DNA from: Marinobacterium mangrovicola
GTDB lineage: Bacteria; Pseudomonadota; Gammaproteobacteria; Pseudomonadales; Balneatricaceae
Assembly (NCBI RefSeq): GCF_004339595.1
Contig: NZ_SMFU01000008.1
Location: 124,001-188,000 of the forward strand
Length of the DNA: 64,000 bases
Reading direction: 5' to 3'
The translations under genes were made by a program, and so were the position numbers. How positions within the stretch are numbered: the stretch's first letter is position 1; the number at the start of each line of letters is the position of its first letter. Positions 1-64,000 of the stretch are shown here, one piece after another. Under the pieces are notes generated by a model that was given only the letters and a program-made list of their open reading frames with translations, had not been told where the DNA came from and did no database searches.

Positions 1-881
1 GGATAATCACCGAAAACGGCCAGGCCAGCGGTGTCGAGGCGCAGGTGATCGATCCGAAGACCAAGCAGCTCAAGGCGAGCATGAAGGTCAAGGCGCCGAT
101 CGTGGTTCTGGCAGCGGGTCCAGTGCAGTCGCCGATCATTCTGCAGCAGTCCGGCATCGCCAATTCCAGTGGCCAGGTTGGCAAGAACTTCGCCTGTCAC
201 CCGACCCTGTCTGTGACCGCGGTCTATGACCGCGAAGTGGATGACTTTCACGGTGCAACTCATTCCCTTTACGTGGATACACATACCCTGCCGGAAGAGG
301 GCGGTTACCTGCTGCTGAACGCGGTTCAGGAGCCGGTGGAAGCGAGTTTCCAAGCGGAGCCGGGGACCGGTAAACCCTATGTCGCCTACATGGAGAAGTA
401 CCGCAATACCATCCGTCTGATCACGCTGATCCACGATAAAAACGTCGGTGAAGTGCGCTGGAAAGAGGGTGCCAAAGAGATCATCTACGAGGTTGACGAT
501 TACGATTTCGAGGCGATGAAAAAGGGGCTGAAGTACAACGCCCGTATCCTGTTCGCGGCCGGCGCAAGCTTCCTTTACCTGCCCACTTCCGACAAAACGC
601 TGATCGAGAGTGAAGGCGATATCGACCGGGTAATCGATGCGTTGGAGAATGAGCCGGCCCGTTACCGCTATGTCTCTTTCCACCCCCAGGGTACGTGCCG
701 CATGGGTGCAGATCCGGCCAGGTCAGTGGTGAACCCCTATGGCGAAACCCACGATGTGAAACGCCTATATATCGCCGACGCAAGCCTGTTGCCGACCTCC
801 ATCGGCTACAACCCGTCCGAAACCGTGTATGCGTTGGCCACCTATATTGCCGACCAGATCGCCAAGGCGAACTTTAGCTGA
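1..881 (+). CDS. GMC family alcohol oxidase/dehydrogenase, C-terminal part (5' end outside window)
   Basis: The reading frame is already open at base 3, so only the last ~292 residues are present and the FAD-binding N-terminus lies upstream of the window. The C-terminus carries the GMC C-terminal signature: a FHPQGTCRMG segment with the conserved active-site His, then LYIADASLLPTSIGYNPSET, in which an Asn follows the conserved glycines. Family members oxidise alcohols with FAD, often at the membrane. The aldehyde dehydrogenase gene begins 14 bp downstream, so the pair probably oxidises an alcohol to its carboxylic acid. The substrate cannot be read from the sequence; the XylC-like partner suggests an aromatic alcohol. 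Confidence 0.88.
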   Translation, partial: IITENGQASGVEAQVIDPKTKQLKASMKVKAPIVVLAAGPVQSPIILQQSGIANSSGQVGKNFACHPTLSVTAVYDREVDDFHGATHSLYVDTHTLPEEGGYLLLNAVQEPVEASFQAEPGTGKPYVAYMEKYRNTIRLITLIHDKNVGEVRWKEGAKEIIYEVDDYDFEAMKKGLKYNARILFAAGASFLYLPTSDKTLIESEGDIDRVIDALENEPARYRYVSFHPQGTCRMGADPARSVVNPYGETHDVKRLYIADASLLPTSIGYNPSETVYALATYIADQIAKANFS

Positions 882-895
882 CAGGAGAGCAGGTT

Positions 896-2350
896 ATGAA
901 TCTATCAGTCATTCATCAGGACAACGGAAGTTTTGAATTCGCCAACGGCTTCACAGGGTCGCCGTTCGATATTACTGAACCGGCCACCGGGCAGAAGCTT
1001 GGACAACTCAATTCGACCAGCATCGCCGAACTGGATCGGTTGGTTGAACAGACCGCTGCAGCACAGACAGCATGGGCAGCCACCGACTTCGACAGAAGGG
1101 CCCGAGTGTTACGCACCTTCGGCGGTCTGCTGGAGCAGAATGCCGAGTTGATCAACGCCTGGAACGCCCGCGAATGCGGCTCCATCGCCGGCAAGGCGGG
1201 CTGGGAACTGCAGGCGTGTATCGAACAGAGCTTCATGTGTGCGGCGATGCCGATGAACCCCTATGGTGAGGTTTACCCCTCCAGTATGCCGGGGCGAGAG
1301 AACATCTGTATCCGCGTCCCCCTCGGTGTGGTCGGCGTCATATCCCCCTGGAACTTCCCGCTGCTACTTTCGCTGAGGGCGGTGCTGCCGGCGTTGGCGA
1401 TGGGCAATGCCGTCGTGCTCAAGCCTGATCCGAACAGTTCGGTAATCGGCGGCGTGTTGATCGCGGAGCTGCTGCAACAGGCGGGCCTGCCGGAGGGCGT
1501 CTGTTCCCTGGCGCTGGGTGGCGCCGATGTGGGGCAGCATCTGGTGTCTCATCCGCAGGTCAACATGATCGCTTTCACCGGCTCTACGGCTGTGGGGCGA
1601 CAGATCGGTGAAGTCTGTGGTCGGCAATTGAAGAAAGCTGCGCTGGAGCTGGGTGGTAACAACGCGCTGCTGATTATGGATGACGCCGATATCGCTGCGG
1701 CATCTTCATGCGCCGCCTGGGGCTCCTTCCTGCACCAGGGGCAGATCTGCATGCAGTCCGGGCGTCATATCGTGGAGCGCTCGGTGGCGGATGCCTATAT
1801 CGATGCCCTGAGTGAACGGGCCCGGAAGCTAGTGGTCGGCGATCCCTACAGGGAAAACGTGCACCTGGGGCCAATCATCAGCGAGCGCCAGGCAGATCGG
1901 GTGATGAGCCTGATTGAACAGTCTCTAGCCATGGGCGCGCGGATCGTCTGTGGTGGCAAACGCGATGGGCTTTTCATCGAGCCCACGGTGATCGCCGATG
2001 TCACGCCGGAGATGCCGGTTTACAAGGAAGAGGTGTTTGGTCCGGTCGCGCCGGTTATCGCTGTCGACAACGAGGATGAAGCGGTGAGCCTGGCCAATGA
2101 CAGTGACTATGGGTTGGCGGCAGCGGTGCAGAGTAGCAACCCCGTCAGGGCAAAGCGAATTGCCCAGCGCCTGCAGGCGGGGATGGTCCACATTAATGAC
2201 CAGACCGTGAACAACGAATTCCAGGTGCCCTTTGGCGGGATGAAGGCCTCGGGCAATAGCGGTCGCTTTGGTGGCCCTGAGAATATGGAAGAGTTCACCG
2301 AGAAAAAATGGATTAGCTCGATCGATGCGCCGTTGGGCTATCCGTTTTAG
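896..2350 (+). CDS. NAD(P)-dependent aldehyde dehydrogenase, benzaldehyde dehydrogenase (XylC)-like
   Basis: The 484-residue protein has the full aldehyde dehydrogenase fold. The Rossmann segment holds FTGSTAVGRQ, the general-base Glu is residue 251 in LELGGNN, and the nucleophile Cys is residue 285 in GQICMQSGR. From recalled family sequences, the stretch around the catalytic Cys (CAAWGSFLHQGQ), the HLGPIISE segment and the PFGGMKASG end resemble XylC-type benzaldehyde dehydrogenases more than betaine aldehyde dehydrogenases. The start has an AGGAGAGCAGG ribosome site. It lies directly behind the GMC gene and is followed by a clear terminator, so the two close one operon. Oxidation of an aryl or similar aldehyde to the acid is inferred. 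Confidence 0.9.
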   Translation: MNLSVIHQDNGSFEFANGFTGSPFDITEPATGQKLGQLNSTSIAELDRLVEQTAAAQTAWAATDFDRRARVLRTFGGLLEQNAELINAWNARECGSIAGKAGWELQACIEQSFMCAAMPMNPYGEVYPSSMPGRENICIRVPLGVVGVISPWNFPLLLSLRAVLPALAMGNAVVLKPDPNSSVIGGVLIAELLQQAGLPEGVCSLALGGADVGQHLVSHPQVNMIAFTGSTAVGRQIGEVCGRQLKKAALELGGNNALLIMDDADIAAASSCAAWGSFLHQGQICMQSGRHIVERSVADAYIDALSERARKLVVGDPYRENVHLGPIISERQADRVMSLIEQSLAMGARIVCGGKRDGLFIEPTVIADVTPEMPVYKEEVFGPVAPVIAVDNEDEAVSLANDSDYGLAAAVQSSNPVRAKRIAQRLQAGMVHINDQTVNNEFQVPFGGMKASGNSGRFGGPENMEEFTEKKWISSIDAPLGYPF

Positions 2351-2445
2351 CTATCCCCTTTGCTAAGTAGTGTTAAACCTACCCTTTCAGTACTCATGTA
2401 AGAGCACCCCTGAAGACGCTATCTGACTCCCTGGCGTCATTTGTT

Positions 2446-2473
2446 AGCCCTGCTTAATGCAGGGCTTTTTTTT
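2446..2473 (+). terminator. Rho-independent terminator after the alcohol/aldehyde oxidation operon
   Basis: An 8-bp perfect stem (AGCCCTGC / GCAGGGCT) with a five-base loop is followed directly by a run of T. It separates the dehydrogenase operon from the AcoR-type regulator, which therefore needs its own promoter in the AT-rich 2474-2622 stretch. Confidence 0.85.
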
Positions 2474-2622
2474 GTTTTTTGCGCGCTTGCTTTGGTTTTT
2501 TTTATTGGGCTATTCTGGTCTCTATTGGCCTTATTGAACCGTTTTTAAGCGATGGTAGAAAAGTACTAAAAAGTTTAAAAGGTCCAAAAAATAATAAAAA
2601 TAAAATTAAGGATGTAGCTGAA

Positions 2623-4545
2623 ATGCATAGTATTTCTGTCATTCGCAGTGAATTCGCAAAGGGTGATTACAGTGCCGCCAGAATGTTGGATCATCCGGTT
2701 TATGAATCCTGGCAAAGATGCTCTTCCAATAAATTGTCCATGGATGGCGGTGTCGACTATGGTTTTCTATCGCATCAGCAGCTAGGTGATACGCTGCTAC
2801 AACATAAGCCCCTCCTCGACAGCGCAAGTGATCCTCTGGAGCGACTCTACCGCTCTCTGGGCGGAGCCGGCTGGTCGGTGCTGTTTACCGACCGCAACTG
2901 CCATGCGCTCAGGGTCTATCCCAGCAAAAACGTGTCTGAACCGGGTATCGCCAAGGCGTTTCGTCAGGGGGCTGTGCTCTCCGAGGAGTTGATCGGCACC
3001 TCGGCTATGTCCTGCGCTATGGCGTCCCAGCGTTTCGTTCGGGTGTTTGGGCAGGAGCACTACAAGTCGTTCCACAGCAGCTTCAACTGTGCCGCCTCGC
3101 CGGTGTTCGATCCCCAGGGTTTTGTCTGCGCCAGTGTGGATATCACCAATGAAGCGCCTAACCGTGATAACGGGGCATTTTTCCTGCTCGAAGCCTGCGC
3201 GCGAAATATTCAGAATGAACTGATACGGACTCTGCCTGAGGCGATCGTGGTTGAACTCCAGGTCGCAGGTAATCAGTTCGGGGGCGACAGTCTGGTGCTG
3301 GCCTTCGGCTACGATCAATCGGTGACAGGCGGCAATCAGGTCTCACAGAACTTTTTCGGACTGGATCTGAGGTCCAGTCGGGTGAGTTTTGATGACCTTT
3401 TCGACGAAGCGTTCGCGGTATTGTTCGACAGAGGTCTGTTGCGGGATGAGCCCTTTCAGCTGACCCTCAGAGGCGGGATCAGATTGTTTGGGAGGGTGAT
3501 TAACGCCGATGAAAAAGAAAGCACGAGGTCTTATGCTGCCCGCGCATCTCTGTTTGATAGGTCGGAGTCCGTGGATATCGAAGGCGACTCTGTACCGAAT
3601 CGCTCCAGCAGGTTCTATTTCGGTGATCAGCGCGTTGAAGCGGCACTCAAGTCCAGCCTGAATGCGGTGGCCCGGCTACCGGTTCTGTTGTTGGGCGAAT
3701 CAGGTGTTGGCAAGGATGTGATGGCGAGAATGATCCATGACGCAAGTTATGCAGGGAATGGGGCGTTTGTTTCCCTGAATTGCGCCTCGATTCCGGAATC
3801 ACTGATCGAGAGCGAGCTGTTTGGCTACGATAGCGGCGCATTCACCGGTGCCAGCAAGACGGGTCAGATGGGTAAAATCCAACAGGCTGATGGTGGCACC
3901 CTGTTTCTCGACGAGATCGGCGATATGCCTCCCGCATTGCAAACCAGGTTGTTGAGAGTGCTGGAAACCCGGGAAGTGATTCGCCTCGGGGCGTCGAAGC
4001 CGGTGAAGGTCAACTTCCAGCTGATCTGCGCAACCAACAGAGATCTCAGTGCTGCTATCAACAGTGGATTGTTTCGCCAGGATCTTTTCTATCGCATAAA
4101 CGGTTATGAGCTGCAGATTCCTGCTTTGCGGGAGCGGGCGGATATTGTCGGTGTGGCACAGTCGATCCTCGATGAAGTGGCCGCGCCGGGCAGGGCATTT
4201 GCGGCATCAGCCCGCAGCCTGATCGATGCCTATGCCTGGCCGGGTAATGTCAGAGAGCTGCGTAATGCGATCATCTTTGCCGATACCCAGACTCCGACGG
4301 GGCAGGCGATCGAAGCAAAGGATTTCCCACCTGCGTTACAGCAGCAGATCACCCCATCCGTTCAGGATTTTACGATCACTTATGAGTCCACTGTTGTTAA
4401 TGGCGATGGGCAGCTGAAAAACGCCTGCGATGACCTGATTCTCAAAGCGATCGATGAGTGCGGCGGCAACATGACCCAGGCCGCGAAACAGCTTGGGATC
4501 GGGCGAGCCACGTTGTACCGCAAACTGGCCAAAATCAAACATTGA
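2623..4545 (+). CDS. Sigma54-dependent transcriptional activator, AcoR type (GAF - AAA+ - Fis HTH)
   Basis: This is an enhancer-binding protein that would activate sigma54 RNA polymerase, most likely at the promoter of the adjacent alcohol/aldehyde operon. The N-terminal half is the AcoR-like GAF sensory region (LSEELIGTSAMS...). The AAA+ domain has Walker A GESGVGKD near residue 357, the sigma54-contacting GAFTGA loop near residue 405 and Walker B TLFLDEIGDMP. The C-terminus is a Fis-type helix-turn-helix, NMTQAAKQLGIGRATLYRKL. The frame stays open upstream to a TTG at 2479, but that extension is AT-rich and follows the terminator. ATG 2623 with AAGG before it gives 640 residues, normal for the family. 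The effector is unknown. Confidence 0.88.
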   Translation: MHSISVIRSEFAKGDYSAARMLDHPVYESWQRCSSNKLSMDGGVDYGFLSHQQLGDTLLQHKPLLDSASDPLERLYRSLGGAGWSVLFTDRNCHALRVYPSKNVSEPGIAKAFRQGAVLSEELIGTSAMSCAMASQRFVRVFGQEHYKSFHSSFNCAASPVFDPQGFVCASVDITNEAPNRDNGAFFLLEACARNIQNELIRTLPEAIVVELQVAGNQFGGDSLVLAFGYDQSVTGGNQVSQNFFGLDLRSSRVSFDDLFDEAFAVLFDRGLLRDEPFQLTLRGGIRLFGRVINADEKESTRSYAARASLFDRSESVDIEGDSVPNRSSRFYFGDQRVEAALKSSLNAVARLPVLLLGESGVGKDVMARMIHDASYAGNGAFVSLNCASIPESLIESELFGYDSGAFTGASKTGQMGKIQQADGGTLFLDEIGDMPPALQTRLLRVLETREVIRLGASKPVKVNFQLICATNRDLSAAINSGLFRQDLFYRINGYELQIPALRERADIVGVAQSILDEVAAPGRAFAASARSLIDAYAWPGNVRELRNAIIFADTQTPTGQAIEAKDFPPALQQQITPSVQDFTITYESTVVNGDGQLKNACDDLILKAIDECGGNMTQAAKQLGIGRATLYRKLAKIKH

Positions 4546-4549
4546 TCGG

Positions 4550-4574
4550 GCCAGGCATTGGGAGCATGCCGGGC
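4550..4574. terminator. Hairpin between convergent genes, possible bidirectional terminator
   Basis: GCC-A-GGCAT and ATGCC-G-GGC can pair across a short loop between the end of the AcoR-type gene and the end of the convergent LysR gene. There is no strong T run, so termination efficiency is uncertain. Confidence 0.4.
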
Positions 4575-5477
4575 TCAGTCGTCCAAAGTTTTCGGGATCT
4601 CTTCCACCAGGTAATCGATTAGGCTGCGCACCGAGGGCAGCATGCCGCGGGGGCGCGGATAGACCAGGTAAATGGTGTGTCTTGAGCCGCTCCACTCGGG
4701 CAGCACGTGTATCAGTTCGCCACTGCGCAGGGCGTCTGAGGCTATAGGCTCGGGGAGCAGGGCGATGCCGACTCCGTCAGCGGCCGCCTCGACCTGCACG
4801 CGCAGATCGTTGGTGACAAGCCTGGGGGTGAGATCAAGGGTATGGCTATGCCCGTCTGCGGTTGATAGTGGCCACTGCACTTCGCCATCCTGAATATCGG
4901 AGATGATCGCCTGAGCGTTCAGGTCCTCCGGCTTTTCCGGGTGACCGTTACGTTCCAGGAAATCCGGGCTGGCTACCAGAATCCGGCTGGCACCGCCCAG
5001 CTCGCGGGCGACCAGACTGGCGGAATCCTCGATGGCCGGGGTGACACGCAGTGCCAGGTCGAAGCGTTCCTCTATAAAGTTGATCTGTCGATTGGTGGCC
5101 ACCACCAGCAGGGAAACCTTGGGATAGGCTTCCATAAAGCCGGATAAGATCGGCGCCAGATAACTCTGCGCCAGAATCACCGGGCAGCTCAGTTTTACCT
5201 TGCCGCTGGGCTCATTCTTCAGCTCGGCGATGCTTTCATAAGCCTGCTCCGCATCATCCACCACCTTCTGGCACTGCTGATAAAAGCGCTCGCCGGCTTC
5301 GGTCAGTGTCATGGAACGGGTCGAACGGCGCAGTAGACGTAGGCCAAGGCGCTTCTCCAGGTCCGCCACGCGGCGGCTCAGGCGGGTTTTCTCCACCCCG
5401 ATCGCCCGCGCTGCGGCGGAAAAACCGTTGTGTTTGACCACGGCTGAGAAGAAGTAAAGGTCGTTAAGATCGTCCAT
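4575..5477 (-). CDS. LysR family transcriptional regulator
   Basis: The N-terminal winged helix-turn-helix (DLYFFSAVVKHNGFSAAARAIGVEKTRLSRRVADLEKRLG) is typical of LysR regulators and is followed by a substrate-binding-like effector domain. ATG at 5477 (MDDLNDLYFF) matches the usual LysR start and gives 300 residues; a second ATG seven codons upstream (5498) is possible. It is convergent with the AcoR-type gene and divergent from the small secreted-protein gene, which makes the 5499-5651 intergenic region its likely binding site. The C-terminal pattern (LPEWSGSRHTIYLVYPRPRGM) is common in the LysR subgroup that regulates small oxidoreductases. Target and effector are not known. Confidence 0.88.
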   Translation of the reverse strand: MDDLNDLYFFSAVVKHNGFSAAARAIGVEKTRLSRRVADLEKRLGLRLLRRSTRSMTLTEAGERFYQQCQKVVDDAEQAYESIAELKNEPSGKVKLSCPVILAQSYLAPILSGFMEAYPKVSLLVVATNRQINFIEERFDLALRVTPAIEDSASLVARELGGASRILVASPDFLERNGHPEKPEDLNAQAIISDIQDGEVQWPLSTADGHSHTLDLTPRLVTNDLRVQVEAAADGVGIALLPEPIASDALRSGELIHVLPEWSGSRHTIYLVYPRPRGMLPSVRSLIDYLVEEIPKTLDD

Positions 5478-5592
5478 TTTATTGTTGCTCTCATGCACTA
5501 ATCTTTGGTGTTTTTACCATATTATCACGACGACAGTGCACTAGTAGAATAGCAGTCACTAGAAAGAAACACCGTACATCCCATCGTAAATC

Positions 5593-5629
5593 AGCTTCTT
5601 TACCGGTGTCCCTCCTTTACGAAGAAGCT
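5593..5629 (+). promoter_or_regulatory. 5'-leader hairpin upstream of the small secreted protein gene
   Basis: AGCTTCTT at 5593-5600 can pair with AAGAAGCT at 5622-5629, an 8-bp stem ending 22 bases before the start codon. It could shield or space the ribosome site, but no function is shown. Confidence 0.35.
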
Positions 5630-5651
5630 CGCAAAACAGAGGTATTTATCC

Positions 5652-5897
5652 ATGAAAGGTATCGAAAAATTCGCACTTGCTGCAGCACTCGTTGGTTTCG
5701 CTGGCATCGCCCAGGCAACCCCTGCAAATGACACTGCTGAAAGCGCCAAGGCTCAGAACGAAATCCACCTGGCCCAGGCTTCTACTGCTCGCGATCAGGC
5801 GGTAAAAGCAGAAGATAAAAGCGACAAAGAGTCCAAAGAAATTCTGACCAGCGGCGAGCGTGACTACCTGTTCACCATTACTCACCCGAACCTGTAA
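5652..5897 (+). CDS. Small exported protein of unknown function (81 aa)
   Basis: The start ATG follows an AGAGG ribosome site by nine bases. Residues 1-22 form a clear signal peptide: a positive start, a hydrophobic core ALAAALVGFAG and an AQA cleavage site. The mature ~59 residues are rich in Lys, Glu, Asp, Ala and Ser, contain no Cys, and end in the motif DYLFTITHPNL. The middle would form a charged, soluble helix. I do not recognise the family. Codon use and composition look native. It stands alone, divergent from a LysR gene that may control it, and has a long non-coding 3' region ending at a terminator near 6240. Confidence 0.7.
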   Translation: MKGIEKFALAAALVGFAGIAQATPANDTAESAKAQNEIHLAQASTARDQAVKAEDKSDKESKEILTSGERDYLFTITHPNL

Positions 5898-6223
5898 TCG
5901 GTTCAACGCTGGATCGCAACAGAGTTTCCCCGCGTAAACATTGTATAGAAAAGCTCAGGGATATTATTCGCTGTCTTTTAAGGTATAGAGTTTCAGGTAT
6001 CGAGCCTCAGTTATCACGCAACAAGAGTAGTCAAGGCAACCCTGGCTGCAACTATACAATGACTTGCTTTAGGGCTTCTTCAGCCCTGTCTATCCCTAGC
6101 GAACTGGGCCTTTAAGCCTTTTTCTCTCCCTTCGCCAGGCGAGCTACAAACCGGGATGATGGATCATCTCGGTTGGGCTCAGACCTTCATTATATATTCC
6201 CCTTTTATTTATCCTTCCTTTTT
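5898..6223 (+). other. Non-coding stretch with paired segments, 3' of the small secreted-protein gene
   Basis: No credible gene is seen here. AACCG-GGATGAT at 6149-6160 pairs with ATCATC-TCGGTT at 6163-6174 (12 positions, one G-U), and AGGGCT / AGCCCT pair at about 6071-6087. The stretch ends at a good terminator. It could be a long 3' untranslated region or a separate small RNA. Confidence 0.4.
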
Positions 6224-6254
6224 AAATCCCGTTTATTGGGATTTTTCTTTTTAT
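6224..6254 (+). terminator. Rho-independent terminator
   Basis: AAATCCC at 6224-6230 and GGGATTT at 6238-6244 form a 7-bp stem followed by TTCTTTTTATTT. The nearest upstream plus-strand gene is the small secreted protein, about 330 bp away. Confidence 0.75.
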
Positions 6255-6332
6255 TTGTCGTTATTAAATATCTTATTGTTAGTGTTAGTAATATTTGATT
6301 CGTGGCTAATCGCTGGCGCCAATTAACTTATT

Positions 6333-6565
6333 ATTCGTGCACGAATAGGCGCAGGTTTCGCCTGCTGGCGAGTCAAGGATCTTGGACAGCCAAGATCCTT
6401 AACAATCCTAAGCCGCCCCGACAGCTTGATCGGCTGCGCCGATTACCCTGTGCTTCTCGTCTGAAAGAGAGGGATCTCCAAACTCGCCGCTGCGCGGCTC
6501 AGACAGTCGATCCCTTATTCCTCTTTCAGTCTCCGATGCTCGGCTGCGCTGAAGGGGATTCGGGT
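6333..6565 (+). repeat. Multi-hairpin dispersed repeat, copy A
   Basis: This is one of five copies in the window. In order it contains: a variable palindrome (ATTCGT / ACGAAT at 6333-6346); GCAGG-TTTCG-CCTGC; an 11-bp hairpin (6375-6385 with 6390-6400, AAGGATCTTGG / CCAAGATCCTT); ATCGG-CTGCG-CCGAT; and a long hairpin CTGAAAGAG ... CTCTTTCAG whose inner stem here is GGGATC / GATCCC. Other copies carry different but still complementary inner stems. It lies between convergent transcription units. An open frame across it (6302-6577) is judged spurious. Confidence 0.85.
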
Positions 6566-6693
6566 GCGCTCAGTTAGCCTGCTGTTGAATTCATTCTGTT
6601 GGAGCCTATGGGGATAGTTGCAGAAAACCTGCCGAGGTGAGCTGCTGGAAATACAGACCATTATTTACCTTGGTGGATAGGCAAGCCTCGGCA

Positions 6694-6722
6694 ATAAAAA
6701 TCCCGGCACCAAGGCCGGGATT
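6694..6722 (-). terminator. Rho-independent terminator of the efflux operon
   Basis: Read on the minus strand, a 9-bp stem AATCCCGGC / GCCGGGATT with a six-base loop is followed by TTTTTATT. It lies 28 bp past the HlyD-type gene, the last gene of the efflux operon. Confidence 0.85.
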
Positions 6723-6749
6723 AAAAGCTTGTTAGCTGGCGCTATCAGC

Positions 6750-7637
6750 TCAGAAAATCTGCCACCATTTCCGGGTATCCACACCGGTCAGTACCACGGT
6801 GCAGCTGGTGCCGGCGGTGAGGGTTTCACCTTCGGGTATCTCTTCGATGCTGATGCGCACCGGGATACGGCGGGCCAGGCGCACCCAGTCGAAGGTGGGG
6901 CTGACGTTGGCGGTGAGTTCATTGCTCTGCGGGTTGTCCGCATCGTAGATACCGCGGGCGATGCTCTCCACCTGACCTTTCATCTTCACACCGCTCATCA
7001 TGGTGATATCCACAGCCGCGCCGGGTTTGACCAGCGGCAGCTTGGTCTCTTCGAAATAGCCGTAGACCCAGAAGGAGTGTTCATCGATCAGCGCCAGTGA
7101 AGCCTGGCCGGCGTGCACGTAATCACCGGTGTGAACGTTGAGGTTGGTGATATAGCCATCTTCCGGCGCGAAGACTTTGGTACGCTCAAGGTCGAGCTGG
7201 GCGGCGTCGAGCTGGGCGCGGGCCTGGTCCAGTTCTGCCTTGGCGGTCTGGGCGGCGCGTTCGGCCTGGTCGCGACTTTCGCGGGAGACGACCAGGGCAT
7301 CGGCATCGGCGCGACGGCGGGCTTCATCGGTGCGCAGCGAAAGCATCGCTTCCTGGGCTTCCACCTGGGCCTGGGCGCGTTTTACCGCCAGCTCATAACG
7401 GGCCGGATCGATCTGCAGCAGCAGGTCGCCCTTCTTCACGCGCTGGTTATCCTGCACATTGAGGGCGACGACGGCGCCGGTTACGTCCGGGGCGATATTG
7501 ATCACGTCTGCGCGGACGCGGGCGTCGCGGGTCCAGGGATCGTTCATATAGTGCAGCCAGAGCAGGCGCACCATCAGCAGTGCTGCAAGCACGATCACCA
7601 GGGTAAAAACGATACTGTAGAGTTTTTTCAGAGTCAT
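6750..7637 (-). CDS. HlyD/EmrA-type periplasmic adaptor subunit (AaeA-like)
   Basis: This membrane fusion protein of 295 residues has one N-terminal membrane anchor (IVFTLVIVLAALLMVRLLWL), a biotinyl-lipoyl-like half motif (VVALNVQDNQRVKKGDLLLQIDPARY), a central alpha-helical hairpin rich in Ala, Gln and Arg (about residues 80-150) and a second lipoyl half (VFAPEDGYITNLNVHTGDYV). It would link the FUSC pump in the inner membrane to the outer-membrane channel encoded in the same operon. Its neighbour order matches aaeXAB-type systems, which in E. coli export aromatic carboxylic acids. The substrate here is inferred only. Confidence 0.88.
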   Translation of the reverse strand: MTLKKLYSIVFTLVIVLAALLMVRLLWLHYMNDPWTRDARVRADVINIAPDVTGAVVALNVQDNQRVKKGDLLLQIDPARYELAVKRAQAQVEAQEAMLSLRTDEARRRADADALVVSRESRDQAERAAQTAKAELDQARAQLDAAQLDLERTKVFAPEDGYITNLNVHTGDYVHAGQASLALIDEHSFWVYGYFEETKLPLVKPGAAVDITMMSGVKMKGQVESIARGIYDADNPQSNELTANVSPTFDWVRLARRIPVRISIEEIPEGETLTAGTSCTVVLTGVDTRKWWQIF

Positions 7638-7646
7638 AGCTGGACC

Positions 7647-7847
7647 TCAGCGATAAACAGGCAGCGTCAGCGCGCAGCTGATGCCGACATAGATGGCAAG
7701 ACGTAACAGGGTGGGATGCCAGGCCCAGCGGTAAAGGCCGGTGCCGGCAAGGATGCGATCCACACCCCAGGTAATCAGCAGTGCGGTGATAAACAGCACG
7801 GTGACGGTCGGAAAATAGAAGCCGTAAAAGGCGATCTCACGCGGCAT
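7647..7847 (-). CDS. DUF1656 small membrane protein (AaeX-like)
   Basis: The 66-residue protein is mostly hydrophobic with two predicted membrane segments (FPTVTVLFITALLITWGVD and LLRLAIYVGISCALTLPVY). The start MPREIAFYGFYFP is typical of DUF1656 proteins, which sit between FUSC pumps and HlyD adaptors in this kind of operon. It overlaps the end of the pump gene by 11 bases, suggesting coupled translation. Function is unknown; a role in assembly of the export complex is inferred from the constant gene position. Confidence 0.85.
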   Translation of the reverse strand: MPREIAFYGFYFPTVTVLFITALLITWGVDRILAGTGLYRWAWHPTLLRLAIYVGISCALTLPVYR

Positions 7848-10050
7848 GGGCGACTCCCTGTTCTAAAGTGGCGTTGTTCTGCTCGCGGTACATAGCGAGC
7901 GGGCCTTGCGGGTCGAGCAGCGAGACCTTGATAAAGTGCAGGTAGCTCAGCAGCTGGCGCCGCGGTGAATTGGAAAAGTGTTCCTGTTCTGGCTCCAGCG
8001 CGGGACGCAGTTGCTCGATAGCCAGTTCGACCTGTTCCATGGCGCGCTCGAAGCTGCGTGCGCCCGGTTTGATGTAGAGCCGGCTCAGCGCCCGTCCCAT
8101 CTGGTCCAGGGTCTGGCGCCAGGGGGTATCAGGATCGGTATCCTTGAGCGTTTCCGAGCGCAGCAGGGTACGCAGCTCGATTACCGCATGTCCCACTTCC
8201 TGGATATGGCAGCACCACTCCAGCGCGATCTGCTGTTGCTGTGGTTGTCCGCCGGACATGTTGTAGGTCTGGTTGAGCAGGTCACGGCTGCGGCTATCCA
8301 GTTGCGCGGCCAGCCCCGGCAGCGGAGCGGTAAGCGCTTTTACTGCCAGGTCTCGCATATCACGCAGCATCACCCGATGCAGCCAGCGTCCGCTCGGCGG
8401 GAACAGCAGGGCGAGCAACACGCATGACATCAGGAACCCGGTGACGCTGGCGATCGACTGGTTGGCAAACTGCTGTGGCAGGAAGCTGGCCGGGTTATCC
8501 GGCGAGGCCACAAAGCAGAAGTTCACCACCGAGCCAAAGCCAAGCCCTGCCCAGCGCGGCGACAGGCTCATCCAGGCGCCCATGATGAATACCGGCGCAA
8601 TGGCGGCCATCATCAGCGGGAAACCATCCACATAGGGCAGCACGAAAAAGCTGACGATAAAGCCGACGATACAACCGACTATGGCGCCCTGGGCCACGGA
8701 CTGGGCCATCTTGTTCGGGTTGGGTACGGTGGATGTCAGCACCGCGGCGATGATCGCGTTCTGGATCGACATGGTGCCGCTCTCCCAGCCGCTGGTGATC
8801 CAGAACCAGGCCACAAACAGAATCACCAGGGCGGAGCGGGTGCCGGTGGTGACGGCGTAAAGCGGGTTGGTGTGCGAGCGAAAGCCGGTGTACTGCGTGT
8901 CGAACTCCGGCGCCTTTTCATCGTCCAGGCGGCTGTAGTCGCGCAGGTACTGGCCGAGCTGCTCGGCAAACCGGACCATCAGTTCGACCAGGGTATCGAA
9001 ACGCTCCATCGCTTCCCGGTCGGTAACTTGCTGGCGCAGATCGGCGCGGGTATCGCGGATGTTCTGCTTAAGACTGGCTTCGATCAGTTCGAACTCACGC
9101 AGCAGCTGGCCGGCAACCTGGGGTTGAGGTGGTGCTTTCTCCAGCCGTTGCATCAGCTCCAGCAAAGGCGCAGCGACAGGTTCGACCCGGGCAAGAATAG
9201 TGGCCTCGGCTTGTGACTCTTCGGCTCTGCTGCGCAGCTGCTCCAGCAGGCGGCCGATGGAGTGCAGGCGTGTCCCCATCGCCATGTACTGGCGGTTCAG
9301 CGCTTTCAGCAGCGGGTTTTTCTGCTTCAGCTGCAGGTTCTCTACCGTGGCGGCCTGGCGCAGCACCTCAATAGAGACGCTCTCCGCTGCCAGGGCGCGG
9401 CCGCGGGCGTTGCGGCTGTCGCGATCCAGCGTACCGAGCAGGGATGCGCGAGCAAAACCGCAGAGGCGACCGACCCGGCTGACCAGCTGATTACGCATGG
9501 AGCCTGCGGTCTCGCGCGGAAAGATCACCGCACTGACCACGCCACCGCAGATGATGCCGATCACCACCGCCAGCATCCGGCCCACCGCCAGGTTCACCGC
9601 CGCATCGGGGGTGATCGCTGCGGGTACGCCGATCATGCCGACGGTATAACCTGCCAGCAGGAAGGAGTAGGAGCGCATATCGCGGTAGTGCACCGCGCCG
9701 GAGACGCAGACACCGCACCAGAGCGCGGTGCCGAGGATGAACATCTGCGGCTGCTGGTGAAACAGCGCCACCAGCGTCAGCATGGCGATCAGACCGAACA
9801 GGGTGCCGATCAGACGGAAGATACTCTTGGTCAGTACCTGTCCCGCTTCCGGCTGCATCACGATCAACACAGTCAGCGCCGCCGAACGTGTGTGCGGCAG
9901 CTCCAGGATCATCGAGGCGTAGTAGGCCAGGCTCATCGCCAGCAGCACCTTGGCCACATAGAGCCAGCCGTTGCCGTTGCCCAGGCGCCAGTTTAGGAAT
10001 GCGCTGCGGTGTGCCTCCCGGCTGAACAGTTCCTTGCTTAACGTACTCAT
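7837..10050 (-). CDS. FUSC family inner-membrane exporter (AaeB-like)
   Basis: The 737-residue protein has the two-halved FUSC architecture. A block of membrane segments lies near residues 30-185, with a long cytoplasmic helical region after it, and a second membrane block near 400-550 is followed by a cytoplasmic C-terminal domain. RSALVILFVAWFWITSGWESGTMSIQNAIIAAVL is the start of the second block. AaeB-type proteins export p-hydroxybenzoate-like aromatic acids with a proton gradient. The gene overlaps the lipoprotein gene (ATGA) and the DUF1656 gene, so all are co-translated. Confidence 0.9.
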   Translation of the reverse strand: MSTLSKELFSREAHRSAFLNWRLGNGNGWLYVAKVLLAMSLAYYASMILELPHTRSAALTVLIVMQPEAGQVLTKSIFRLIGTLFGLIAMLTLVALFHQQPQMFILGTALWCGVCVSGAVHYRDMRSYSFLLAGYTVGMIGVPAAITPDAAVNLAVGRMLAVVIGIICGGVVSAVIFPRETAGSMRNQLVSRVGRLCGFARASLLGTLDRDSRNARGRALAAESVSIEVLRQAATVENLQLKQKNPLLKALNRQYMAMGTRLHSIGRLLEQLRSRAEESQAEATILARVEPVAAPLLELMQRLEKAPPQPQVAGQLLREFELIEASLKQNIRDTRADLRQQVTDREAMERFDTLVELMVRFAEQLGQYLRDYSRLDDEKAPEFDTQYTGFRSHTNPLYAVTTGTRSALVILFVAWFWITSGWESGTMSIQNAIIAAVLTSTVPNPNKMAQSVAQGAIVGCIVGFIVSFFVLPYVDGFPLMMAAIAPVFIMGAWMSLSPRWAGLGFGSVVNFCFVASPDNPASFLPQQFANQSIASVTGFLMSCVLLALLFPPSGRWLHRVMLRDMRDLAVKALTAPLPGLAAQLDSRSRDLLNQTYNMSGGQPQQQQIALEWCCHIQEVGHAVIELRTLLRSETLKDTDPDTPWRQTLDQMGRALSRLYIKPGARSFERAMEQVELAIEQLRPALEPEQEHFSNSPRRQLLSYLHFIKVSLLDPQGPLAMYREQNNATLEQGVAHAA

Positions 10051-11567
10051 GGTGCACTGATCTCTGCACTGACTTCTACGCGAGCTGGCGTCAGCTGTTC
10101 ATCGTCTGGCTGCGCCATGAACTGCACGCCACCGCCCAGGGATAGGGCCAGGTCTGCCTGCACACGGAGCAGCTGTGCGTGGATCTGTTCGCGGGCGATG
10201 CGCTGGTCGAGCAGTCGGGTCTGGGCATCCAGCACATGCAGGTAGTCGGTCAGGCCGCGCTGAAACGCTTTTTCTGCCGTGTCGTACACCTGTTCCGCCT
10301 GCTGTACCGCGAGGTCTGCCAGCTCCGACTGATCCTTGGCCGAGCGCTGGCGGATCAGCTGGTCGCTGACCTCCTGCAGGGCGTGCCTCAGGGTGTTGTT
10401 GTACTGCTGCACCGCCTCGTCATATTCGGCTGCGGCGATACCGAGCCGGGCGCGACGGGCGCCGCCATCGAAGATCGGTAGTGACAGCGCAGGGCCTGCG
10501 GTAAAGGTGCGACGCTCGGCATCGGCCCAGTCATTGAGGGCACCGTTGGTCAGCACCTGGCCCAGGCTCGCCACCAGGTTGATGTTGGGATAGAAGTCGG
10601 TGCGCGCCATATCTACGGCGCTGGCCTGGGAGGCGATCTGCCAGCGGCTCAGCACCAGGTCCGGACGGCGGCCGATCAACTCCAGCGGCAGATCGCTGGG
10701 CAGGCTTAGCTGACGGTTCAAAAGCAGGCTGGGACGGATCAGCTCGGCCGCTTCACTTAAGGGTCGTGCTGCCAGCGTGACCAGCGTATTGCGGTTGAGC
10801 TCGATCGCTTCTTCCAGGGCGCGGATACGGCGCTGGGTCACCGGAAGCTGGGCGCGGGCCTGTTGCAGATCGTAGCGAGTGCCGATGCCCGCCTGTAGCT
10901 GCTTTTGGGTCAGATCGACGATCTGATGCTGCTGCGCCAGGCGTGACTTCTGCACGTCCAGCTGGGCGTAGTTCAGCGCGTAGGCGATATAGGTGCGGAT
11001 CAGGTTGGCGGTCAGGTCCAGCTGTACCACGCGGGCGCTGGCTTCGCTGACGGCCACATCCTGCTGGGCGCGCTGTTTACGGTCCTGCTGGCGGCCGAAC
11101 AGATCGAGCTCGTAGCTGAAGCCGAGCATCGCCTGGTTATCCCAGGTTTCGGTATCGGCCATGGCACCTGGGCCGTAGTGATCATCGGTGGGCCAGCCGT
11201 GAATACCGGCGTTCACGTCGGCACTCAGCTGCGGGGCGGAGGGCGATAGTGTCAATCCAGCCTGGGCCTGAGCACGGCGAATGCGTGCGGCGGCGGCTTC
11301 CAGGGTTGGGTTATCCAGCATCGCCTGTTCAACCAGCTTGTCGAGCTGCGGATCGGCAAAGCTCTGCCACCAGCGGATGCTGGGCCAGTTATCGCTGTTT
11401 GCGGCCGGATGGCTGACACCCTCGACGGCTTCAGGCTGTGTCAGCGCCGCCTGGGGGTGAATCCCCTCCGGTGAAGCGCAGCCTGCCAGCACAAACGCCG
11501 CGGTCAGGCCCGCCAACCACAGGCGGCTTTTAGCCCCCAAAGTGGGTCTATTGATGGATGAGTTCAT
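10047..11567 (-). CDS. NodT-type outer-membrane efflux lipoprotein
   Basis: The 506-residue protein starts with a lipoprotein signal peptide whose lipobox is LAGC (Cys 30), followed by two outer-membrane efflux (TolC-like) repeats. Diagnostic segments are FADPQLDKLVEQAMLDNPTLEAAAARI, GFSYELDLFGRQ and RRPDLVLSRWQIASQASAVDMARTDFYPNINL. It would be the outer-membrane channel of the tripartite export complex made with the FUSC and HlyD proteins of the same operon. Having all three parts in one operon is normal for Pseudomonas-like systems, whereas E. coli aaeXAB relies on TolC. Confidence 0.9.
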   Translation of the reverse strand: MNSSINRPTLGAKSRLWLAGLTAAFVLAGCASPEGIHPQAALTQPEAVEGVSHPAANSDNWPSIRWWQSFADPQLDKLVEQAMLDNPTLEAAAARIRRAQAQAGLTLSPSAPQLSADVNAGIHGWPTDDHYGPGAMADTETWDNQAMLGFSYELDLFGRQQDRKQRAQQDVAVSEASARVVQLDLTANLIRTYIAYALNYAQLDVQKSRLAQQHQIVDLTQKQLQAGIGTRYDLQQARAQLPVTQRRIRALEEAIELNRNTLVTLAARPLSEAAELIRPSLLLNRQLSLPSDLPLELIGRRPDLVLSRWQIASQASAVDMARTDFYPNINLVASLGQVLTNGALNDWADAERRTFTAGPALSLPIFDGGARRARLGIAAAEYDEAVQQYNNTLRHALQEVSDQLIRQRSAKDQSELADLAVQQAEQVYDTAEKAFQRGLTDYLHVLDAQTRLLDQRIAREQIHAQLLRVQADLALSLGGGVQFMAQPDDEQLTPARVEVSAEISAP

Positions 11568-11628
11568 AATGTTTAAATCTTGTAAAAGTCGGGTGTAAAG
11601 CCCGCTACAGAGCCAGGGACCTGGCTAC

Positions 11629-12297
11629 TTAAACCGGCGGGTTGCCGGATTCGGGCAGCAGAAAAATACTCAGTACTTCATCGACAATGCGCTGTTCCAG
11701 GTTGCTCGCGCTTCGGGTATGTGCAGGCAGCAGCGCCGGTGTCGTCATCGGTAACGCCAGTGCCGAGGTCAGCATACGCACAAACAGCTCGGGCTCCCGG
11801 GCTGCGACCACGCCAGCCGCCTGTGCTTTGCGTACGATGCCGTGAGCGGGCAGCAGCAGTGGCCGGGTCAGCTTCTCGATAATGATTTCAAGACGCAGGG
11901 AGTGGGCGTTGGACTCCTGCAGCAGGAAGGCGGTAAACGCCGGCGTTGCCATGCAGATATCCGCATAGAGGCGGATAAAGCCCTCCAGTGCCTGTCGCGG
12001 CGATTGCTCACTGAGGCTCTCCAGTGCGGCAAGCCTGTGTGCATAATCCGATTCAAATTTTTCCGCCAGATGAGCGATAACCGCCTGCCAGAGCTGCTCC
12101 TTGTTACCGAACAGCCTGGCGCAGAGCGCCACATCAACCTGGGCCTCGCGGGCGATCATGCGCAGGCTTGCACCCTCATAACCCCGTTGGGCAAAGGCGC
12201 GAATCGCCGCGTGGATCAGCGCTTCGCGGCCGGAGATATCCTGGCTGCTGCGCCGACCCCGCCGACGCGGTGCGTCAGGTTTCTGTTGCTCGGTCAT
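11629..12297 (-). CDS. TetR family repressor with CerR-type C-terminal domain
   Basis: Residues ~24-70 form a TetR helix-turn-helix (LIHAAIRAFAQRGYEGASLRMIAREAQVDVALCARLFGNKEQLWQAVI). The C-terminal ligand domain resembles the CerR/DUF1956 group. The 222-residue gene is the first of the minus-strand export operon, 61 bp ahead of the lipoprotein gene with no terminator visible between them, so it likely autoregulates the whole operon. A 16-bp palindrome lies 49 bp upstream of its start. The inducer is presumably an exported compound but is unknown. Confidence 0.87.
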   Translation of the reverse strand: MTEQQKPDAPRRRGRRSSQDISGREALIHAAIRAFAQRGYEGASLRMIAREAQVDVALCARLFGNKEQLWQAVIAHLAEKFESDYAHRLAALESLSEQSPRQALEGFIRLYADICMATPAFTAFLLQESNAHSLRLEIIIEKLTRPLLLPAHGIVRKAQAAGVVAAREPELFVRMLTSALALPMTTPALLPAHTRSASNLEQRIVDEVLSIFLLPESGNPPV

Positions 12298-12345
12298 AGG
12301 GTCTGGAGTACTGGCTTATCGGTGTAAGTTCTGCGGGGGAATTAA

Positions 12346-12361
12346 ATCAACAACTGTTGAT
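12346..12361. promoter_or_regulatory. Perfect 16-bp palindrome, candidate TetR operator
   Basis: ATCAACA-AC-TGTTGAT is a perfect inverted repeat in the promoter region of the TetR-type gene. TetR-family dimers bind such sites, so autoregulation is plausible. The T run on its right side would also let it act as a weak terminator on the plus strand. Confidence 0.5.
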
Positions 12362-12517
12362 ATTTTTTCTGATCGGAAGGAAAGAATCAATTCGAAACTC
12401 TGCAACGCCACTGTTGCCGGGAGCGAACCAATAGAACGTGAGGACGGATTTTTAGCGGTAAATATGCAACGTCTGTATGGCGTTAAGGGAGCTGGCGCCG
12501 AGCCGTAAACGCCTGGC

Positions 12518-13405
12518 TCAAAGGCCTGGGGCGTTATTGAACCAGCGCTGTTCACGCAGGAAGTCGATTAACGCATCCCGGAACACCCGGGCGCGAATCG
12601 ACAGGGCGCGTTGATAGGGCCAGATCAGGTAGATCGGCCGGTCGGCACCGCTCCACTCGGGCATTACTCGCACCAGGCTGCCGTCAGCCAGGGCTTCATG
12701 CACCAGGCTCAGCGGCAGCAGGGCAACGCCGGCACCCGCCTTGGCCAGATTGAGGGTCACCGACATATCGTTGCTGAGATGCTGATGCTGTTTCTTGATC
12801 GGCTGCGACTGTTCTCCTGAATGCAGCGTCCAGTCACTGAAAATATCGGCGGCGATGGTCGGTGCCTCGGCCAGGGTGTCGAGCGTTTCAGGCTGAGGTC
12901 CCTGAGGAGCGGCCACCAGCACCGGTGTTATCGAGCCGAGATGTTTCTGGATCAGACCCGAGTTCTTCTGCTCGCCGGAACAGATATTCAGGTCGGCGCG
13001 GGCGTCGGTCATATCGGCGCTGGGATCCACCAGGTTCAGGCTCAGCGAGATCTGGGGATAACGGGTCACGAACTGCTGCCAGAACAGATCCAGCGGGCCG
13101 CTGCCGATATTGCGCGGCGCGCAGATGCGAAGGCCTCCGGCCAGCTCGTTCAGGGAGGCATCCAGATCGGCCAGGCGGGTTTCCACCTCGCGTATATAGG
13201 CGGCGCATTCATCGTAATAGCGCTGTCCCGCAGGCGTCAGGCTCAGCCCCCGGTTGCTGCGGTGGAGCAGTTCCGAGCCCAGGCTTTTCTCCAGCTCGCT
13301 GACGCGCCGGGATACGGTGGCGATGGTCATATCGAGTGCAGCAGCGGCGCCACTGAGGCTGCCCTGTTCAACGGCGGCGATAAAAATACGCAGGTTATCC
13401 AGCAT
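12518..13405 (-). CDS. LysR family transcriptional regulator, divergent from the DUF2798 gene
   Basis: The 295-residue protein opens with a LysR helix-turn-helix (LRIFIAAVEQGSLSGAAAALDMTIATVSRRVSELEKSLG) and has an effector domain ending in VMPEWSGADRPIYLIWPYQR. It is divergently transcribed from a small DUF2798 membrane-protein gene with 114 bp between them, a common LysR/target arrangement, so it probably controls that gene. The effector is unknown. Confidence 0.88.
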   Translation of the reverse strand: MLDNLRIFIAAVEQGSLSGAAAALDMTIATVSRRVSELEKSLGSELLHRSNRGLSLTPAGQRYYDECAAYIREVETRLADLDASLNELAGGLRICAPRNIGSGPLDLFWQQFVTRYPQISLSLNLVDPSADMTDARADLNICSGEQKNSGLIQKHLGSITPVLVAAPQGPQPETLDTLAEAPTIAADIFSDWTLHSGEQSQPIKKQHQHLSNDMSVTLNLAKAGAGVALLPLSLVHEALADGSLVRVMPEWSGADRPIYLIWPYQRALSIRARVFRDALIDFLREQRWFNNAPGL

Positions 13406-13519
13406 GTTTTCGGGCTCTGGTTTTCATAAATGCAAACAGTGCTATCGATTATCGGTATGTTCGATAAATATGCAATTGAATAGGCTGGGCGCATCGATTA
13501 ACCGGATAGGAGACTTTCG

Positions 13520-13765
13520 ATGAAGCTTTCCATGAATCTTGCTATGAAGCACCGGATTCTGTTTGCGATCCTGATGTCGCTGGTACTGACCTTTTTCATG
13601 TCCGCCTGGGTTACTTTTCTTAACGTGGGGTTGATCGAGGGCTTTCTCGATTACTGGATGCACGCCTGGGTACTGGCCTGGCCCGCGGCTGGGGTGATCT
13701 CGTTTATCAGCGGCCCGGGGATTCACCGCTTTGCTCATTACCTGGCGAAAACGGAGCAAAGCTAG
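13520..13765 (+). CDS. DUF2798 family small membrane protein
   Basis: The 81-residue protein has two membrane segments (ILFAILMSLVLTFFMSAWVTF and AWVLAWPAAGVISFISGPG) and the family features: a Met/Ser-rich first helix and a WP motif in the second. The start follows AGGAGA by seven bases. DUF2798 proteins are often found next to LysR regulators, as here. Their biochemical role is not established. Confidence 0.8.
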   Translation: MKLSMNLAMKHRILFAILMSLVLTFFMSAWVTFLNVGLIEGFLDYWMHAWVLAWPAAGVISFISGPGIHRFAHYLAKTEQS

Positions 13766-13885
13766 GCCACCTTGTCATATAGAAGATGCAATTATTTGAA
13801 CAGATCGCCAAGCCGACTTAACCTGTTTAATAGTCTTGCTGCCCGGAGCAGCTAATCGGTAGCCACGGCAACAAACAGGAGTGCC

Positions 13886-14743
13886 ATGAAAACCCCTAAA
13901 CGCCTTATCCCGCTGTTGGAGGATGGCCTGATCGACGAAGTGCTGCGGCCGTTGATGAGTGGCAAAGAGGCCTCGGTTTATGTGGTTCGCTGCGGGGACG
14001 AAGTGCGCTGCGCCAAGGTGTATAAGGATGCCGAGAAGCGCAGCTTCAAGAAGGCAGCTCTGTACCAGGAGGGGCGCAAGGTACGTAACTCCCGCCGCGC
14101 CCGCGCCATGGAGAAGGGTTCCCGTTTCGGTCGCAAGGAAACCGAAGAGACCTGGCAGAACGCCGAGGTGGATGCGCTTTACCGCCTGGCCGCCACCGGC
14201 GTGCGTGTGCCGGAACCCTACGGTTGCTTCGATGGTGTGCTGCTGATGGAGCTGGTCACCGACGATGAGGGCCGGGTGGCGCCGCGTCTCAATGACGTGG
14301 GCATGTCCGCCGAACAGGCGCGGGAAGATCACCTGATGGTGATGGAGTACGTCAAACGCATGCTCTGCGCCGGTCTCGTGCACGGCGACCTGTCGGAATT
14401 CAACGTGCTGGTGGATGACTACGGCCCGGTGATCATCGATCTGCCCCAGGCGGTGGATGCCGCCGCCAACAACAACGCCCGCTCCATGCTGGCCCGGGAT
14501 GTGGATAACATGACCCGCTACTACGCCCAGTACGCACCGGAGCTGATGGAAACCCGCTATGCCGCGGAGATGTGGCACCTGTTCGAAGCGGGCGATCTGA
14601 CGCTGGAAACCGAACTGACCGGCCTGGTGGAAGAGGACACCCACAGCGCCGATGTGGATTCGGTAATGGCCGAGATCCAGCAGATCCTGCGCGATGAAGA
14701 GAAGCGGCGGGAACGGTTGAAGGCGGGGATGGAGGATGAGTAG
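13886..14743 (+). CDS. RIO-type serine/threonine protein kinase
   Basis: The 285-residue protein is a RIO-like atypical kinase. The nucleotide-binding start is SGKEASVYVV with the ATP-binding Lys at residue 44 (RCAKVYK), the catalytic loop is HGDLSEFN (166-173), and the metal-binding Asp is residue 185 in IDLPQAVD. It is close to the P. aeruginosa PA4780-type bacterial RIO kinases. The substrate is unknown. The ribosome site CAGGAG is well placed. No partner gene is evident; the next genes downstream are antitoxin remnants. Confidence 0.88.
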   Translation: MKTPKRLIPLLEDGLIDEVLRPLMSGKEASVYVVRCGDEVRCAKVYKDAEKRSFKKAALYQEGRKVRNSRRARAMEKGSRFGRKETEETWQNAEVDALYRLAATGVRVPEPYGCFDGVLLMELVTDDEGRVAPRLNDVGMSAEQAREDHLMVMEYVKRMLCAGLVHGDLSEFNVLVDDYGPVIIDLPQAVDAAANNNARSMLARDVDNMTRYYAQYAPELMETRYAAEMWHLFEAGDLTLETELTGLVEEDTHSADVDSVMAEIQQILRDEEKRRERLKAGMEDE

Positions 14744-14802
14744 TCAGTCCAGTAAGGGCCTGGCTTCAATACTCAACTGAGACCAAAACGGGCTGCGGAA
14801 CG

Positions 14803-15143
14803 ATGAATGTTATGTCCTTCAGTGAAGCGAGTTTCGATTTAGAGCAGGTAATGATGAAGTCTGTGACTCTCATGAGCCTGCTTTGCTAAAAAGGCGTAAA
14901 GGAGAGCCAGTAGTTATTCTGTCCAAGCGTGACTACGACGGCATGATAGAGACCCTTCATCTGCTCAATAGCCCGGCCAACGCAGCGCGCCTGCTGCAAT
15001 CGGTGGCACGTATCGAGGCCGCAACGCTAGATGATCGACAAGGGTCTGAACTGAAAGCGGCTGTGCTGGACGGGGAACAAAGCGGAGAGAGCAATTTATC
15101 ACTGCGTGATATTGCGGCTGAAATAGAGCGCACGAAGGTCTAA
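14803..15143 (+). pseudogene. Phd/YefM-type antitoxin, frameshifted
   Basis: The first 17 codons from ATG 14803 (MNVMSFSEA...) read like a Phd/YefM N-terminus, but that frame hits a stop at about 14887. The rest of the family sequence (DEVCDSHEPALLKRRKGEPVVILSKRDY...) continues in another frame from 14853. Restoring one G in the run GTAATG-ATGAAG near 14853 rejoins both parts into ~113 residues, so a one-base deletion explains the break. No RelE/YoeB-like toxin follows. An internal TTG at 14883 could still give an 86-residue product lacking the DNA-binding N-terminus. Confidence 0.7.
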
Positions 15144-15329
15144 AGAGGGGAGCTCATAGTTTTTTCCATGGTGGCGTCCCGCCCTTTTTCCGGTAGTTCC
15201 GAGCTTGCGAGCCGCCTTAGTATCCCGCGCTGAAGCTGTCGTCTCGCGGCTCGACTGTTTATCACCTCGACGTATAGCTCCGGCTTCCCGGACGCTTTGG
15301 CAAAGCGCATCGAACAATGAGTCATCCAT
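15140..15329 (-). pseudogene. N-terminal remnant of an HTH antitoxin (HigA-like)
   Basis: ATG 15329 follows a strong AGGAG ribosome site. The first ~45 residues (MDDSLFDALCQSVREAGAIRRGD...) match the usual beginning of HTH antitoxins paired with RelE/HigB-type toxins. After DTKAARKLG the sequence stops resembling the family, exactly where the helix-turn-helix should begin. The remaining codons run into the 3' end of the convergent antitoxin pseudogene. It looks like a truncated toxin-antitoxin relic; no toxin gene is present. Confidence 0.5.
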
Positions 15330-15403
15330 ATTCAGCTCTCCTCACTTACTTGCTGTTCAATAGCCTAAGCGTCTTTGCAAGGGAAGTCAGCAACGCCCGT
15401 TGA

Positions 15404-15913
15404 TCAACCCCACAACTCCCCAAATCGATCGCGGTGACAAAGATACAGCCGCAGATCGAACTCCAGTTGATGGTAATCCGGCTCCATATAGCTGCAGAGC
15501 TTGTAGAACGCCTTGTTGTGTTCCTTCTCGCGCAGATGCGCCAGTTCATGGACCAGGATCATCCGCAGCAGCGGCTCCGGCACCCGCCGGAACAGGGATG
15601 AGACCCGGATCTCGTTTTTTGCCTTCAGCTTGTTGCCCTGCACCCGCGATACATAGGTGTGCAGCCCCAGCGCGTTGTTGATCACATGGATCTTGTCGTC
15701 ATAGATCACCTTGCTGATCGGTGACGAGCTACGCATAAACTGGTTCTTGATCCCCTGGGCGTAGTCATACAGCGCCTTTTCCGAACCGAACTCATGAGGC
15801 TGGGGATATTTCTTCAGCAGCCAGGGGCCGGTCTTTTCGTTATCGAGCAGGGACTGGGCCTGTTGCTGGATCTCGGGGCTGTAGCAGCTGAGGTAATTGG
15901 TGGTTTTGCTCAT
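15404..15913 (-). CDS. YgjP-like metal-dependent hydrolase
   Basis: The 169-residue protein closely resembles E. coli YgjP as recalled, including INKV/ISKV-YDDKIHV, ALGLHTYVSRVQGNKLKAK and the zinc motif HELAHLREKEHNKAFY with its HExxH-like HELAH. Aligning MSKTTNYL with the E. coli start favours ATG 15913 over the ATG at 15928. YgjP has been reported to act on UTP, and the fold is related to zincin-type metallopeptidases. It is convergent with the antitoxin relics and divergent from the M14-like gene across repeat copy B. Confidence 0.85.
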   Translation of the reverse strand: MSKTTNYLSCYSPEIQQQAQSLLDNEKTGPWLLKKYPQPHEFGSEKALYDYAQGIKNQFMRSSSPISKVIYDDKIHVINNALGLHTYVSRVQGNKLKAKNEIRVSSLFRRVPEPLLRMILVHELAHLREKEHNKAFYKLCSYMEPDYHQLEFDLRLYLCHRDRFGELWG

Positions 15914-15990
15914 GTTTTGCTGGCGCATTGGCTAAGGGCGAAAACTTCATTTTATTTCGATGGCTCCCGTTAAGGGTAGTGTTTCAGCGA

Positions 15991-16213
15991 GCAGGTTTCG
16001 CCTGCTGGCGAATCAAGGATCTTGGACGGCCAAGATCCTTGATAATCCTAAGCCGCCCCGACAGCTTGATCGGCTGCGCCGATTACCCTGTGCTTCTCGT
16101 CTGAAAGAGCGGGACGACTCTTTACCTTAGGGAAAGTCGCCCCTTCGCGGCTCAAACAGCCCTTCCCTTGTTTCTCTTTCAGCCTGCGATGCTCGGCTGC
16201 GCTGAAGGGGAAT
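15991..16213 (+). repeat. Multi-hairpin dispersed repeat, copy B
   Basis: It shares the GCAGG-TTTCG-CCTGC start, AAGGATCTTGG / CCAAGATCCTT, ATCGG-CTGCG-CCGAT and CTGAAAGAG ... CTCTTTCAG elements with the other copies. Its inner arm is longer than in other copies and contains an extra hairpin (CGACTCTTTACC / GGGAAAGTCG). The upstream variable palindrome is not obvious here. It lies between two divergently transcribed genes; no gene is seen in 15929-16322. Confidence 0.85.
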
Positions 16214-16322
16214 TGGTCTGCCCTTAGTTGGCTTGGGTAGAAATTAACCTTGCTTTCAGCGTTTCTTAAAACTTGATGCCTACACTGAATTCAAAGACCT
16301 TGGATCAGGCCGGATCAAAGAG

Positions 16323-17423
16323 ATGGATACGCTTACCCAACCGGACACACTGGATCGTGAACAGACACTCAGGCAGCAGTATTACCGTGACCGGTTGCCG
16401 GAGATGCGTCTGCTGGAAAAGCTTATCCACAAGGGAGGGGATGCGTTTCGGGTCGAGGTGCTGACAGAGGTACTCGACGGCAAAGCGCCGGAGGGTGGGC
16501 TGGCGTTGCCGGTTTATAGCCTGGAGCTGGGTAGCGCTGATAAGGATGCGCCGGTGCTGCTGCTCAGCGGCGGTGTGCACGGCATCGAGCGGATCGGCAC
16601 TCAACTGCTGCTGGCCCAGCTGGGTACCCTGATCAGCCGTTTGAAGTGGGATGAAGGGCTAAACCATTCGCTCACCAAAATGCGCCTGGTGATGATTCCG
16701 CTGGTGAACCCGGTGGGGATGGCCAGGGGACTGCGCAGCAACGGTCAGGGTGTCGATCTGATGCGCAACGCGCCGGTGGATGCGCTGGCGCCCCGTCCCT
16801 GGCTGGTCTCCGGCCATCGCTACAGCCGCTGGCTGCCCTGGTATCGCGGCCGCAAGGGCGACCCGATGGAGGCCGAGGCCGAGGCGCTCTGCGAGCTGGT
16901 CAGCCGGCAGATCGAGCACGCCCCGTTTACGCTGGCGCTGGACTGCCACTCCGGTTTCGGTATGCGTGACAGGGTCTGGTTTCCCTATGCCAATGATCTG
17001 AGGATGATGGAGCACGCCGCCGAACTGCACGCCATGGTGCGGCTGTTTGAGAAGGCGCATCCGAACCATCCTTACCTGTTTGAGCCCCAGTTTCACCACT
17101 ACCGTACCCATGGCGACCTTTGGGATTACCTCTACAGCGAACATCTGGAGCGCGCCGGCCAGGTGTTTCTGCCGCTGACGCTGGAGATGGGCTCCTGGCT
17201 CTGGGTGAAGAAAAACCTGCGCCAGCTCACCAGCTACAAGGGGCTGTTTAACCCCCTGGTACCACACCGGCAGAAGCGCACCCTGCGCCGCCACCATCTG
17301 CTGCTGGAGTTTATGATCAACGCCGTGCGCTCCTGGCAGAACTGGCTACCGCTGGAGCAGGAGCGGCAGCGCCATCATCGCAACGCCGAACGCCGCTGGC
17401 TGGAAGAGGAAAAGCAGGGATGA
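16323..17423 (+). CDS. M14-like zinc carboxypeptidase / succinylglutamate desuccinylase-aspartoacylase family protein
   Basis: The 366-residue protein has zinc ligands His 86 and Glu 89 in GGVHGIER and a third His in LDCHSGFG, plus the family segment MIPLVNPVGMARGLRSNGQGVDLMRN. A Glu in LTLEMGSW is the likely catalytic residue. The family removes C-terminal residues or acyl groups from amino acids or peptides. No signal peptide is visible, so it is probably cytoplasmic. Its stop overlaps the start of the alpha/beta hydrolase gene, so the two are probably co-translated. Confidence 0.82.
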   Translation: MDTLTQPDTLDREQTLRQQYYRDRLPEMRLLEKLIHKGGDAFRVEVLTEVLDGKAPEGGLALPVYSLELGSADKDAPVLLLSGGVHGIERIGTQLLLAQLGTLISRLKWDEGLNHSLTKMRLVMIPLVNPVGMARGLRSNGQGVDLMRNAPVDALAPRPWLVSGHRYSRWLPWYRGRKGDPMEAEAEALCELVSRQIEHAPFTLALDCHSGFGMRDRVWFPYANDLRMMEHAAELHAMVRLFEKAHPNHPYLFEPQFHHYRTHGDLWDYLYSEHLERAGQVFLPLTLEMGSWLWVKKNLRQLTSYKGLFNPLVPHRQKRTLRRHHLLLEFMINAVRSWQNWLPLEQERQRHHRNAERRWLEEEKQG

Positions 17424-18235
17424 CCGGGGAACGCCAGAGCATGCCAATCGAGAAAAACGAACAGAAAACCGAACTGAAAAATGATGCCCCCTGGATTCTG
17501 TTGCGCGGGCTGGCGCGGGAGAGCCGTCACTGGGGTGACTTCCCCGAGCAGTTAAGCACAGCACTGGGCGTTGAAGTACTCTGCCCCGATACCCCGGGCA
17601 ACGGCAGGCTCAACGGCGAAACCAGCCCGCTGAGCATCAGTGCAACGTTGGAAAGGGTAAGACGGGAGATTGGCTACCGTTCCCCGGTTAATCTGCTGGG
17701 CCTCTCCATGGGCGGCATGATCGCCACCGAGTGGGCGCGGCTTTATCCACAGGAGGTCAGTGCCCTGGTGCTGGCCAATTCCAGCTTTGGCAACTTCAGC
17801 CTGCCGTGGAAGCGGCTTTGGCCCAACGCTTTTCTATCCCTGATGGGATCGCTGCGGCTGGCCAGCGAACAGCGTGAAGCGCGGGTGTTCGACCTGATCT
17901 GCCAGCGCTCGGAGGATCGGCAGGCGCGGGTGGATGAATGGGTAGGTTATTCCCTGGAGTGTCCGCTAAACCCGTCCAACTTTGCTCGGCAACTGGCGGC
18001 AGCAGCCAGGTTTCGGGCTCCGGCTCAGACACCGGTTGCCAATACGCTGGTGATCAGTGGATTGAGAGATCGACTGGTGAACCCGGATTGCAGTGCGGCG
18101 ATAGCCCGGCGCTGGGGTGTGGAGCTGCGGGCGCATCCGGATGCGGGTCATGATTTGACGCATGATGCGGGGGAGTGGGTTATCAGCCAGATTGCGGAAT
18201 TGGCTGCTAACGGTTCGTTGTCATCTGGCAGGTGA
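17420..18235 (+). CDS. Alpha/beta hydrolase
   Basis: The 271-residue protein has the nucleophile elbow GLSMGG with Ser 96, an acid in SGLRDRLV and the catalytic His in DAGHDLTHDAG. The N-terminal oxyanion region is less conserved. The gene overlaps the M14-like gene by four bases, which suggests linked function, for example successive hydrolysis of one substrate. The start could be GTG/ATG further in (MPIEKNEQ), since the first residues are not conserved-looking. Substrate unknown. Confidence 0.82.
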   Translation: MTGERQSMPIEKNEQKTELKNDAPWILLRGLARESRHWGDFPEQLSTALGVEVLCPDTPGNGRLNGETSPLSISATLERVRREIGYRSPVNLLGLSMGGMIATEWARLYPQEVSALVLANSSFGNFSLPWKRLWPNAFLSLMGSLRLASEQREARVFDLICQRSEDRQARVDEWVGYSLECPLNPSNFARQLAAAARFRAPAQTPVANTLVISGLRDRLVNPDCSAAIARRWGVELRAHPDAGHDLTHDAGEWVISQIAELAANGSLSSGR

Positions 18236-18238
18236 TTT

Positions 18239-18480
18239 GTGCTGACGAGCACTGGCTTATTGCAGGTTTCGCCTGCTGGCGAGTCAAGGATCTTGGACGG
18301 CCAAGATCCTTAACAATCCTAAGCCGCCCCGACAGCTTGATCGGCTTCGCCGATTCCCCTGTGCTTCTCGTCTGAAAGAGCGGGACGGGAAACTCACCGC
18401 TTCGCGGTTCAAACAGCCCGCCCCTTATTCCTCTTTCAGCCTGCGATGCTCGGCTGTGCTGAAGGGGATTGGGCTGCGAT
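18239..18480 (+). repeat. Multi-hairpin dispersed repeat, copy C
   Basis: It starts directly after the hydrolase stop codon with GTGCT-GACG-AGCAC and then has the same series of hairpins as the other copies. The inner stem of the long hairpin is GGGACGGG / cCCG-CCCC, less perfect than in copy D. It continues past 18480 into a segment (to about 18530) shared with copy E. Confidence 0.85.
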
Positions 18481-18496
18481 TAGATGGTTTTAGAGT

Positions 18497-18530
18497 AATT
18501 GGGGCTGACGATATTTTACTCTGCCCCCAA
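18497..18530. repeat. REP-like palindrome next to repeat copy C
   Basis: ATTGGGG-C at the left and GCCCC-CAAT at the right bracket a TTTTACTCTG core. A diverged inverted copy is at 21141-21175, beside repeat copy E. The pattern resembles palindromes that accompany REP-associated tyrosine transposases in other proteobacteria, but no such transposase gene is present in the window. Confidence 0.5.
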
Positions 18531-18656
18531 TTCCCCAGTGAAGATGAAGCGATCTCCCTGATGTCGGTGGCCGCGGACTTTGGTGTGACCCAGGTTGTGG
18601 ATGGCAACTGGGGTGTACATGGGGTTATTGAGAAGGGGATTTTTCCGGCTAAGTAG
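18531..18656 (+). pseudogene. Possible 3' remnant of an unidentified gene
   Basis: An open frame ends at TAG 18654-18656 and encodes a coding-looking tail (EAISLMSVAADFGVTQVVDG ... IEKGIFPAK). It is followed by a terminator-like hairpin. Its 5' side merges into the repeat/palindrome, so it has no plausible start of its own. I do not recognise the family. It may be the stump of a gene cut by the repeat. Confidence 0.35.
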
Positions 18657-18675
18657 TTAGCCGTATTTGTTGTGG

Positions 18676-18715
18676 AAGCAGGCTGCTCGACTTGGGTTGG
18701 GTGGTCTGCTTTTTT
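18676..18715 (+). terminator. Possible terminator after the gene remnant
   Basis: AAGCAG at 18676-18681 pairs with CTGCTT at 18706-18711, followed by more T. The loop is large (24 bases), so the call is tentative. Confidence 0.4.
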
Positions 18716-18739
18716 GTTTGTCTGTTCGGTGGTGGATTT

Positions 18740-18979
18740 GTGCTTGGCAGCACTGGCTTAGCGCAGCTTTCGCCTGCTGGCGAGTCAAGGTACTTGTGCG
18801 GACAAGTACCTTAACAATCCCAAGCCGCCCCGACAGCTTGATCGGCTGCGCCGATTGCCCTGTGCTTCTCGTCTGAAAGAGCGGGACGGGAAACTCGGCT
18901 TCGCCTCAAACAGCCCGTCCCTTGTTTCTCTTTCAGCCTGCGATGCTCGGCTGCGCTGAAGGGGATTGGGCTGCGATTA
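18740..18979 (+). repeat. Multi-hairpin dispersed repeat, copy D
   Basis: It opens with GTGCT-TGGC-AGCAC. Its second hairpin is AAGGTACTTGT / ACAAGTACCTT where the other copies have AAGGATCTTGG / CCAAGATCCTT, so both arms changed together. The long hairpin contains GGGACGGG / CCGTCCC. It stands 71 bp from the 3' end of the RT-protease gene and is inverted relative to copy E on the other side. Confidence 0.87.
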
Positions 18980-19050
18980 GATAACCTTTTTCAAAAAGAT
19001 AAAAATAGGCTTAGCCAAAATTACGAGAGAGGAAAAACCGATTTATCTTT

Positions 19051-20883
19051 CTATTTTCTATACGTTTTTCCACAAATTTTACAGTTGAAAAAAACGTTTG
19101 ATTTCGTTTTATAAACGGTTATAGCTTGTTTTTTATCCAAAAAACATTTTTTACAATATGTAAGACCATCAACATAAAACAGATCTTTTTCAATCTCTAC
19201 TTTTGGTTTTTTACTGTGCAATAATGAGTATCTATAAATTTTATTATATTGAGGCGTATTCAAAATACCAGTTAACGTAGATATAGGTACAAAGCCATTA
19301 AATTTATTTTTACCATCATTGATAGCAGAGCCTAGCGTAGCTATCCCAACAACTTCCAACTTTTCATTTAATACCGGACCCCCACTATTCCCATGTATCA
19401 CCGGTATGTCAATAAGCCAGAATCTCTTCCCAAACCTTAATATTGACTGGACTATTTTACCCCTATTAATGTATGCCGTTTCCCCTTCACTATAGTCTGG
19501 ATAACCAACAACTATAATGCTATCTCCAACTCTTAGATTTTTATCGTTTCCTATTGGGAGGGGAGGAATATTATTAAAGTTAGCAGTAGCCAAAAAAATA
19601 GCGATATCTTTTGATGCGCTAGAGTACACAAAAGAAGAATTCATTTTATTTTTTACATCATCTTCTCTGTAAAAATCAACCAACTCATGATTTTCATGAT
19701 CAATACCTTCAACCACATGCTGATTTGTAACAATACCAATATCGTCTAGAAGAAACGCTGATCCCTGCTCACATAAAAGGTTGTTTTCAACTATAAAAAC
19801 TGAGTCTGATATAACTTCTTCAGCCTTTCTAAGGAAAAGATGATTCGGCTTACCCATCGCCAATGTCATTTGATAAGCTAGCTTTCGATATATAGGATCT
19901 GCCCTGCCCCGAACCATTTGTATATAGTTAACACGTCCTTTAACAACATCGATAAAAAACTCACCATCATTTTTAGCTATTGACTTAGCTTGTCTCGGTA
20001 GAATATCTTTTTCTAGATAATTACTAATATAATGTTCTTGTGCCTTAATGGAACCAAATTTTCTCCACGCATGAATCATTGAACGAGTTTTTCTTATAAA
20101 TTTCCGTTCTACATTTGTAAATTCATTGACTGTTATTCCTGTAACCTCTTGTCTCTGACTTCTTCCTTTTAGCCTTACTTTCTCATAGTTTATATTAAAA
20201 CCATTCTCTTTTATTATTCTTTCTAAAGAACTTCCAACTACAACGACACCATCATTATCAAAGTCCAATATGCTTTTTGGTATATATTTTTTATTACAAC
20301 TAAAAGAAAATGTTATGTCGTCAGCATACCTAGTATAATGGCAATTGTTTTTTGCAGCCAATGTCTGAAGTTGCGCATCTAGCTTCCAACATATTAGGTT
20401 AGATATTATCGGAGAAGTAGGTGCGCCTTGAGGTAAAACACCATCCTTACAACATATTTGGGCAAGAACAGTTGCAGCACTATGAGAGTATAAAAAAGGC
20501 TTACTAATAAATAAATTACGCACACGACCAAAATGTATTGTTCCAAAGAAATCTTTCAGATCCACATTAAATACGAACTGTTTTCCTACATGTCTATATG
20601 CATTTGTAACGATACTTCGAGACTCAGTAAAACCATGACATGACAGCTTAGGATTATAATATTTCATAATCTTATCCACTATCATTCTTTGTATTTTCTT
20701 TAGATTTTTCTTTGGAACACTTATCGTACGTTCGCCACCACCTTTTTTCTTAATAGTAAATGTACGATAACTTTTATTGGTCGTTGGGTAAATAAATGAT
20801 GAAAGCTGTTTATAGCTCATACCAAGCTCATTAGCTATTGTCTGAGCAGTCGAGAAAAAGTTTTCGCCAAGAGGTAAGGTCAT
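19051..20883 (-). CDS. Retron-type reverse transcriptase fused to a trypsin-like serine protease and a zinc ribbon
   Basis: The 610-residue protein has three parts. Residues ~1-320 are a reverse transcriptase with the catalytic YADD at 186-189, the LPQGAPTSP motif, and both retron hallmarks: NAYRH (NAxxH) at 94-98 and VTG at 247-249. Residues ~370-545 are a trypsin-like protease with a complete triad: His 389 (TNQHVVEG), Asp 426 (SKDIAIF) and Ser 500 (GNSGGP). The last ~35 residues hold two CxxC pairs (Cys 577/580 and 601/604), a likely zinc ribbon. ATG 20883 is preferred; an in-frame GTG at 20931 would overlap the RNA arm a2. The gene is AT-rich compared with its neighbours, which suggests transfer. 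Retron RTs make msDNA and most retrons are anti-phage systems; here the protease would be the fused effector (inferred). Confidence 0.9.
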   Translation of the reverse strand: MTLPLGENFFSTAQTIANELGMSYKQLSSFIYPTTNKSYRTFTIKKKGGGERTISVPKKNLKKIQRMIVDKIMKYYNPKLSCHGFTESRSIVTNAYRHVGKQFVFNVDLKDFFGTIHFGRVRNLFISKPFLYSHSAATVLAQICCKDGVLPQGAPTSPIISNLICWKLDAQLQTLAAKNNCHYTRYADDITFSFSCNKKYIPKSILDFDNDGVVVVGSSLERIIKENGFNINYEKVRLKGRSQRQEVTGITVNEFTNVERKFIRKTRSMIHAWRKFGSIKAQEHYISNYLEKDILPRQAKSIAKNDGEFFIDVVKGRVNYIQMVRGRADPIYRKLAYQMTLAMGKPNHLFLRKAEEVISDSVFIVENNLLCEQGSAFLLDDIGIVTNQHVVEGIDHENHELVDFYREDDVKNKMNSSFVYSSASKDIAIFLATANFNNIPPLPIGNDKNLRVGDSIIVVGYPDYSEGETAYINRGKIVQSILRFGKRFWLIDIPVIHGNSGGPVLNEKLEVVGIATLGSAINDGKNKFNGFVPISTLTGILNTPQYNKIYRYSLLHSKKPKVEIEKDLFYVDGLTYCKKCFLDKKQAITVYKTKSNVFFNCKICGKTYRK

Positions 20884-20892
20884 AGTATCAAG

Positions 20893-21044
20893 ATAAGGGC
20901 ACGAACAAGGGGCTAATTTTCTCTTATACACTGCAGCACATCGTCAGCGCATCCCAGGAGGCCGAGCTGCAAAAGAAACGTAATAATTACCGCCGCAGAT
21001 AGTCAGCGGAAAGTTAAATCAGAGCCCCTCGCTCGTGTCCCTAT
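20893..21044 (-). ncRNA. Candidate retron msr-msd RNA
   Basis: On the minus strand, just upstream of the RT gene, segment a1 (21042-21023) and segment a2 (20914-20895) can pair as RNA at 19 of 20 positions, three of them G-U, with one A-C mismatch and two further pairs outside. They enclose ~108 nt containing CCGC / GCGG around a nine-base loop (msr-like) and GCAGC / GCTGC enclosing 28 bases (msd-like). Length (~150 nt), strand, and position directly 5' of the RT match known retrons. The branching G and exact msd limits cannot be fixed by eye. Confidence 0.75.
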
Positions 21045-21068
21045 ATATTTCCCTGTTTATATAATTAC

Positions 21069-21074
21069 TGTCAA
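21069..21074 (-). promoter_or_regulatory. Candidate -35 box for the retron transcript
   Basis: TTGACA on the minus strand is a perfect -35 hexamer 27 bases before arm a1. A -10 is less clear: TATATA at 21047-21042 is 21 bases away, longer than ideal. The call is therefore tentative. Confidence 0.45.
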
Positions 21075-21189
21075 GAGTTTACGTCATTTCCTGAGGAGAG
21101 AACCAAAAAACCGCGACTATATAGAGCTTTAAACTATAAGAAATCGGGGGCAGAGTAAAATATCGATACTCCAATCACACCGAAACCAA

Positions 21190-21430
21190 CTAATCGCACC
21201 CCATTCCCCTTCAGCGCAGCCGAGCATCGCAGGCTGAAAGAGAAACAAGGGAAGGGCTGTTTGAGGCGAAGCCGAGTTTCCCTTCCCGCTCTTTCAGACG
21301 AGAAGCACAGGGAAGGCCGCGAAGCGGGCCAAGCTGTCGGGGCGGCTTAGGATTGTTAAGGATCTTGGCCGTCCAAGATCCTTGACTCGCCAGCAGGCGA
21401 AAGGTGCGTTAGACAAGTACGCAGTACTTA
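21190..21430 (-). repeat. Multi-hairpin dispersed repeat, copy E (inverted)
   Basis: Read on the minus strand it has the same hairpin order. The first hairpin is AAGTAC-TGC-GTACTT, the third is GGCC-CGCTTCGC-GGCC instead of ATCGG-CTGCG-CCGAT, and the long hairpin contains GGGAAGGG / CCTTCCC. All are compensatory differences from the other copies. Together with copy D it brackets the retron in inverted orientation. Similarity continues inward to ~21141 (REP-like palindrome). Confidence 0.87.
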
Positions 21431-21455
21431 AAACCAACCACCCAAACGCGAAACC

Positions 21456-22736
21456 TCAGCAAACCCCAGACCTCTCAAGCATCGCATGCAACAACACATT
21501 GCACCCCACCGCCAGATCCTCCGGATCTGCATTCTCAATCTCGTTATGACTGATGCCATCCTCACAGGGCACAAAGATCATCCCCGCTGGGCAGACTTCG
21601 GCCATAAAGATGGCGTCGTGGCCGGCGCCACTGACGATATCCATATGCGGGACGCCTAAACGCTGGGCGCCGGTGCGCACTGCGTTGACGCAGTCGTCGT
21701 GGAAGTAGAGGGCAGGGAAGTTGGCGGTGGGCTTGAGTTCAAGCTCCAGGCCGTTTTCGGTTTTCAGTTTCTCCAGCACCTTGTCCAGTTCGCTGATCAT
21801 ATGCGCGAGCTGGTCTTCCTCCAGGTGGCGGAAGTCGATGCTGACCAGTACCTCGCCGGGGATCACGTTGCGTGAGCCGGGGTAGGCTTCGATATGGCCG
21901 CAGGTGCCGCAGGCGTAGGGCTGGTGTTCCAGGGCGATGCGGTTGACCGCCTGAATCACTTCGGCGGCGCCCAGGAGGGCATCCTTGCGCAGGCTCATCG
22001 GAGTCGGGCCGGCGTGGGACTCGACGCCCTTAAGGGTCAGGTCGAACCATTTCTGGCCCAGGCAGCCGATGACGACGCCGATGGTTTTCTCTTCGTTTTC
22101 CAGGATCGGGCCCTGTTCGATATGTGCCTCGAAGTAAGCGCCCACTTTGTGGCCGGGTACCTGCTGCTGGCCCAGGTAGCCGATGCGCTTGAGTTCGTCG
22201 CCGACCTTGGCGCCCTCGTAGTCGGTGATGGCGTAGGTCTCTTCCAGGTCGAACTTACCGATAAATACGCCGGAGCCCATCATGCAGGGGGCGAAGCGAG
22301 AGCCCTCTTCGTTGGTCCAGACGGCGACTTCGATAGGCGCTTCGGTGACGATGTTGTGATCGTTAAGGGTGCGGATCACCTCGAGGCCAGACATAACGCC
22401 GAAGCAGCCGTCGAACTTGCCGCCGGTGGGCTGGGTGTCGATATGGCTGCCGGTCATGATCGGCGGCAGGCTGTTATCCTTGCCGGGGCGGCGGGCGAAG
22501 ATGTTGCCGATCACATCGATGGTGATGCTGCAGCCGGCGTCTGTGCACCACTTCACGAACAGGTCGCGGCCCTCGCGGTCCAGATCGGTCAGCGCCAGAC
22601 GGCAGACACCGCCCTTGGGTGTGGCGCCGAGCTGGGCCAGGTCCATCAGCGATTGCCACAGGCGCTCGCCGTTGATGTTCAGGTTGGCGATATCGCTGCT
22701 GGTTCCTGCTTCGTTGACTAGCGTCTCAACAGACAT
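21456..22736 (-). CDS. pydC: Beta-ureidopropionase / N-carbamoyl amino acid amidohydrolase (M20 family)
   Basis: This is a 426-residue hydantoinase/carbamoylase-type M20 hydrolase. Metal ligands lie in GSHIDTQPTGGKFDG (His, Asp), NEEGSRFAP (Glu) and SGAGHDA. It would hydrolyse N-carbamoyl-beta-alanine to beta-alanine, CO2 and ammonia, the last step of reductive pyrimidine breakdown. The role is supported by preA, preT and dihydropyrimidinase next to it. The frame opens 21 codons earlier, but AAGGAGG ending seven bases before ATG 22736 fixes the start. It is the third gene of the preT-preA-pydC operon, 136 bp after preA. Confidence 0.88.
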   Translation of the reverse strand: MSVETLVNEAGTSSDIANLNINGERLWQSLMDLAQLGATPKGGVCRLALTDLDREGRDLFVKWCTDAGCSITIDVIGNIFARRPGKDNSLPPIMTGSHIDTQPTGGKFDGCFGVMSGLEVIRTLNDHNIVTEAPIEVAVWTNEEGSRFAPCMMGSGVFIGKFDLEETYAITDYEGAKVGDELKRIGYLGQQQVPGHKVGAYFEAHIEQGPILENEEKTIGVVIGCLGQKWFDLTLKGVESHAGPTPMSLRKDALLGAAEVIQAVNRIALEHQPYACGTCGHIEAYPGSRNVIPGEVLVSIDFRHLEEDQLAHMISELDKVLEKLKTENGLELELKPTANFPALYFHDDCVNAVRTGAQRLGVPHMDIVSGAGHDAIFMAEVCPAGMIFVPCEDGISHNEIENADPEDLAVGCNVLLHAMLERSGVC

Positions 22737-22872
22737 GTTGTCCTCCTTGCAGTTATTCGAAAACGGGCTGCGTGGCGGGTACTGCGGTAAAACCGGCAAG
22801 GCGTTTTGATGTCTGGGCCGTGCCGGTTATCTCTCGTCGCTACAGTCTCGTTCAGGTTTACATCTTTGATGT

Positions 22873-24144
22873 TCAGGCTTCGCGGTACGGGTTGCGCGGG
22901 TCCTGGGTCCAGTTCATATAGGGCAGGCCGGTCTCCTGCGGCACCATGGTGATGCACTGATCCACCGGGCAGGTGATCTCGCAGAGGTTGCAGCCGACAC
23001 ATTCGTCATCGTTAACGGTGTAGATGTTGCTGCCGTCCGCCTGCAGCAGTTTGTTGATCGCCTGGTGCGAGGTGTCTTCGCAGGCGATATGGCAGCGGCC
23101 GCAGTTGATGCACTTGTCCTGGTCGATCTGGGCGATGGATTTGTAGTTGATATCCAGGTACTTCCAGTCGGTGGTGTTGGGCACGGCCAGGCCGCGGAAA
23201 TCCTCGATGCGGGCGTAGCCTTTCTCATCCATCCAGCGGGAAAGTCCGTCCTTCATCCCTTCGACAATACGAAAACCATGCAACATCGCTGCCGTGCACA
23301 CCTGCACCGAGCCGGCGCCCAGGGCGATGAACTCGGCGGCGTCGCGCCAGTTGCTGATGCCGCCGATACCGCAGAGGCGTTTGCCGGCGGTTTCCGGGTC
23401 ACGGGCGATCTCGGCCAGCATGTTCAGCGCGATCGGTTTTACCGCCGGGCCGCACATGCCGCCGTGGGTGCTCTGGCTGCCAACGATGGGGCGCGCCACC
23501 ATGCGGTCCAGATCGAGACCGGTGATGGAGTTGACGGTGTTGATCAGTGATACCGCATCGGCACCGCCGCGGAAGGCGGCGCGGGCCGGGTGGCGCACGT
23601 CGGTGACGTTGGGGGTCATCTTCACCATCACCGGCAGGCTGGAGTACTGCTTGCACCAGCGGGTGACCATCTCGACATATTCCGGCACCTGGCCGACGGC
23701 GGCGCCCATGCCGCGCTCCGGCATGCCGTGGGGGCAGCCGAAGTTGAGTTCCACGCCATCGGCGCCGGTCTGCTCCACCTGTTTGACGATTCGTTTCCAG
23801 GCGTCCTCTTCACAGGGCACCATCAGCGAGACGATCAGGGCGCGGTCGGGCCAGTTGCGCTTGGTGTCTTCGATCTCGCGCAGGTTCACCTCCAGCGGAC
23901 GGTCGGTGATCAGCTCGATGTTGTTAAAGCCAACCACATCGCCGTGGGCGTCGTAGCTGGCGGAGTAGCGGGAGGAGACGTTCACCGCGGCCGGGTCTTC
24001 ACCCAGGGTTTTCCACACGACACCGCCCCAGCCGGCTTCAAAAGCGCGTTCCACGTTGTACTGCTTGTCGGTGGGCGGAGCGGATGCCAGCCAGAAGGGG
24101 TTGGGAGCCTTGATACCCGCGAATTCGATACTCAGGTCAGCCAT
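22873..24144 (-). CDS. preA: NAD-dependent dihydropyrimidine dehydrogenase, subunit PreA
   Basis: The 423-residue protein reduces uracil and thymine to their dihydro forms as the catalytic half of PreTA. The N-terminal ~310 residues are an FMN-binding dihydroorotate dehydrogenase-like barrel (VELNFGCPHGMPERGMGAAVGQ, GIGGISNWRDAAEFI). The C-terminus has two 4Fe-4S clusters, CINCGRCHIACEDTSH and CVGCNLCEITCPVDQC. It starts two bases after the preT stop, so the subunits are translated together. Confidence 0.93.
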   Translation of the reverse strand: MADLSIEFAGIKAPNPFWLASAPPTDKQYNVERAFEAGWGGVVWKTLGEDPAAVNVSSRYSASYDAHGDVVGFNNIELITDRPLEVNLREIEDTKRNWPDRALIVSLMVPCEEDAWKRIVKQVEQTGADGVELNFGCPHGMPERGMGAAVGQVPEYVEMVTRWCKQYSSLPVMVKMTPNVTDVRHPARAAFRGGADAVSLINTVNSITGLDLDRMVARPIVGSQSTHGGMCGPAVKPIALNMLAEIARDPETAGKRLCGIGGISNWRDAAEFIALGAGSVQVCTAAMLHGFRIVEGMKDGLSRWMDEKGYARIEDFRGLAVPNTTDWKYLDINYKSIAQIDQDKCINCGRCHIACEDTSHQAINKLLQADGSNIYTVNDDECVGCNLCEITCPVDQCITMVPQETGLPYMNWTQDPRNPYREA

Positions 24145-24146
24145 GA

Positions 24147-25499
24147 TTATTTATCTCCTGCTGCCATCAGGTCATGATGGATAGATTCTGCTGCTTTCTT
24201 GCCCTGCTGCACCGCTTCCACGGTGAGGTCCTGACCGATACCGGTGCAGTCGCCGCCGGCATAAACGCCGGTCAGGGTGGTGTGCAAACTCTCGTCGACC
24301 AGCAGCTTGCCGCCGCTAAGTTCGATGGCCGGGTCCAGCTCGTCGCTGACAAGCGTCTGGCCGATCGCCTTGAAGATCGCTTCCGCTTTGAGGCTGAAGC
24401 CGCGGTCGCTGTCGACCAGCTTGCCGTCATCTTCGGCGGTGCGGACAAAGCGCATACCGGCAACCTTGCCCTCGTTATCCAGCTCGATCTCCGCCGGGCG
24501 CGCCCAGGTGCGGATCTGTACGCCCTCATTGCGGGCCAGTGCCTGTTCGTGATCGGTGGCGGACATCGCCTCTTCGCCGCGGCGGTAGACCAGGTAAACC
24601 TGTTCTGCTCCCAGGCGTTTTATCTGCACCGCCATATCGATGGCGGTGTTACCGGCGCCGATCACGATGGCGTTTTCCGGTACCGGCAGTGCGCTCAGGT
24701 CATCGCTCTGGCGCAGTTCGCGGATGTAATCCACGGCGGTCATTACGCCCGGCGCCTCCTCATGGCCTAGCGCCAGGGTGCGCGTGGAGCCCAGGCCAAT
24801 GGCCAGGAACACCGCATCGAATTCGGACTGCAGCGCCGACAGGGAGATCTCCCGGCCCAGAGCACTGTTGTAGACGATCTCGATACCGCCGATGCCAAGC
24901 AGGAACTCCACCTCTTTCTGGGCGAAGTCATCGGTCATCTTGTAGCTGGCGATACCGTATTCATTGAGGCCGCCACTTTTCGCCTGGGCTTCGTGGATCA
25001 CCACATCGTGGCCGAGCATGGCGAGACGGTGGGCGCAGCTGAGACCGGCAGGGCCGGCACCGACGATGGCGATCCGCTTGCCGGTGGACTCGGCACGCGC
25101 AAACGGGTGCGCACTCTTGTCGGCGTTATCGGTGGCGTAGCGCTGCAGCTGGCCGATCAGGACCGGTGCACACTCATCGGTCTTGTTTCGCACGCAGGAC
25201 TGCTCGCAGAGAATCTCGGTGGGGCAGACGCGGGCGCAGCTGCCGCCGAGGATGTTCTCGCTCCAGATGGTTTTCGCCGCACCGTTGACGTTGTCCTGGG
25301 CGACCTGGCGGATGAACTCCGGAATATCGATATCGCTCGGGCAAGCGTTAACGCAGGGTGCGTCGTAGCAATACAGGCAGCGGGCGCTTTCCAGCGCCGC
25401 CTGGCGTTCTGTCAGGGGTGGAGCTATGTCGGAGAACTTCAGCTCCAGCGTTTCCGGTTTTACCGGGGTGTTTGCCAGATGTTTGAGTGGCTCGATCAT
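24147..25499 (-). CDS. preT: NAD-dependent dihydropyrimidine dehydrogenase, subunit PreT
   Basis: The 450-residue flavoprotein passes electrons between NAD(H) and PreA. Its N-terminal Fe-S region has CLYCYDAPCVNACPSDIDIPEFI and GGSCARVCPTEILCEQSC. The FAD site is AIVGAGPAGLSCAHRLAMLG and the NAD site is AIVIGAGNTAIDMAVQIKRLG. It is the first gene of the minus-strand operon, with a RutR-type operator 65 bp upstream. Like other GltD-family electron-transfer subunits it has no substrate site of its own. Confidence 0.93.
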   Translation of the reverse strand: MIEPLKHLANTPVKPETLELKFSDIAPPLTERQAALESARCLYCYDAPCVNACPSDIDIPEFIRQVAQDNVNGAAKTIWSENILGGSCARVCPTEILCEQSCVRNKTDECAPVLIGQLQRYATDNADKSAHPFARAESTGKRIAIVGAGPAGLSCAHRLAMLGHDVVIHEAQAKSGGLNEYGIASYKMTDDFAQKEVEFLLGIGGIEIVYNSALGREISLSALQSEFDAVFLAIGLGSTRTLALGHEEAPGVMTAVDYIRELRQSDDLSALPVPENAIVIGAGNTAIDMAVQIKRLGAEQVYLVYRRGEEAMSATDHEQALARNEGVQIRTWARPAEIELDNEGKVAGMRFVRTAEDDGKLVDSDRGFSLKAEAIFKAIGQTLVSDELDPAIELSGGKLLVDESLHTTLTGVYAGGDCTGIGQDLTVEAVQQGKKAAESIHHDLMAAGDK

Positions 25500-25829
25500 G
25501 CTGTGACAGCCTCTTTCTTCGTTGTAATTCGGTCATCCGGTAATGCAGAGGCTGTGCCATCTTCTGACCATTTGGTCAAAAGGTTAGTGTTTCCGTTGGT
25601 GGTTTTTTGTTCTAAGTCTGTGAATGGAAAAGGGTATTCACCGATAAAAAATAGGACTTTTTATTTGCAGGTGAGGTCAGGGCGAAACGAAAAAACTGTG
25701 GATAAAAGCTTGGATTGGTCCTCAATTGGCGCTTAACTCTGTGTCTGGGTACCATACTGGTGCAACCTTGGAGGCTAATGCGGGCATTGATTCCTGCGCA
25801 TGGCTGTCGCTGTATTGGGTGGATAAAAG
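25500..25829. other. Divergent promoter region between preT and rutR
   Basis: No gene is seen in these 330 bases. It holds one good RutR-type operator (25564-25579) near preT and AT-rich sequence with no second obvious operator near rutR. Confidence 0.6.
25564..25579. promoter_or_regulatory. RutR-type operator upstream of preT
   Basis: CTGACCA-TT-TGGTCAA matches the known E. coli RutR palindrome TTGACCA-NN-TGGTCAA at all but the first base. It lies 65 bp ahead of the preT start codon, where a bound repressor would block the promoter. Confidence 0.75.
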
Positions 25830-26483
25830 ATGACCGAGAAGAAAAAAACGGCCAAACGCACACGCCGGCCGTTGACCGAAATCCGGCAGGAAAACATTGA
25901 CCAGATAGTCAAGGCGGCGGAGAAGCAGTTCGCCGACAACGGCTTTTCCGGCACCACGGTCTCTTCTATTGCCGAGGCGGCGGGTCTGCCCAAGCCCAAC
26001 GTGCTCTACTACTTCAAATCCAAGGAAGGCCTCTACCGCGCGGTATTGAAGCGGATCCTGGAGCTGTGGATGGAGGCGATGCACGATCTGCACGCCGAGG
26101 ATCATCCCCGCGAGGCGCTGCGCGGCTATATAGTGCGCAAGCTGCGGCAGTCCCGCGATTTTCCCGATGCCTCCAAGATCTTTGCTGCCGAGATCCTGCA
26201 TGGTGCACCCTATGTGCGCGAAGAGCTGGAAGGCCCGCTGAAGCGTCAGTTCGACGATACCGTGGCGGTGTTCCGTGCCTGGATCGCCAAGGGCTGGATG
26301 GACCCGGTGAATCCCGAGCACCTGCTGTTCACGCTCTGGGCATCGACCCAGTCCTACGCTGACTTTGCCTTGCAGATGAAGGTGTTGCTGGGCCGCGAAG
26401 AGCTCGCCGATGATGACTTCGATAACGCCATCGAGCTGCTCACCAGGCTGGTGCTGAAAGGCTGCGGCGTCAAAATGGTGTGA
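25830..26483 (+). CDS. rutR: TetR family pyrimidine-responsive regulator RutR
   Basis: The 217-residue protein has a TetR helix-turn-helix (QIVKAAEKQFADNGFSGTTVSSIAEAAGLPKPNVLYYFKSKEGLYRAVL) and a RutR-like ligand domain with WAKGWMDPVNPEHLLF-type sequence (here WIAKGWMDPVNPEHLLFTLW). RutR binds uracil or thymine and releases its palindrome. Three matching palindromes lie in the promoter regions of preT and of the dihydropyrimidinase gene, so this protein likely represses both divergent operons until pyrimidine is present. Confidence 0.88.
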   Translation: MTEKKKTAKRTRRPLTEIRQENIDQIVKAAEKQFADNGFSGTTVSSIAEAAGLPKPNVLYYFKSKEGLYRAVLKRILELWMEAMHDLHAEDHPREALRGYIVRKLRQSRDFPDASKIFAAEILHGAPYVREELEGPLKRQFDDTVAVFRAWIAKGWMDPVNPEHLLFTLWASTQSYADFALQMKVLLGREELADDDFDNAIELLTRLVLKGCGVKMV

Positions 26484-26573
26484 ACGCTAACTGCCTTGCC
26501 TTTCCTTTCCTTGCCTTGGCTGCCTCGATAACGCTTTCTAAACTCAGCTGAGCATTTCTGGCCTCTTCATCTT

Positions 26574-26589
26574 TTAACCAGCTGGTCAA
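26574..26589. promoter_or_regulatory. RutR-type operator, distal site upstream of dihydropyrimidinase
   Basis: TTAACCA-GC-TGGTCAA differs from the RutR consensus palindrome at one base. Confidence 0.7.
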
Positions 26590-26743
26590 AAGTGCACCAA
26601 TACGGTTCCTCGCGCTCATAATCTGCTCATATAGCTCGCGCTTTTCTAACTGACCGGTCAGCTCTGTTGGCTGGTTGAACAGTTTTCTTTACTAAAAATA
26701 CCCTTATCTTTTCAAAGGGTTGATCGCTTTCTGTACTAACCTT

Positions 26744-26759
26744 TTGTCCGGTTGGTCAA
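26744..26759. promoter_or_regulatory. RutR-type operator, proximal site upstream of dihydropyrimidinase
   Basis: TTGTCCG-GT-TGGTCAA has a perfect right half and two mismatches in the left half. It lies 51 bp before the start codon and 170 bp from the distal site. Confidence 0.6.
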
Positions 26760-26771
26760 ACTATTGCATAG

Positions 26772-28253
<1,482 letters not shown>

Positions 28254-28293
28254 GCAGTGCGCCCTGATCAGGAGGAAAGAGTTGGAGGAAGCA

Positions 28294-29127
28294 ATGGATA
28301 TGACGGTAAACACGCAGCCCGCTTCAAGTCCCGAGAGGGCGAAGGAAGAGGCCCGCAAGATCATCGCCATCGAAGACCTGTCGCTGGTGTTCGAGACCAA
28401 CGATGGGCCGGTGAACGCGCTGTCACACATCGATCTGGATATTCACGCCGGGGATTTCGTTTCCTTTATCGGCCCGTCGGGCTGCGGCAAGACCACGTTG
28501 CTGCGGGTGATCGCCGATCTGGAGCGCCAGACCGAGGGCTCTATCCAGGTGGATGGCACCTCGCCGGAGGATGCACGCCTGAACCGTCTTTACGGTTACG
28601 TGTTCCAGGCGCCGGGGCTGTTCCCCTGGCGCACCATCGCCGGTAACTGCAAGGTGCCGCTGGAGATCTTCGGCATGAGCAAGGAGCAGCAACAGCGCCA
28701 TGTGGATAAGTACCTGGAGCTGGTAGGCCTGGGCGATTTCCACAAGAAGTTTCCGTGGCAGCTCTCCGGCGGTATGCAGCAGCGGGCGTCCATCGCCCGG
28801 GCCCTGAGTTTTGAGCCGGAGCTGCTGCTGATGGATGAGCCCTTTGGTGCGCTGGACGAGATCACCCGCGATCACCTCAACCTGGAGCTGCTGAAGATCT
28901 GGCGCGAGACCCGCAAGACCGTGGTGTTCGTGACCCACTCGATCCCCGAAGCGGTGCTGCTGTCGACCCATATCGTGGTGATGTCGCCGCGACCGGGACG
29001 GATCGCCAAGATCATCAAGAGTCCGCTGCCGCGGGAACGCACGCTTGAGGATCGCGAGAGCCCTGAATTTATCGCGCTGGCGCAGGAAGTGCGTGAAGCG
29101 CTGGCCAACGATCATCGCATCAACTGA
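28294..29127 (+). CDS. ABC transporter ATPase of the pyrimidine-locus importer
   Basis: This is a nitrate/sulfonate/taurine-type (NMT1-linked) ATPase of 277 residues. It has Walker A GPSGCGKTT, the signature LSGGMQQR, Walker B LLLMDEPFGALDE and the H-loop VFVTHS. The frame is open back into the dihydropyrimidinase gene, but ATG 28294 behind GGAGGAA is the likely start; a TTG 12 bases earlier is an alternative. With two permeases and a binding protein downstream it forms an importer probably for a pyrimidine, dihydropyrimidine or hydantoin. Confidence 0.9.
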   Translation: MDMTVNTQPASSPERAKEEARKIIAIEDLSLVFETNDGPVNALSHIDLDIHAGDFVSFIGPSGCGKTTLLRVIADLERQTEGSIQVDGTSPEDARLNRLYGYVFQAPGLFPWRTIAGNCKVPLEIFGMSKEQQQRHVDKYLELVGLGDFHKKFPWQLSGGMQQRASIARALSFEPELLLMDEPFGALDEITRDHLNLELLKIWRETRKTVVFVTHSIPEAVLLSTHIVVMSPRPGRIAKIIKSPLPRERTLEDRESPEFIALAQEVREALANDHRIN

Positions 29128-29140
29128 CGGAGGCGGACCG

Positions 29141-30022
29141 ATGTTCAAGTCGCTTCACAAAAGTCAGGCCGCCGCGCTGACGTTGATGGTGCTGGCCCTG
29201 CTGGTGCTCTGGTATCTGGGTGCTCTCTGGCTCAACAGCGATCTGCTGATCAACGGCTATGAGCGGCGCAATATCGACTGGAGTTTCAGCCAGCTGCTGG
29301 CTGACGCCTATTCGATGAAACGGCCGCTGCTGCCGACGCCGGATCAGATCGCGGCGGAGCTGTATAAGTCGATCTTCGATACCAAGATCAGCTCCAAGCG
29401 CTCGCTGGTTTATCACACCGGTATCACCCTGTCGTCCACGCTGCTCGGCTTTCTGATGGGTGCTGTGCTCGGCATCGTGCTGGCCATCGGCATCGTGCAT
29501 AACCGTACCCTGGAGCGCAGCCTGATGCCCTGGGTGATCACCTCACAGACGATTCCGATTCTCGCCATTGCGCCGATGATCATCGTGGTGCTGGGGGCGC
29601 TGAACTTCACCGGCCTGGTGCCCAAGGCGATCATCTCCATGTACCTCTCCTTCTTCCCGGTCACCATCGGCATGGTGAAAGGGCTGAGGGCGCCGGACAA
29701 ACTGCATATGGAGCTGCTGGCCACCTACAGTGCCAAGCCCGGTGAGTTCTTCTGGAAGCTGCGTTGGCCCACGGCGCTGCCGTATCTCTTTGCCAGCCTA
29801 AAGATCGCCATCGCCGCCTCGCTGGTGGGCGCCATCGTGGCTGAGTTGCCCACCGGTGCTCAGGGCGGTCTGGGTGCACGACTGCTGAGTGGTTCCTACT
29901 ACGGCCAGACGGTACAGATCTGGGCGGCCCTGGTAGTTGCAGCGGTGCTCGGCGCGGTGCTGGTGGCGCTGGTCGGCATGATGGAACGCAAGATCAATCG
30001 ACGTATGGGGATCGCCGCATGA
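29141..30022 (+). CDS. ABC transporter permease 1
   Basis: The 293-residue membrane protein has about six transmembrane segments and the ATPase-contact EAA loop (ELLATYSAKPGEFFWKLRWPTALPYLFASLK). Before the core it has an N-terminal membrane segment and a ~60-residue loop. ATG 29141 follows GGAGG, 13 bp after the ATPase stop. It overlaps permease 2 by four bases. Confidence 0.88.
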   Translation: MFKSLHKSQAAALTLMVLALLVLWYLGALWLNSDLLINGYERRNIDWSFSQLLADAYSMKRPLLPTPDQIAAELYKSIFDTKISSKRSLVYHTGITLSSTLLGFLMGAVLGIVLAIGIVHNRTLERSLMPWVITSQTIPILAIAPMIIVVLGALNFTGLVPKAIISMYLSFFPVTIGMVKGLRAPDKLHMELLATYSAKPGEFFWKLRWPTALPYLFASLKIAIAASLVGAIVAELPTGAQGGLGARLLSGSYYGQTVQIWAALVVAAVLGAVLVALVGMMERKINRRMGIAA

Positions 30023-31017
30023 CCTCCGCTATGACTTTTAATACGCAGAGTGCGCCGGTGAGCCGGTTGGTGTTGATCGCAGCAGGCGCTGCGGCGCTGA
30101 TTCTCAGCCTCTGGATAACCGGCGGTGAGCCCGGCGCCTACAGCCGCCAGCCGGTCTGGCTGGTGCTGATTCCGCTGATGCTGTTGGGCGGCTGGTTTGC
30201 CATGGAACAGCTGACCGCCCTGGGTGACCGGTCGGAATCGAAAGCGGTCGCACGTGCGGTGAATCTTGCTGTGCCGACGCTGTTTGCCGTGCTGCTACTG
30301 GTACTCTGGCAGCTGATCTGCACCGGCTTTGCTGTACCTTCGGTGCTGCTGCCTGCGCCTGGCACCATCGGCTTCACCTTCTTTTCCGAGCTGGAAACCC
30401 TGGCCAAGGACTTCGCCCAGACCTGGCTCAAGGCGGTGCTGGCAGGTTGGCTGATCGGCTGCGGTAGTGGCTTTGTCGTCGCACTGCTGATCGATCGCAG
30501 CCCGTTTCTGCAGAAGGGGCTGATGCCGATCGGCAATATCATGTCGTCGATCCCCATCGTCGGTATCGCGCCGATCATGGTGATGTGGTTCGGCTTTGAC
30601 TGGCAGTCCAAGGCTGCCGTCGTGGTGATCATGACCTTCTTCCCGATGCTGGTGAACACCCTGGCCGGGCTGCATGCCAGCGACAACCTGCACCTGAATC
30701 TGCTGCACACCTATGCCGGCAACCGTCGCCAGACGCTCTGGTATGTGCAGTTGCCGGCGGCGCTGCCGTTCATCTTCAATGCGCTGAAGATCAACTCCAC
30801 GCTGGCGCTGATCGGTGCCATCGTCGCGGAGTTTTTCGGTACGCCGATTGTGGGCATGGGCTTTCGCATCTCCACAGAGGTGGGACGCATGAACATGGAT
30901 ATGGTCTGGGCCACGATTCTGGTCGCTGCTCTGGCCGGCTCGATCAGCTACGGCCTGCTGGCGCTGCTGGAGCGCAAGCTGACCTTCTGGCACCCCTCAA
31001 CACGGGCTGCGGGTTAA
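30019..31017 (+). CDS. ABC transporter permease 2
   Basis: The 332-residue permease has two extra N-terminal membrane segments before the usual core, and an EAA loop (LLHTYAGNRRQTLWYVQLPAALPFIFNALK). It differs clearly from permease 1, so the transporter is a heterodimer. Its start overlaps permease 1 (ATGA), which points to coupled translation. Confidence 0.88.
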   Translation: MTSAMTFNTQSAPVSRLVLIAAGAAALILSLWITGGEPGAYSRQPVWLVLIPLMLLGGWFAMEQLTALGDRSESKAVARAVNLAVPTLFAVLLLVLWQLICTGFAVPSVLLPAPGTIGFTFFSELETLAKDFAQTWLKAVLAGWLIGCGSGFVVALLIDRSPFLQKGLMPIGNIMSSIPIVGIAPIMVMWFGFDWQSKAAVVVIMTFFPMLVNTLAGLHASDNLHLNLLHTYAGNRRQTLWYVQLPAALPFIFNALKINSTLALIGAIVAEFFGTPIVGMGFRISTEVGRMNMDMVWATILVAALAGSISYGLLALLERKLTFWHPSTRAAG

Positions 31018-31115
31018 ACGTTCTTCGTACAGCAGTGCTTAGTAAACAGGGTTAGAAAAACGGTTTTTAAATCAAATAGCCAAAACACGGTTTGTCAAAG
31101 CAGGAGCTACACAGG

Positions 31116-32138
31116 ATGAAGAAAAACATCAGTTCTCTGATTGCAGGATGTACGCTGGCTTTTTCGGCGCTTTCCACGCTCTCCATGTCAACAGCGGCGC
31201 AGGCGGCGGACCCGCTGACGCTGCAGCTGAAGTGGGTGACCCAGGCGCAGTTCGGCGGTTATTACGTGGCGCTGGCAAAGGGCTTCTATGAAGAGGAAGG
31301 CCTGGATATGACCGTGAAGCCAGGCGGCCCGGATATCGCGCCGCCGCAGGTGATCGCCGGTGGCGGTGCCGATGTGATCGTGGAGTGGATGCCGGCGGCG
31401 CTGGCTTCCCGCGAGAAAGGGCTGCCGCTGGTAAACATCGGCCAGATCTTCAACAAGTCCGGCATGATGCTGACCTGCCTGAAAGACTCCGGTATCGAGC
31501 AGCCGATGGACGTGGTGGATAAAACCCTGGGTGTCTGGTTCTTCGGTAACGAGTATCCGTTCCTGGCGTGGATGTCCAAGCTGGGCATCGCCACCGATGG
31601 CAGCGAAGGCGGCGTCACCGTGCTGAAGCAGGGCTTCAACGTGGACCCGATCTTCCAGGGCCAGGCGGACTGCGTCTCTACCATGAACTACAACGAGTAT
31701 GGCCAGGTACTTGATGGCGGTCTGACGCCGGAAGAGCTGACCGTATTCAGCTATGAAGATCAGGGCGTGGCGATGCTGGAAGACGGCCTCTACACCACCG
31801 AAGAGAAACTGGCTGACCCGGAAATGGTCGACAAGCTGGCGCGCTTCCTGAAAGCCTCGGTGAAGGGCTGGAAATACGCCGCCGAGCACCCGGAAGAAGC
31901 CGCCGAGATCGTACTGGAGTATGACGACACCGGCGCCCAGACCGAAGATCACCAGATCCGCATGGCGAAGGAAGTGGCCAAGCTGCTGGAAGGTAACCCG
32001 AAAGAGATCGGCTACCTGGATCCGGCTGCGTTCGACCGCACCGTGGATATCCTGCTGAGCGGCGATTCCGCCCCGGTTATCACCAAAAAACCGGAAGGCG
32101 CCTGGACTCATGAGGTGTATGAAAAATCGGGCCTTTAA
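31116..32138 (+). CDS. ABC transporter substrate-binding protein, NMT1/THI5-like
   Basis: The 340-residue protein has a signal peptide ending AAQA-A and the NMT1 start LQLKWVTQAQFGGYYVALAKGFYEEEGL. Members of this family bind pyrimidine-like ligands such as hydroxymethylpyrimidine precursors, riboflavin or sulfonates. Its place at the end of a pyrimidine-catabolism operon makes a pyrimidine or its reduced form the likely ligand, which is inference. ATG 31116 follows GGAG; an upstream start at 31092 would add eight residues with no benefit. Confidence 0.88.
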   Translation: MKKNISSLIAGCTLAFSALSTLSMSTAAQAADPLTLQLKWVTQAQFGGYYVALAKGFYEEEGLDMTVKPGGPDIAPPQVIAGGGADVIVEWMPAALASREKGLPLVNIGQIFNKSGMMLTCLKDSGIEQPMDVVDKTLGVWFFGNEYPFLAWMSKLGIATDGSEGGVTVLKQGFNVDPIFQGQADCVSTMNYNEYGQVLDGGLTPEELTVFSYEDQGVAMLEDGLYTTEEKLADPEMVDKLARFLKASVKGWKYAAEHPEEAAEIVLEYDDTGAQTEDHQIRMAKEVAKLLEGNPKEIGYLDPAAFDRTVDILLSGDSAPVITKKPEGAWTHEVYEKSGL

Positions 32139-32170
32139 TTAACGCTGGAACCAATACGCTAGCCTGACCA

Positions 32171-32200
32171 GAAGCTCCCGATCCGGGAGCTTCGTTTTTT
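32171..32200 (+). terminator. Rho-independent terminator of the pyrimidine operon
   Basis: A 10-bp perfect stem, GAAGCTCCCG / CGGGAGCTTC, with a three-base loop is followed by GTTTTTT. It closes the transporter operon ahead of the convergent chemoreceptor gene. Confidence 0.9.
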
Positions 32201-32331
32201 CTGTTAGCAAAAATCCTTTTGCCAATCACATTCTTGGATTCATTCATGGAGCGGTAGTGAGGCTCCGTTGCTATCACCGCATTGAATGCAGAAGCAAAAG
32301 AGCCTGCCTGCTGAGTGCCTCTGCCAGGGGA

Positions 32332-34200
32332 TCAGGCACGGAATCTGTCGGTCAGTTCTTTCAACGCGGTGGCTACCTCACTGAGCTCGGTAGCACGCTC
32401 GCGCCCGTCGCGAGCCTGGGTAGCCAGTGCTTCAGATACCGTTCGGATCTGCTCCGTATTGCCGCTCATCTCTGAGGACACGGCGTTCTGTTCTTCGACG
32501 GCGCTGGCGATCTGTACCGCCATATCGCGAATATGTGTATTGGACTCATCGATCTGACGCAGTCTGTCCGCAGCCTGGACGGCCTTTTCCACGCTCTCGT
32601 GAGCCATGGACTCGCTGGATTTCATACCGCTGACCGCCTGTTGAGTGACCTGCTTCAGCGCTTCGATCATGGCGTGAATCTCTTCAGTGGACTCGTGTGT
32701 GCGGCTGGAGAGACTGCGTACTTCTTCTGCAACCACGGCGAAACCGCGGCCGTGCTCGCCGGCACGCGCTGCCTCAATCGCTGCGTTAAGTGCCAGCAGG
32801 TTGGTCTGTTCGGCCACTCCCTGGATGGTGGCAAGAATGCCAGTGATGCTATTTACCTGTTCCTCCACTTCGCCGATCACTCCGCCGGCCTGGTTCACCT
32901 GTTGCGCCAGACGGTCGATGCCTGCGCGGTTCTCTTCAACCACATTCAGGCCGACCCGGGTGGAGTCTGCTGCGTTTTGTGCGGCGTCGGCGGTCAGTTC
33001 GGCATTGCTGGCGATCTCGCTGGTGGCCACTGACATTTGCTCGGCCGCCGCTGAGAGCTGCGACAGCTCGTGCTGTTGATGATCCACCTTGGTCAGTGTC
33101 AGGCGGCTTTGTTCCGCTGAGGTCTGGGCGTCATCGTTCAGGCGCAGCGTCAGTTGGATGACTTCCCTGATCGTGGTCTGGAGGCGTTCGATGAACTGGT
33201 TGAACGCCAGGCTGACCTGGCCGAGCTCGTCGTTTCGTTCTACCGTCAGGCGCTGGGTCAGGTCGCCGTCGCCGGTGGCGATGTCGTTCATCAGGCTTGC
33301 CAGGCGCTTGAGAGGCTGGGTGAGGTAGCCGACCAGCACCAGCATCACCACGGCAACAACTACCATAATGGCGAGGCCTATACCGCCCAGCTGCCAGACC
33401 AGCTCACTCTGAGCCACGGTTGCCTCTTTTTTATCGACCAGAAGCAGTAGCCGCCATCCGGTATCCGGCAGCGTTTCAGTGGCGATAAACCAGTCACGAC
33501 CCTGGTAGTGAAGCGTGCTGATCTCACCCTGAGCCTTGGGTAGCTGGTCGGTAGGAATCAGGGCGTCAACCGGAGTCTGGAAGTGGTCTTCGTTGGGGTG
33601 GGCGATCAGCTTACCGGATGCGCCTATCAGCCAGAGCTGTGAATTCCAGCGTGTCTCCAGGGAGAGCAGCTCCTGTGTCAATGACGCCAGCTGAATATCT
33701 CCGGCGAGTACGCCATCACTGCCGTTCTTAAGAGGGCTTGTCAGGGAGATAAGCGGCACTGCCGGGCTGGCGCCCATGTAGGGCTCGGTAACGGTGAGTT
33801 GTCCGCTTCGCTTGGCCGCTGCGTACCAGGGTCGCTTACGCGGATCATAGCCTTCCGGCAGCGGCGGGGCAGGCCGGGATTGGATCATTTCTCCCGTTCC
33901 TGTTCCCACATAGGTCAGGTCGTAGCCGGCGGCGTCCCGTACCAGGGTCAGGGCCTCTGGCCAGCGCTGCTCGTCTCTATCAAGGTGTTGCGCCAGCGCT
34001 GCAAGTACATCGCCTTTCGCCTTCAGCCAGCCATCGATAAACGTGTGTGCCGTGCGTAAAGTGCTATTGATCTCACTTTGCGTGGCTTGCTGAACCTCGT
34101 TGTTTAACATTCGGTTAGCCGACAGTCCCAGGCTGATCAGGCCGACCAGCAATAGGGCCAGTATGGGAATGAGTAACCGCTGTCGAAATGAAAGGGTCAT
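32332..34200 (-). CDS. Methyl-accepting chemotaxis protein with dCache sensor
   Basis: The 622-residue protein has one membrane segment at residues ~9-29, a periplasmic dCache_1-like sensor with the YDPRKRPWY motif, a second membrane segment near 270-295, a HAMP domain and the cytoplasmic signalling hairpin ([32 protein letters not shown]). There is no C-terminal CheR-binding pentapeptide. dCache receptors usually sense amino acids or other small ligands; the neighbouring pyrimidine transporter hints at a pyrimidine or related ligand but does not prove it. Confidence 0.92.
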
Positions 34201-34618
34201 AGTGGGGCGAGGTCTCCGGCTGTATCTGCGGCTTTGGTTTTGTTCCGCCCTTTAACGACCGATCGAGGCACAGCGTCGGCGCAACTGAGGGCCTGTTTAA
34301 AGGGGGCGAAAGTGTAGCGATTAAAATGTATTTGTCATGCAATTTTGTCCTGTATATATGACATTTATTTAAAAATACCTTTGCGGTGAGGCTTTTATCG
34401 CGCGCTGGATGGAATTTCGGGTCAGACTTCCGGAAAGACGCGGGGAGCCGGGATGGTTCGATAAAGACTGCCTGGGTGGTATCGACGGGCCTGCGTGCAA
34501 TCGGGGCTGGTCATCGTCGTAATGGCTTATATACTGGTTCGACTAAAGTCTTATAAAGAGCGTCGCAAACATAAATACGCAGAAGAGTGCGGCGCATAAT
34601 TAGAACGATGGGGGGAGT
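34201..34618. other. Divergent promoter region between the chemoreceptor and pncC
   Basis: These 418 bases hold no gene I can support. An AT-rich block at ~34320-34380 with TGTCAT ... ATGACA arms lies near the chemoreceptor start and is its likely promoter area. The rest is GC-rich without an obvious structure. Confidence 0.5.
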
Positions 34619-35095
34619 ATGGAAGCACTGGCGCGCAGTGTTGGAGAAGCACTTTTGAAGGCCGGGGCTTCGGCGATTACCGCTGAGTCCTGCACCGGCG
34701 GTTGGGTTGCCGAGGCATTGACGGCGATTCCGGGCAGTTCGGCCTGGTTTGAGGGGGGCTTTGTCAGCTACTCCTACGATGCCAAACAGCGGATGCTCGG
34801 GGTGAAAGCGGAAACGCTGGAGCAGTACGGTGCGGTCAGCGAACCGGTCGTAGCCCAGATGGCTGAGGGTGCCCTGGCTAACTCCAGTGCTGATATCTCG
34901 GTGGCGATCAGTGGCATCGCCGGCCCCGATGGCGGCTCGAAACAGAAACCTGTGGGTACGGTCTGGCTGGCTTGGGCCGTGCGCGGAAAACCCACGGTTA
35001 CCTGCTTGAGTTTTTTTCATGGTGACCGCGAGACGGTGCGCCGACAGGCCGTGATTCAGGCGCTTGAGGGGCTGTTGGCCTATCTCCCCGACTGA
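34619..35095 (+). CDS. pncC: Nicotinamide-nucleotide amidohydrolase (CinA C-terminal family)
   Basis: The 158-residue protein is the stand-alone PncC form of the CinA C-terminal domain. It converts nicotinamide mononucleotide to nicotinic acid mononucleotide in NAD salvage. The motif AESCTGGWVAEALTAIPGSSAWF contains the likely catalytic Ser, and ISGIAGPDGGS is the second signature. ATG 34619 follows GGGGGAG. Placement directly ahead of recA is typical of gammaproteobacteria. Confidence 0.92.
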   Translation: MEALARSVGEALLKAGASAITAESCTGGWVAEALTAIPGSSAWFEGGFVSYSYDAKQRMLGVKAETLEQYGAVSEPVVAQMAEGALANSSADISVAISGIAGPDGGSKQKPVGTVWLAWAVRGKPTVTCLSFFHGDRETVRRQAVIQALEGLLAYLPD

Positions 35096-35124
35096 GGTTG
35101 CAAATTAACCTTTTTCTGGAATAA

Positions 35125-35144
35125 TACTGGTCAGGTATACAGTA
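35125..35144. promoter_or_regulatory. LexA (SOS) box of recA
   Basis: TACTG-GTCAGGTATA-CAGTA fits the gammaproteobacterial LexA pattern CTG-N10-CAG with TA flanks on both sides. It ends 58 bp before the recA start, so recA is under SOS control. Confidence 0.9.
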
Positions 35145-35202
35145 TTTTGAACCGGCTTTTACGGCTCTCGATAAAAGCTCTGGCTTTGATAAAGGTTGAG
35201 TG

Positions 35203-36252
35203 ATGGACGATAACAGAAAGAAGGCGCTTGATGCGGCGCTATCGCAAATTGAACGTCAGTTCGGTAAGGGCGCGGTCATGCGCATGGGCGACCAGCCCCG
35301 TGAGGCGATTCCGGCTGTTTCGACCGGTTCGCTCGGCCTGGATATCGCGCTGGGCATAGGCGGTCTGCCTTACGGTCGTATCGTTGAGATTTACGGTCCT
35401 GAATCCTCCGGTAAAACCACACTGACCCTGCAGGTGATCGCCCAGGCGCAGAAGCAGGGCAAAACCTGTGCGTTCGTCGATGCCGAGCACGCGCTGGATC
35501 CGCAGTACGCTGAAAAGCTGGGCGTGAATGTGGACGAGCTGCTGGTCTCCCAGCCGGATACCGGTGAGCAGGCGCTGGAAATCACCGACATGCTGACTCG
35601 CTCCGGCGCGGTTGATGTGATCATCGTCGACTCCGTGGCAGCGCTGGTACCGAAGGCGGAAATCGAAGGCGAGATGGGCGATTCTCACGTGGGCCTGCAG
35701 GCGCGTCTTATGTCCCAGGCGCTGCGTAAGCTGACCGGTAACGTCAAGCAGGCCAACTGCATGCTAGTGTTCATCAACCAGATCCGTATGAAGATCGGCG
35801 TTATGTTTGGCTCCCCGGAAACCACCACCGGTGGTAACGCGCTCAAGTTCTACGCTTCAGTGCGTCTGGATATCCGTCGTACCGGTGCGGTCAAGCAGGG
35901 CGATGAGGTTGTCGGTAACGAAACCCGCGTTAAAGTGGTTAAGAACAAGGTATCCCCGCCGTTCCGTCAGGCCGAGTTCCAGATCATGTACGGCGCCGGT
36001 ATCTATCACATGGGCGAGGTGATCGATCTGGGCGTGCAGCAGAAGCTGATCGATAAGTCCGGCGCCTGGTACGCTTACCAGGGCAATAAGATTGGCCAGG
36101 GTAAAGCCAATGCGGCACGCTACCTGGAAGAGCACCCGGAAGTGGCGGATGAGATCGAAACCGCTATTCGTGCCGAGCTGCTCAATGTGGCTAAGCCGAA
36201 AGAAGAAGCCGGCAAAGAAGACGCTGATAAAAACGCTGAACTTGAATTTTAA
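35203..36252 (+). CDS. recA: Recombinase RecA
   Basis: The 349-residue protein is a canonical RecA that pairs homologous DNA and triggers LexA cleavage. It has Walker [10 protein letters not shown], the Walker B segment [14 protein letters not shown], the L1/L2 loop region ([48 protein letters not shown]) and an acidic tail. ATG 35203 is chosen over an adjacent GTG at 35200 because it matches family starts (MDDNRKKAL). A LexA box precedes it, and a UUCG-loop terminator separates it from recX. Confidence 0.98.
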
Positions 36253-36276
36253 GTTCGACGCAGCGATATAGAATGA

Positions 36277-36300
36277 AAAAGGCCCTTCGGGGCCTTTTCT
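36277..36300 (+). terminator. Terminator/attenuator between recA and recX
   Basis: AAAAGGCCC-TTCG-GGGCCTTTT is a perfect 9-bp stem with a stable UUCG loop. The T residues are in the stem. It probably ends most recA transcripts and lets a minority continue into recX, as in other bacteria. Confidence 0.85.
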
Positions 36301-36323
36301 GCGTTCTGGAGGTGGCGAGATTT

Positions 36324-36809
36324 ATGTTTGGCCAGGGAAAAAGAAAAAGTGACAAACTGATCGAAACCGAATCGGCGCTGGTAGAAGCGGTTATCCAGTT
36401 GCTGGCGCGGCGGGAATACAGTCGTCATGAGCTTGAAAGCCGCTTTCGCAGTCGTGTTGCTGAACAGGAGCTGCTGCAGAAAGTGCTCGATCGTATGGCG
36501 GCAGATGGCTACCAGAGCGATCTGCGCTGTGCCGGTATGATTCTCCGCCAGCGAGTCGGCCAGGGCTATGGCGAGCGCCGCGTCCGCTTTGATTTGCAGA
36601 ACAAGGGGATCGCCTCGGCGCTGGTTGAACAGGTACTGGAAGAGGAAGACGTGGACTGGTTTGAACAGGCCAGAGAGCTGGCTGAACGCAAGTACGGAGG
36701 GCGCCCTGTGACGGATATGAAAGAGAAAGCGAAACGGGTGCGTCATCTTCAGGGGCGCGGATTCGGCTTTGACGAGATCCGGTATGCGCTGGAAGTGAAC
36801 GAAGACTGA
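36324..36809 (+). CDS. recX: Regulatory protein RecX
   Basis: The 161-residue protein has three RecX helical repeats ([71 protein letters not shown]; the final FDEIRYAL repeat). RecX binds RecA filaments and limits their activity. ATG 36324 behind GGAGGT is the real start; an earlier ATG at 36273 lies inside the recA terminator. It is 71 bp after recA. Confidence 0.93.
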
Positions 36810-37048
36810 GCGTTTTCGGCGCTGAATGCCTTGAATCTGCCGCTTTTCAGCCGCTAAAAGTATTCGAACAAAAAACAGACACGTTATATACTGTTCCGCC
36901 ATTTTTTGCGGTGTTTGCACGCGCCAGGGCGCGAAAACGCGAATCGAATAACCAGGCACAAGTACTGGTGTTTGAGTTCGGCGGCTGCGCCAGAGACATT
37001 CCCGCTGTTATACGCAGCAATAGGAAACTAGGAAAACGGTTTATTCAG

Positions 37049-39655
37049 ATGAAATACATGACGAGTGCCGAAATTCGCCAGGCGTTCCTGAACTACTTTA
37101 ACGAGCATGGGCATGAGGTTGTTCCCTCCAGCCCGCTGGTGCCCGGTAACGACGCGACCCTGCTGTTCACCAACGCAGGTATGGTTCAGTTCAAGGATGT
37201 TTTCCTGGGAACCGACAAGCGCTCCTACAGCCGTGCGACCACTTCGCAGCGTTGCGTGCGTGCCGGTGGTAAGCACAACGACCTGGAAAACGTCGGCTAC
37301 ACCGCCCGTCACCACACTTTCTTCGAGATGCTGGGTAACTTCAGCTTCGGTGATTATTTCAAACGTGACGCTATCAAGTTCGCCTGGACCTTCCTGACCG
37401 AGGTGCTGGGTCTGCCGAAAGAGAAACTCTGGGTCACCGTGCATTACACCGATGATGAAGCGGAAAAGATCTGGAAAGAGGAGATCGGCGCCGATCCCGA
37501 GCGTTTCTCCAAGCTGGACGAAGACAACTTCTGGTCCATGGGCGATACCGGCCCTTGCGGTCCTTGCTCAGAGATCTTCTACGATCACGGCCCGGAAGTG
37601 GCGGGTGGCCCTCCAGGCAGCCCGGATGAAGATGGTGATCGTTACATCGAGATCTGGAACCTGGTTTTCATGCAGTTCAACCGCTCCGCCGATGGTGAGA
37701 TGACGCCGCTGGCAGCGCCGTCCATCGATACCGGTATGGGACTGGAGCGTATCGCTGCGGTGATGCAGCAGGTACACAGCAACTACGAGATCGATCTGTT
37801 CCAGAACCTGCTCAAGGCCGCGGCCGAGGTGCTGGGCTGGCAGGATCTTACCGCCAAGTCACTGCGCGTGATTGCGGACCATATCCGTTCCTGCGCCTTC
37901 CTGATTATCGATGGCGTGCTGCCGTCCAATGAAGGCCGCGGCTACGTGCTGCGCCGCATTCTGCGTCGTGCCGTGCGTCACGGTAACAAACTGGGTGCCA
38001 AGGGTACCTTCTTCCACAAGCTGGTGGCTCCGCTGGTGGCCGAGATGGGTGAAGCCTATCCGGAACTGAAAGAGCTGCAGGCGCAGGTTGAACGCGTCAT
38101 TCTCAAAGAGGAAGAGCAGTTTGCCCGCACCCTGGATAACGGTCTGTCACTGCTGGAGCAGGCGATTGCCGATCTGGATGGCAAGGTGCTGCCCGGTGAA
38201 ACCGTATTCCGTCTGTACGACACCTACGGCTTCCCGGTGGACCTGACCGCCGACGTGGCCCGAGAGCACGAAGTCACCCTGGATATGGATGGCTTTGAGT
38301 CCGAGATGCAGAAGCAGCGTGAAAGAGCGCGCGCCTCCGGTCAGTTCTCCGTGGATTACAACGCCCGTATCGAGGTGGATGGCGAAACCCGCTTCACCGG
38401 CTACGAAGCGTTTGAAGACCAGACCAAAGTGGTCGGCCTGTTCCGCGATGGCGAACCGGTCAGTCAGCTGAGCGCTGGTGAGCGCGGCACTGTGGTTCTG
38501 GAAAACACCTCCTTCTACGCCGAGTCCGGTGGTCAGGTGGGCGACAGCGGTGTGATCCGCTGGGATCGCGGCCTGTTCAACGTGGGCGACTGCACCAAAG
38601 AGGGCAAGGTTCACCTGCACCACGGTGAAGTGGCCGAAGGTGTACTGGAAGTTGGCAACAGCGTTGCCACCGAGATCGATGTGGAAAAACGTCGTGCGGC
38701 GGCGCTGAACCACTCTGCGACCCACCTGCTGCATGAAGCGCTGCGCATTGTGCTCGGCAGCCACGTACAGCAGAAAGGCTCTCTGGTTAACGAAGATCGT
38801 CTGCGTTTCGACTTCTCTCATTTTGAGGCCGTGACCGACGAAGAGCTGCAGCGGGTTGAAGATATCGTCAACGCTCAGATTCGCGCCAACACTGAGGTGA
38901 CCACCGAGGTGATGCCGATCGACGAAGCCAAGGCCAAGGGTGCTGCGGCGCTGTTCGGCGAGAAGTACGACGAAGTAGTGCGTGTGCTGAGCATGGGTGA
39001 AGACGGCTTCTCCGTCGAACTCTGCGGAGGTACCCACGCCAGCCGTACCGGCGATATCGCCCTGATGAAGATCGTTTCAGAAAGCGGTATCGCTTCTGGC
39101 GTGCGCCGTATCGAAGCGGTTACCGGCAAGGCCGCGCTGAACTGGTTCCGCGCTACCGAAGCCGTGGTCGGCGATCTCTCCTCCCTGGTGAAAGGGACCC
39201 GTGACTCGGTAGTGGAAAAGGTGCGTAACCTGAATGACCGCAACCGTCAGCTGGAAAAAGAGATTGAGCGACTCACCGCCAAGCTGGCCTCTGCCGCCAG
39301 TGGTGATCTGCTTAACCAGGTGATCGAGGTCCAGGGCATCAAGGTGCTTGCGGCCAAGCTGGAAGGCGTTGAGGCCAAGTCTCTGCGTGACAGCATTGAT
39401 CAGCTGAAGAACAAACTGGGTAGCGGCGTGGTCGTGCTGATGACCGCCCAGGGCGAAAAAGTCAGTGTTGCCGCTGGCGTCACCAAGGATCTGACCGACC
39501 GCGTTAAGGCTGGCGATCTGGTGCGTGATCTGGCAGCTAAGCTGGGTGGTAAGGGCGGTGGTCGCCCGGATATGGCGCAGGGTGGCGGAACCGACGCATC
39601 GGCCATGCCGGCGGCGCTGGAATCGGTGCCGGAGCTGGTATCCCAGGCACTCTAA
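37049..39655 (+). CDS. alaS: Alanine-tRNA ligase
   Basis: The 868-residue enzyme charges tRNA-Ala. It has class II motifs ([25 protein letters not shown]), the editing-domain zinc ligands HSATH and CGGTH, a coiled coil at ~700-760 and the C-terminal [13 protein letters not shown]-type segment. Translation could begin at ATG 37049 or 37058; both follow AGGAAA-like sequence, and the frame further upstream lacks similarity to the family. Confidence 0.96.
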
Positions 39656-39707
39656 GATTGGCAAAAGGCGCTCTGGCAGGGGCGCCGTTTGGGAATAGAT
39701 ACAGAAA

Positions 39708-40943
39708 ATGGCGTTATACGTTCAGAAATACGGCGGCACTTCCGTAGGCTCTGTGGAGCGCATAGAGGCGGTCGCGGAGAAGGTCAAAGGGTTCCGCGAG
39801 CGCGGCGATGATGTAGTGGTGGTTGTCTCCGCGATGAGCGGTGAAACCAACCGTCTGATCGGCCTGGCCAATGAGATTCAGGATACTCCCGATCGTCGCG
39901 AGATGGATGTGCTGGTCTCTACCGGTGAACAGGTCACCATCGCGCTGCTGGCCATGGCGCTGAAAAAACGCGGTGTTGATGCGCGCTCCTACACCGGCGG
40001 TCAGGTCAGAATCCTGACCGACAGCTCGCATAGCAAGGCGCGTATCCAGGATATCGAAACCCAGCGTATGCGCACCGACCTGGAAGCGGGTCGTGTGGTG
40101 ATCGTCGCTGGTTTCCAGGGCGTAGACGAGCAGGGCAATATCACTACCCTGGGCCGTGGTGGTTCAGACACTACCGGTGTGGCTCTGGCAGCGGCGCTGA
40201 AAGCCGACGAATGTCAGATCTATACTGATGTGGATGGCGTATATACCACTGACCCGCGTGTCGTTGCCGGCGCCCGTCGTCTTGACAGGATCACCTTCGA
40301 GGAGATGCTGGAGATGGCCAGCCTTGGCTCGAAAGTGCTGCAGATTCGCTCGGTGGAGTTCGCCGGCAAGTACAAGGTGCCGCTTCGCGTGCTGTCCAGT
40401 TTTCAGGACGGCCCTGGCACGCTGATCACAATAGAGGAAGAAGAGACAGTGGAAAAACCCGTTATTTCCGGCATCGCGTTCAACCGTGACGAAGCCAAGC
40501 TGACGGTGGTGGGTGTGCCCGATATTCCGGGTGTAGCATCCCGTATCCTGGGGCCGATCAGTCGTGAGAACATTGAAGTCGACATGATCGTCCAGAACGT
40601 GGGTGCCGATCAGACCACCGACTTCACCTTTACCGTTCACCGCAACGATTTCGAGCGTGCTCAGACTATTCTCGAAAAGATTGTGGCGGAGCTGGGCGCT
40701 CGCAGTCATGCTGGTAACAGCAAGATCGCCAAGGTGTCTATTGTCGGTGTAGGAATGCGCTCTCACGCGGGCGTGGCGAGCAAGATGTTTGACGCCCTGG
40801 CGCAGGAAAACATCAACATTCAGATGATCTCCACATCCGAGATCAAGGTCTCTGTGGTGATTGCTGAGAAGTACATGGAGCTGGCGGTTCGAGCCCTCCA
40901 TACGGCGTTTAACCTGGACAACGCGGATACTGTCTGCGAATAA
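39708..40943 (+). CDS. lysC: Aspartate kinase
   Basis: The 411-residue enzyme phosphorylates aspartate for lysine, threonine, methionine and diaminopimelate synthesis. The kinase signature VQKYGGTSVGS is at the start, GRGGSDTT near residue 150, and two ACT domains follow for lysine/threonine feedback. The position alaS-lysC-csrA is the same as in Pseudomonas. An internal start for a beta subunit is possible but is not visible with confidence. Confidence 0.95.
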   Translation: MALYVQKYGGTSVGSVERIEAVAEKVKGFRERGDDVVVVVSAMSGETNRLIGLANEIQDTPDRREMDVLVSTGEQVTIALLAMALKKRGVDARSYTGGQVRILTDSSHSKARIQDIETQRMRTDLEAGRVVIVAGFQGVDEQGNITTLGRGGSDTTGVALAAALKADECQIYTDVDGVYTTDPRVVAGARRLDRITFEEMLEMASLGSKVLQIRSVEFAGKYKVPLRVLSSFQDGPGTLITIEEEETVEKPVISGIAFNRDEAKLTVVGVPDIPGVASRILGPISRENIEVDMIVQNVGADQTTDFTFTVHRNDFERAQTILEKIVAELGARSHAGNSKIAKVSIVGVGMRSHAGVASKMFDALAQENINIQMISTSEIKVSVVIAEKYMELAVRALHTAFNLDNADTVCE

Positions 40944-41045
40944 AAACGACTTGCTGACCTTTTGGGCTATAGTGCATATAAGAGCATTCTGAACTTAGTG
41001 AAGCTTGCAGACTCTGTGGTATATGCTTAAGTGCATAGTTCATGC

Positions 41046-41104
41046 AGCCAGGATGTAAGCCAGGATGTATCAAAAGGTCAGCGCCCACAGGACGTAATAA
41101 GGAG
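41046..41104 (+). promoter_or_regulatory. csrA leader with repeated CsrA-binding-like sites
   Basis: Two exact tandem 12-base units, AGCCAGGATGTA at 41046-41057 and 41058-41069, each contain AGGATGT. ACAGGACGT follows at 41087-41095 and AAGGAG, the ribosome site, at 41099-41104. The known CsrA consensus is RUACARGGAUGU. Four GGA motifs within 60 nt of the start suggest that CsrA represses its own translation, as known in E. coli. Confidence 0.65.
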
Positions 41105-41112
41105 ATCCACCC

Positions 41113-41304
41113 ATGCTGATTCTTACCCGCCGCGTTGGCGAAACCCTGATGGTCGGCGATGAGGTCACTGTGACCGTGCTGGGCGTCAAAGGCAACCAGG
41201 TCCGTATCGGTGTAAACGCGCCGAAGGATGTGTCTGTACACCGTGAAGAGATCTATCAGCGCATTCAGCGCGAGAAAGGTGACCAGGAGGAGTCTCAGGA
41301 CTGA
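41113..41304 (+). CDS. csrA: Carbon storage regulator / translational regulator CsrA
   Basis: The 63-residue protein starts [47 protein letters not shown], the full CsrA/RsmA consensus including the RNA-contacting Leu4/Arg6/Arg7 and Arg44-type residues. It binds GGA hairpins in mRNA leaders and controls carbon flow, motility and biofilm genes. A strong AAGGAG precedes the start. Its leader carries candidate CsrA sites. Confidence 0.97.
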
Positions 41305-41309
41305 TCCCT

Positions 41310-41332
41310 AAAGAGGCGTGATACGCCTCTTT
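41310..41332 (+). terminator. Hairpin after csrA, probable terminator
   Basis: AAAGAGGCGT-GAT-ACGCCTCTTT is a perfect 10-bp stem just past the csrA stop. The T residues are inside the stem and no further T run follows. Confidence 0.65.
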
Positions 41333-41431
41333 GCAGGGCTGGAAGCTGGTCGTTTTTTGACCGTCCAGATTTTTTTCAAATTAGTGCTTTCCTTTTGAAA
41401 ATCAGTCTTGTAGTATACGCGCCGTTGTCAA

Positions 41432-41520
41432 GGTGAGATGGCCGAGTGGCTGAAGGCGCACCCCTGCTAAGGGTGTATACCTCCTGGGTATCGAGGGTTC
41501 GAATCCCTCTCTCACCGCCA
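41432..41520 (+). tRNA. tRNA-Ser (GCT)
   Basis: The acceptor arms GGTGAGA / TCTCACC pair, a long variable arm typical of tRNA-Ser is present, the anticodon loop is CTGCTAA (anticodon GCT), the T loop is GGTTCGAATCC and CCA is encoded. It reads AGC/AGU serine codons. Confidence 0.95.
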
Positions 41521-41524
41521 TTTA

Positions 41525-41601
41525 GCGCCCGTAGCTCAGCTGGATAGAGTACCTGGCTACGAACCAGGCGGTCAGAGGTTCGAATCCTCTCGGGCGCGCC
41601 A
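41525..41601 (+). tRNA. tRNA-Arg (ACG), copy 1
   Basis: The acceptor stem GCGCCCG / CGGGCGC, the anticodon loop CTACGAA (anticodon ACG, A34 presumably edited to inosine), the T loop and an encoded CCA are all present. It starts four bases after the tRNA-Ser gene. Confidence 0.96.
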
Positions 41602-41636
41602 TTAAATGGACAACATGCGGTAAAGCTTTCAAGTGT

Positions 41637-41713
41637 GCGCCCGTAGCTCAGCTGGATAGAGTACCTGGCTACGAACCAGGCGGTCAGAGGTTCGAATCCT
41701 CTCGGGCGCGCCA
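41637..41713 (+). tRNA. tRNA-Arg (ACG), copy 2
   Basis: It is identical in sequence to copy 1, separated from it by a 35-bp spacer that is not repeated elsewhere in the array. Confidence 0.96.
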
Positions 41714-41743
41714 TCCTTTGATCGTTGAATCCGTTTCGGCAAT

Positions 41744-41820
41744 GCGCCCGTAGCTCAGCTGGATAGAGTACCTGGCTACGAACCAGGCGGTCAGAGGTTC
41801 GAATCCTCTCGGGCGCGCCA
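41744..41820 (+). tRNA. tRNA-Arg (ACG), copy 3
   Basis: It is identical to copies 1 and 2, with a 30-bp spacer before it. It ends 26 bp before thiI. Confidence 0.96.
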
Positions 41821-41846
41821 CTTCTAACTCCCCCACATGTCGCCCC

Positions 41847-43322
41847 ATGAAATTCATCATTAAGCTCTTTCCCGAGATTACCATCAAGAGCCGGCCTGTC
41901 CGTAAGCGCTTGATCGCACGTCTCCAGAACAACATCCAGATTATTCTTGGTCGTATCCATCCCGAAGTGAAAGTCAGTGGCTTCTGGGACAAGATCGAGG
42001 TGGTCTACGAAGGCGGCTTGTCCATCATGCCGGCAACCCTGCGTGATGACCTGGTCGATGCGCTGAAGCGTATCCCGGGTATCCAGACCTTTCTGGAAGT
42101 TGAGCAGCATCCGCTGGAAGACTTTCATCAGGCCTATGAGCGTACTCGTGACGCCTATGCCGAGAAGCTCAAGGGAAAGACCTTCAAGGTGCGTGTACGC
42201 CGTTCCGGCAAGCATGAGTTCACCTCGGTGGAGATGGAGCGTTACGTGGGTGGCGGGCTACGTCAGCACACTGAAGCAGCCGGTGTTGATGTGCACAAGC
42301 CCGAGGTCTGGGTTGACCTTGAGGTGCGTGATGATCGCCTGTTTATCGTCACCGATATCCATCAGGGCCTGGGCGGTTACCCGCTGGGTACTCAGGAGCC
42401 GGTGCTGTCATTGATCTCGGGTGGTTTCGACTCGATCGTTGCCTCGTGGATGACCATGCGCCGCGGCTGCAAAACCCACTTCCTGTTTTTCAATCTGGGC
42501 GGTCATGCCCATGAAATAGGTGTGAAACAGGTTTCTCTGTACCTGTGGAAGCGCTACGGCTCCTCTGCGCGCGTTAAGTTTATTACCGTGCCGTTCGAAG
42601 AGGTGGTGGGCGAAATTCTGCAGAGCGTTGATCGTTCGCACATGGGTGTCGTGCTTAAGCGGATGATGATGCGTGCGGCGGACAAGGTGGCTGATCGCAT
42701 GAAACTGCCTGCGCTGGTCACCGGCGAGAGCATCGCCCAGGTCTCCAGTCAAACGCTGCCCAACCTGAACCTGATCGACAACGTGGCCGAGCATCTGGTG
42801 ATCCGTCCGCTGGTGACTATGGATAAGCCGGATATTATCGAACATAGCCGTCAGATCGGCTGTTTCGAGTTTGCCAGTGCCATGCCGGAGTTTTGTGGTG
42901 TGATCTCTGACAAGCCGACCACAGCCGCCCGTAAGGAGCGTGTCGAGCGAGAAGAGTCCGGTTTCGATTTCGAGGTGCTGGAGCGCGCGCTGACCCAGGC
43001 GGAAGTGATCTCCATCGATGAAATCGTGGAAAACCAGAACATTAACTCCGAGATCCAGGCGCTGACCCGTGTTGACGCCAACCAGTCGATTATCGATATC
43101 CGCGCACCCCATGAAGAGGAGCGCAAACCGCTGAACCTGCCCGGCTGCAAGATTCTCAAGATCCCGTTTTACAACCTGGAAACCGAGATCAAAACGCTGG
43201 ATGGCGAACGTGAGTACCTGCTGTATTGCGAGAAGGGGGTGATGAGTCAGATGCACGCTCAGAATCTGGTAGAAAAAGGATTCAGCAATATCGGCGTTTA
43301 TCGTCCGGCGACCAGCAAGTAA
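41847..43322 (+). CDS. thiI: tRNA 4-thiouridine synthetase ThiI with rhodanese domain
   Basis: The 491-residue protein makes 4-thiouridine-8 in tRNA and supplies sulfur for thiamine. It has an N-terminal ferredoxin-like/THUMP region, the PP-loop SGGFDS at 191-196, the disulfide Cys near residue 350 (EFCGVIS) and a C-terminal rhodanese domain with Cys 461 (LLYCEKGVMSQ). The long form with rhodanese is the gammaproteobacterial type. No clear ribosome site is visible, but MKFIIKLFPEI is the standard start. Confidence 0.95.
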   Translation: MKFIIKLFPEITIKSRPVRKRLIARLQNNIQIILGRIHPEVKVSGFWDKIEVVYEGGLSIMPATLRDDLVDALKRIPGIQTFLEVEQHPLEDFHQAYERTRDAYAEKLKGKTFKVRVRRSGKHEFTSVEMERYVGGGLRQHTEAAGVDVHKPEVWVDLEVRDDRLFIVTDIHQGLGGYPLGTQEPVLSLISGGFDSIVASWMTMRRGCKTHFLFFNLGGHAHEIGVKQVSLYLWKRYGSSARVKFITVPFEEVVGEILQSVDRSHMGVVLKRMMMRAADKVADRMKLPALVTGESIAQVSSQTLPNLNLIDNVAEHLVIRPLVTMDKPDIIEHSRQIGCFEFASAMPEFCGVISDKPTTAARKERVEREESGFDFEVLERALTQAEVISIDEIVENQNINSEIQALTRVDANQSIIDIRAPHEEERKPLNLPGCKILKIPFYNLETEIKTLDGEREYLLYCEKGVMSQMHAQNLVEKGFSNIGVYRPATSK

Positions 43323-43777
43323 GCCCAAGCCGACCGGGCATTAGGTTTTCATGGTTACCCCTGCGTAACCGTGCTACAAACTAGGACCGGGCGCTTGCGG
43401 GCGTCCGGAGTGACCGGAATCAATATCCTGTCGCAAACAGGGTAGTCGGGTACGTATCCCAATATTGACAGGGATCGCCCCACTGCCTACCTTCTTTTAT
43501 CTCCACTGATAGCCTTTCCCTGACAGAGTGCAAAAACGACTTTTGCACTGAATGTCGTCGAATTTCTGTAAAAAAATTACATATCCTCCTTAATCTTGCT
43601 TTTACCCATAGAGTTCGGGATAGAATAGCCGCTCGGTTACGTTGCTTTACTTGTGTTCAAGTATCAGTCACTTGCCGATTCATCCGTCCATGCCGGTTCG
43701 GGCACAAGCGATGTGACCGGCGCGGCCACAAGCCGAAATGGGCGAAAGGGTTATGTAACGAACAGGAGCACCCATAG
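43323..43777 (+). other. 455-bp intergenic leader between thiI and oadG
   Basis: No gene is seen. Paired segments include CATGGTTAC / GTAACCGTG (43351-43374), a perfect 9-bp repeat AGTGCAAAA / TTTTGCACT with a five-base loop (43527-43549), and GCCGGT / ACCGGC enclosing CAC / GTG (43692-43721). None fits a riboswitch class that I recognise. Confidence 0.5.
43596..43626 (+). promoter_or_regulatory. Candidate sigma70 promoter of oadGAB
   Basis: TTGCTT at 43596-43601 and TAGAAT at 43621-43626 resemble -35 and -10 boxes with a 19-base spacer, slightly long. Transcription from here would give a leader of about 145 nt including the GCCGGT / ACCGGC hairpin. Confidence 0.4.
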
Positions 43778-44029
43778 ATGGATAATCTTTTATCGGAAGG
43801 CCTGGAACTGATGGTCTTTGGTATGGGGTTCGTCTTTGTCTTCCTGACGCTGCTGGTGATCAGCACCGGCGTCATGTCGAAACTGGTGAACAAGTACGCC
43901 CCGGCGCCCGTCGCCAAAGCAGCGACAGCACGTAAGCCGGCTGCGGCAGCACCAAGCGCTGGCGCAAGTGCGAATAACGACGAACTGGTTGCTGTGATGA
44001 CGGCTGCCATCAAGAAGTATCGCTCGTAA
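43778..44029 (+). CDS. oadG: Oxaloacetate decarboxylase, gamma subunit
   Basis: The 83-residue protein has one membrane segment (LMVFGMGFVFVFLTLLVISTGVMS), a flexible Ala/Pro-rich linker and a C-terminal helix (DELVAVMTAAIKKYR), the normal OadG layout. It holds the alpha and beta subunits together at the inner membrane. A CAGGAG ribosome site precedes it, and oadA follows after 46 bp. Confidence 0.9.
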   Translation: MDNLLSEGLELMVFGMGFVFVFLTLLVISTGVMSKLVNKYAPAPVAKAATARKPAAAAPSAGASANNDELVAVMTAAIKKYRS

Positions 44030-44075
44030 GTAGCGTACAAATAATCATAAACGAGATTGAGATAAGGCCAATCCC

Positions 44076-45863
44076 ATGTCCGACGCAAAGAAAGCACTAG
44101 GCATTACCGACGTCGTACTGCGAGATGCGCATCAGTCCCTGTTTGCCACTCGCCTGCGACTGGACGACATGCTGCCGATCGCAGAAAAACTCGACAAAGT
44201 CGGTTACTGGTCACTTGAAAGCTGGGGCGGAGCGACCTTCGATTCCTGCATTCGCTATCTTGGCGAAGATCCCTGGACCCGTATCCGTGAGCTCAAGGCT
44301 GCCATGCCCAACACCCGTCAGCAGATGCTGCTGCGCGGCCAGAACCTGCTGGGCTACCGCCACTACGCCGACGATGTCGTTGAAAAGTTCGTTGAGCGCG
44401 CCGCTGCCAGCGGTATCGACGTGTTCCGAATTTTCGATGCGATGAACGATCCGCGTAACCTGGAAACCGCCATCAAGGCGGTCAAGGCGACCGGCAAGCA
44501 TGCCCAGGGCACTATCTCTTACACCACCAGCCCGGTGCACACCGTTGAGAACTGGGTCGAGTACGCCAAGACACTGGAAGATCTGGGCGCTGACTCCATC
44601 TGTATCAAGGATATGTCCGGTATCCTGACGCCTTACGGTGCTTTCGATCTCGTTTCCCGTCTGAAAGCCCAGACCGGCCTGGAAGTGCAGCTGCACGCCC
44701 ACGCTACGGCGGGTCTTTCCGACATGACTATCCTCAAGGCGGTGGAAGCCGGTATCGACCGCGTTGATACCGCGATCTCCTCCATGTCCATGACCTACGG
44801 TCACACCGCAACCGAATCCGTTGTAGCTGCGCTACAGGGTACCGATCGCGATACCGGCCTGGATCTGGTTCAGCTGGAAGAGATTGCTGCATATTTCCGT
44901 GAAGTACGGAAAAAGTACGCCAAGTACGAAGGCTCTCTGCGCGGTACCGATTCCCGCATCCTGGTTGCTCAGGTGCCGGGTGGCATGCTGACCAACATGG
45001 AAAGCCAGCTGAAAGAGCAGGGCGCAGCCGACAAGTTTGATGAAGTGCTGGCGGAGATCCCGCGCGTACGCGAAGACCTGGGCTTTATCCCGCTGGTGAC
45101 GCCGACCTCTCAGATCGTCGGTACCCAGTCTGTGATCAACGTCCTGATGGGCGAGCGCTACAAGACCATCTCCAAAGAAGTTCAGGGTATCCTCAAGGGT
45201 GAGTACGGTGCAGCACCTGCGCCTTACAACGCTGATCTGCAGGAGCGTGTTCTGGCTGGTGCCGAGCCGATCACCTGCCGTCCGGCGGACCTGCTGGAAG
45301 CCGAGATGGACAAACTCAGCGCTGAGCTGAAAGAGATTGCCGGGCAGAAGGGGATCAAACTGGAGCAGGGCGAGCATCAGATCGATGATGTTCTGACCTA
45401 TGCGCTGTTCCCGCAGATCGGCCTGAAATTCCTGGAAAACCGTGGTAACCCCGACGCCTTTGAACCTGCCCCGACGCTTGAGGACGCAAAAGCCATGACA
45501 GCACCGAAGAAATCCGGACCGGAAGTCTACACCATCACCGTAAACGGCCAGAACTACGTGGTTCAGGTGGCTGAAGGTGGCGATATCTCCAACGTGGCAG
45601 CCGCACCGGCCGCCGCTCCTGCGCCCGCCGCTGCACCGGCTGCAGGCCCGGGTGAAGAAGTACCGGCCCCTCTGGCAGGTAACATCTGGAAAGTGATGGT
45701 CAGCGCCGGTCAGGCGGTTCAGGAAGGCGACGTGCTGGTAATCCTGGAAGCGATGAAGATGGAAACCGAAGTCCGTGCGGCCCGTGCCGGCAGCATTGTT
45801 TCCGTTGATGTTAAAGAGGGTGATGCCGTACAGGTAGGCGATTCTCTGGTCACTCTGGCCTGA
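44076..45863 (+). CDS. oadA: Oxaloacetate decarboxylase, alpha subunit (carboxyltransferase, biotin protein)
   Basis: The 595-residue protein moves the carboxyl group of oxaloacetate to biotin. The carboxyltransferase barrel begins [17 protein letters not shown], the zinc-binding motif QLHAHATAG is near residue 208, an Ala/Pro-rich linker lies at ~505-535, and the biotinyl Lys is residue 561 in EAMKMETEV. The order oadG-oadA-oadB is typical of Na+-pumping decarboxylases in marine gammaproteobacteria. Confidence 0.95.
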
Positions 45864-45883
45864 AGCCACGAAAGGTGTGAGTA

Positions 45884-47185
45884 ATGGATAAACTACTCGA
45901 TCTATGGGTGGCATCGGGGATCTATAACATCAGCCCCGGTCAGGCGCTGATGATGGCGATCGGCCTGGTGCTGCTCTTTCTTGCGATCCGCAAGAACTTT
46001 GAGCCGCTGCTGCTGGTGCCGATCGGTTTCGGTGGCATCCTCGCCAATATCCCGGAAGCGGGTCTGGCGTTCTCGGCGGTGGAAAATGCCATCCACTTTG
46101 CCAAGCCGGAAGTGCTGGCTGGTCTGGCCAGTGCACTGGGTGTCGACTCTGCCGATCCCCATGCGGTGCTCGATGCCTATAAGACTGCATCGCACTCCGC
46201 GCACACGGCTGCCACTGATGTGGCGCTGGACTCCGGCTACAACAACGGCATGCTGTATAACTTTTACAGCGTGGCTATCGCCTCTGGTGCTGCGCCGCTG
46301 ATCATCTTCATGGGTGTTGGCGCCATGACCGATTTTGGTCCGCTGCTGGCGAATCCGAAGACGCTGTTCCTGGGCGCTGCTGCTCAGTTCGGCATCTTTG
46401 CCACCGTGTTGGGTGCGGTAGCTCTGAGCATGACCGGCGTGATGGACTTCTCCATCCAGGATGCGGCCGCTATCGGCATCATCGGTGGTGCTGATGGTCC
46501 GACAGCGATCTACGTGGCTAGCCTGCTGGCTCCGCATCTGCTGGGTGCCATCGCCGTTGCCGCATACTCTTACATGGCTCTGGTGCCGATGATTCAGCCG
46601 CCGATCATGCGCGCGCTGACCACCGAGTCTGAGCGTAAGATCAAGATGCATCAGCTGCGTCATGTGTCGAAAACCGAGAAGATCCTCTTCCCGATTCTGC
46701 TGCTGATTCTGGTTGCTCTACTGCTGCCGGATGCGGCACCGCTGCTGGGTATGTTCTGCTTCGGTAACCTGATGCGTGAATGTGGTGTGGTCGATCGTCT
46801 GAGTGATACTGCCCAGAACGCGCTGATCAACATTGTGACCATCTTCCTGGGTCTGTCTGTGGGCTCCAAGCTGAGCGCTGACAAGTTCCTAGATCTGGAA
46901 ACACTTGGCATTCTGGTTCTTGGTGTTATCGCCTTCGGCATCGGTACTGCCTGTGGTGTACTGATGGCGAAGCTGATGAACAAGATGCAGGGTGGTGATG
47001 CGATCAACCCGCTGATCGGTTCGGCGGGTGTATCCGCGGTGCCGATGGCTGCTCGCGTATCCAACAAGATCGGCCTTGAAGCCAACCCGCAGAACTTCCT
47101 GCTGATGCACGCCATGGGTCCGAACGTGGCTGGTGTTATCGGCTCTGCAGTTGCGGCCGGTGTGATGATCAAGTTCGTCGGCTGA
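45884..47185 (+). CDS. oadB: Oxaloacetate decarboxylase, beta subunit (Na+ pump)
   Basis: The 433-residue membrane protein has about nine to eleven transmembrane segments. It decarboxylates carboxybiotin and exports Na+. The conserved Na+-site segment [20 protein letters not shown] contains the essential Asp. Its start is 20 bp after oadA behind AAAGGTGTG, and a strong terminator follows the gene. Confidence 0.95.
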
Positions 47186-47206
47186 TTTCAGCGCACGAAC
47201 GCATAG

Positions 47207-47236
47207 AAAAGGGCTGCCATTTGGCAGCCCTTTTTC
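47207..47236 (+). terminator. Rho-independent terminator after oadGAB
   Basis: A 13-bp perfect arm pair (AAAAGGGCTGCCA / TGGCAGCCCTTTT) ends in T residues. It lies 22 bp past the oadB stop. Confidence 0.92.
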
Positions 47237-47322
47237 GTTCTATCCACTGCCCGAACAGCTCGCGCTTCCTGGTCTTTTTCATAGGAGTGGAGCCCCCGTC
47301 GCGATGCTTTTCGCTCGGTGCC

Positions 47323-48243
47323 TTAGGCTGATAACGCTTCCAGGTGGGCCAGTACGCTGAACGCCAGGGCGATCGGGTTGTAGCCCCCTTCAAGCACTGA
47401 GACCAGGCGGTCGTTGCAGTGTTTGTTTGCCACTGCCATCAGCTGTTCGGTGACCCAGCGGTAATCTTCCTCCTCCAGATTCAGATCGGCCATGGGGTCT
47501 TCCTTGTGGGCATCAAAGCCGGCGGATATGAAAATCATATCGGGCTTGTGTTCCTCCAGCGCCGGGAGCCAGCGTGTTTCTACTGCTTCGCGCCATTCGC
47601 TGGCAGGACTGAAGGCGGGAAGAGGGCAGTTGATGATGTTGGGGCGGTCTATTTCGCAGTAGCGTTCCGGATAGAAGGGGTGCTGAAAGGTGGAGCAAAC
47701 CAGTACTTCCGGCCGGTCCTTAAAGATATCCACAGTGCCGTTGCCGTGGTGCACGTCGAAGTCCAGAATCGCGACCCGTTCAATCCCTTCGTGTGCCAGC
47801 GCGTGTGCTGCGGCAATCGCGACGTTGTTGTAGAAGCAGAAGCCCATGGCGGCCTTGAATTCGGCGTGATGGCCAGGCGGACGAGTAGCGACAAACGCGT
47901 TTTTGACCTGGCCAGAGAGCACCTGGTCGGTGGCAAGCACGGCGCCACCGGCGGACAGGCTTGCAGCGTGCAATGAGTCTGGGCAGAGAGCTGTGTCTTC
48001 GTCGGTATAGACGACGCCCTCACTGGGAAGCTTCATCTCGAGGCGGGTCTGGTGAAGTTCTGCATGTACCCGTTTGATCTGCTCCGCCTCCACATGGGGA
48101 GCCTGCAGAGACAGCAGCTGGTCGATAAGGCCGGAGCGCTCCAGTACCCGCTGAATGGCGTGCAGGCGTATGGGACTCTCCGGATGTTCCGGGCCCATGT
48201 TGTGAAGGCTGCAGTCCTGATGGCTGATGTATGCTGTTGTCAT
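47323..48243 (-). CDS. Histone deacetylase-like amidohydrolase
   Basis: The 306-residue protein is of the bacterial HDAC/AcuC type. RPPGHHAEFKAAMGFCFYNN contains the charge-relay His pair, ILDFDVHHGNGT provides the Asp and His zinc ligands, and ISAGFDAHKEDPM provides the second Asp. The family deacetylates acetyl-lysine, acetylpolyamines or related amides; the substrate here is unknown. It is a single gene convergent with oadB. Confidence 0.9.
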   Translation of the reverse strand: MTTAYISHQDCSLHNMGPEHPESPIRLHAIQRVLERSGLIDQLLSLQAPHVEAEQIKRVHAELHQTRLEMKLPSEGVVYTDEDTALCPDSLHAASLSAGGAVLATDQVLSGQVKNAFVATRPPGHHAEFKAAMGFCFYNNVAIAAAHALAHEGIERVAILDFDVHHGNGTVDIFKDRPEVLVCSTFQHPFYPERYCEIDRPNIINCPLPAFSPASEWREAVETRWLPALEEHKPDMIFISAGFDAHKEDPMADLNLEEEDYRWVTEQLMAVANKHCNDRLVSVLEGGYNPIALAFSVLAHLEALSA

Positions 48244-48412
48244 TATTAGTTCCTACTTCCCATCTGCTTCCATCTTATTACAAATGCGCTTCACTGCCTT
48301 TAAGGCGAAGGTCTTAAAGCTGCTTTTGTCACTCGTTTGTCTTTGTTGACTCAGGTCATAACGCTGCGGCCGTCCGCAGAGTAATCTGCACTTACAGCAT
48401 AGAACTGTCTTT

Positions 48413-48454
48413 GGCACCGAATGTTTTCACCCGACATCGGTGCCTTTTCTTTTT
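48413..48454 (+). terminator. Terminator with no upstream plus-strand gene
   Basis: GGCACCGA-A-TGT pairs with ACA-TCGGTGCC (11 pairs, one bulge) and is followed by TTTTCTTTTT. The nearest upstream genes face the other way, so this may end a small RNA made from 48250-48410. The 328-bp intergenic region holds no gene otherwise. Confidence 0.6.
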
Positions 48455-48571
48455 CCGCCTCCGGCCCATTCTTCTTAGCTTCCCTAACTCTCTGTATACT
48501 GGCGTTTGAATTCCTGACTTCCATCTTTGGAACTGGCTTTGCCCGGTTCAACAGGGTGAGCGAATACGCTA

Positions 48572-50170
48572 GTGGCTCCGCCGAAAATCGACTACTCCGA
48601 CAAAAATGTCCTGCTCGTAGATAGCAGCGGCAATATGCGCTCGACCATCTTTTATATGCTGCGTGAGCTGGGCGTCCAGAACCTGAGGGCGACCACGGTC
48701 AGCGAGCGTGTGCTGGAGATGATTCGAGAGGAGGCGTTCGACATCATTCTGCTGGGGCATAACAGCAGCGATATGGTCAGCGGTGCCCAGATTCTTGAAG
48801 AAGCCCGCTATCGGGGCTATATCCGCCCCACGGCCGGCTGGATTTTTATGACCTCCGATGCCTCCCAGGAGTTGGTGCTTCACGCTATCGACAGCCGTCC
48901 AGACTTTCTGCTGACCAAGCCCTTTTCAGTGGAAGAGCTTAAACAGCGTCTGGATCAGCTGGTGCTCCGCAAACGGACGCTGTTTCCGGTGGAGCAGGCG
49001 ATCGAGATCGGAGATCTTGAAGCGGCCGTCGATGCTTGTCGTGATATTCCCCGCTCCGATCCCTGCTATGAGCAGGCGATGCGTCTGCGTGCCCGCTGCC
49101 TGATCGATCTGGGTCGCACTCAGCAGGCCTGCGAAGAGCTTGAGCGGCAGTACTGGAAAGATGATGACAAGGACACAGGGCTGCTGCTTGCGGAAGCGCT
49201 TTGTCGCCTGGAGCGCCTCAGTGACGCCGAGGAACTGCTCAACGGCCTGATCGAGTCTCACCCCTTATTGATTGCAGCCTTTGATCTCCTGGCTAAGGTC
49301 CATGAGAGTAACGGCATGCTGCATGACGCCCGGGAAACCCTGAAAGAGGCGACCCAAAAGGCGCCGTTGGGTATTCCCAGGCAGATGGAGCTGGGCCGAG
49401 TCGCAACCCAGTCCAAAGCGCTGGAAACAGCGGAGGGTGCGTACAAGCGCTCCATCGTGCTTGGCCGGCGCAGCTGTTTCCGTTCGCCTGAGCCGTTTCT
49501 GCGTCTTGCCAATGTGCGTCGGCTTGAGATGCAGGGCGCGGATGCGCGCCGTAGCATCGAGTTGCGTAATGAGTTCGATACTCTGCTTAACAACGCTGAG
49601 TATAACTTTCCCAAGGATCCTGCCTTGAAGGTGAAGTCAGCGCTGCTGCGTGGGAAGCTGGCCGGTGATCTGGGAGAGGAAGACGAGGTTAATCGTTTTC
49701 AGAAAGAGGCTCAGCGCTATAACCAGGCGTTGGATAACCCCATGGACCTGGCCCGCGCGGACCTGGTTCTCAGTGGCGACAAAGTGCCGGTTCTGGAACC
49801 TCAGCCGACACCGGCCCAGTCGGCGGTTCGTCGGGATGCTGAGATGGCGGCCAAGGTGAATCGTTTGGGCATCAAGCACTACATGGCGGGTAAGCTCTCT
49901 CAGGCGACGCGCTATTTTGGTCTCGCGATTGAATATGATCCGGGCTATCCCGTCGCGCTGCTGAATCTGGCCCAGCTTTATCTGGAATCCGCCAGGGATA
50001 ATGTGAACCGTCGCGAAGAGCGTTTGAAGATGGTGGATCGCTATCTGCGTTTGACCCAGCAGCTGCCCTTGGATGCGACGACGACGGAGCGTTTGAACAG
50101 ATTTAAGGAGTTGCGGCAACTGCCTGTAGATGGCTTGCCGGCCGGCTCATTGGCGGTGTTGCTGCGCTGA
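48572..50170 (+). CDS. Pseudo-receiver domain protein with TPR repeats
   Basis: The 532-residue protein begins with a response-regulator-like domain (NVLLVDSSGNMRSTIFYMLRELG...LLTKPFSVEEL). The phosphoacceptor Asp is replaced by Gly 62 (DIILLGHNSS), and one Asp of the acidic pocket is Ser, while the conserved Thr and Lys remain. It therefore probably is not phosphorylated. The remaining ~390 residues form TPR-like helices, with clear repeats such as LGIKHYMAGKLSQATRYFGLAIEYDPGYPVALLNLAQLY. Translation starts at GTG 48572 behind AGGGTGAG. It lies next to the flagellar cluster but its role is unknown. Confidence 0.85.
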   Translation: MAPPKIDYSDKNVLLVDSSGNMRSTIFYMLRELGVQNLRATTVSERVLEMIREEAFDIILLGHNSSDMVSGAQILEEARYRGYIRPTAGWIFMTSDASQELVLHAIDSRPDFLLTKPFSVEELKQRLDQLVLRKRTLFPVEQAIEIGDLEAAVDACRDIPRSDPCYEQAMRLRARCLIDLGRTQQACEELERQYWKDDDKDTGLLLAEALCRLERLSDAEELLNGLIESHPLLIAAFDLLAKVHESNGMLHDARETLKEATQKAPLGIPRQMELGRVATQSKALETAEGAYKRSIVLGRRSCFRSPEPFLRLANVRRLEMQGADARRSIELRNEFDTLLNNAEYNFPKDPALKVKSALLRGKLAGDLGEEDEVNRFQKEAQRYNQALDNPMDLARADLVLSGDKVPVLEPQPTPAQSAVRRDAEMAAKVNRLGIKHYMAGKLSQATRYFGLAIEYDPGYPVALLNLAQLYLESARDNVNRREERLKMVDRYLRLTQQLPLDATTTERLNRFKELRQLPVDGLPAGSLAVLLR

Positions 50171-50231
50171 AAGCGTGCTCAAAGGACGTAACGTGGAACG
50201 GCGTGAGCGAGGTTAAGCGGAAAAGAAATAG

Positions 50232-50308
50232 TGGTCTCCCCACAGGGATTCGAACCCCGATCTAACCCTTAGGAGGGGTTTGTTCTATCCATTGAACTAT
50301 GGGGAGAC
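50232..50308 (-). tRNA. tRNA-Arg (CCT)
   Basis: On the minus strand the acceptor arms GTCTCCC / GGGAGAC pair, the anticodon loop is CTCCTAA (anticodon CCT), the T loop is GGTTCGAATCC and CCA is encoded. It reads AGG codons. Confidence 0.95.
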
Positions 50309-50354
50309 GGCGCGCATTGTAACGGCAAAGAGAGGATGTCGCCAGTGGGAGGCT

Positions 50355-50843
50355 TCAGGCTTTGCCGATGCGGCTTTGGGTGCTGAAGTTATTGCGCGCA
50401 CCCGAGCGGCCGTAGAGCTCGCTTTTCTGGTTTTTGCCCTGCAGCAGGCTCAGTAGCCGTGCGGTATTTTCCTGTCCGCGGTGCACCAGCTGCTGGTTGA
50501 TCTGGCTGGCTTTCTGCACCTGCTCGAGTAACTGGTCAAGCTCGGTCCAGGCGTCGCTCAGTGGCTTGGCTTCTGTCACCGGCAGATCGGCAATGAAGCT
50601 GTCCCACCCCTCGGCGGAGAGTTCTATCCCTGCGGCTTCCATAGCACTGTGACGTTCATTGAAGTTCGCGCCGACGCGGTTGAGCAGATCTGCTTTGAGC
50701 TCGGTGGTTTTCTGGATGGCATCCAGATTACGCTTTTCCAGAGCCTGGCGTTCTTCCGCCAGCAGTGAATCGAGCTCGCGCAAAAGCTCCACGCCCTGAG
50801 TAATCAGAGGGTGGAGTTGCGCTGAAATCTGCGGGTTGGGCAT
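50355..50843 (-). CDS. flgN: Flagellar chaperone FlgN
   Basis: The 162-residue, mostly helical protein has the FlgN pattern (LHPLITQGVELLRELDSLLAEERQALEKRNLDAI). FlgN escorts the hook-filament junction proteins FlgK and FlgL to the export gate. It follows flgM by 20 bp in the same minus-strand operon, the usual arrangement. Confidence 0.88.
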   Translation of the reverse strand: MPNPQISAQLHPLITQGVELLRELDSLLAEERQALEKRNLDAIQKTTELKADLLNRVGANFNERHSAMEAAGIELSAEGWDSFIADLPVTEAKPLSDAWTELDQLLEQVQKASQINQQLVHRGQENTARLLSLLQGKNQKSELYGRSGARNNFSTQSRIGKA

Positions 50844-50863
50844 CGGTCGGCCGCTGAGTAGGC

Positions 50864-51190
50864 TTAACTGAACAGGGAATCGAATGCGAGCATGCGGTCT
50901 GCGACGCGCTCAGCATCTACTTTATAATCGCCACTATCGATCGCAGCCTTGAGTTCGGCCACGCGATCACTGTTCACTTCCGGCTCAGACTCCAGGCTCT
51001 TAGCAGCGCCCTGAATTGCTTGGGCTGCATCACTGATCTTGACTGTATCTGCTGATGCCTGCTGGACCGATGGCTGAGCGGCGCCCGTCCCACCGGCGTT
51101 ACCGGCAGTGTTCTGCTGCTCATTGCTGACCCTGTTGCCCCGTCCGTTGCTACTCTGAGCGTTGGAAAGGGTGGTTAGATCGATTGCCAT
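50864..51190 (-). CDS. flgM: Anti-sigma28 factor FlgM
   Basis: The 108-residue protein has an N-terminal disordered, Gly/Gln/Asn-rich export region and the conserved C-terminal helices (VNSDRVAELKAAIDSGDYKVDAERVADRMLAFDSLF) that grip FliA. When the hook is finished FlgM is exported and late genes are transcribed. A good sigma28 promoter lies directly upstream. Confidence 0.93.
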   Translation of the reverse strand: MAIDLTTLSNAQSSNGRGNRVSNEQQNTAGNAGGTGAAQPSVQQASADTVKISDAAQAIQGAAKSLESEPEVNSDRVAELKAAIDSGDYKVDAERVADRMLAFDSLFS

Positions 51191-51221
51191 CTTACATACC
51201 TCTTATCTGTTACAGCTAAGG

Positions 51222-51248
51222 GTATCGGTTAGCCGGTCGGAAACTTTA
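51222..51248 (-). promoter_or_regulatory. Sigma28 (FliA) promoter of flgMN
   Basis: On the minus strand TAAA is followed after 15 bases by ACCGATAC, close to the sigma28 consensus TAAA-N15-GCCGATAA (6 of 8 in the -10). It lies 32 bp before flgM, so FlgM made late can feed back on FliA. Confidence 0.75.
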
Positions 51249-51370
51249 GGCGAATTTTAAAAAAAACTGACAAAAATCATCGGAGACTCTGAAATCAGGT
51301 CCCTTGATGACTGTGGTGTCAGTATAACCTGAGCGCTGACGAGGGCCAACCGGCGGCAATTAAGCAGGGC

Positions 51371-52078
51371 TTAGTCCATCCTGACCGTGCCGGGAGCTGT
51401 GACGGTGCCCCTTAACTCGCGTCCTGAGCGCAGGTTTTTGATATCTATCTGCTGATTGAGGTGCCCATCCTCGAGCGCGACGCCTTTGGTCCGAATTACC
51501 AGGCTGCCTTTACGAGCCTCAAGTGTGATCTGGTCGCCCCGGCGCACGGCCAGCGTAGCCTCAAGCACCCGTGGAGAGATAACTTCACCATTGTCGATCG
51601 GTGTGCGGGCGGTTTGTCCGGCCACATCCTGAAGCCGTGTAAAGTAATCCCCGCGCAGGCGCATCACATTTTGCTCGCTCAGTGTCAGCGCCCCGGCCTG
51701 GATCTTGGTATTTCTGGGAATCGGCCGGCGTGCGGTCACCACGTCGATAAATTGTTCGACACGGGCTGTGACGAACAGGCTCCAGGGGCGGGGAGATGAG
51801 CAGCTGACCTTGGCAGTAACACGCTCTCCGCTGGCGAAGGGCAGATCGATAACTAGACTGTGAGCGCAGGGTGTCAGAGAAAGTGTACGGTTGGTGGGGT
51901 TTACTGTTACCTTTGTGCGACTATCTGGTACTCTTGAGCGGTAAGTCTCCTCAATGGTCGACTTGACCTGATTCTCTATGTCAGAGTTGATGTCGCTGGC
52001 CGCGAAAGAGGATCTTGAGGGGAAAGCCAGAAAGGTGGCGATGAGCACACCAAAAAGTATTATATTGCGGAAGTTCAC
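51371..52078 (-). CDS. flgA: P-ring assembly chaperone FlgA
   Basis: The 235-residue protein has a signal peptide (NIILFGVLIATFLAFPSRSSFA) and the FlgA C-terminal SAF domain (ARRPIPRNTKIQAGALTLSEQNVMRLRGDY...VRRGDQITLEARKGSLVI). It assists FlgI assembly in the periplasm. The frame stays open into the divergent cheV gene, but GTG 52078 behind CAGGAC places the signal peptide at the very N-terminus; ATG 52117 is the alternative. Confidence 0.9.
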   Translation of the reverse strand: MNFRNIILFGVLIATFLAFPSRSSFAASDINSDIENQVKSTIEETYRSRVPDSRTKVTVNPTNRTLSLTPCAHSLVIDLPFASGERVTAKVSCSSPRPWSLFVTARVEQFIDVVTARRPIPRNTKIQAGALTLSEQNVMRLRGDYFTRLQDVAGQTARTPIDNGEVISPRVLEATLAVRRGDQITLEARKGSLVIRTKGVALEDGHLNQQIDIKNLRSGRELRGTVTAPGTVRMD

Positions 52079-52148
52079 GCCTGAGTCCTGATTATGCAGG
52101 GCTGTTCTATAGGGCATTACTACGCTGGCCTTGGGGTTTGGATCGATC

Positions 52149-53087
52149 ATGTCAGGTATCTTGGATAGTGTAAACCTACGCACCCAGATGGTAGGGCAGA
52201 ACCGGCTGGAGCTGCTCCTTTTCGGTCTGGAGACGTCGCAGAAATACGGTATTAACGTATTCAAAGTTCGAGAGGTTCTGCAGTGTCCCGATCTGACGGA
52301 AGTGCCTCGTCAGACCACCGCGATCAAGGGGATGGCGCACATTCGTGGCGAGACTATTCCGGTGTTGGATCTGTCCGAAGCGATCGGACGTAAGCCGATC
52401 CCGGAAGAAGACCAGCTCAAGTGCTTCCTGATCGTCGCCGAGTATAACCGACGTACCCTGGCATTTCTTGTGCGCAAGGTCGATCGGATCTTCAATACAC
52501 AATGGGATCAGATCATGCCGCCGCCGGCAGAGATCGGTTCCGAAAACTACCTCACCGCTGTTTTCGAGCACGAAGGCAAGCTGATCGAAATCCTCGATGT
52601 CGAGCAGATTCTCGCCGATCTCTATCCGATGCCGACGGACGTCAGCGAAGAGGTGGCAAACAGCCAGGTACGACAGCAGGCTCAGCAGTACCATGTCCTG
52701 ATCGTCGATGACTCCGCGGTGGCCAGGAACCAGATGCAACGCTCCCTGGAGAGTCTCGGCGTTAAGGTGACCTCGGCCAACAACGGCAAGCAGGCCTGGG
52801 ATCTGCTGCGCGGTATGGCAGACAAAGAGATCGACGTTGAGAAAGCTTTCCTGATGGTTATCTCCGATATCGAGATGCCGGAGATGGATGGCTATACCCT
52901 GACCGCGATGATTCGGGAAGACACCCGCATGCAGCGTATGCATGTGGTGCTGCACACCTCGCTCAGCGGCGGTTTTAACGTCTCGATGGTTAAAAAAGTG
53001 GGAGCGGATGGCTTCCTCGCCAAATTTAACCCTAACGATCTGGCGTCGGTTGTGGTCAACCGTATCAACCAGATTCGTGAAGCCTGA
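52149..53087 (+). CDS. cheV: Chemotaxis coupling protein CheV (CheW-REC)
   Basis: The 312-residue protein has an N-terminal CheW domain (ELLLFGLETSQKYGINVFKVREVLQ) and a C-terminal receiver domain with VDDS and the phosphoacceptor Asp in VISDIEMPEMDGYTLT. It couples receptors to CheA and adapts by phosphorylation. It is divergent from flgA and 14 bp before cheR, as in Pseudomonas. Confidence 0.93.
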   Translation: MSGILDSVNLRTQMVGQNRLELLLFGLETSQKYGINVFKVREVLQCPDLTEVPRQTTAIKGMAHIRGETIPVLDLSEAIGRKPIPEEDQLKCFLIVAEYNRRTLAFLVRKVDRIFNTQWDQIMPPPAEIGSENYLTAVFEHEGKLIEILDVEQILADLYPMPTDVSEEVANSQVRQQAQQYHVLIVDDSAVARNQMQRSLESLGVKVTSANNGKQAWDLLRGMADKEIDVEKAFLMVISDIEMPEMDGYTLTAMIREDTRMQRMHVVLHTSLSGGFNVSMVKKVGADGFLAKFNPNDLASVVVNRINQIREA

Positions 53088-53101
53088 GGGCAGGTGCAAC
53101 G

Positions 53102-53941
53102 GTGACTCACGCTTTCAGTATCACCACAGAAGATTTCCGCCAGTTCAGTAAGTTTCTCGAAGAGAGCTGCGGAATTCTGCTGGCGGAACATAAGCAATAC
53201 CTGGTGCAGAGTCGTCTCAGCAAAATCATGCGTGAACAGGCCTGCGGGTCGCTGAAGGATCTGGTCGACAGACTCAAGCGCCCAGGCGGTAATGCGCTGA
53301 AAGAAAATGTCATCAATGCGATGACCACCAACGAAACCCTCTGGTTTCGAGATATCCACCCCTACGATATTCTTGCCAAACGGTTGCTGCCGGAGATCGC
53401 CTCGGAGCGTAAGTTTCAGAAGCTGAGAATCTGGTCTGCCGCCTGCTCTACAGGTCAGGAGCCCTATTCGATCAGCATGGTGATCGATGAGTTCAAGCGG
53501 ACCAACCCCGGCATGCTCAGCTCCGGTGAAGAGATTCTCGCCACCGATATTTCAACCCAGGTGCTCGAGCAGGCCAAGCGAGGCGAGTATGAGATGCTGG
53601 CGTTGAGCCGAGGCTTGTCTCAGGAGCGGTTGAAGAAGTATTTCAACTCGTCTTCCGATGGTTCCTGGCAGGTGCAGGCCGGTATCAAGTCCCGGGTGCG
53701 CTTTCAGAGCCTGAATCTGCTGGGCCAATACGGCGCGCTTGGCCAGTTCGATATCATCTTCTGCCGTAACGTGCTGATCTACTTCTCTTCCGATGTGAAG
53801 CTGGAGATTCTGCGCAAGATGCGGCGTCAGCTGCGTCCGGGCGGTTATCTGCTGCTGGGCGCGTCTGAGTCTCTCTCCGGTTTGTCCGATATCTACAAAA
53901 TGATCCACTGTCGTCCGGGTATTATCTACCAGGCGATTTGA
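53102..53941 (+). CDS. cheR: Chemotaxis protein methyltransferase CheR
   Basis: The 279-residue protein methylates receptor glutamates with S-adenosylmethionine. The helical CheR N-terminal domain is followed by the methyltransferase motifs LRIWSAACSTGQEPYSI and FDIIFCRNVLIYFS. Translation starts at GTG 53102 behind GAGGGCAGG. Confidence 0.95.
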   Translation: MTHAFSITTEDFRQFSKFLEESCGILLAEHKQYLVQSRLSKIMREQACGSLKDLVDRLKRPGGNALKENVINAMTTNETLWFRDIHPYDILAKRLLPEIASERKFQKLRIWSAACSTGQEPYSISMVIDEFKRTNPGMLSSGEEILATDISTQVLEQAKRGEYEMLALSRGLSQERLKKYFNSSSDGSWQVQAGIKSRVRFQSLNLLGQYGALGQFDIIFCRNVLIYFSSDVKLEILRKMRRQLRPGGYLLLGASESLSGLSDIYKMIHCRPGIIYQAI

Positions 53942-53963
53942 CGCCGCTTTGTTAGCCGGCAAA

Positions 53964-53990
53964 GGCGGCAAGGCGGCAGCTCTTGCCGCC
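53964..53990 (+). terminator. Strong hairpin after cheR
   Basis: GGCGGCAAG pairs perfectly with CTTGCCGCC across nine bases. There is no T run; it may stabilise or end the cheVR transcript. Confidence 0.45.
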
Positions 53991-54075
53991 GGTTAGAGGC
54001 ACCGGGTTGCCGCTCTGAAAGTCATTGCTTCACCCTCCTGTTCTACATCACCCGTGATAGCGCCGCTTTCTCACT

Positions 54076-54092
54076 CTGGTACGCCATTTGCT
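54076..54092 (+). promoter_or_regulatory. Sigma54 promoter of the flgB operon
   Basis: CTGGTACG-CCAT-TTGCT matches the -24/-12 consensus TGGCACG-N4-TTGCW with one change. GG and GC are ten bases apart as required. It lies 32 bp before flgB. Confidence 0.85.
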
Positions 54093-54123
54093 TTACTTAA
54101 TGAGCAACCAAGAGGAGAGCTTC

Positions 54124-54522
54124 ATGGCCATCAGTTTCGATTCTGCACTGGGTATTCACGACGACGCACTGCTGCTGCGTGCACGCCGTGCCGAGGTGCT
54201 GGCCAATAACATCGCCAATGCTGACACGCCGGGCTTTCAGGCGCGTGATATCGATTTTGCGTCGGTACTGCGCGGTGAGCAGGACGCCATGAGCATGGAG
54301 CTCGAGACCACCTCTACAGGGCACAACAGCGAATTTATCGAGCCCGACTTTGCCGCTGAGCTGATGTTCCGTAATCCGCATCAGCCCTCGGTCGACGGCA
54401 ACACTGTTGAGGTACAGGAAGAGATGGCACGCTACACCGATAACGCCATCCGTTTTCAGAGTTCCTTTACCTTCCTCAACAGCAAATTCACGGGTCTGAT
54501 GAACGCAGTAAAAGGTGAGTAA
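54124..54522 (+). CDS. flgB: Flagellar basal-body rod protein FlgB
   Basis: The 132-residue rod protein has the family motif VLANNIANADTPGFQARDIDF. It forms the proximal rod with FlgC, FlgF and FliE. ATG 54124 behind AGAGGAGAG is chosen over an in-frame start 12 codons earlier. It is the first gene of the sigma54-driven rod/hook operon. Confidence 0.95.
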   Translation: MAISFDSALGIHDDALLLRARRAEVLANNIANADTPGFQARDIDFASVLRGEQDAMSMELETTSTGHNSEFIEPDFAAELMFRNPHQPSVDGNTVEVQEEMARYTDNAIRFQSSFTFLNSKFTGLMNAVKGE

Positions 54523-54524
54523 GC

Positions 54525-54959
54525 ATGTCACTGTCTAACGTATTTGGTATCGCCGGTTCTGCCATGAATGCGCAGAGCATCCGTCTGAACACCACTGCAA
54601 GTAACCTGGCCAACGCCGAGAGCGTTAGCTCCAGCGAGGGCGAGACCTATCGTGCCCGCAAGCCGGTGTTCACCGTGCAGCAGCCGACCGCCGATGACTA
54701 TGCAGCCGCCGAAGCCGGTCTGGTACCGGGGCAGGGCGTGAACGTGGAAGGGATCGTCGAAAGCGATGCGCCTCTGCGAATGGCCTATGAGCCCAGCCAT
54801 CCCATGGCGGACGAAAACGGCTACGTGTACTACCCCAATGTAAATGTTGTGGAAGAGATGGCAGATATGATCTCCGCCTCCCGCTCTTTCCAGATCAATA
54901 CGGAGATCATGAATACCGCCAAGCAGATGCTGCAGCGTACGCTGACGCTTGGGCAGTAA
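54525..54959 (+). CDS. flgC: Flagellar basal-body rod protein FlgC
   Basis: The 144-residue rod protein begins with the rod-protein motif (NVFGIAGSAMNAQSIRLNTTASNLANAES) and ends with the rod C-terminal helix (VNVVEEMADMISASRSFQINTEIMNTAKQMLQRTLTLGQ). It starts two bases after flgB ends. Confidence 0.95.
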   Translation: MSLSNVFGIAGSAMNAQSIRLNTTASNLANAESVSSSEGETYRARKPVFTVQQPTADDYAAAEAGLVPGQGVNVEGIVESDAPLRMAYEPSHPMADENGYVYYPNVNVVEEMADMISASRSFQINTEIMNTAKQMLQRTLTLGQ

Positions 54960-55011
54960 ATCCGGCGACGATAGCTCTTGATAGCGACCGCGCCTTATAG
55001 AGGTAGATGCC

Positions 55012-55692
55012 ATGAGTACGATTGACGGTACTGGCAACAGTCAAAACGTTTACGACCAGATCAATCAGCGTAACCAATCAGGTGCGAATACTGAGCAGAG
55101 CCAATCCGCTCAGGATAGCCAGATGTTCATGGAGCTGATGATTGCCCAGCTGCAGAATCAGGATCCGACCAATCCCGCGGATACCACCGACTTCATGCAG
55201 CAAATAGCGACCATGAGCCAGGTTGAGAGTCTCAACACACTGGTATCCACGGTGGAAGACATGAGTAACTCCATGCTTAGCAGCCAGGCTGCGCTGCAGG
55301 CATCTTCTATGGTGGGGCAGACCGTTTTCACCGAAGGCGGTGATAAAACGCTCTATCAGGATGGCTCATATGCGCGGGGCATGGTCTCTCTCGAGGCCAG
55401 CGCGCCCAATGTAAATATCGAGATATATGACGCCAACGGTCAGTTGGTGTCTACCGCCTCCATGGGCAACCTGGAAGCGGGAGATCATGATTTTGTCTGG
55501 GGTGGTGAAGGTTATCCGGCAGGGGAATATTCCCTGGTTGCGAAATCTACTTCCGGTGACGGGGTTACCGAGGTACCCATATTCACTGGCCAGACGGTCA
55601 ATAGTGTGTCCCTGGGACAAAACGGTATCGGTATGCGGGTTAATACCGATGCTGGCTCATTCAGCATGAACGATATTCGTCAGATCGGTTAA
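55012..55692 (+). CDS. flgD: Hook capping protein FlgD
   Basis: The 226-residue protein caps the growing hook. The N-terminal segment MFMELMIAQLQNQDPTNPADTTDFMQQIATMSQVE is the FlgD signature, followed by Tudor/Ig-like folds ending at residue ~225. It lies between flgC and flgE. Confidence 0.94.
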   Translation: MSTIDGTGNSQNVYDQINQRNQSGANTEQSQSAQDSQMFMELMIAQLQNQDPTNPADTTDFMQQIATMSQVESLNTLVSTVEDMSNSMLSSQAALQASSMVGQTVFTEGGDKTLYQDGSYARGMVSLEASAPNVNIEIYDANGQLVSTASMGNLEAGDHDFVWGGEGYPAGEYSLVAKSTSGDGVTEVPIFTGQTVNSVSLGQNGIGMRVNTDAGSFSMNDIRQIG

Positions 55693-55706
55693 GCGAGGAT
55701 TATTAA

Positions 55707-57809
55707 ATGGCAGGTTTTAACACGGCCGTCACCGGCCTGAAGTCAGCATCATCGCTGCTCGACGTGGCGGGTAACAACATTGCGAACTCAAGTACCGTGG
55801 GCTTTAAATCCTCACGTACCGAATTCGGCGATATTTACGCAACCGCTGTAGTGGGCGCAGGCTCAAGCAATACCGCGGGTTCCGGTGTGACCGTGACCGA
55901 TATTGCCCAGGATTTTTCCGGCGGCACCATTGAGTTCACCAACAGCAACCTGGATCTGGCGATCAACGGCTCCGGCTTTTTCCAGCTGGATGATGGGCAG
56001 GGCAACATAACCTATACCCGTGCCGGTGCTTTCGAGCTGGATAAAGATGGCAATATCGTCAGCAAGAACGGCAAGTTTCTGCAGGGTTATGGTCTCGATG
56101 CCCAGGGTAACCAGTTGCCGATCCAGAATCTGTCAGTGACCGAAAAAGAAAGCCCGCCAAAGGGGACTGAGCAGATTGATCTGTCCTTCAACATCAACTC
56201 CAACTCCGATGCCGAAGACCTCAGCCGGGTATTCAACCGCACTGATCCGGGTTCTTACTCATATTCAACCACCGTTGGTACCTTTGATAGCCTCGGTAAC
56301 GAACACAGTATCCGGTTTTATTTCGCCGAACAGCGTCCGGTTCGTGAAGTTTATGAGTTTAACGGTATGGGTACCGTGAATAATGCCACGCCTGCAATCG
56401 ATTTTACCGCGGGTGGTGGGCAGGCGATGTTATCTGACTTTAACCTTGGCGATGGCACAGGTGTAACGCCAGCGGCAGATGCGGCTGATCCTGATACGCT
56501 CTACTTTACTCAGGCTACGGATGGTAGCGGTAACTGGGTTTTGACTGCAGCGTCAGCGGAAAAGCTTCAGCAGGATGGTGGTGATCCACGTATTGCTGCT
56601 GACACCGTGTATGTAGACAGCGCGGGTACGCTGAATTTTGAGGCTAATGCCGAGTATACCGGCTACGGCGATTACGCGGTGTTTGACTCCAGTGGAGATG
56701 AGGTCGTCAACGCACTGACAGGCAATAACACCGAGCGTGATGCCAATGAAGTTCAGTATTTGCGTCTCGATAATTCGCTCTTCACTGCTGGCCCGGATAG
56801 TAATCTGCTGAGCTCGCCTGTAACCATGTCTATCGCTGGGGTCAGCATCGAGGTGACTGATACGGGCGAGAAAACAATCGATGATGTGGGTGAAGAAATC
56901 GCCACCTATGAGCAGGAGATTCTGGATAGTAATCCAGATATCGAGTCTGTTATTTATAACGCAAATAACAATCGTCTTGAGATCACCTGGAAGGCTGACG
57001 CCGGCGATGTTGATCTGGCGGATGTAAACCAGACGGCTCAGCTGTTTACACCGGATGGCACTGAAATCGCAGTTGAGGCGTTCAAAGGTGATAACAGCTA
57101 CGTGGGTGTTTATCGTGCCTATGCATTCCTGAACGACACCGAGCAGCTCAACATCGGTAAAACACCGGATCCGGGCGCAGGCGGCGCAGGCGGTGCCAAC
57201 CCCAGTGAAGTAGGGCCGATACTGATCAGTTTTAACTCCACCACCGGTGTGCTGGAAGAGGTCAACGGTGAGCGGGTGGCAGGAAATGGCCAGGCTCCGA
57301 ATATCACTATTCTTGGAGCGGACCCTGCTAACCCTGAAGATCGAATTCTGGACTCGGATATCGATCAGCTTGCTGGTATCCAGTTGGATATTACCGACTC
57401 CAGCCAGTTTGCCTCCGAGTCGATCGTGAAAAGCCAGCAGCAGGATGGCTACACCAAAGGTGACCTTATCGGTGTGAGCTTTGCTGAAACCGGTGAAATG
57501 GTAGCCAGCTACTCCAACGGTCAGAGAGCTAACCTGGGTCTTGTTGCTGTGGCAACTTTTGAAAACCAGGATGGCCTGCAGCCCAGCGGTAACACAGAGT
57601 GGATCGCTACTCTGGCCTCCGGCAATGCGATCGTAAACCCGCCAGGTACCGGTCTGAACGGTACTCTGCGTTCGGCCGCGCTGGAGCAATCCAACGTCGA
57701 TCTGTCGGAAGAGCTGGTGAAGCTGATCGAAGGTCAGCGTAACTTCCAGGCCAACTCGAAGACTCTGGAAACACTGAATACAGTGACCCAGGCGATTCTG
57801 CAGATTTAA
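55707..57809 (+). CDS. flgE: Flagellar hook protein FlgE, long form
   Basis: The 700-residue protein has the conserved hook ends: N-terminal GFNTAVTGLKSASSLLDVAGNNIANSSTVGFK and C-terminal LSEELVKLIEGQRNFQANSKTLETLNTVTQAILQI. FlgE of enterics is about 400 residues, so roughly 250-300 extra residues lie in the middle (about 205-510), acidic and rich in Asp, Asn, Gly and Thr. Long inserts on the hook surface are known in several marine and soil bacteria. Confidence 0.93.
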   Translation: MAGFNTAVTGLKSASSLLDVAGNNIANSSTVGFKSSRTEFGDIYATAVVGAGSSNTAGSGVTVTDIAQDFSGGTIEFTNSNLDLAINGSGFFQLDDGQGNITYTRAGAFELDKDGNIVSKNGKFLQGYGLDAQGNQLPIQNLSVTEKESPPKGTEQIDLSFNINSNSDAEDLSRVFNRTDPGSYSYSTTVGTFDSLGNEHSIRFYFAEQRPVREVYEFNGMGTVNNATPAIDFTAGGGQAMLSDFNLGDGTGVTPAADAADPDTLYFTQATDGSGNWVLTAASAEKLQQDGGDPRIAADTVYVDSAGTLNFEANAEYTGYGDYAVFDSSGDEVVNALTGNNTERDANEVQYLRLDNSLFTAGPDSNLLSSPVTMSIAGVSIEVTDTGEKTIDDVGEEIATYEQEILDSNPDIESVIYNANNNRLEITWKADAGDVDLADVNQTAQLFTPDGTEIAVEAFKGDNSYVGVYRAYAFLNDTEQLNIGKTPDPGAGGAGGANPSEVGPILISFNSTTGVLEEVNGERVAGNGQAPNITILGADPANPEDRILDSDIDQLAGIQLDITDSSQFASESIVKSQQQDGYTKGDLIGVSFAETGEMVASYSNGQRANLGLVAVATFENQDGLQPSGNTEWIATLASGNAIVNPPGTGLNGTLRSAALEQSNVDLSEELVKLIEGQRNFQANSKTLETLNTVTQAILQI

Positions 57810-57848
57810 TCGCTTTAATCCGTCTGGCTTGCCGGCGGATCCCTTAAT

Positions 57849-57884
57849 AAGGGCGCTGCTTCCGGATCGGGGGTGGCGCCTTTT
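57849..57884 (+). terminator. Possible terminator after flgE
   Basis: AAGGGCGC and GGCGCCTTTT can pair imperfectly around an 18-base loop. It would separate flgBCDE from the flgF unit, which has its own sigma54 promoter. Confidence 0.45.
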
Positions 57885-57920
57885 GCGTAAAGACACTTCC
57901 GCTTAACCCCTCGAAATCTA

Positions 57921-57938
57921 TTGGCACACGCCTTGCTT
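57921..57938 (+). promoter_or_regulatory. Sigma54 promoter of the flgF operon
   Basis: TTGGCACACGCCTTGCTT fits the -24/-12 consensus very well, with GG and GC ten bases apart. It lies 53 bp before flgF, so flgFGHIJ(K) forms a second sigma54 unit. Confidence 0.88.
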
Positions 57939-57990
57939 TATCAGGGTATAGGCCGCTTAAAGCGGCAACCTTTTTCCTGATGGAGCTGTT

Positions 57991-58734
57991 ATGGACAAGT
58001 TGTTGTACGTATCGATGACTGGAGCTCGCGAGAACATGCTGGCCCAGCAGGTGCACGCCAATAACCTGGCCAATGCCACTACCACCGGATTCAAAACCGA
58101 CCTGGAGCAGGCTCGCGCAATGCGAGTGCTGGGGGATGGCTTTGAATCCCGGGTTTACTCCATGAGTGAGCGTCCCGCAACAGATACGACTGCCGGTACG
58201 CTTATCCAGACCGGACGAGAGCTGGATGTGGCTGTTCATGGCGATGGCTGGATCGCGGTTTTGGGCCCGAATGGTCAGGAGGCCTATACCCGTGGCGGTG
58301 AACTGCAGATCAATGCCGCTAACCAGTTGGTAACTGGCAGTGGTTTGCCGGTGATGGGCAATGGTGGCCTGCCGGTAGTCATTCCGCCGGCGGAAAAGAT
58401 CGATATCTCCGGGGATGGCACGGTGACTATTCGTCCTCTCGGGGATGACGCGACCAACCTGGTGCAAATCGATCAGATCAAGCTGGTGTTGCCTGAGCAG
58501 GGAAGCCTGTTCAAAGGTCAGGATGGTCTGATGCATGCGGACAACAACGAAGTATTACCAGCGGACCCCGCCGTAAGCCTGAGGGCCGGGTATCTTGAAT
58601 CGAGCAATGTTAACGCGGTTGCGGAGATGACCTCGATTATCAACCTGGCTCGACAGTTCGAGGTGCAGGTGAAAATGATGCAAACCGCTGAAGAGAATTC
58701 CAGCGCAGCTGCCAATATTCTGCAGCTGAGCTAA
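57991..58734 (+). CDS. flgF: Flagellar basal-body rod protein FlgF
   Basis: The 247-residue proximal-rod protein has an N-terminal rod motif (ENMLAQQVHANNLANATTTGFKTD) and the usual C-terminal helix (GYLESSNVNAVAEMTSIINLARQFEVQVKMMQTAEENSSAA). A GGAG ribosome site precedes it. Confidence 0.95.
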   Translation: MDKLLYVSMTGARENMLAQQVHANNLANATTTGFKTDLEQARAMRVLGDGFESRVYSMSERPATDTTAGTLIQTGRELDVAVHGDGWIAVLGPNGQEAYTRGGELQINAANQLVTGSGLPVMGNGGLPVVIPPAEKIDISGDGTVTIRPLGDDATNLVQIDQIKLVLPEQGSLFKGQDGLMHADNNEVLPADPAVSLRAGYLESSNVNAVAEMTSIINLARQFEVQVKMMQTAEENSSAAANILQLS

Positions 58735-58748
58735 ACCGGAGGATAGGT

Positions 58749-59534
58749 ATGAACGGGGCGCTTCACGTCGCTAAAACTGGTCTCAGCGCACAGGATACTC
58801 AGCTGAAGGTCATCTCCAACAACCTGGCAAACGTCAGTACCGTTGGTTTCAAGAAAGACCGGGCAGTATTTGAAGACCTGCTTTACCAGATCCGCCGTCA
58901 GCCCGGCGCTGAAAGTGCCGCAGATTCCCAGCTGCCTTCAGGTCTTCAGCTCGGTAACGGTGTGCGTACTGTAGGCACCCAGAAGCTTTATCAGCAGGGT
59001 GACATGCAGGTCACCGGTGAAACCTTCGATGTGGCGATCAACGGCCAGGGCTTCCTTCAGGTGGAAATGCCGGATGGTGAGATCGCTTACACCCGTAACG
59101 GTCAGTTCCATCTGGATGGTGAAAACCGCTTGGTTACGGCCGAGGGCTTTTTGATCGAGCCGGCGATCACCCTGCCGGATGAGGTGGAAAACTTCACCGT
59201 CGCGAATGACGGTATCGTCACGGTGACCGTTGCCGGAGATCCTCAGCCCCAGGAAATTGGCCAGCTTGAGATAGCGAACTTCGTCAATCCTCAGGGGCTG
59301 CAGGCTATCGGTCAGAACCTGCTGATGGAGACCGCCGCCAGTGGTGCTCCTCAGCTGTCTGTTCCTGGTGAAGATGGCACAGGTACGTTGAGACAGGGCA
59401 TGCTCGAGGGCTCCAACGTTAATGCGGTTGAAGAGCTGGTCAACATGATCACCACTCAGCGTGCATACGAGATCAACTCCAAGGTGATCTCGACGGCGGA
59501 TCAGATGCTGTCGTTCGTGACGCAGCAGCTTTAA
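58749..59534 (+). CDS. flgG: Flagellar distal rod protein FlgG
   Basis: The 261-residue protein has the FlgG N-terminus (ALHVAKTGLSAQDTQLKVISNNLANVSTVGFKKDRAVFEDL) and the segment GTQKLYQQGDMQVTGETFDVAINGQGFLQ, and ends in a rod C-terminal helix. It starts 14 bp after flgF and its length matches E. coli FlgG. Confidence 0.96.
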   Translation: MNGALHVAKTGLSAQDTQLKVISNNLANVSTVGFKKDRAVFEDLLYQIRRQPGAESAADSQLPSGLQLGNGVRTVGTQKLYQQGDMQVTGETFDVAINGQGFLQVEMPDGEIAYTRNGQFHLDGENRLVTAEGFLIEPAITLPDEVENFTVANDGIVTVTVAGDPQPQEIGQLEIANFVNPQGLQAIGQNLLMETAASGAPQLSVPGEDGTGTLRQGMLEGSNVNAVEELVNMITTQRAYEINSKVISTADQMLSFVTQQL

Positions 59535-59550
59535 ATCGAGGATGGGTGGC

Positions 59551-60231
59551 ATGAGCACTAAGTTAAAAATCGCTGTCCTGTTCGCTGCAGTACTGGGCAT
59601 GGTGGGGTGCGTTAATACGCCTCCCAAACCGGACAACCCCTACTACGCGCCGGTAGAAGCAACGCCGCAGCCGAACCTGCAACCGGTCACCGGTTCGATC
59701 TATAACTCTGCCACTGCAATGGATCTGTATGGCGACGGTCGTGCTCACCGTGTGGGTGACATCATCACCGTAGCACTGCAGGAAAACACCCAGTCCACGA
59801 AAAGCAGTTCAACTCAGATCGATAAGTCGAATAGCAATGAGGTGGGTATGGGGACCGTATTTGGTCAGGACCTCTCTGCCTTTGGCAATCCTTTGTCAGC
59901 CTCGCTGGGCAGCGAAAGTGCCTTCGATGGCCAGGGTGACTCCGACATGAGCAACAGTCTCAGCGGCAATATCACCGTGACTGTGCACAAGGTGCTGCCC
60001 AACGGCAACCTGCTGGTTCGTGGTGAAAAATGGCTGACCCTGAACCAGGGTGATGAATATATCCGTGTCAGTGGTCTGGTGCGGCCTCAGGATATCGACG
60101 AGGCCAACACCGTGGCTTCCACCAAACTGGCTGATGCGCGCATCGCCTACAGTGGTACCGGCTCGGTGCAGGATGCCAATGTGATGGGCTGGCTGTCCCG
60201 CTTCTTTATCGGCCCGTTGTGGCCGTTTTAA
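59551..60231 (+). CDS. flgH: Flagellar L-ring lipoprotein FlgH
   Basis: The 226-residue outer-membrane ring protein has a lipoprotein signal peptide with Cys 20 (LGMVGC) and the FlgH core (DLYGDGRAHRVGDIITVALQENTQSTKSSSTQ...VHKVLPNGNLLVRGEKWLTLNQGDEYIRVSGLVRPQDI). ATG 59551 places the signal peptide correctly; an ATG nine bases earlier is possible. Confidence 0.95.
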   Translation: MSTKLKIAVLFAAVLGMVGCVNTPPKPDNPYYAPVEATPQPNLQPVTGSIYNSATAMDLYGDGRAHRVGDIITVALQENTQSTKSSSTQIDKSNSNEVGMGTVFGQDLSAFGNPLSASLGSESAFDGQGDSDMSNSLSGNITVTVHKVLPNGNLLVRGEKWLTLNQGDEYIRVSGLVRPQDIDEANTVASTKLADARIAYSGTGSVQDANVMGWLSRFFIGPLWPF

Positions 60232-60255
60232 CGGGCTTTTAAACAGGGCTTCGCG

Positions 60256-61347
60256 ATGAAAATATTTTCAGTACTGATTCTGGCTTTCACTCTGCTCGCA
60301 CCCAGTGCTTACGCCGAGCGCTTGAAGGACATCACCTCTGTTTCCGGTGTGCGCAGTAACCAGCTCGTGGGTTATGGTCTGGTAGTCGGTCTGGATGGTA
60401 CCGGTGATGGCACCGATTTCACCTCCAAAACCTTCCGGAACATGCTGAACAACTTCGGTGTGGCGATCCCGGCAGATGTGGATCCTGAATCGGATAATAT
60501 CGCGGCCGTGGCGATCTCCGCCGATCTACCTCCTTTCGCCAAGCCGGGGCAAAATATCGATGTCACCGTATCTACTATCGGTGATGCCAAAAGCCTGCGT
60601 GGTGGCACTCTGCTGATGGCGCCGCTCAAGGGCGCGGATGGCAATGTCTATGCGGTGGCTCAGGGTAATCTTGTGGTTTCCGGGTTTGGTGCCCAGGGTG
60701 CGGATGGCTCACGCATTTCGGTGAATGTGCCCAGTGTCGGACGTATTCCCAATGGTGCGTCGGTGGAGCGTGCCGTTCCCAACGCTTTTTCTCAGGGTGA
60801 CTCGCTGGTGCTGAACCTGAACCAGCCGGACTTTACCACCGCCCGTCGTGTGGCTGAGCAGATCAATGGGCTGCTGGGGCCTGATGTGGCTCGTGCCATG
60901 GACGCGACCTCTATCCGGGTGCGTGCACCGCGTGACTCCTCGCAGCGGGTCTCTTTCCTCTCTGTGCTGGAAAACCTCACCGTGCAGCCGGGGCAGGAGG
61001 TGGCCAAGGTCGTGATCAACTCCCGTACAGGTACCATCGTGATTGGGCAAAATGTGACCATCTCGCCGGTGGCAATTACCCATGGTGGCCTGACTATCGC
61101 GATCAATGAAAACTTTGACGTTAACCAGCCGAACGCCCTGGCGGATGGTGAGACCGTGATTACGCCGCGTACCGGTATCGAGGTCGACGAGGGCTCAGGC
61201 CATATGTTCGAGTTTGCACCGGGTCCGACCTTGAGCGATGTGGTGGAGGCGGTTAACCAGGTGGGGGCCGCACCGGGCGATCTGATGGCGATCCTGGAAG
61301 CCCTGCGTCAGGCTGGCGCTCTAAAAGCCGAACTGGTGGTGATCTGA
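60256..61347 (+). CDS. flgI: Flagellar P-ring protein FlgI
   Basis: The 363-residue periplasmic ring protein has a cleavable signal peptide ending AYA-E and the FlgI start [30 protein letters not shown]. Its stop overlaps the first base of flgJ (TGATG). It needs FlgA, encoded on the opposite strand 9 kb away, for assembly. Confidence 0.96.
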
Positions 61348-62408
61348 TGGATAGCAAAATTCCAGGTCAGGCCGATGCCGCTCTGTACAGTGATTTCACT
61401 TCGCTGAGCAAGCTCAAGGCTGAGGCTTCGAAGGATAAGGACGCCGCCCTTCAGCAAGTGGCGGAGCAGTTTGAGCAGGTGTTTATGAACATGATGCTCA
61501 AAACCATGCGCCAGGCGAATGAGGCGTTTGCTGAAGATAACCCGTTCAACTCCGGTGAAGTGGAGATGTACCAGGGTATGCTCGACCAGCAGTTGACCAT
61601 GGAGCTTTCCCGAGGTAATGGCTTTGGCCTGGCTGACATCATCGTCAGGCAACTGGGCGGTAGTGATATGAACCCGGAAACGCTCCGGCAGGCACTGCAG
61701 ATGCCGGGTGATGATCAACAACTGGATGAAGCGGTACGCCAGGGCGAATCTCTCAACGAGGCGCTGCTGAATCTTGCGGCACGCCGGGTGGCGGGTAGTT
61801 CGCTGGATGCGGTTACGCAGATCAGTGAAAAACTAAGTTCATCAGCAGGCGCTGTTGCTAGCGACGATGCAGGGCTGAGAGAGGAGCCTGCGGTTACCAG
61901 TGCCGAGCGTACCTCAGAAATATTCGACTCCCCCGAACAATTTGTTGAACGGTTGATGCCTTTAGCCGAGAAAGCCGCGCAGTCGCTGGGCGTTGATCCC
62001 CGGGTTCTGGTCGCCCAGGCGGCACTCGAAACCGGTTGGGGGCGCTCCATTATCCGCGATGCGGCCGGCAGCAGTAACAACCTGTTCAATATCAAGGCCA
62101 GTGGTGGCTGGTCTGGCGACAAAGTGGCTGTGCAGACGATGGAATATCGCGATGGGCTGCCGCAACCGGAGCGCGCCGAGTTTCGTGCCTACGACTCCCT
62201 CGAGCAGAGCCTGAACGATTATGTTCAGTTTATTCAGAACAACCCGCGTTATGAAAACGCCCTGAAGCAGTCCGGTAACCCGGTTGCTTATCTGCAGGAG
62301 CTGCAGCGCGCGGGGTATGCCACTGACCCGGAATACGCCAGTAAGATCGAACGGATTTTTAGCGGTAATACGCTGGCGGCGATCACCGGTCAGCCTCAAG
62401 AAGGCTGA
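61347..62408 (+). CDS. flgJ: FlgJ, rod cap and peptidoglycan hydrolase
   Basis: The 353-residue protein has an N-terminal rod-cap domain (LQQVAEQFEQVFMNMMLKTMRQANEAF) and a C-terminal glucosaminidase domain with the catalytic Glu in AALETGWGRSII. The C-terminal part opens the peptidoglycan for the rod. The bifunctional form is standard in gammaproteobacteria. Confidence 0.95.
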   Translation: MDSKIPGQADAALYSDFTSLSKLKAEASKDKDAALQQVAEQFEQVFMNMMLKTMRQANEAFAEDNPFNSGEVEMYQGMLDQQLTMELSRGNGFGLADIIVRQLGGSDMNPETLRQALQMPGDDQQLDEAVRQGESLNEALLNLAARRVAGSSLDAVTQISEKLSSSAGAVASDDAGLREEPAVTSAERTSEIFDSPEQFVERLMPLAEKAAQSLGVDPRVLVAQAALETGWGRSIIRDAAGSSNNLFNIKASGGWSGDKVAVQTMEYRDGLPQPERAEFRAYDSLEQSLNDYVQFIQNNPRYENALKQSGNPVAYLQELQRAGYATDPEYASKIERIFSGNTLAAITGQPQEG

Positions 62409-62422
62409 TGCTCAGCCGATAA
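62396..62422 (+). promoter_or_regulatory. Sigma28 (FliA) promoter of flgK
   Basis: TCAA, then 15 bases, then GCCGATAA (perfect -10) fits the sigma28 pattern with one change in the -35. It overlaps the end of flgJ and lies 72 bp before flgK, so flgK can be transcribed late. Confidence 0.8.
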
Positions 62423-62493
62423 GCAATAGATAACCAGCCGATACGGAATGGCAAAGTTCAAGGCGTCCAAGACCGGGTGCCGCGGAGATTAAA

Positions 62494-64000
62494 ATGAGTT
62501 CCAGCATACTCAATATTGGTGTTCAGGCGCTTAACGCTAACCAGAGCGCTTTGACGACCGTCGGCCAGAACATCGCCAACCTGAATACTGAGGGCTATAG
62601 CCGTCAGACAGTTCAGTTTGGCACTCAAGATCCGCCGATCCTCGGTGTTCAGATCCAGGATATCAATCGCGTGACCGACCAGTTTCTGGTGCGTCAGGTC
62701 TGGTCTGATAACTCGACGTTTAGCAGTAATGAGGCGTTCTCGGAAAAGATCGCACTGCTGGACAGCATGCTGGTATCAGAGTCCACCAGCCTGTCTGCGT
62801 CTATGGACAGCTATTTTGCGTCTTTGCAGCAGGTTGTGGATGACCCGCTGTACATTGCCAATCGTGAACTCTTTCTCGCCGAAGCTCAGTCATTGACCAA
62901 CTCCTTTAATGACTTTGATTCTCGGCTTCGTAGTCAGACGGATTCCATCAATACTGAAATCCGCAGCATGGCCCAGACGGTCAACTCGATTACCCAGAAC
63001 ATTGCCGATCTGAACGTGCAGATCGGTACCCTGGAGACGGCGGGACAGAACTCTAACGAGCTGCAGGACCGGCGCGATCTGCTGGTAAAAGAGCTCTCAG
63101 GCTATGTATCGACCAATGTTATCTCTCAGGATGGCATCACCTATAACGTGATGATGGGGGATGGTCAGCCACTGGTGGTAGGTAGTAGCGCGGCGACGTT
63201 GCAGGTACGTACGGGGGACGCAGATCCAACCCAGCTTGATATCTATATGACCAATGGCAGTGGTGTGGAAGCCAGAGTTACGGATCAGCTTGGCGAAGGC
63301 TCTATCGGTGGTATGGTGCGTTATCGTGACGAGGTGCTTCAGCCCACGATCAATGAAGTTGGGCGTTTGGCGCTGGTTTTCTCAGAAACAATGAATGAGC
63401 AGCACCGCAAAGGGATGGACCTGAACGGTGATATGGGGCAGGACCTGTTCCGCGACATTAGAAGCGGAGAAGTCACGGCCAACGCTAACAATAAGAATCT
63501 TAATGTTTCCGCGTCGGTTGGTTTTTACGATGTAGGAGCGCTGACCGCCAGCGACTATCGTGTCGAGGCAACCGGTGTCGATACGTTTACAATCACCCGG
63601 TTAAGTGATGGTAAAAAAATCACCTCGGCCGAGCTGAGTGATCTGTCCTCTTTGCCTCAGGACGAGCGGGATCTGGACCAGTCCGGGGTGTTTGTCCGCG
63701 ACGGCAATCAGTTGACCATCAGCCTCGACGGCATGACCATGAAGTTCAATGGTCAGATGTCGCGTGGAGATAGTTTCCTCGTCCAGCCTACTCGCTCTGC
63801 GGCACAGTTGATGGATGTGGAAATTACCAACCCCCGTATGCTCGCTTTGGCTTCGCCTTTGCGAGTTGAGCCTGCCACCACCAATAGCGGTAATGCAGAA
63901 ATCACTAATGTGGAGATTGCCGCCACCCAGGATAGCTCGCCGTTACGCCAGGTCGTGCCGGTAAACCTGGAGGTCGTATTCAACGCGGATGGTAGTTACA
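62494..64000 (+). CDS. flgK: Hook-filament junction protein FlgK (3' end outside window)
   Basis: The frame is open from ATG 62494 to the window end, giving 502 residues so far. The start SSSILNIGVQALNANQSALTTVGQNIANLNTEGYSRQTVQF is typical of FlgK, and so is the later NELQDRRDLLVKELSGYV. It forms the first junction ring between hook and filament and is exported with FlgN. A sigma28 promoter precedes it. Confidence 0.94.
   Translation, partial: MSSSILNIGVQALNANQSALTTVGQNIANLNTEGYSRQTVQFGTQDPPILGVQIQDINRVTDQFLVRQVWSDNSTFSSNEAFSEKIALLDSMLVSESTSLSASMDSYFASLQQVVDDPLYIANRELFLAEAQSLTNSFNDFDSRLRSQTDSINTEIRSMAQTVNSITQNIADLNVQIGTLETAGQNSNELQDRRDLLVKELSGYVSTNVISQDGITYNVMMGDGQPLVVGSSAATLQVRTGDADPTQLDIYMTNGSGVEARVTDQLGEGSIGGMVRYRDEVLQPTINEVGRLALVFSETMNEQHRKGMDLNGDMGQDLFRDIRSGEVTANANNKNLNVSASVGFYDVGALTASDYRVEATGVDTFTITRLSDGKKITSAELSDLSSLPQDERDLDQSGVFVRDGNQLTISLDGMTMKFNGQMSRGDSFLVQPTRSAAQLMDVEITNPRMLALASPLRVEPATTNSGNAEITNVEIAATQDSSPLRQVVPVNLEVVFNADGSY

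Follow-up and report, generated by a model that had tools for sequence, protein, structure and literature searches.

Among the retrons described so far, Ec67/Eco2 (type I-C, RT-Toprim, structure 9lm3) is built as a single fusion gene, with an upstream non-coding RNA (ncRNA), a retron reverse transcriptase (RT) and a C-terminal effector (PMC12405507, accessible part). According to the same part of that source, the RNA part of the msDNA of Eco2 mediates the self-inhibited assembly of this fused-effector retron, and its likely trigger is the phage nuclease DenB. Fused effectors of all kinds are counted there in 32.8% of 3395 RTs, protease-fused RTs are mentioned among them, and retrons that combine RT and effector in one protein are presented as mechanistically poorly understood. 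Type XI retrons (PADLOC RT-Protease_XI, PDLC02959/PDLC02960) encode an RT and a trypsin-like protease in one gene, whereas the RT-TIR fusion retrons of type XII carry a TIR effector. Trypsin-like proteases are also found within the anti-phage proteins of Hachiman, AVAST and Lamassu fusions, in which the protease is N-terminal and activates a nuclease encoded next to it (PMC12799240, accessible part). The literature searched, from which subscription journals were largely missing, yielded no experimental account of a protease-fused retron.

Here, we analysed a 64,000-nt stretch of Marinobacterium mangrovicola DNA, referred to as the window (GCF_004339595.1, NZ_SMFU01000008.1, forward strand, positions 124,001-188,000; GTDB lineage Bacteria; Pseudomonadota; Gammaproteobacteria; Pseudomonadales; Balneatricaceae). 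The minus-strand segment 20893-21044 is very probably the msr-msd RNA, that is the template RNA, of a type XI retron, a degree of confidence that applies to the identity of the RNA only. The retron type itself, an RT fused to a trypsin-like protease, is already known. Since PADLOC names it and the accessible part of PMC12405507 mentions protease-fused RTs, the locus is a further case of a known kind, and a good additional example of a little-studied retron type.

The RT–trypsin-like protease gene occupies positions 19051..20883 of the minus strand and encodes a protein of 610 aa, starting with the ATG at 20883; its reading frame is open upstream as far as a GTG (20931) that falls within the ncRNA. 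Pfam recognizes an RVT_1 domain (1.4e-23; 20131..20754, minus strand) and a Trypsin_2 domain (9.5e-20; 19342..19764, minus strand). The best PADLOC model is RT-Protease_XI (7.6e-188), which matches residues 10-540 and is covered almost entirely, followed by RT-TIR_XII (3.3e-125) and RT-Toprim_I-C (5.8e-109), both of which match essentially the RT part. Type XII is thus the second-best PADLOC type through the RT part only, and Pfam finds no TIR domain in the window protein. Among solved structures, the closest is that of the retron Ec67 protein (9lm3, 2.3e-61, residues 18-283), the effector of which is a Toprim RNase, whereas that of the window protein is a protease. The RT domain carries the YADD motif (residue 186), NAXXH of region X (NAYRH, residue 94) and VTG of region Y (residue 247); the accessible part of PMC6868368 describes YADD as catalytic and the other two as retron-specific. 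None of the 18 NCBIfam matches of the protein reaches its cut-off.

In the protease part, the positions of a catalytic triad hold H, D and S in all nine uninterrupted RT-protease proteins that were aligned, and the intact-looking H389, D426 and S500 of the window protein are the likely triad. The window protein differs from the other aligned proteins by an additional C-terminal CxxC...CxxC element (residues 577-604; 19072..19155, minus strand), possibly a zinc ribbon; the C-terminal tail alone has no NCBIfam match. Unlike in the Hachiman, AVAST and Lamassu fusions, no partner gene is apparent here: the window ORF list, the translations of which were read by eye, shows no evident ORF for a pro-nuclease of the Hachiman or AVAST kind beside the gene.

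The G+C content of the gene (33.3%) is far below that of the window (56.6%), and none of the other genomes of the genus (eight genomes, including that of the window) has a comparable RT-protease match; for these two reasons the gene looks acquired. Near-full-length matches are present in three of 369 genomes of the class and in four of 398 genomes of the phylum, the genome of the window being included each time, and the fourth and fifth matches, respectively, comprise the RT part only. Two order-level searches each recovered only the genome on which the search was centred (1/295; 1/40). A tblastn search of plasmids gave 861 matching records, of which only four cover at least 80% of the protein. 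A protein scan of genome contigs found one locus, with the protease part only, and a scan of viral contigs found none. When ten related proteins were scanned with PADLOC, RT-Protease_XI was the best model for eight and RT-Toprim_I-C for two. A loose family-level search, in which 116 of 116 genomes matched, was discarded since it retrieved ordinary proteases and other RTs, and the later searches were therefore run at a strict limit. On a Haematobacter plasmid (L050, 2947-6927), the RT-protease gene is followed by an annotated ATP-dependent endonuclease and a UvrD-domain helicase, which we take to be a Gabija-like pair.

The predicted ncRNA lies directly upstream of the gene. It is 152 nt long (20893..21044), runs on the same strand as the RT and ends 9 nt ahead of the ATG, in agreement with a preliminary description of the sequence that had proposed an element of about 150 nt ending some 10 nt before this codon. 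Its arms, a1 (21023..21044) and a2 (20893..20914), both on the minus strand, form the outer helix. Within the 20 positions proposed earlier (21023-21042 with 20895-20914), 19 indeed pair (16 Watson-Crick, 3 G-U, 1 mismatch), and once the helix is extended to 21044/20893, all but one of its 22 positions are paired (21 pairs, including 3 G-U). Its score of 44.5 was compared with those of 200 dinucleotide shuffles of the 330 nt preceding the gene; none reaches it, and the best shuffle scores 30.0. The G-U pairs had also been taken as the mark of an RNA-level helix; since 16 of the 20 positions are Watson-Crick pairs, the G-U minority proves little in this respect, and the case for an RNA helix was instead based on comparison between loci.

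The whole 152-nt RNA folds at -60.6 kcal/mol, compared with a mean of -42.9 for shuffled sequences (z -4.75), and none of 200 shuffles is as stable; the longer minus-strand segment 20881-21060 also folds better than expected (z -4.11). Both the msr-like and the msd-like hairpin that the arms had been said to enclose are found in the minimum-energy fold. The first of them, a six-pair msr hairpin (20990..21009, minus strand), is preceded by a conserved TTTAACTTTC block (21009..21018, minus strand), which lies between a1 and the hairpin and shares its last base with the first base of the hairpin in alignment A4. The predicted msd stem, or template region (20918..20978, minus strand), rests on the minimum-energy fold: taken alone, it is no better than shuffled sequence, 97 of 200 shuffles being at least as stable. 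Just 5' of a2 lies a conserved AAGAGAAA block (20918..20925, minus strand), which is invariant in all eight rows of A4 and would be the expected start of the template. At the gathering score, Rfam reports five tRNAs in the window and no model matches 20893-21044. The one sub-threshold hit seen at a permissive threshold, of the RT-17 model at 20838-20881, scores 13.8 bits where the gathering score is 40.4, and was taken as chance.

Comparison with seven other RT loci (L043, L047, L048, L074, L076, L040 and L041), which represent six distinct RNAs since those of L048 and L074 are identical, revealed a common plan upstream of the RT genes. It consists of an arm, a TTTAACTTTC or TTAATTTCC block, a hairpin of the form CYRCTG-loop-TGCGGYGG, a variable stretch, the AAGAGAAA block and a second arm. 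The arms vary in sequence from locus to locus, yet within each locus they remain mostly self-complementary. Several loci were dropped from this comparison, namely L042, L046 and L011 (L042 and L011 match RT-Toprim_I-C best), L053, which lies among IS3 genes, L054, whose RT is annotated in two pieces, and L075, where the hairpin pattern matched without an RT hit. In L041 (G151, 568-2205), the RT-protease gene is broken by one in-frame TAA and the ncRNA looks intact; the RNA was kept, and the protein was left out of the domain searches because the gene is disrupted.

In the MAFFT alignments A1 and A2 the a2 arms are out of register, so no counts were taken from them, and a separate arm test was run on each locus instead. 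In its main form, anchored on the conserved blocks, with bulges allowed and 500 shuffles per locus, the real score is reached by no shuffle for the window, L048, L076 and L074, by one for L040, four for L043, nine for L041 and 71 for L047, the 9-pair arm helix of which is thus, alone, no better than shuffled sequence. In seven of these eight loci, no other a2 pairs better with a1 than the one of the same locus, the exception being again L047. Between L048 and L076, two T-A pairs are replaced by C-G, with both sides changed. A bulge-free version of the test was applied to 19 upstream regions, L053 and L054 included, and in 14 of them at most five of 200 shuffles reach the score; L047 is marginal (16/200), and by this measure the arm helix alone is no better than shuffles in L043 (170/200), L048 (57/200), L045 (40/200) and L054 (99/200). 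Folds of the whole RNA clearly beat shuffles in five of seven loci, those of L043 (96/200) and L047 (21/200) being no better, and when the msd stem is taken by itself, only one of seven loci gives a significant result (L048, 2/200).

That the arms merely form a DNA palindrome or pair by chance, with no role in RNA, is extremely improbable. Other inverted repeats do occur in the region, and some relatives have only a weak arm helix, but the compensatory changes, the complementarity maintained locus by locus and the fact that 0 of 200 shuffles match either the fold or the arm helix of the window all speak against such an origin. At the level of sequence, it is this comparative evidence that decides the putative identity of the RNA. 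The msr-msd reading of 20893-21044 thus gains support, since homologous RT-protease loci keep the pairing at the same position.

The msr hairpin was examined separately in 11 loci, giving nine distinct rows. Four of these loci, on cyanobacterial and Herpetosiphon plasmids, carry more distant RTs and their hairpins were picked by eye; four others, L044, L045, L049 and L050, for which RT-Protease_XI is the best match, were left out since their hairpins could not be confidently aligned by eye. All 54 cells of the set form standard pairs, and four of the six pairs show double-sided changes. The covariation score is 0.657, compared with 0.372 in shuffles, and none of 500 shuffles reaches it. When the partners are slid by one to three columns, pairing falls to 22-76%. 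Other measures are less striking: the number of double-changed pairs is reached by 23 of 500 shuffles and the number of pair types by 472 of 500. On the Herpetosiphon and cyanobacterial plasmids (L051, L052, L055 and L056), a similar hairpin with a TTGATCC-type loop and complementary arms are seen upstream of the RT genes.

A search pattern derived from the hairpins of the RT-protease loci occurs in three of 369 genomes of the class, at one place each and always upstream of an RT-protease gene. These three genomes are the ones with near-full-length RT-protease matches, and the reversed control pattern gives no match in the same 369 genomes. In IMG/VR, three stretches match the pattern and two of them precede an RT.

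The short distance between the RNA and the gene raises another explanation, in which 20893-21044 would be a folded 5' leader of the RT mRNA that regulates its own translation and serves as no msDNA template. The RNA ends 9 nt from the ATG, and no clear ribosome-binding site is visible by eye ahead of this codon (20884-20930, minus strand). No separate promoter is scored either. The TTGACA that had been pointed out upstream is indeed present (21069..21074, minus strand) as a possible, unsupported -35 element, but it is not part of any sigma-70-like site scored in the promoter scan, which finds nine promoter-like sites over the region, compared with a mean of 9.2 in shuffles. On the other hand, the arms, the hairpin and the AAGAGAAA block match the retron plan and accompany RT-protease genes, the RT has both of the motifs called retron-specific in the accessible part of PMC6868368, and the gap between the RNA and the start codon differs among loci. 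A leader of this kind is highly unlikely.

A similar question concerns priming. The RNA could be a non-retron template, as in defence-associated RTs, copied by protein-primed or other priming and lacking a 2'-5' branch from a G. In the window, a candidate priming G is present at 21020, but across the aligned loci the sequence separating a1 from the hairpin varies, with no invariant G or TAGC-like context, and L048/L074 lack an unpaired G at this place. In the accessible part of PMC6868368, most accepted retrons have a priming G in a conserved context, yet one accepted retron likewise has no apparent priming G. Furthermore, the RT models closest to the window protein are retron ones, and its nearest relatives of solved structure, 12 of 12 chains at 1e-10, are retron RTs (10 are retron by name, and two are unnamed RNA-directed DNA polymerases). 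Non-retron priming is hence quite unlikely.

The retron is flanked by two inverted copies of a dispersed repeat of about 230 bp, one beyond its 3' side (18750..18985, plus strand) and the other beyond its 5' side (21190..21411, minus strand), and lies beside an amidase gene. Further copies are seen in the window at 6349-6576, 15991-16227 and 18249-18485. The genome contains at least 40 copies (56 candidates, of which 40 were scored), and the repeat is present in seven of the eight genus genomes and in 13 of 60 family genomes; at the sensitivity used, no plasmid record matches it. Other copies in the genome adjoin ordinary-looking genes.

The same amidase-side site holds other cargo in two sibling genomes. 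In G041, inverted repeat copies enclose three other ORFs, one of them weakly Mrr-like (E 0.0023, below the Pfam cut-off), and in G040 the site carries a GIY-YIG protein that matches PD-T4-3 at 6.8e-14. The cargo thus observed comprises the retron (window, 18750-21411), a three-gene set (L071, 1350-5309) and a GIY-YIG/PD-T4-3-like gene (L072, 4585-5814). In a further genome, G044, other genes occupy the amidase site and the stretch examined has no repeat match. Since the cargo beside the same amidase gene differs among genomes of the genus, the data suggest a repeat-bounded exchange site. A broader proposal, that inverted ~230-bp intergenic repeats bound a slot for swapped single- or few-gene defence cassettes, with the repeats and no integrase as the means of exchange, is tentative and rather doubtful.

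Computation directly shows the gene with its domains and motifs, and the fold, conservation and covariation of the RNA. What we infer for the locus is that it is transcribed, makes msDNA, gates its protease and serves in defence, together with the trigger and the target of the protease. In the proposed mechanism, the RNA would fold on its a1/a2 arms and be bound by the RT half of the fusion protein. The RT would then copy the msd part, beginning beside a2, into DNA left attached to the RNA (msDNA), and the resulting msDNA-protein complex would hold in check the trypsin-like protease fused to the RT. If a phage damaged the msDNA or the RNA, the protease could be released and might then cleave cell or phage proteins, halting infection and probably sacrificing the cell. 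Because of established retron biology and the precedent of Eco2, we give moderate credence to the gating step, in which msDNA would keep the protease silent and phage damage would free it; the effector step is likewise proposed by analogy. The reading as a whole, a type XI retron RNA with msDNA synthesis, an msDNA-gated fused protease and anti-phage defence, appears likely.

Collectively, the locus combines a single gene and a defined RNA in a compact system that can be compared with related loci, and the shared hairpin could be used as a specific tag to find further members of the type. It poses the question of whether reverse-transcribed DNA may silence a trypsin-like protease, and what that protease would cut.
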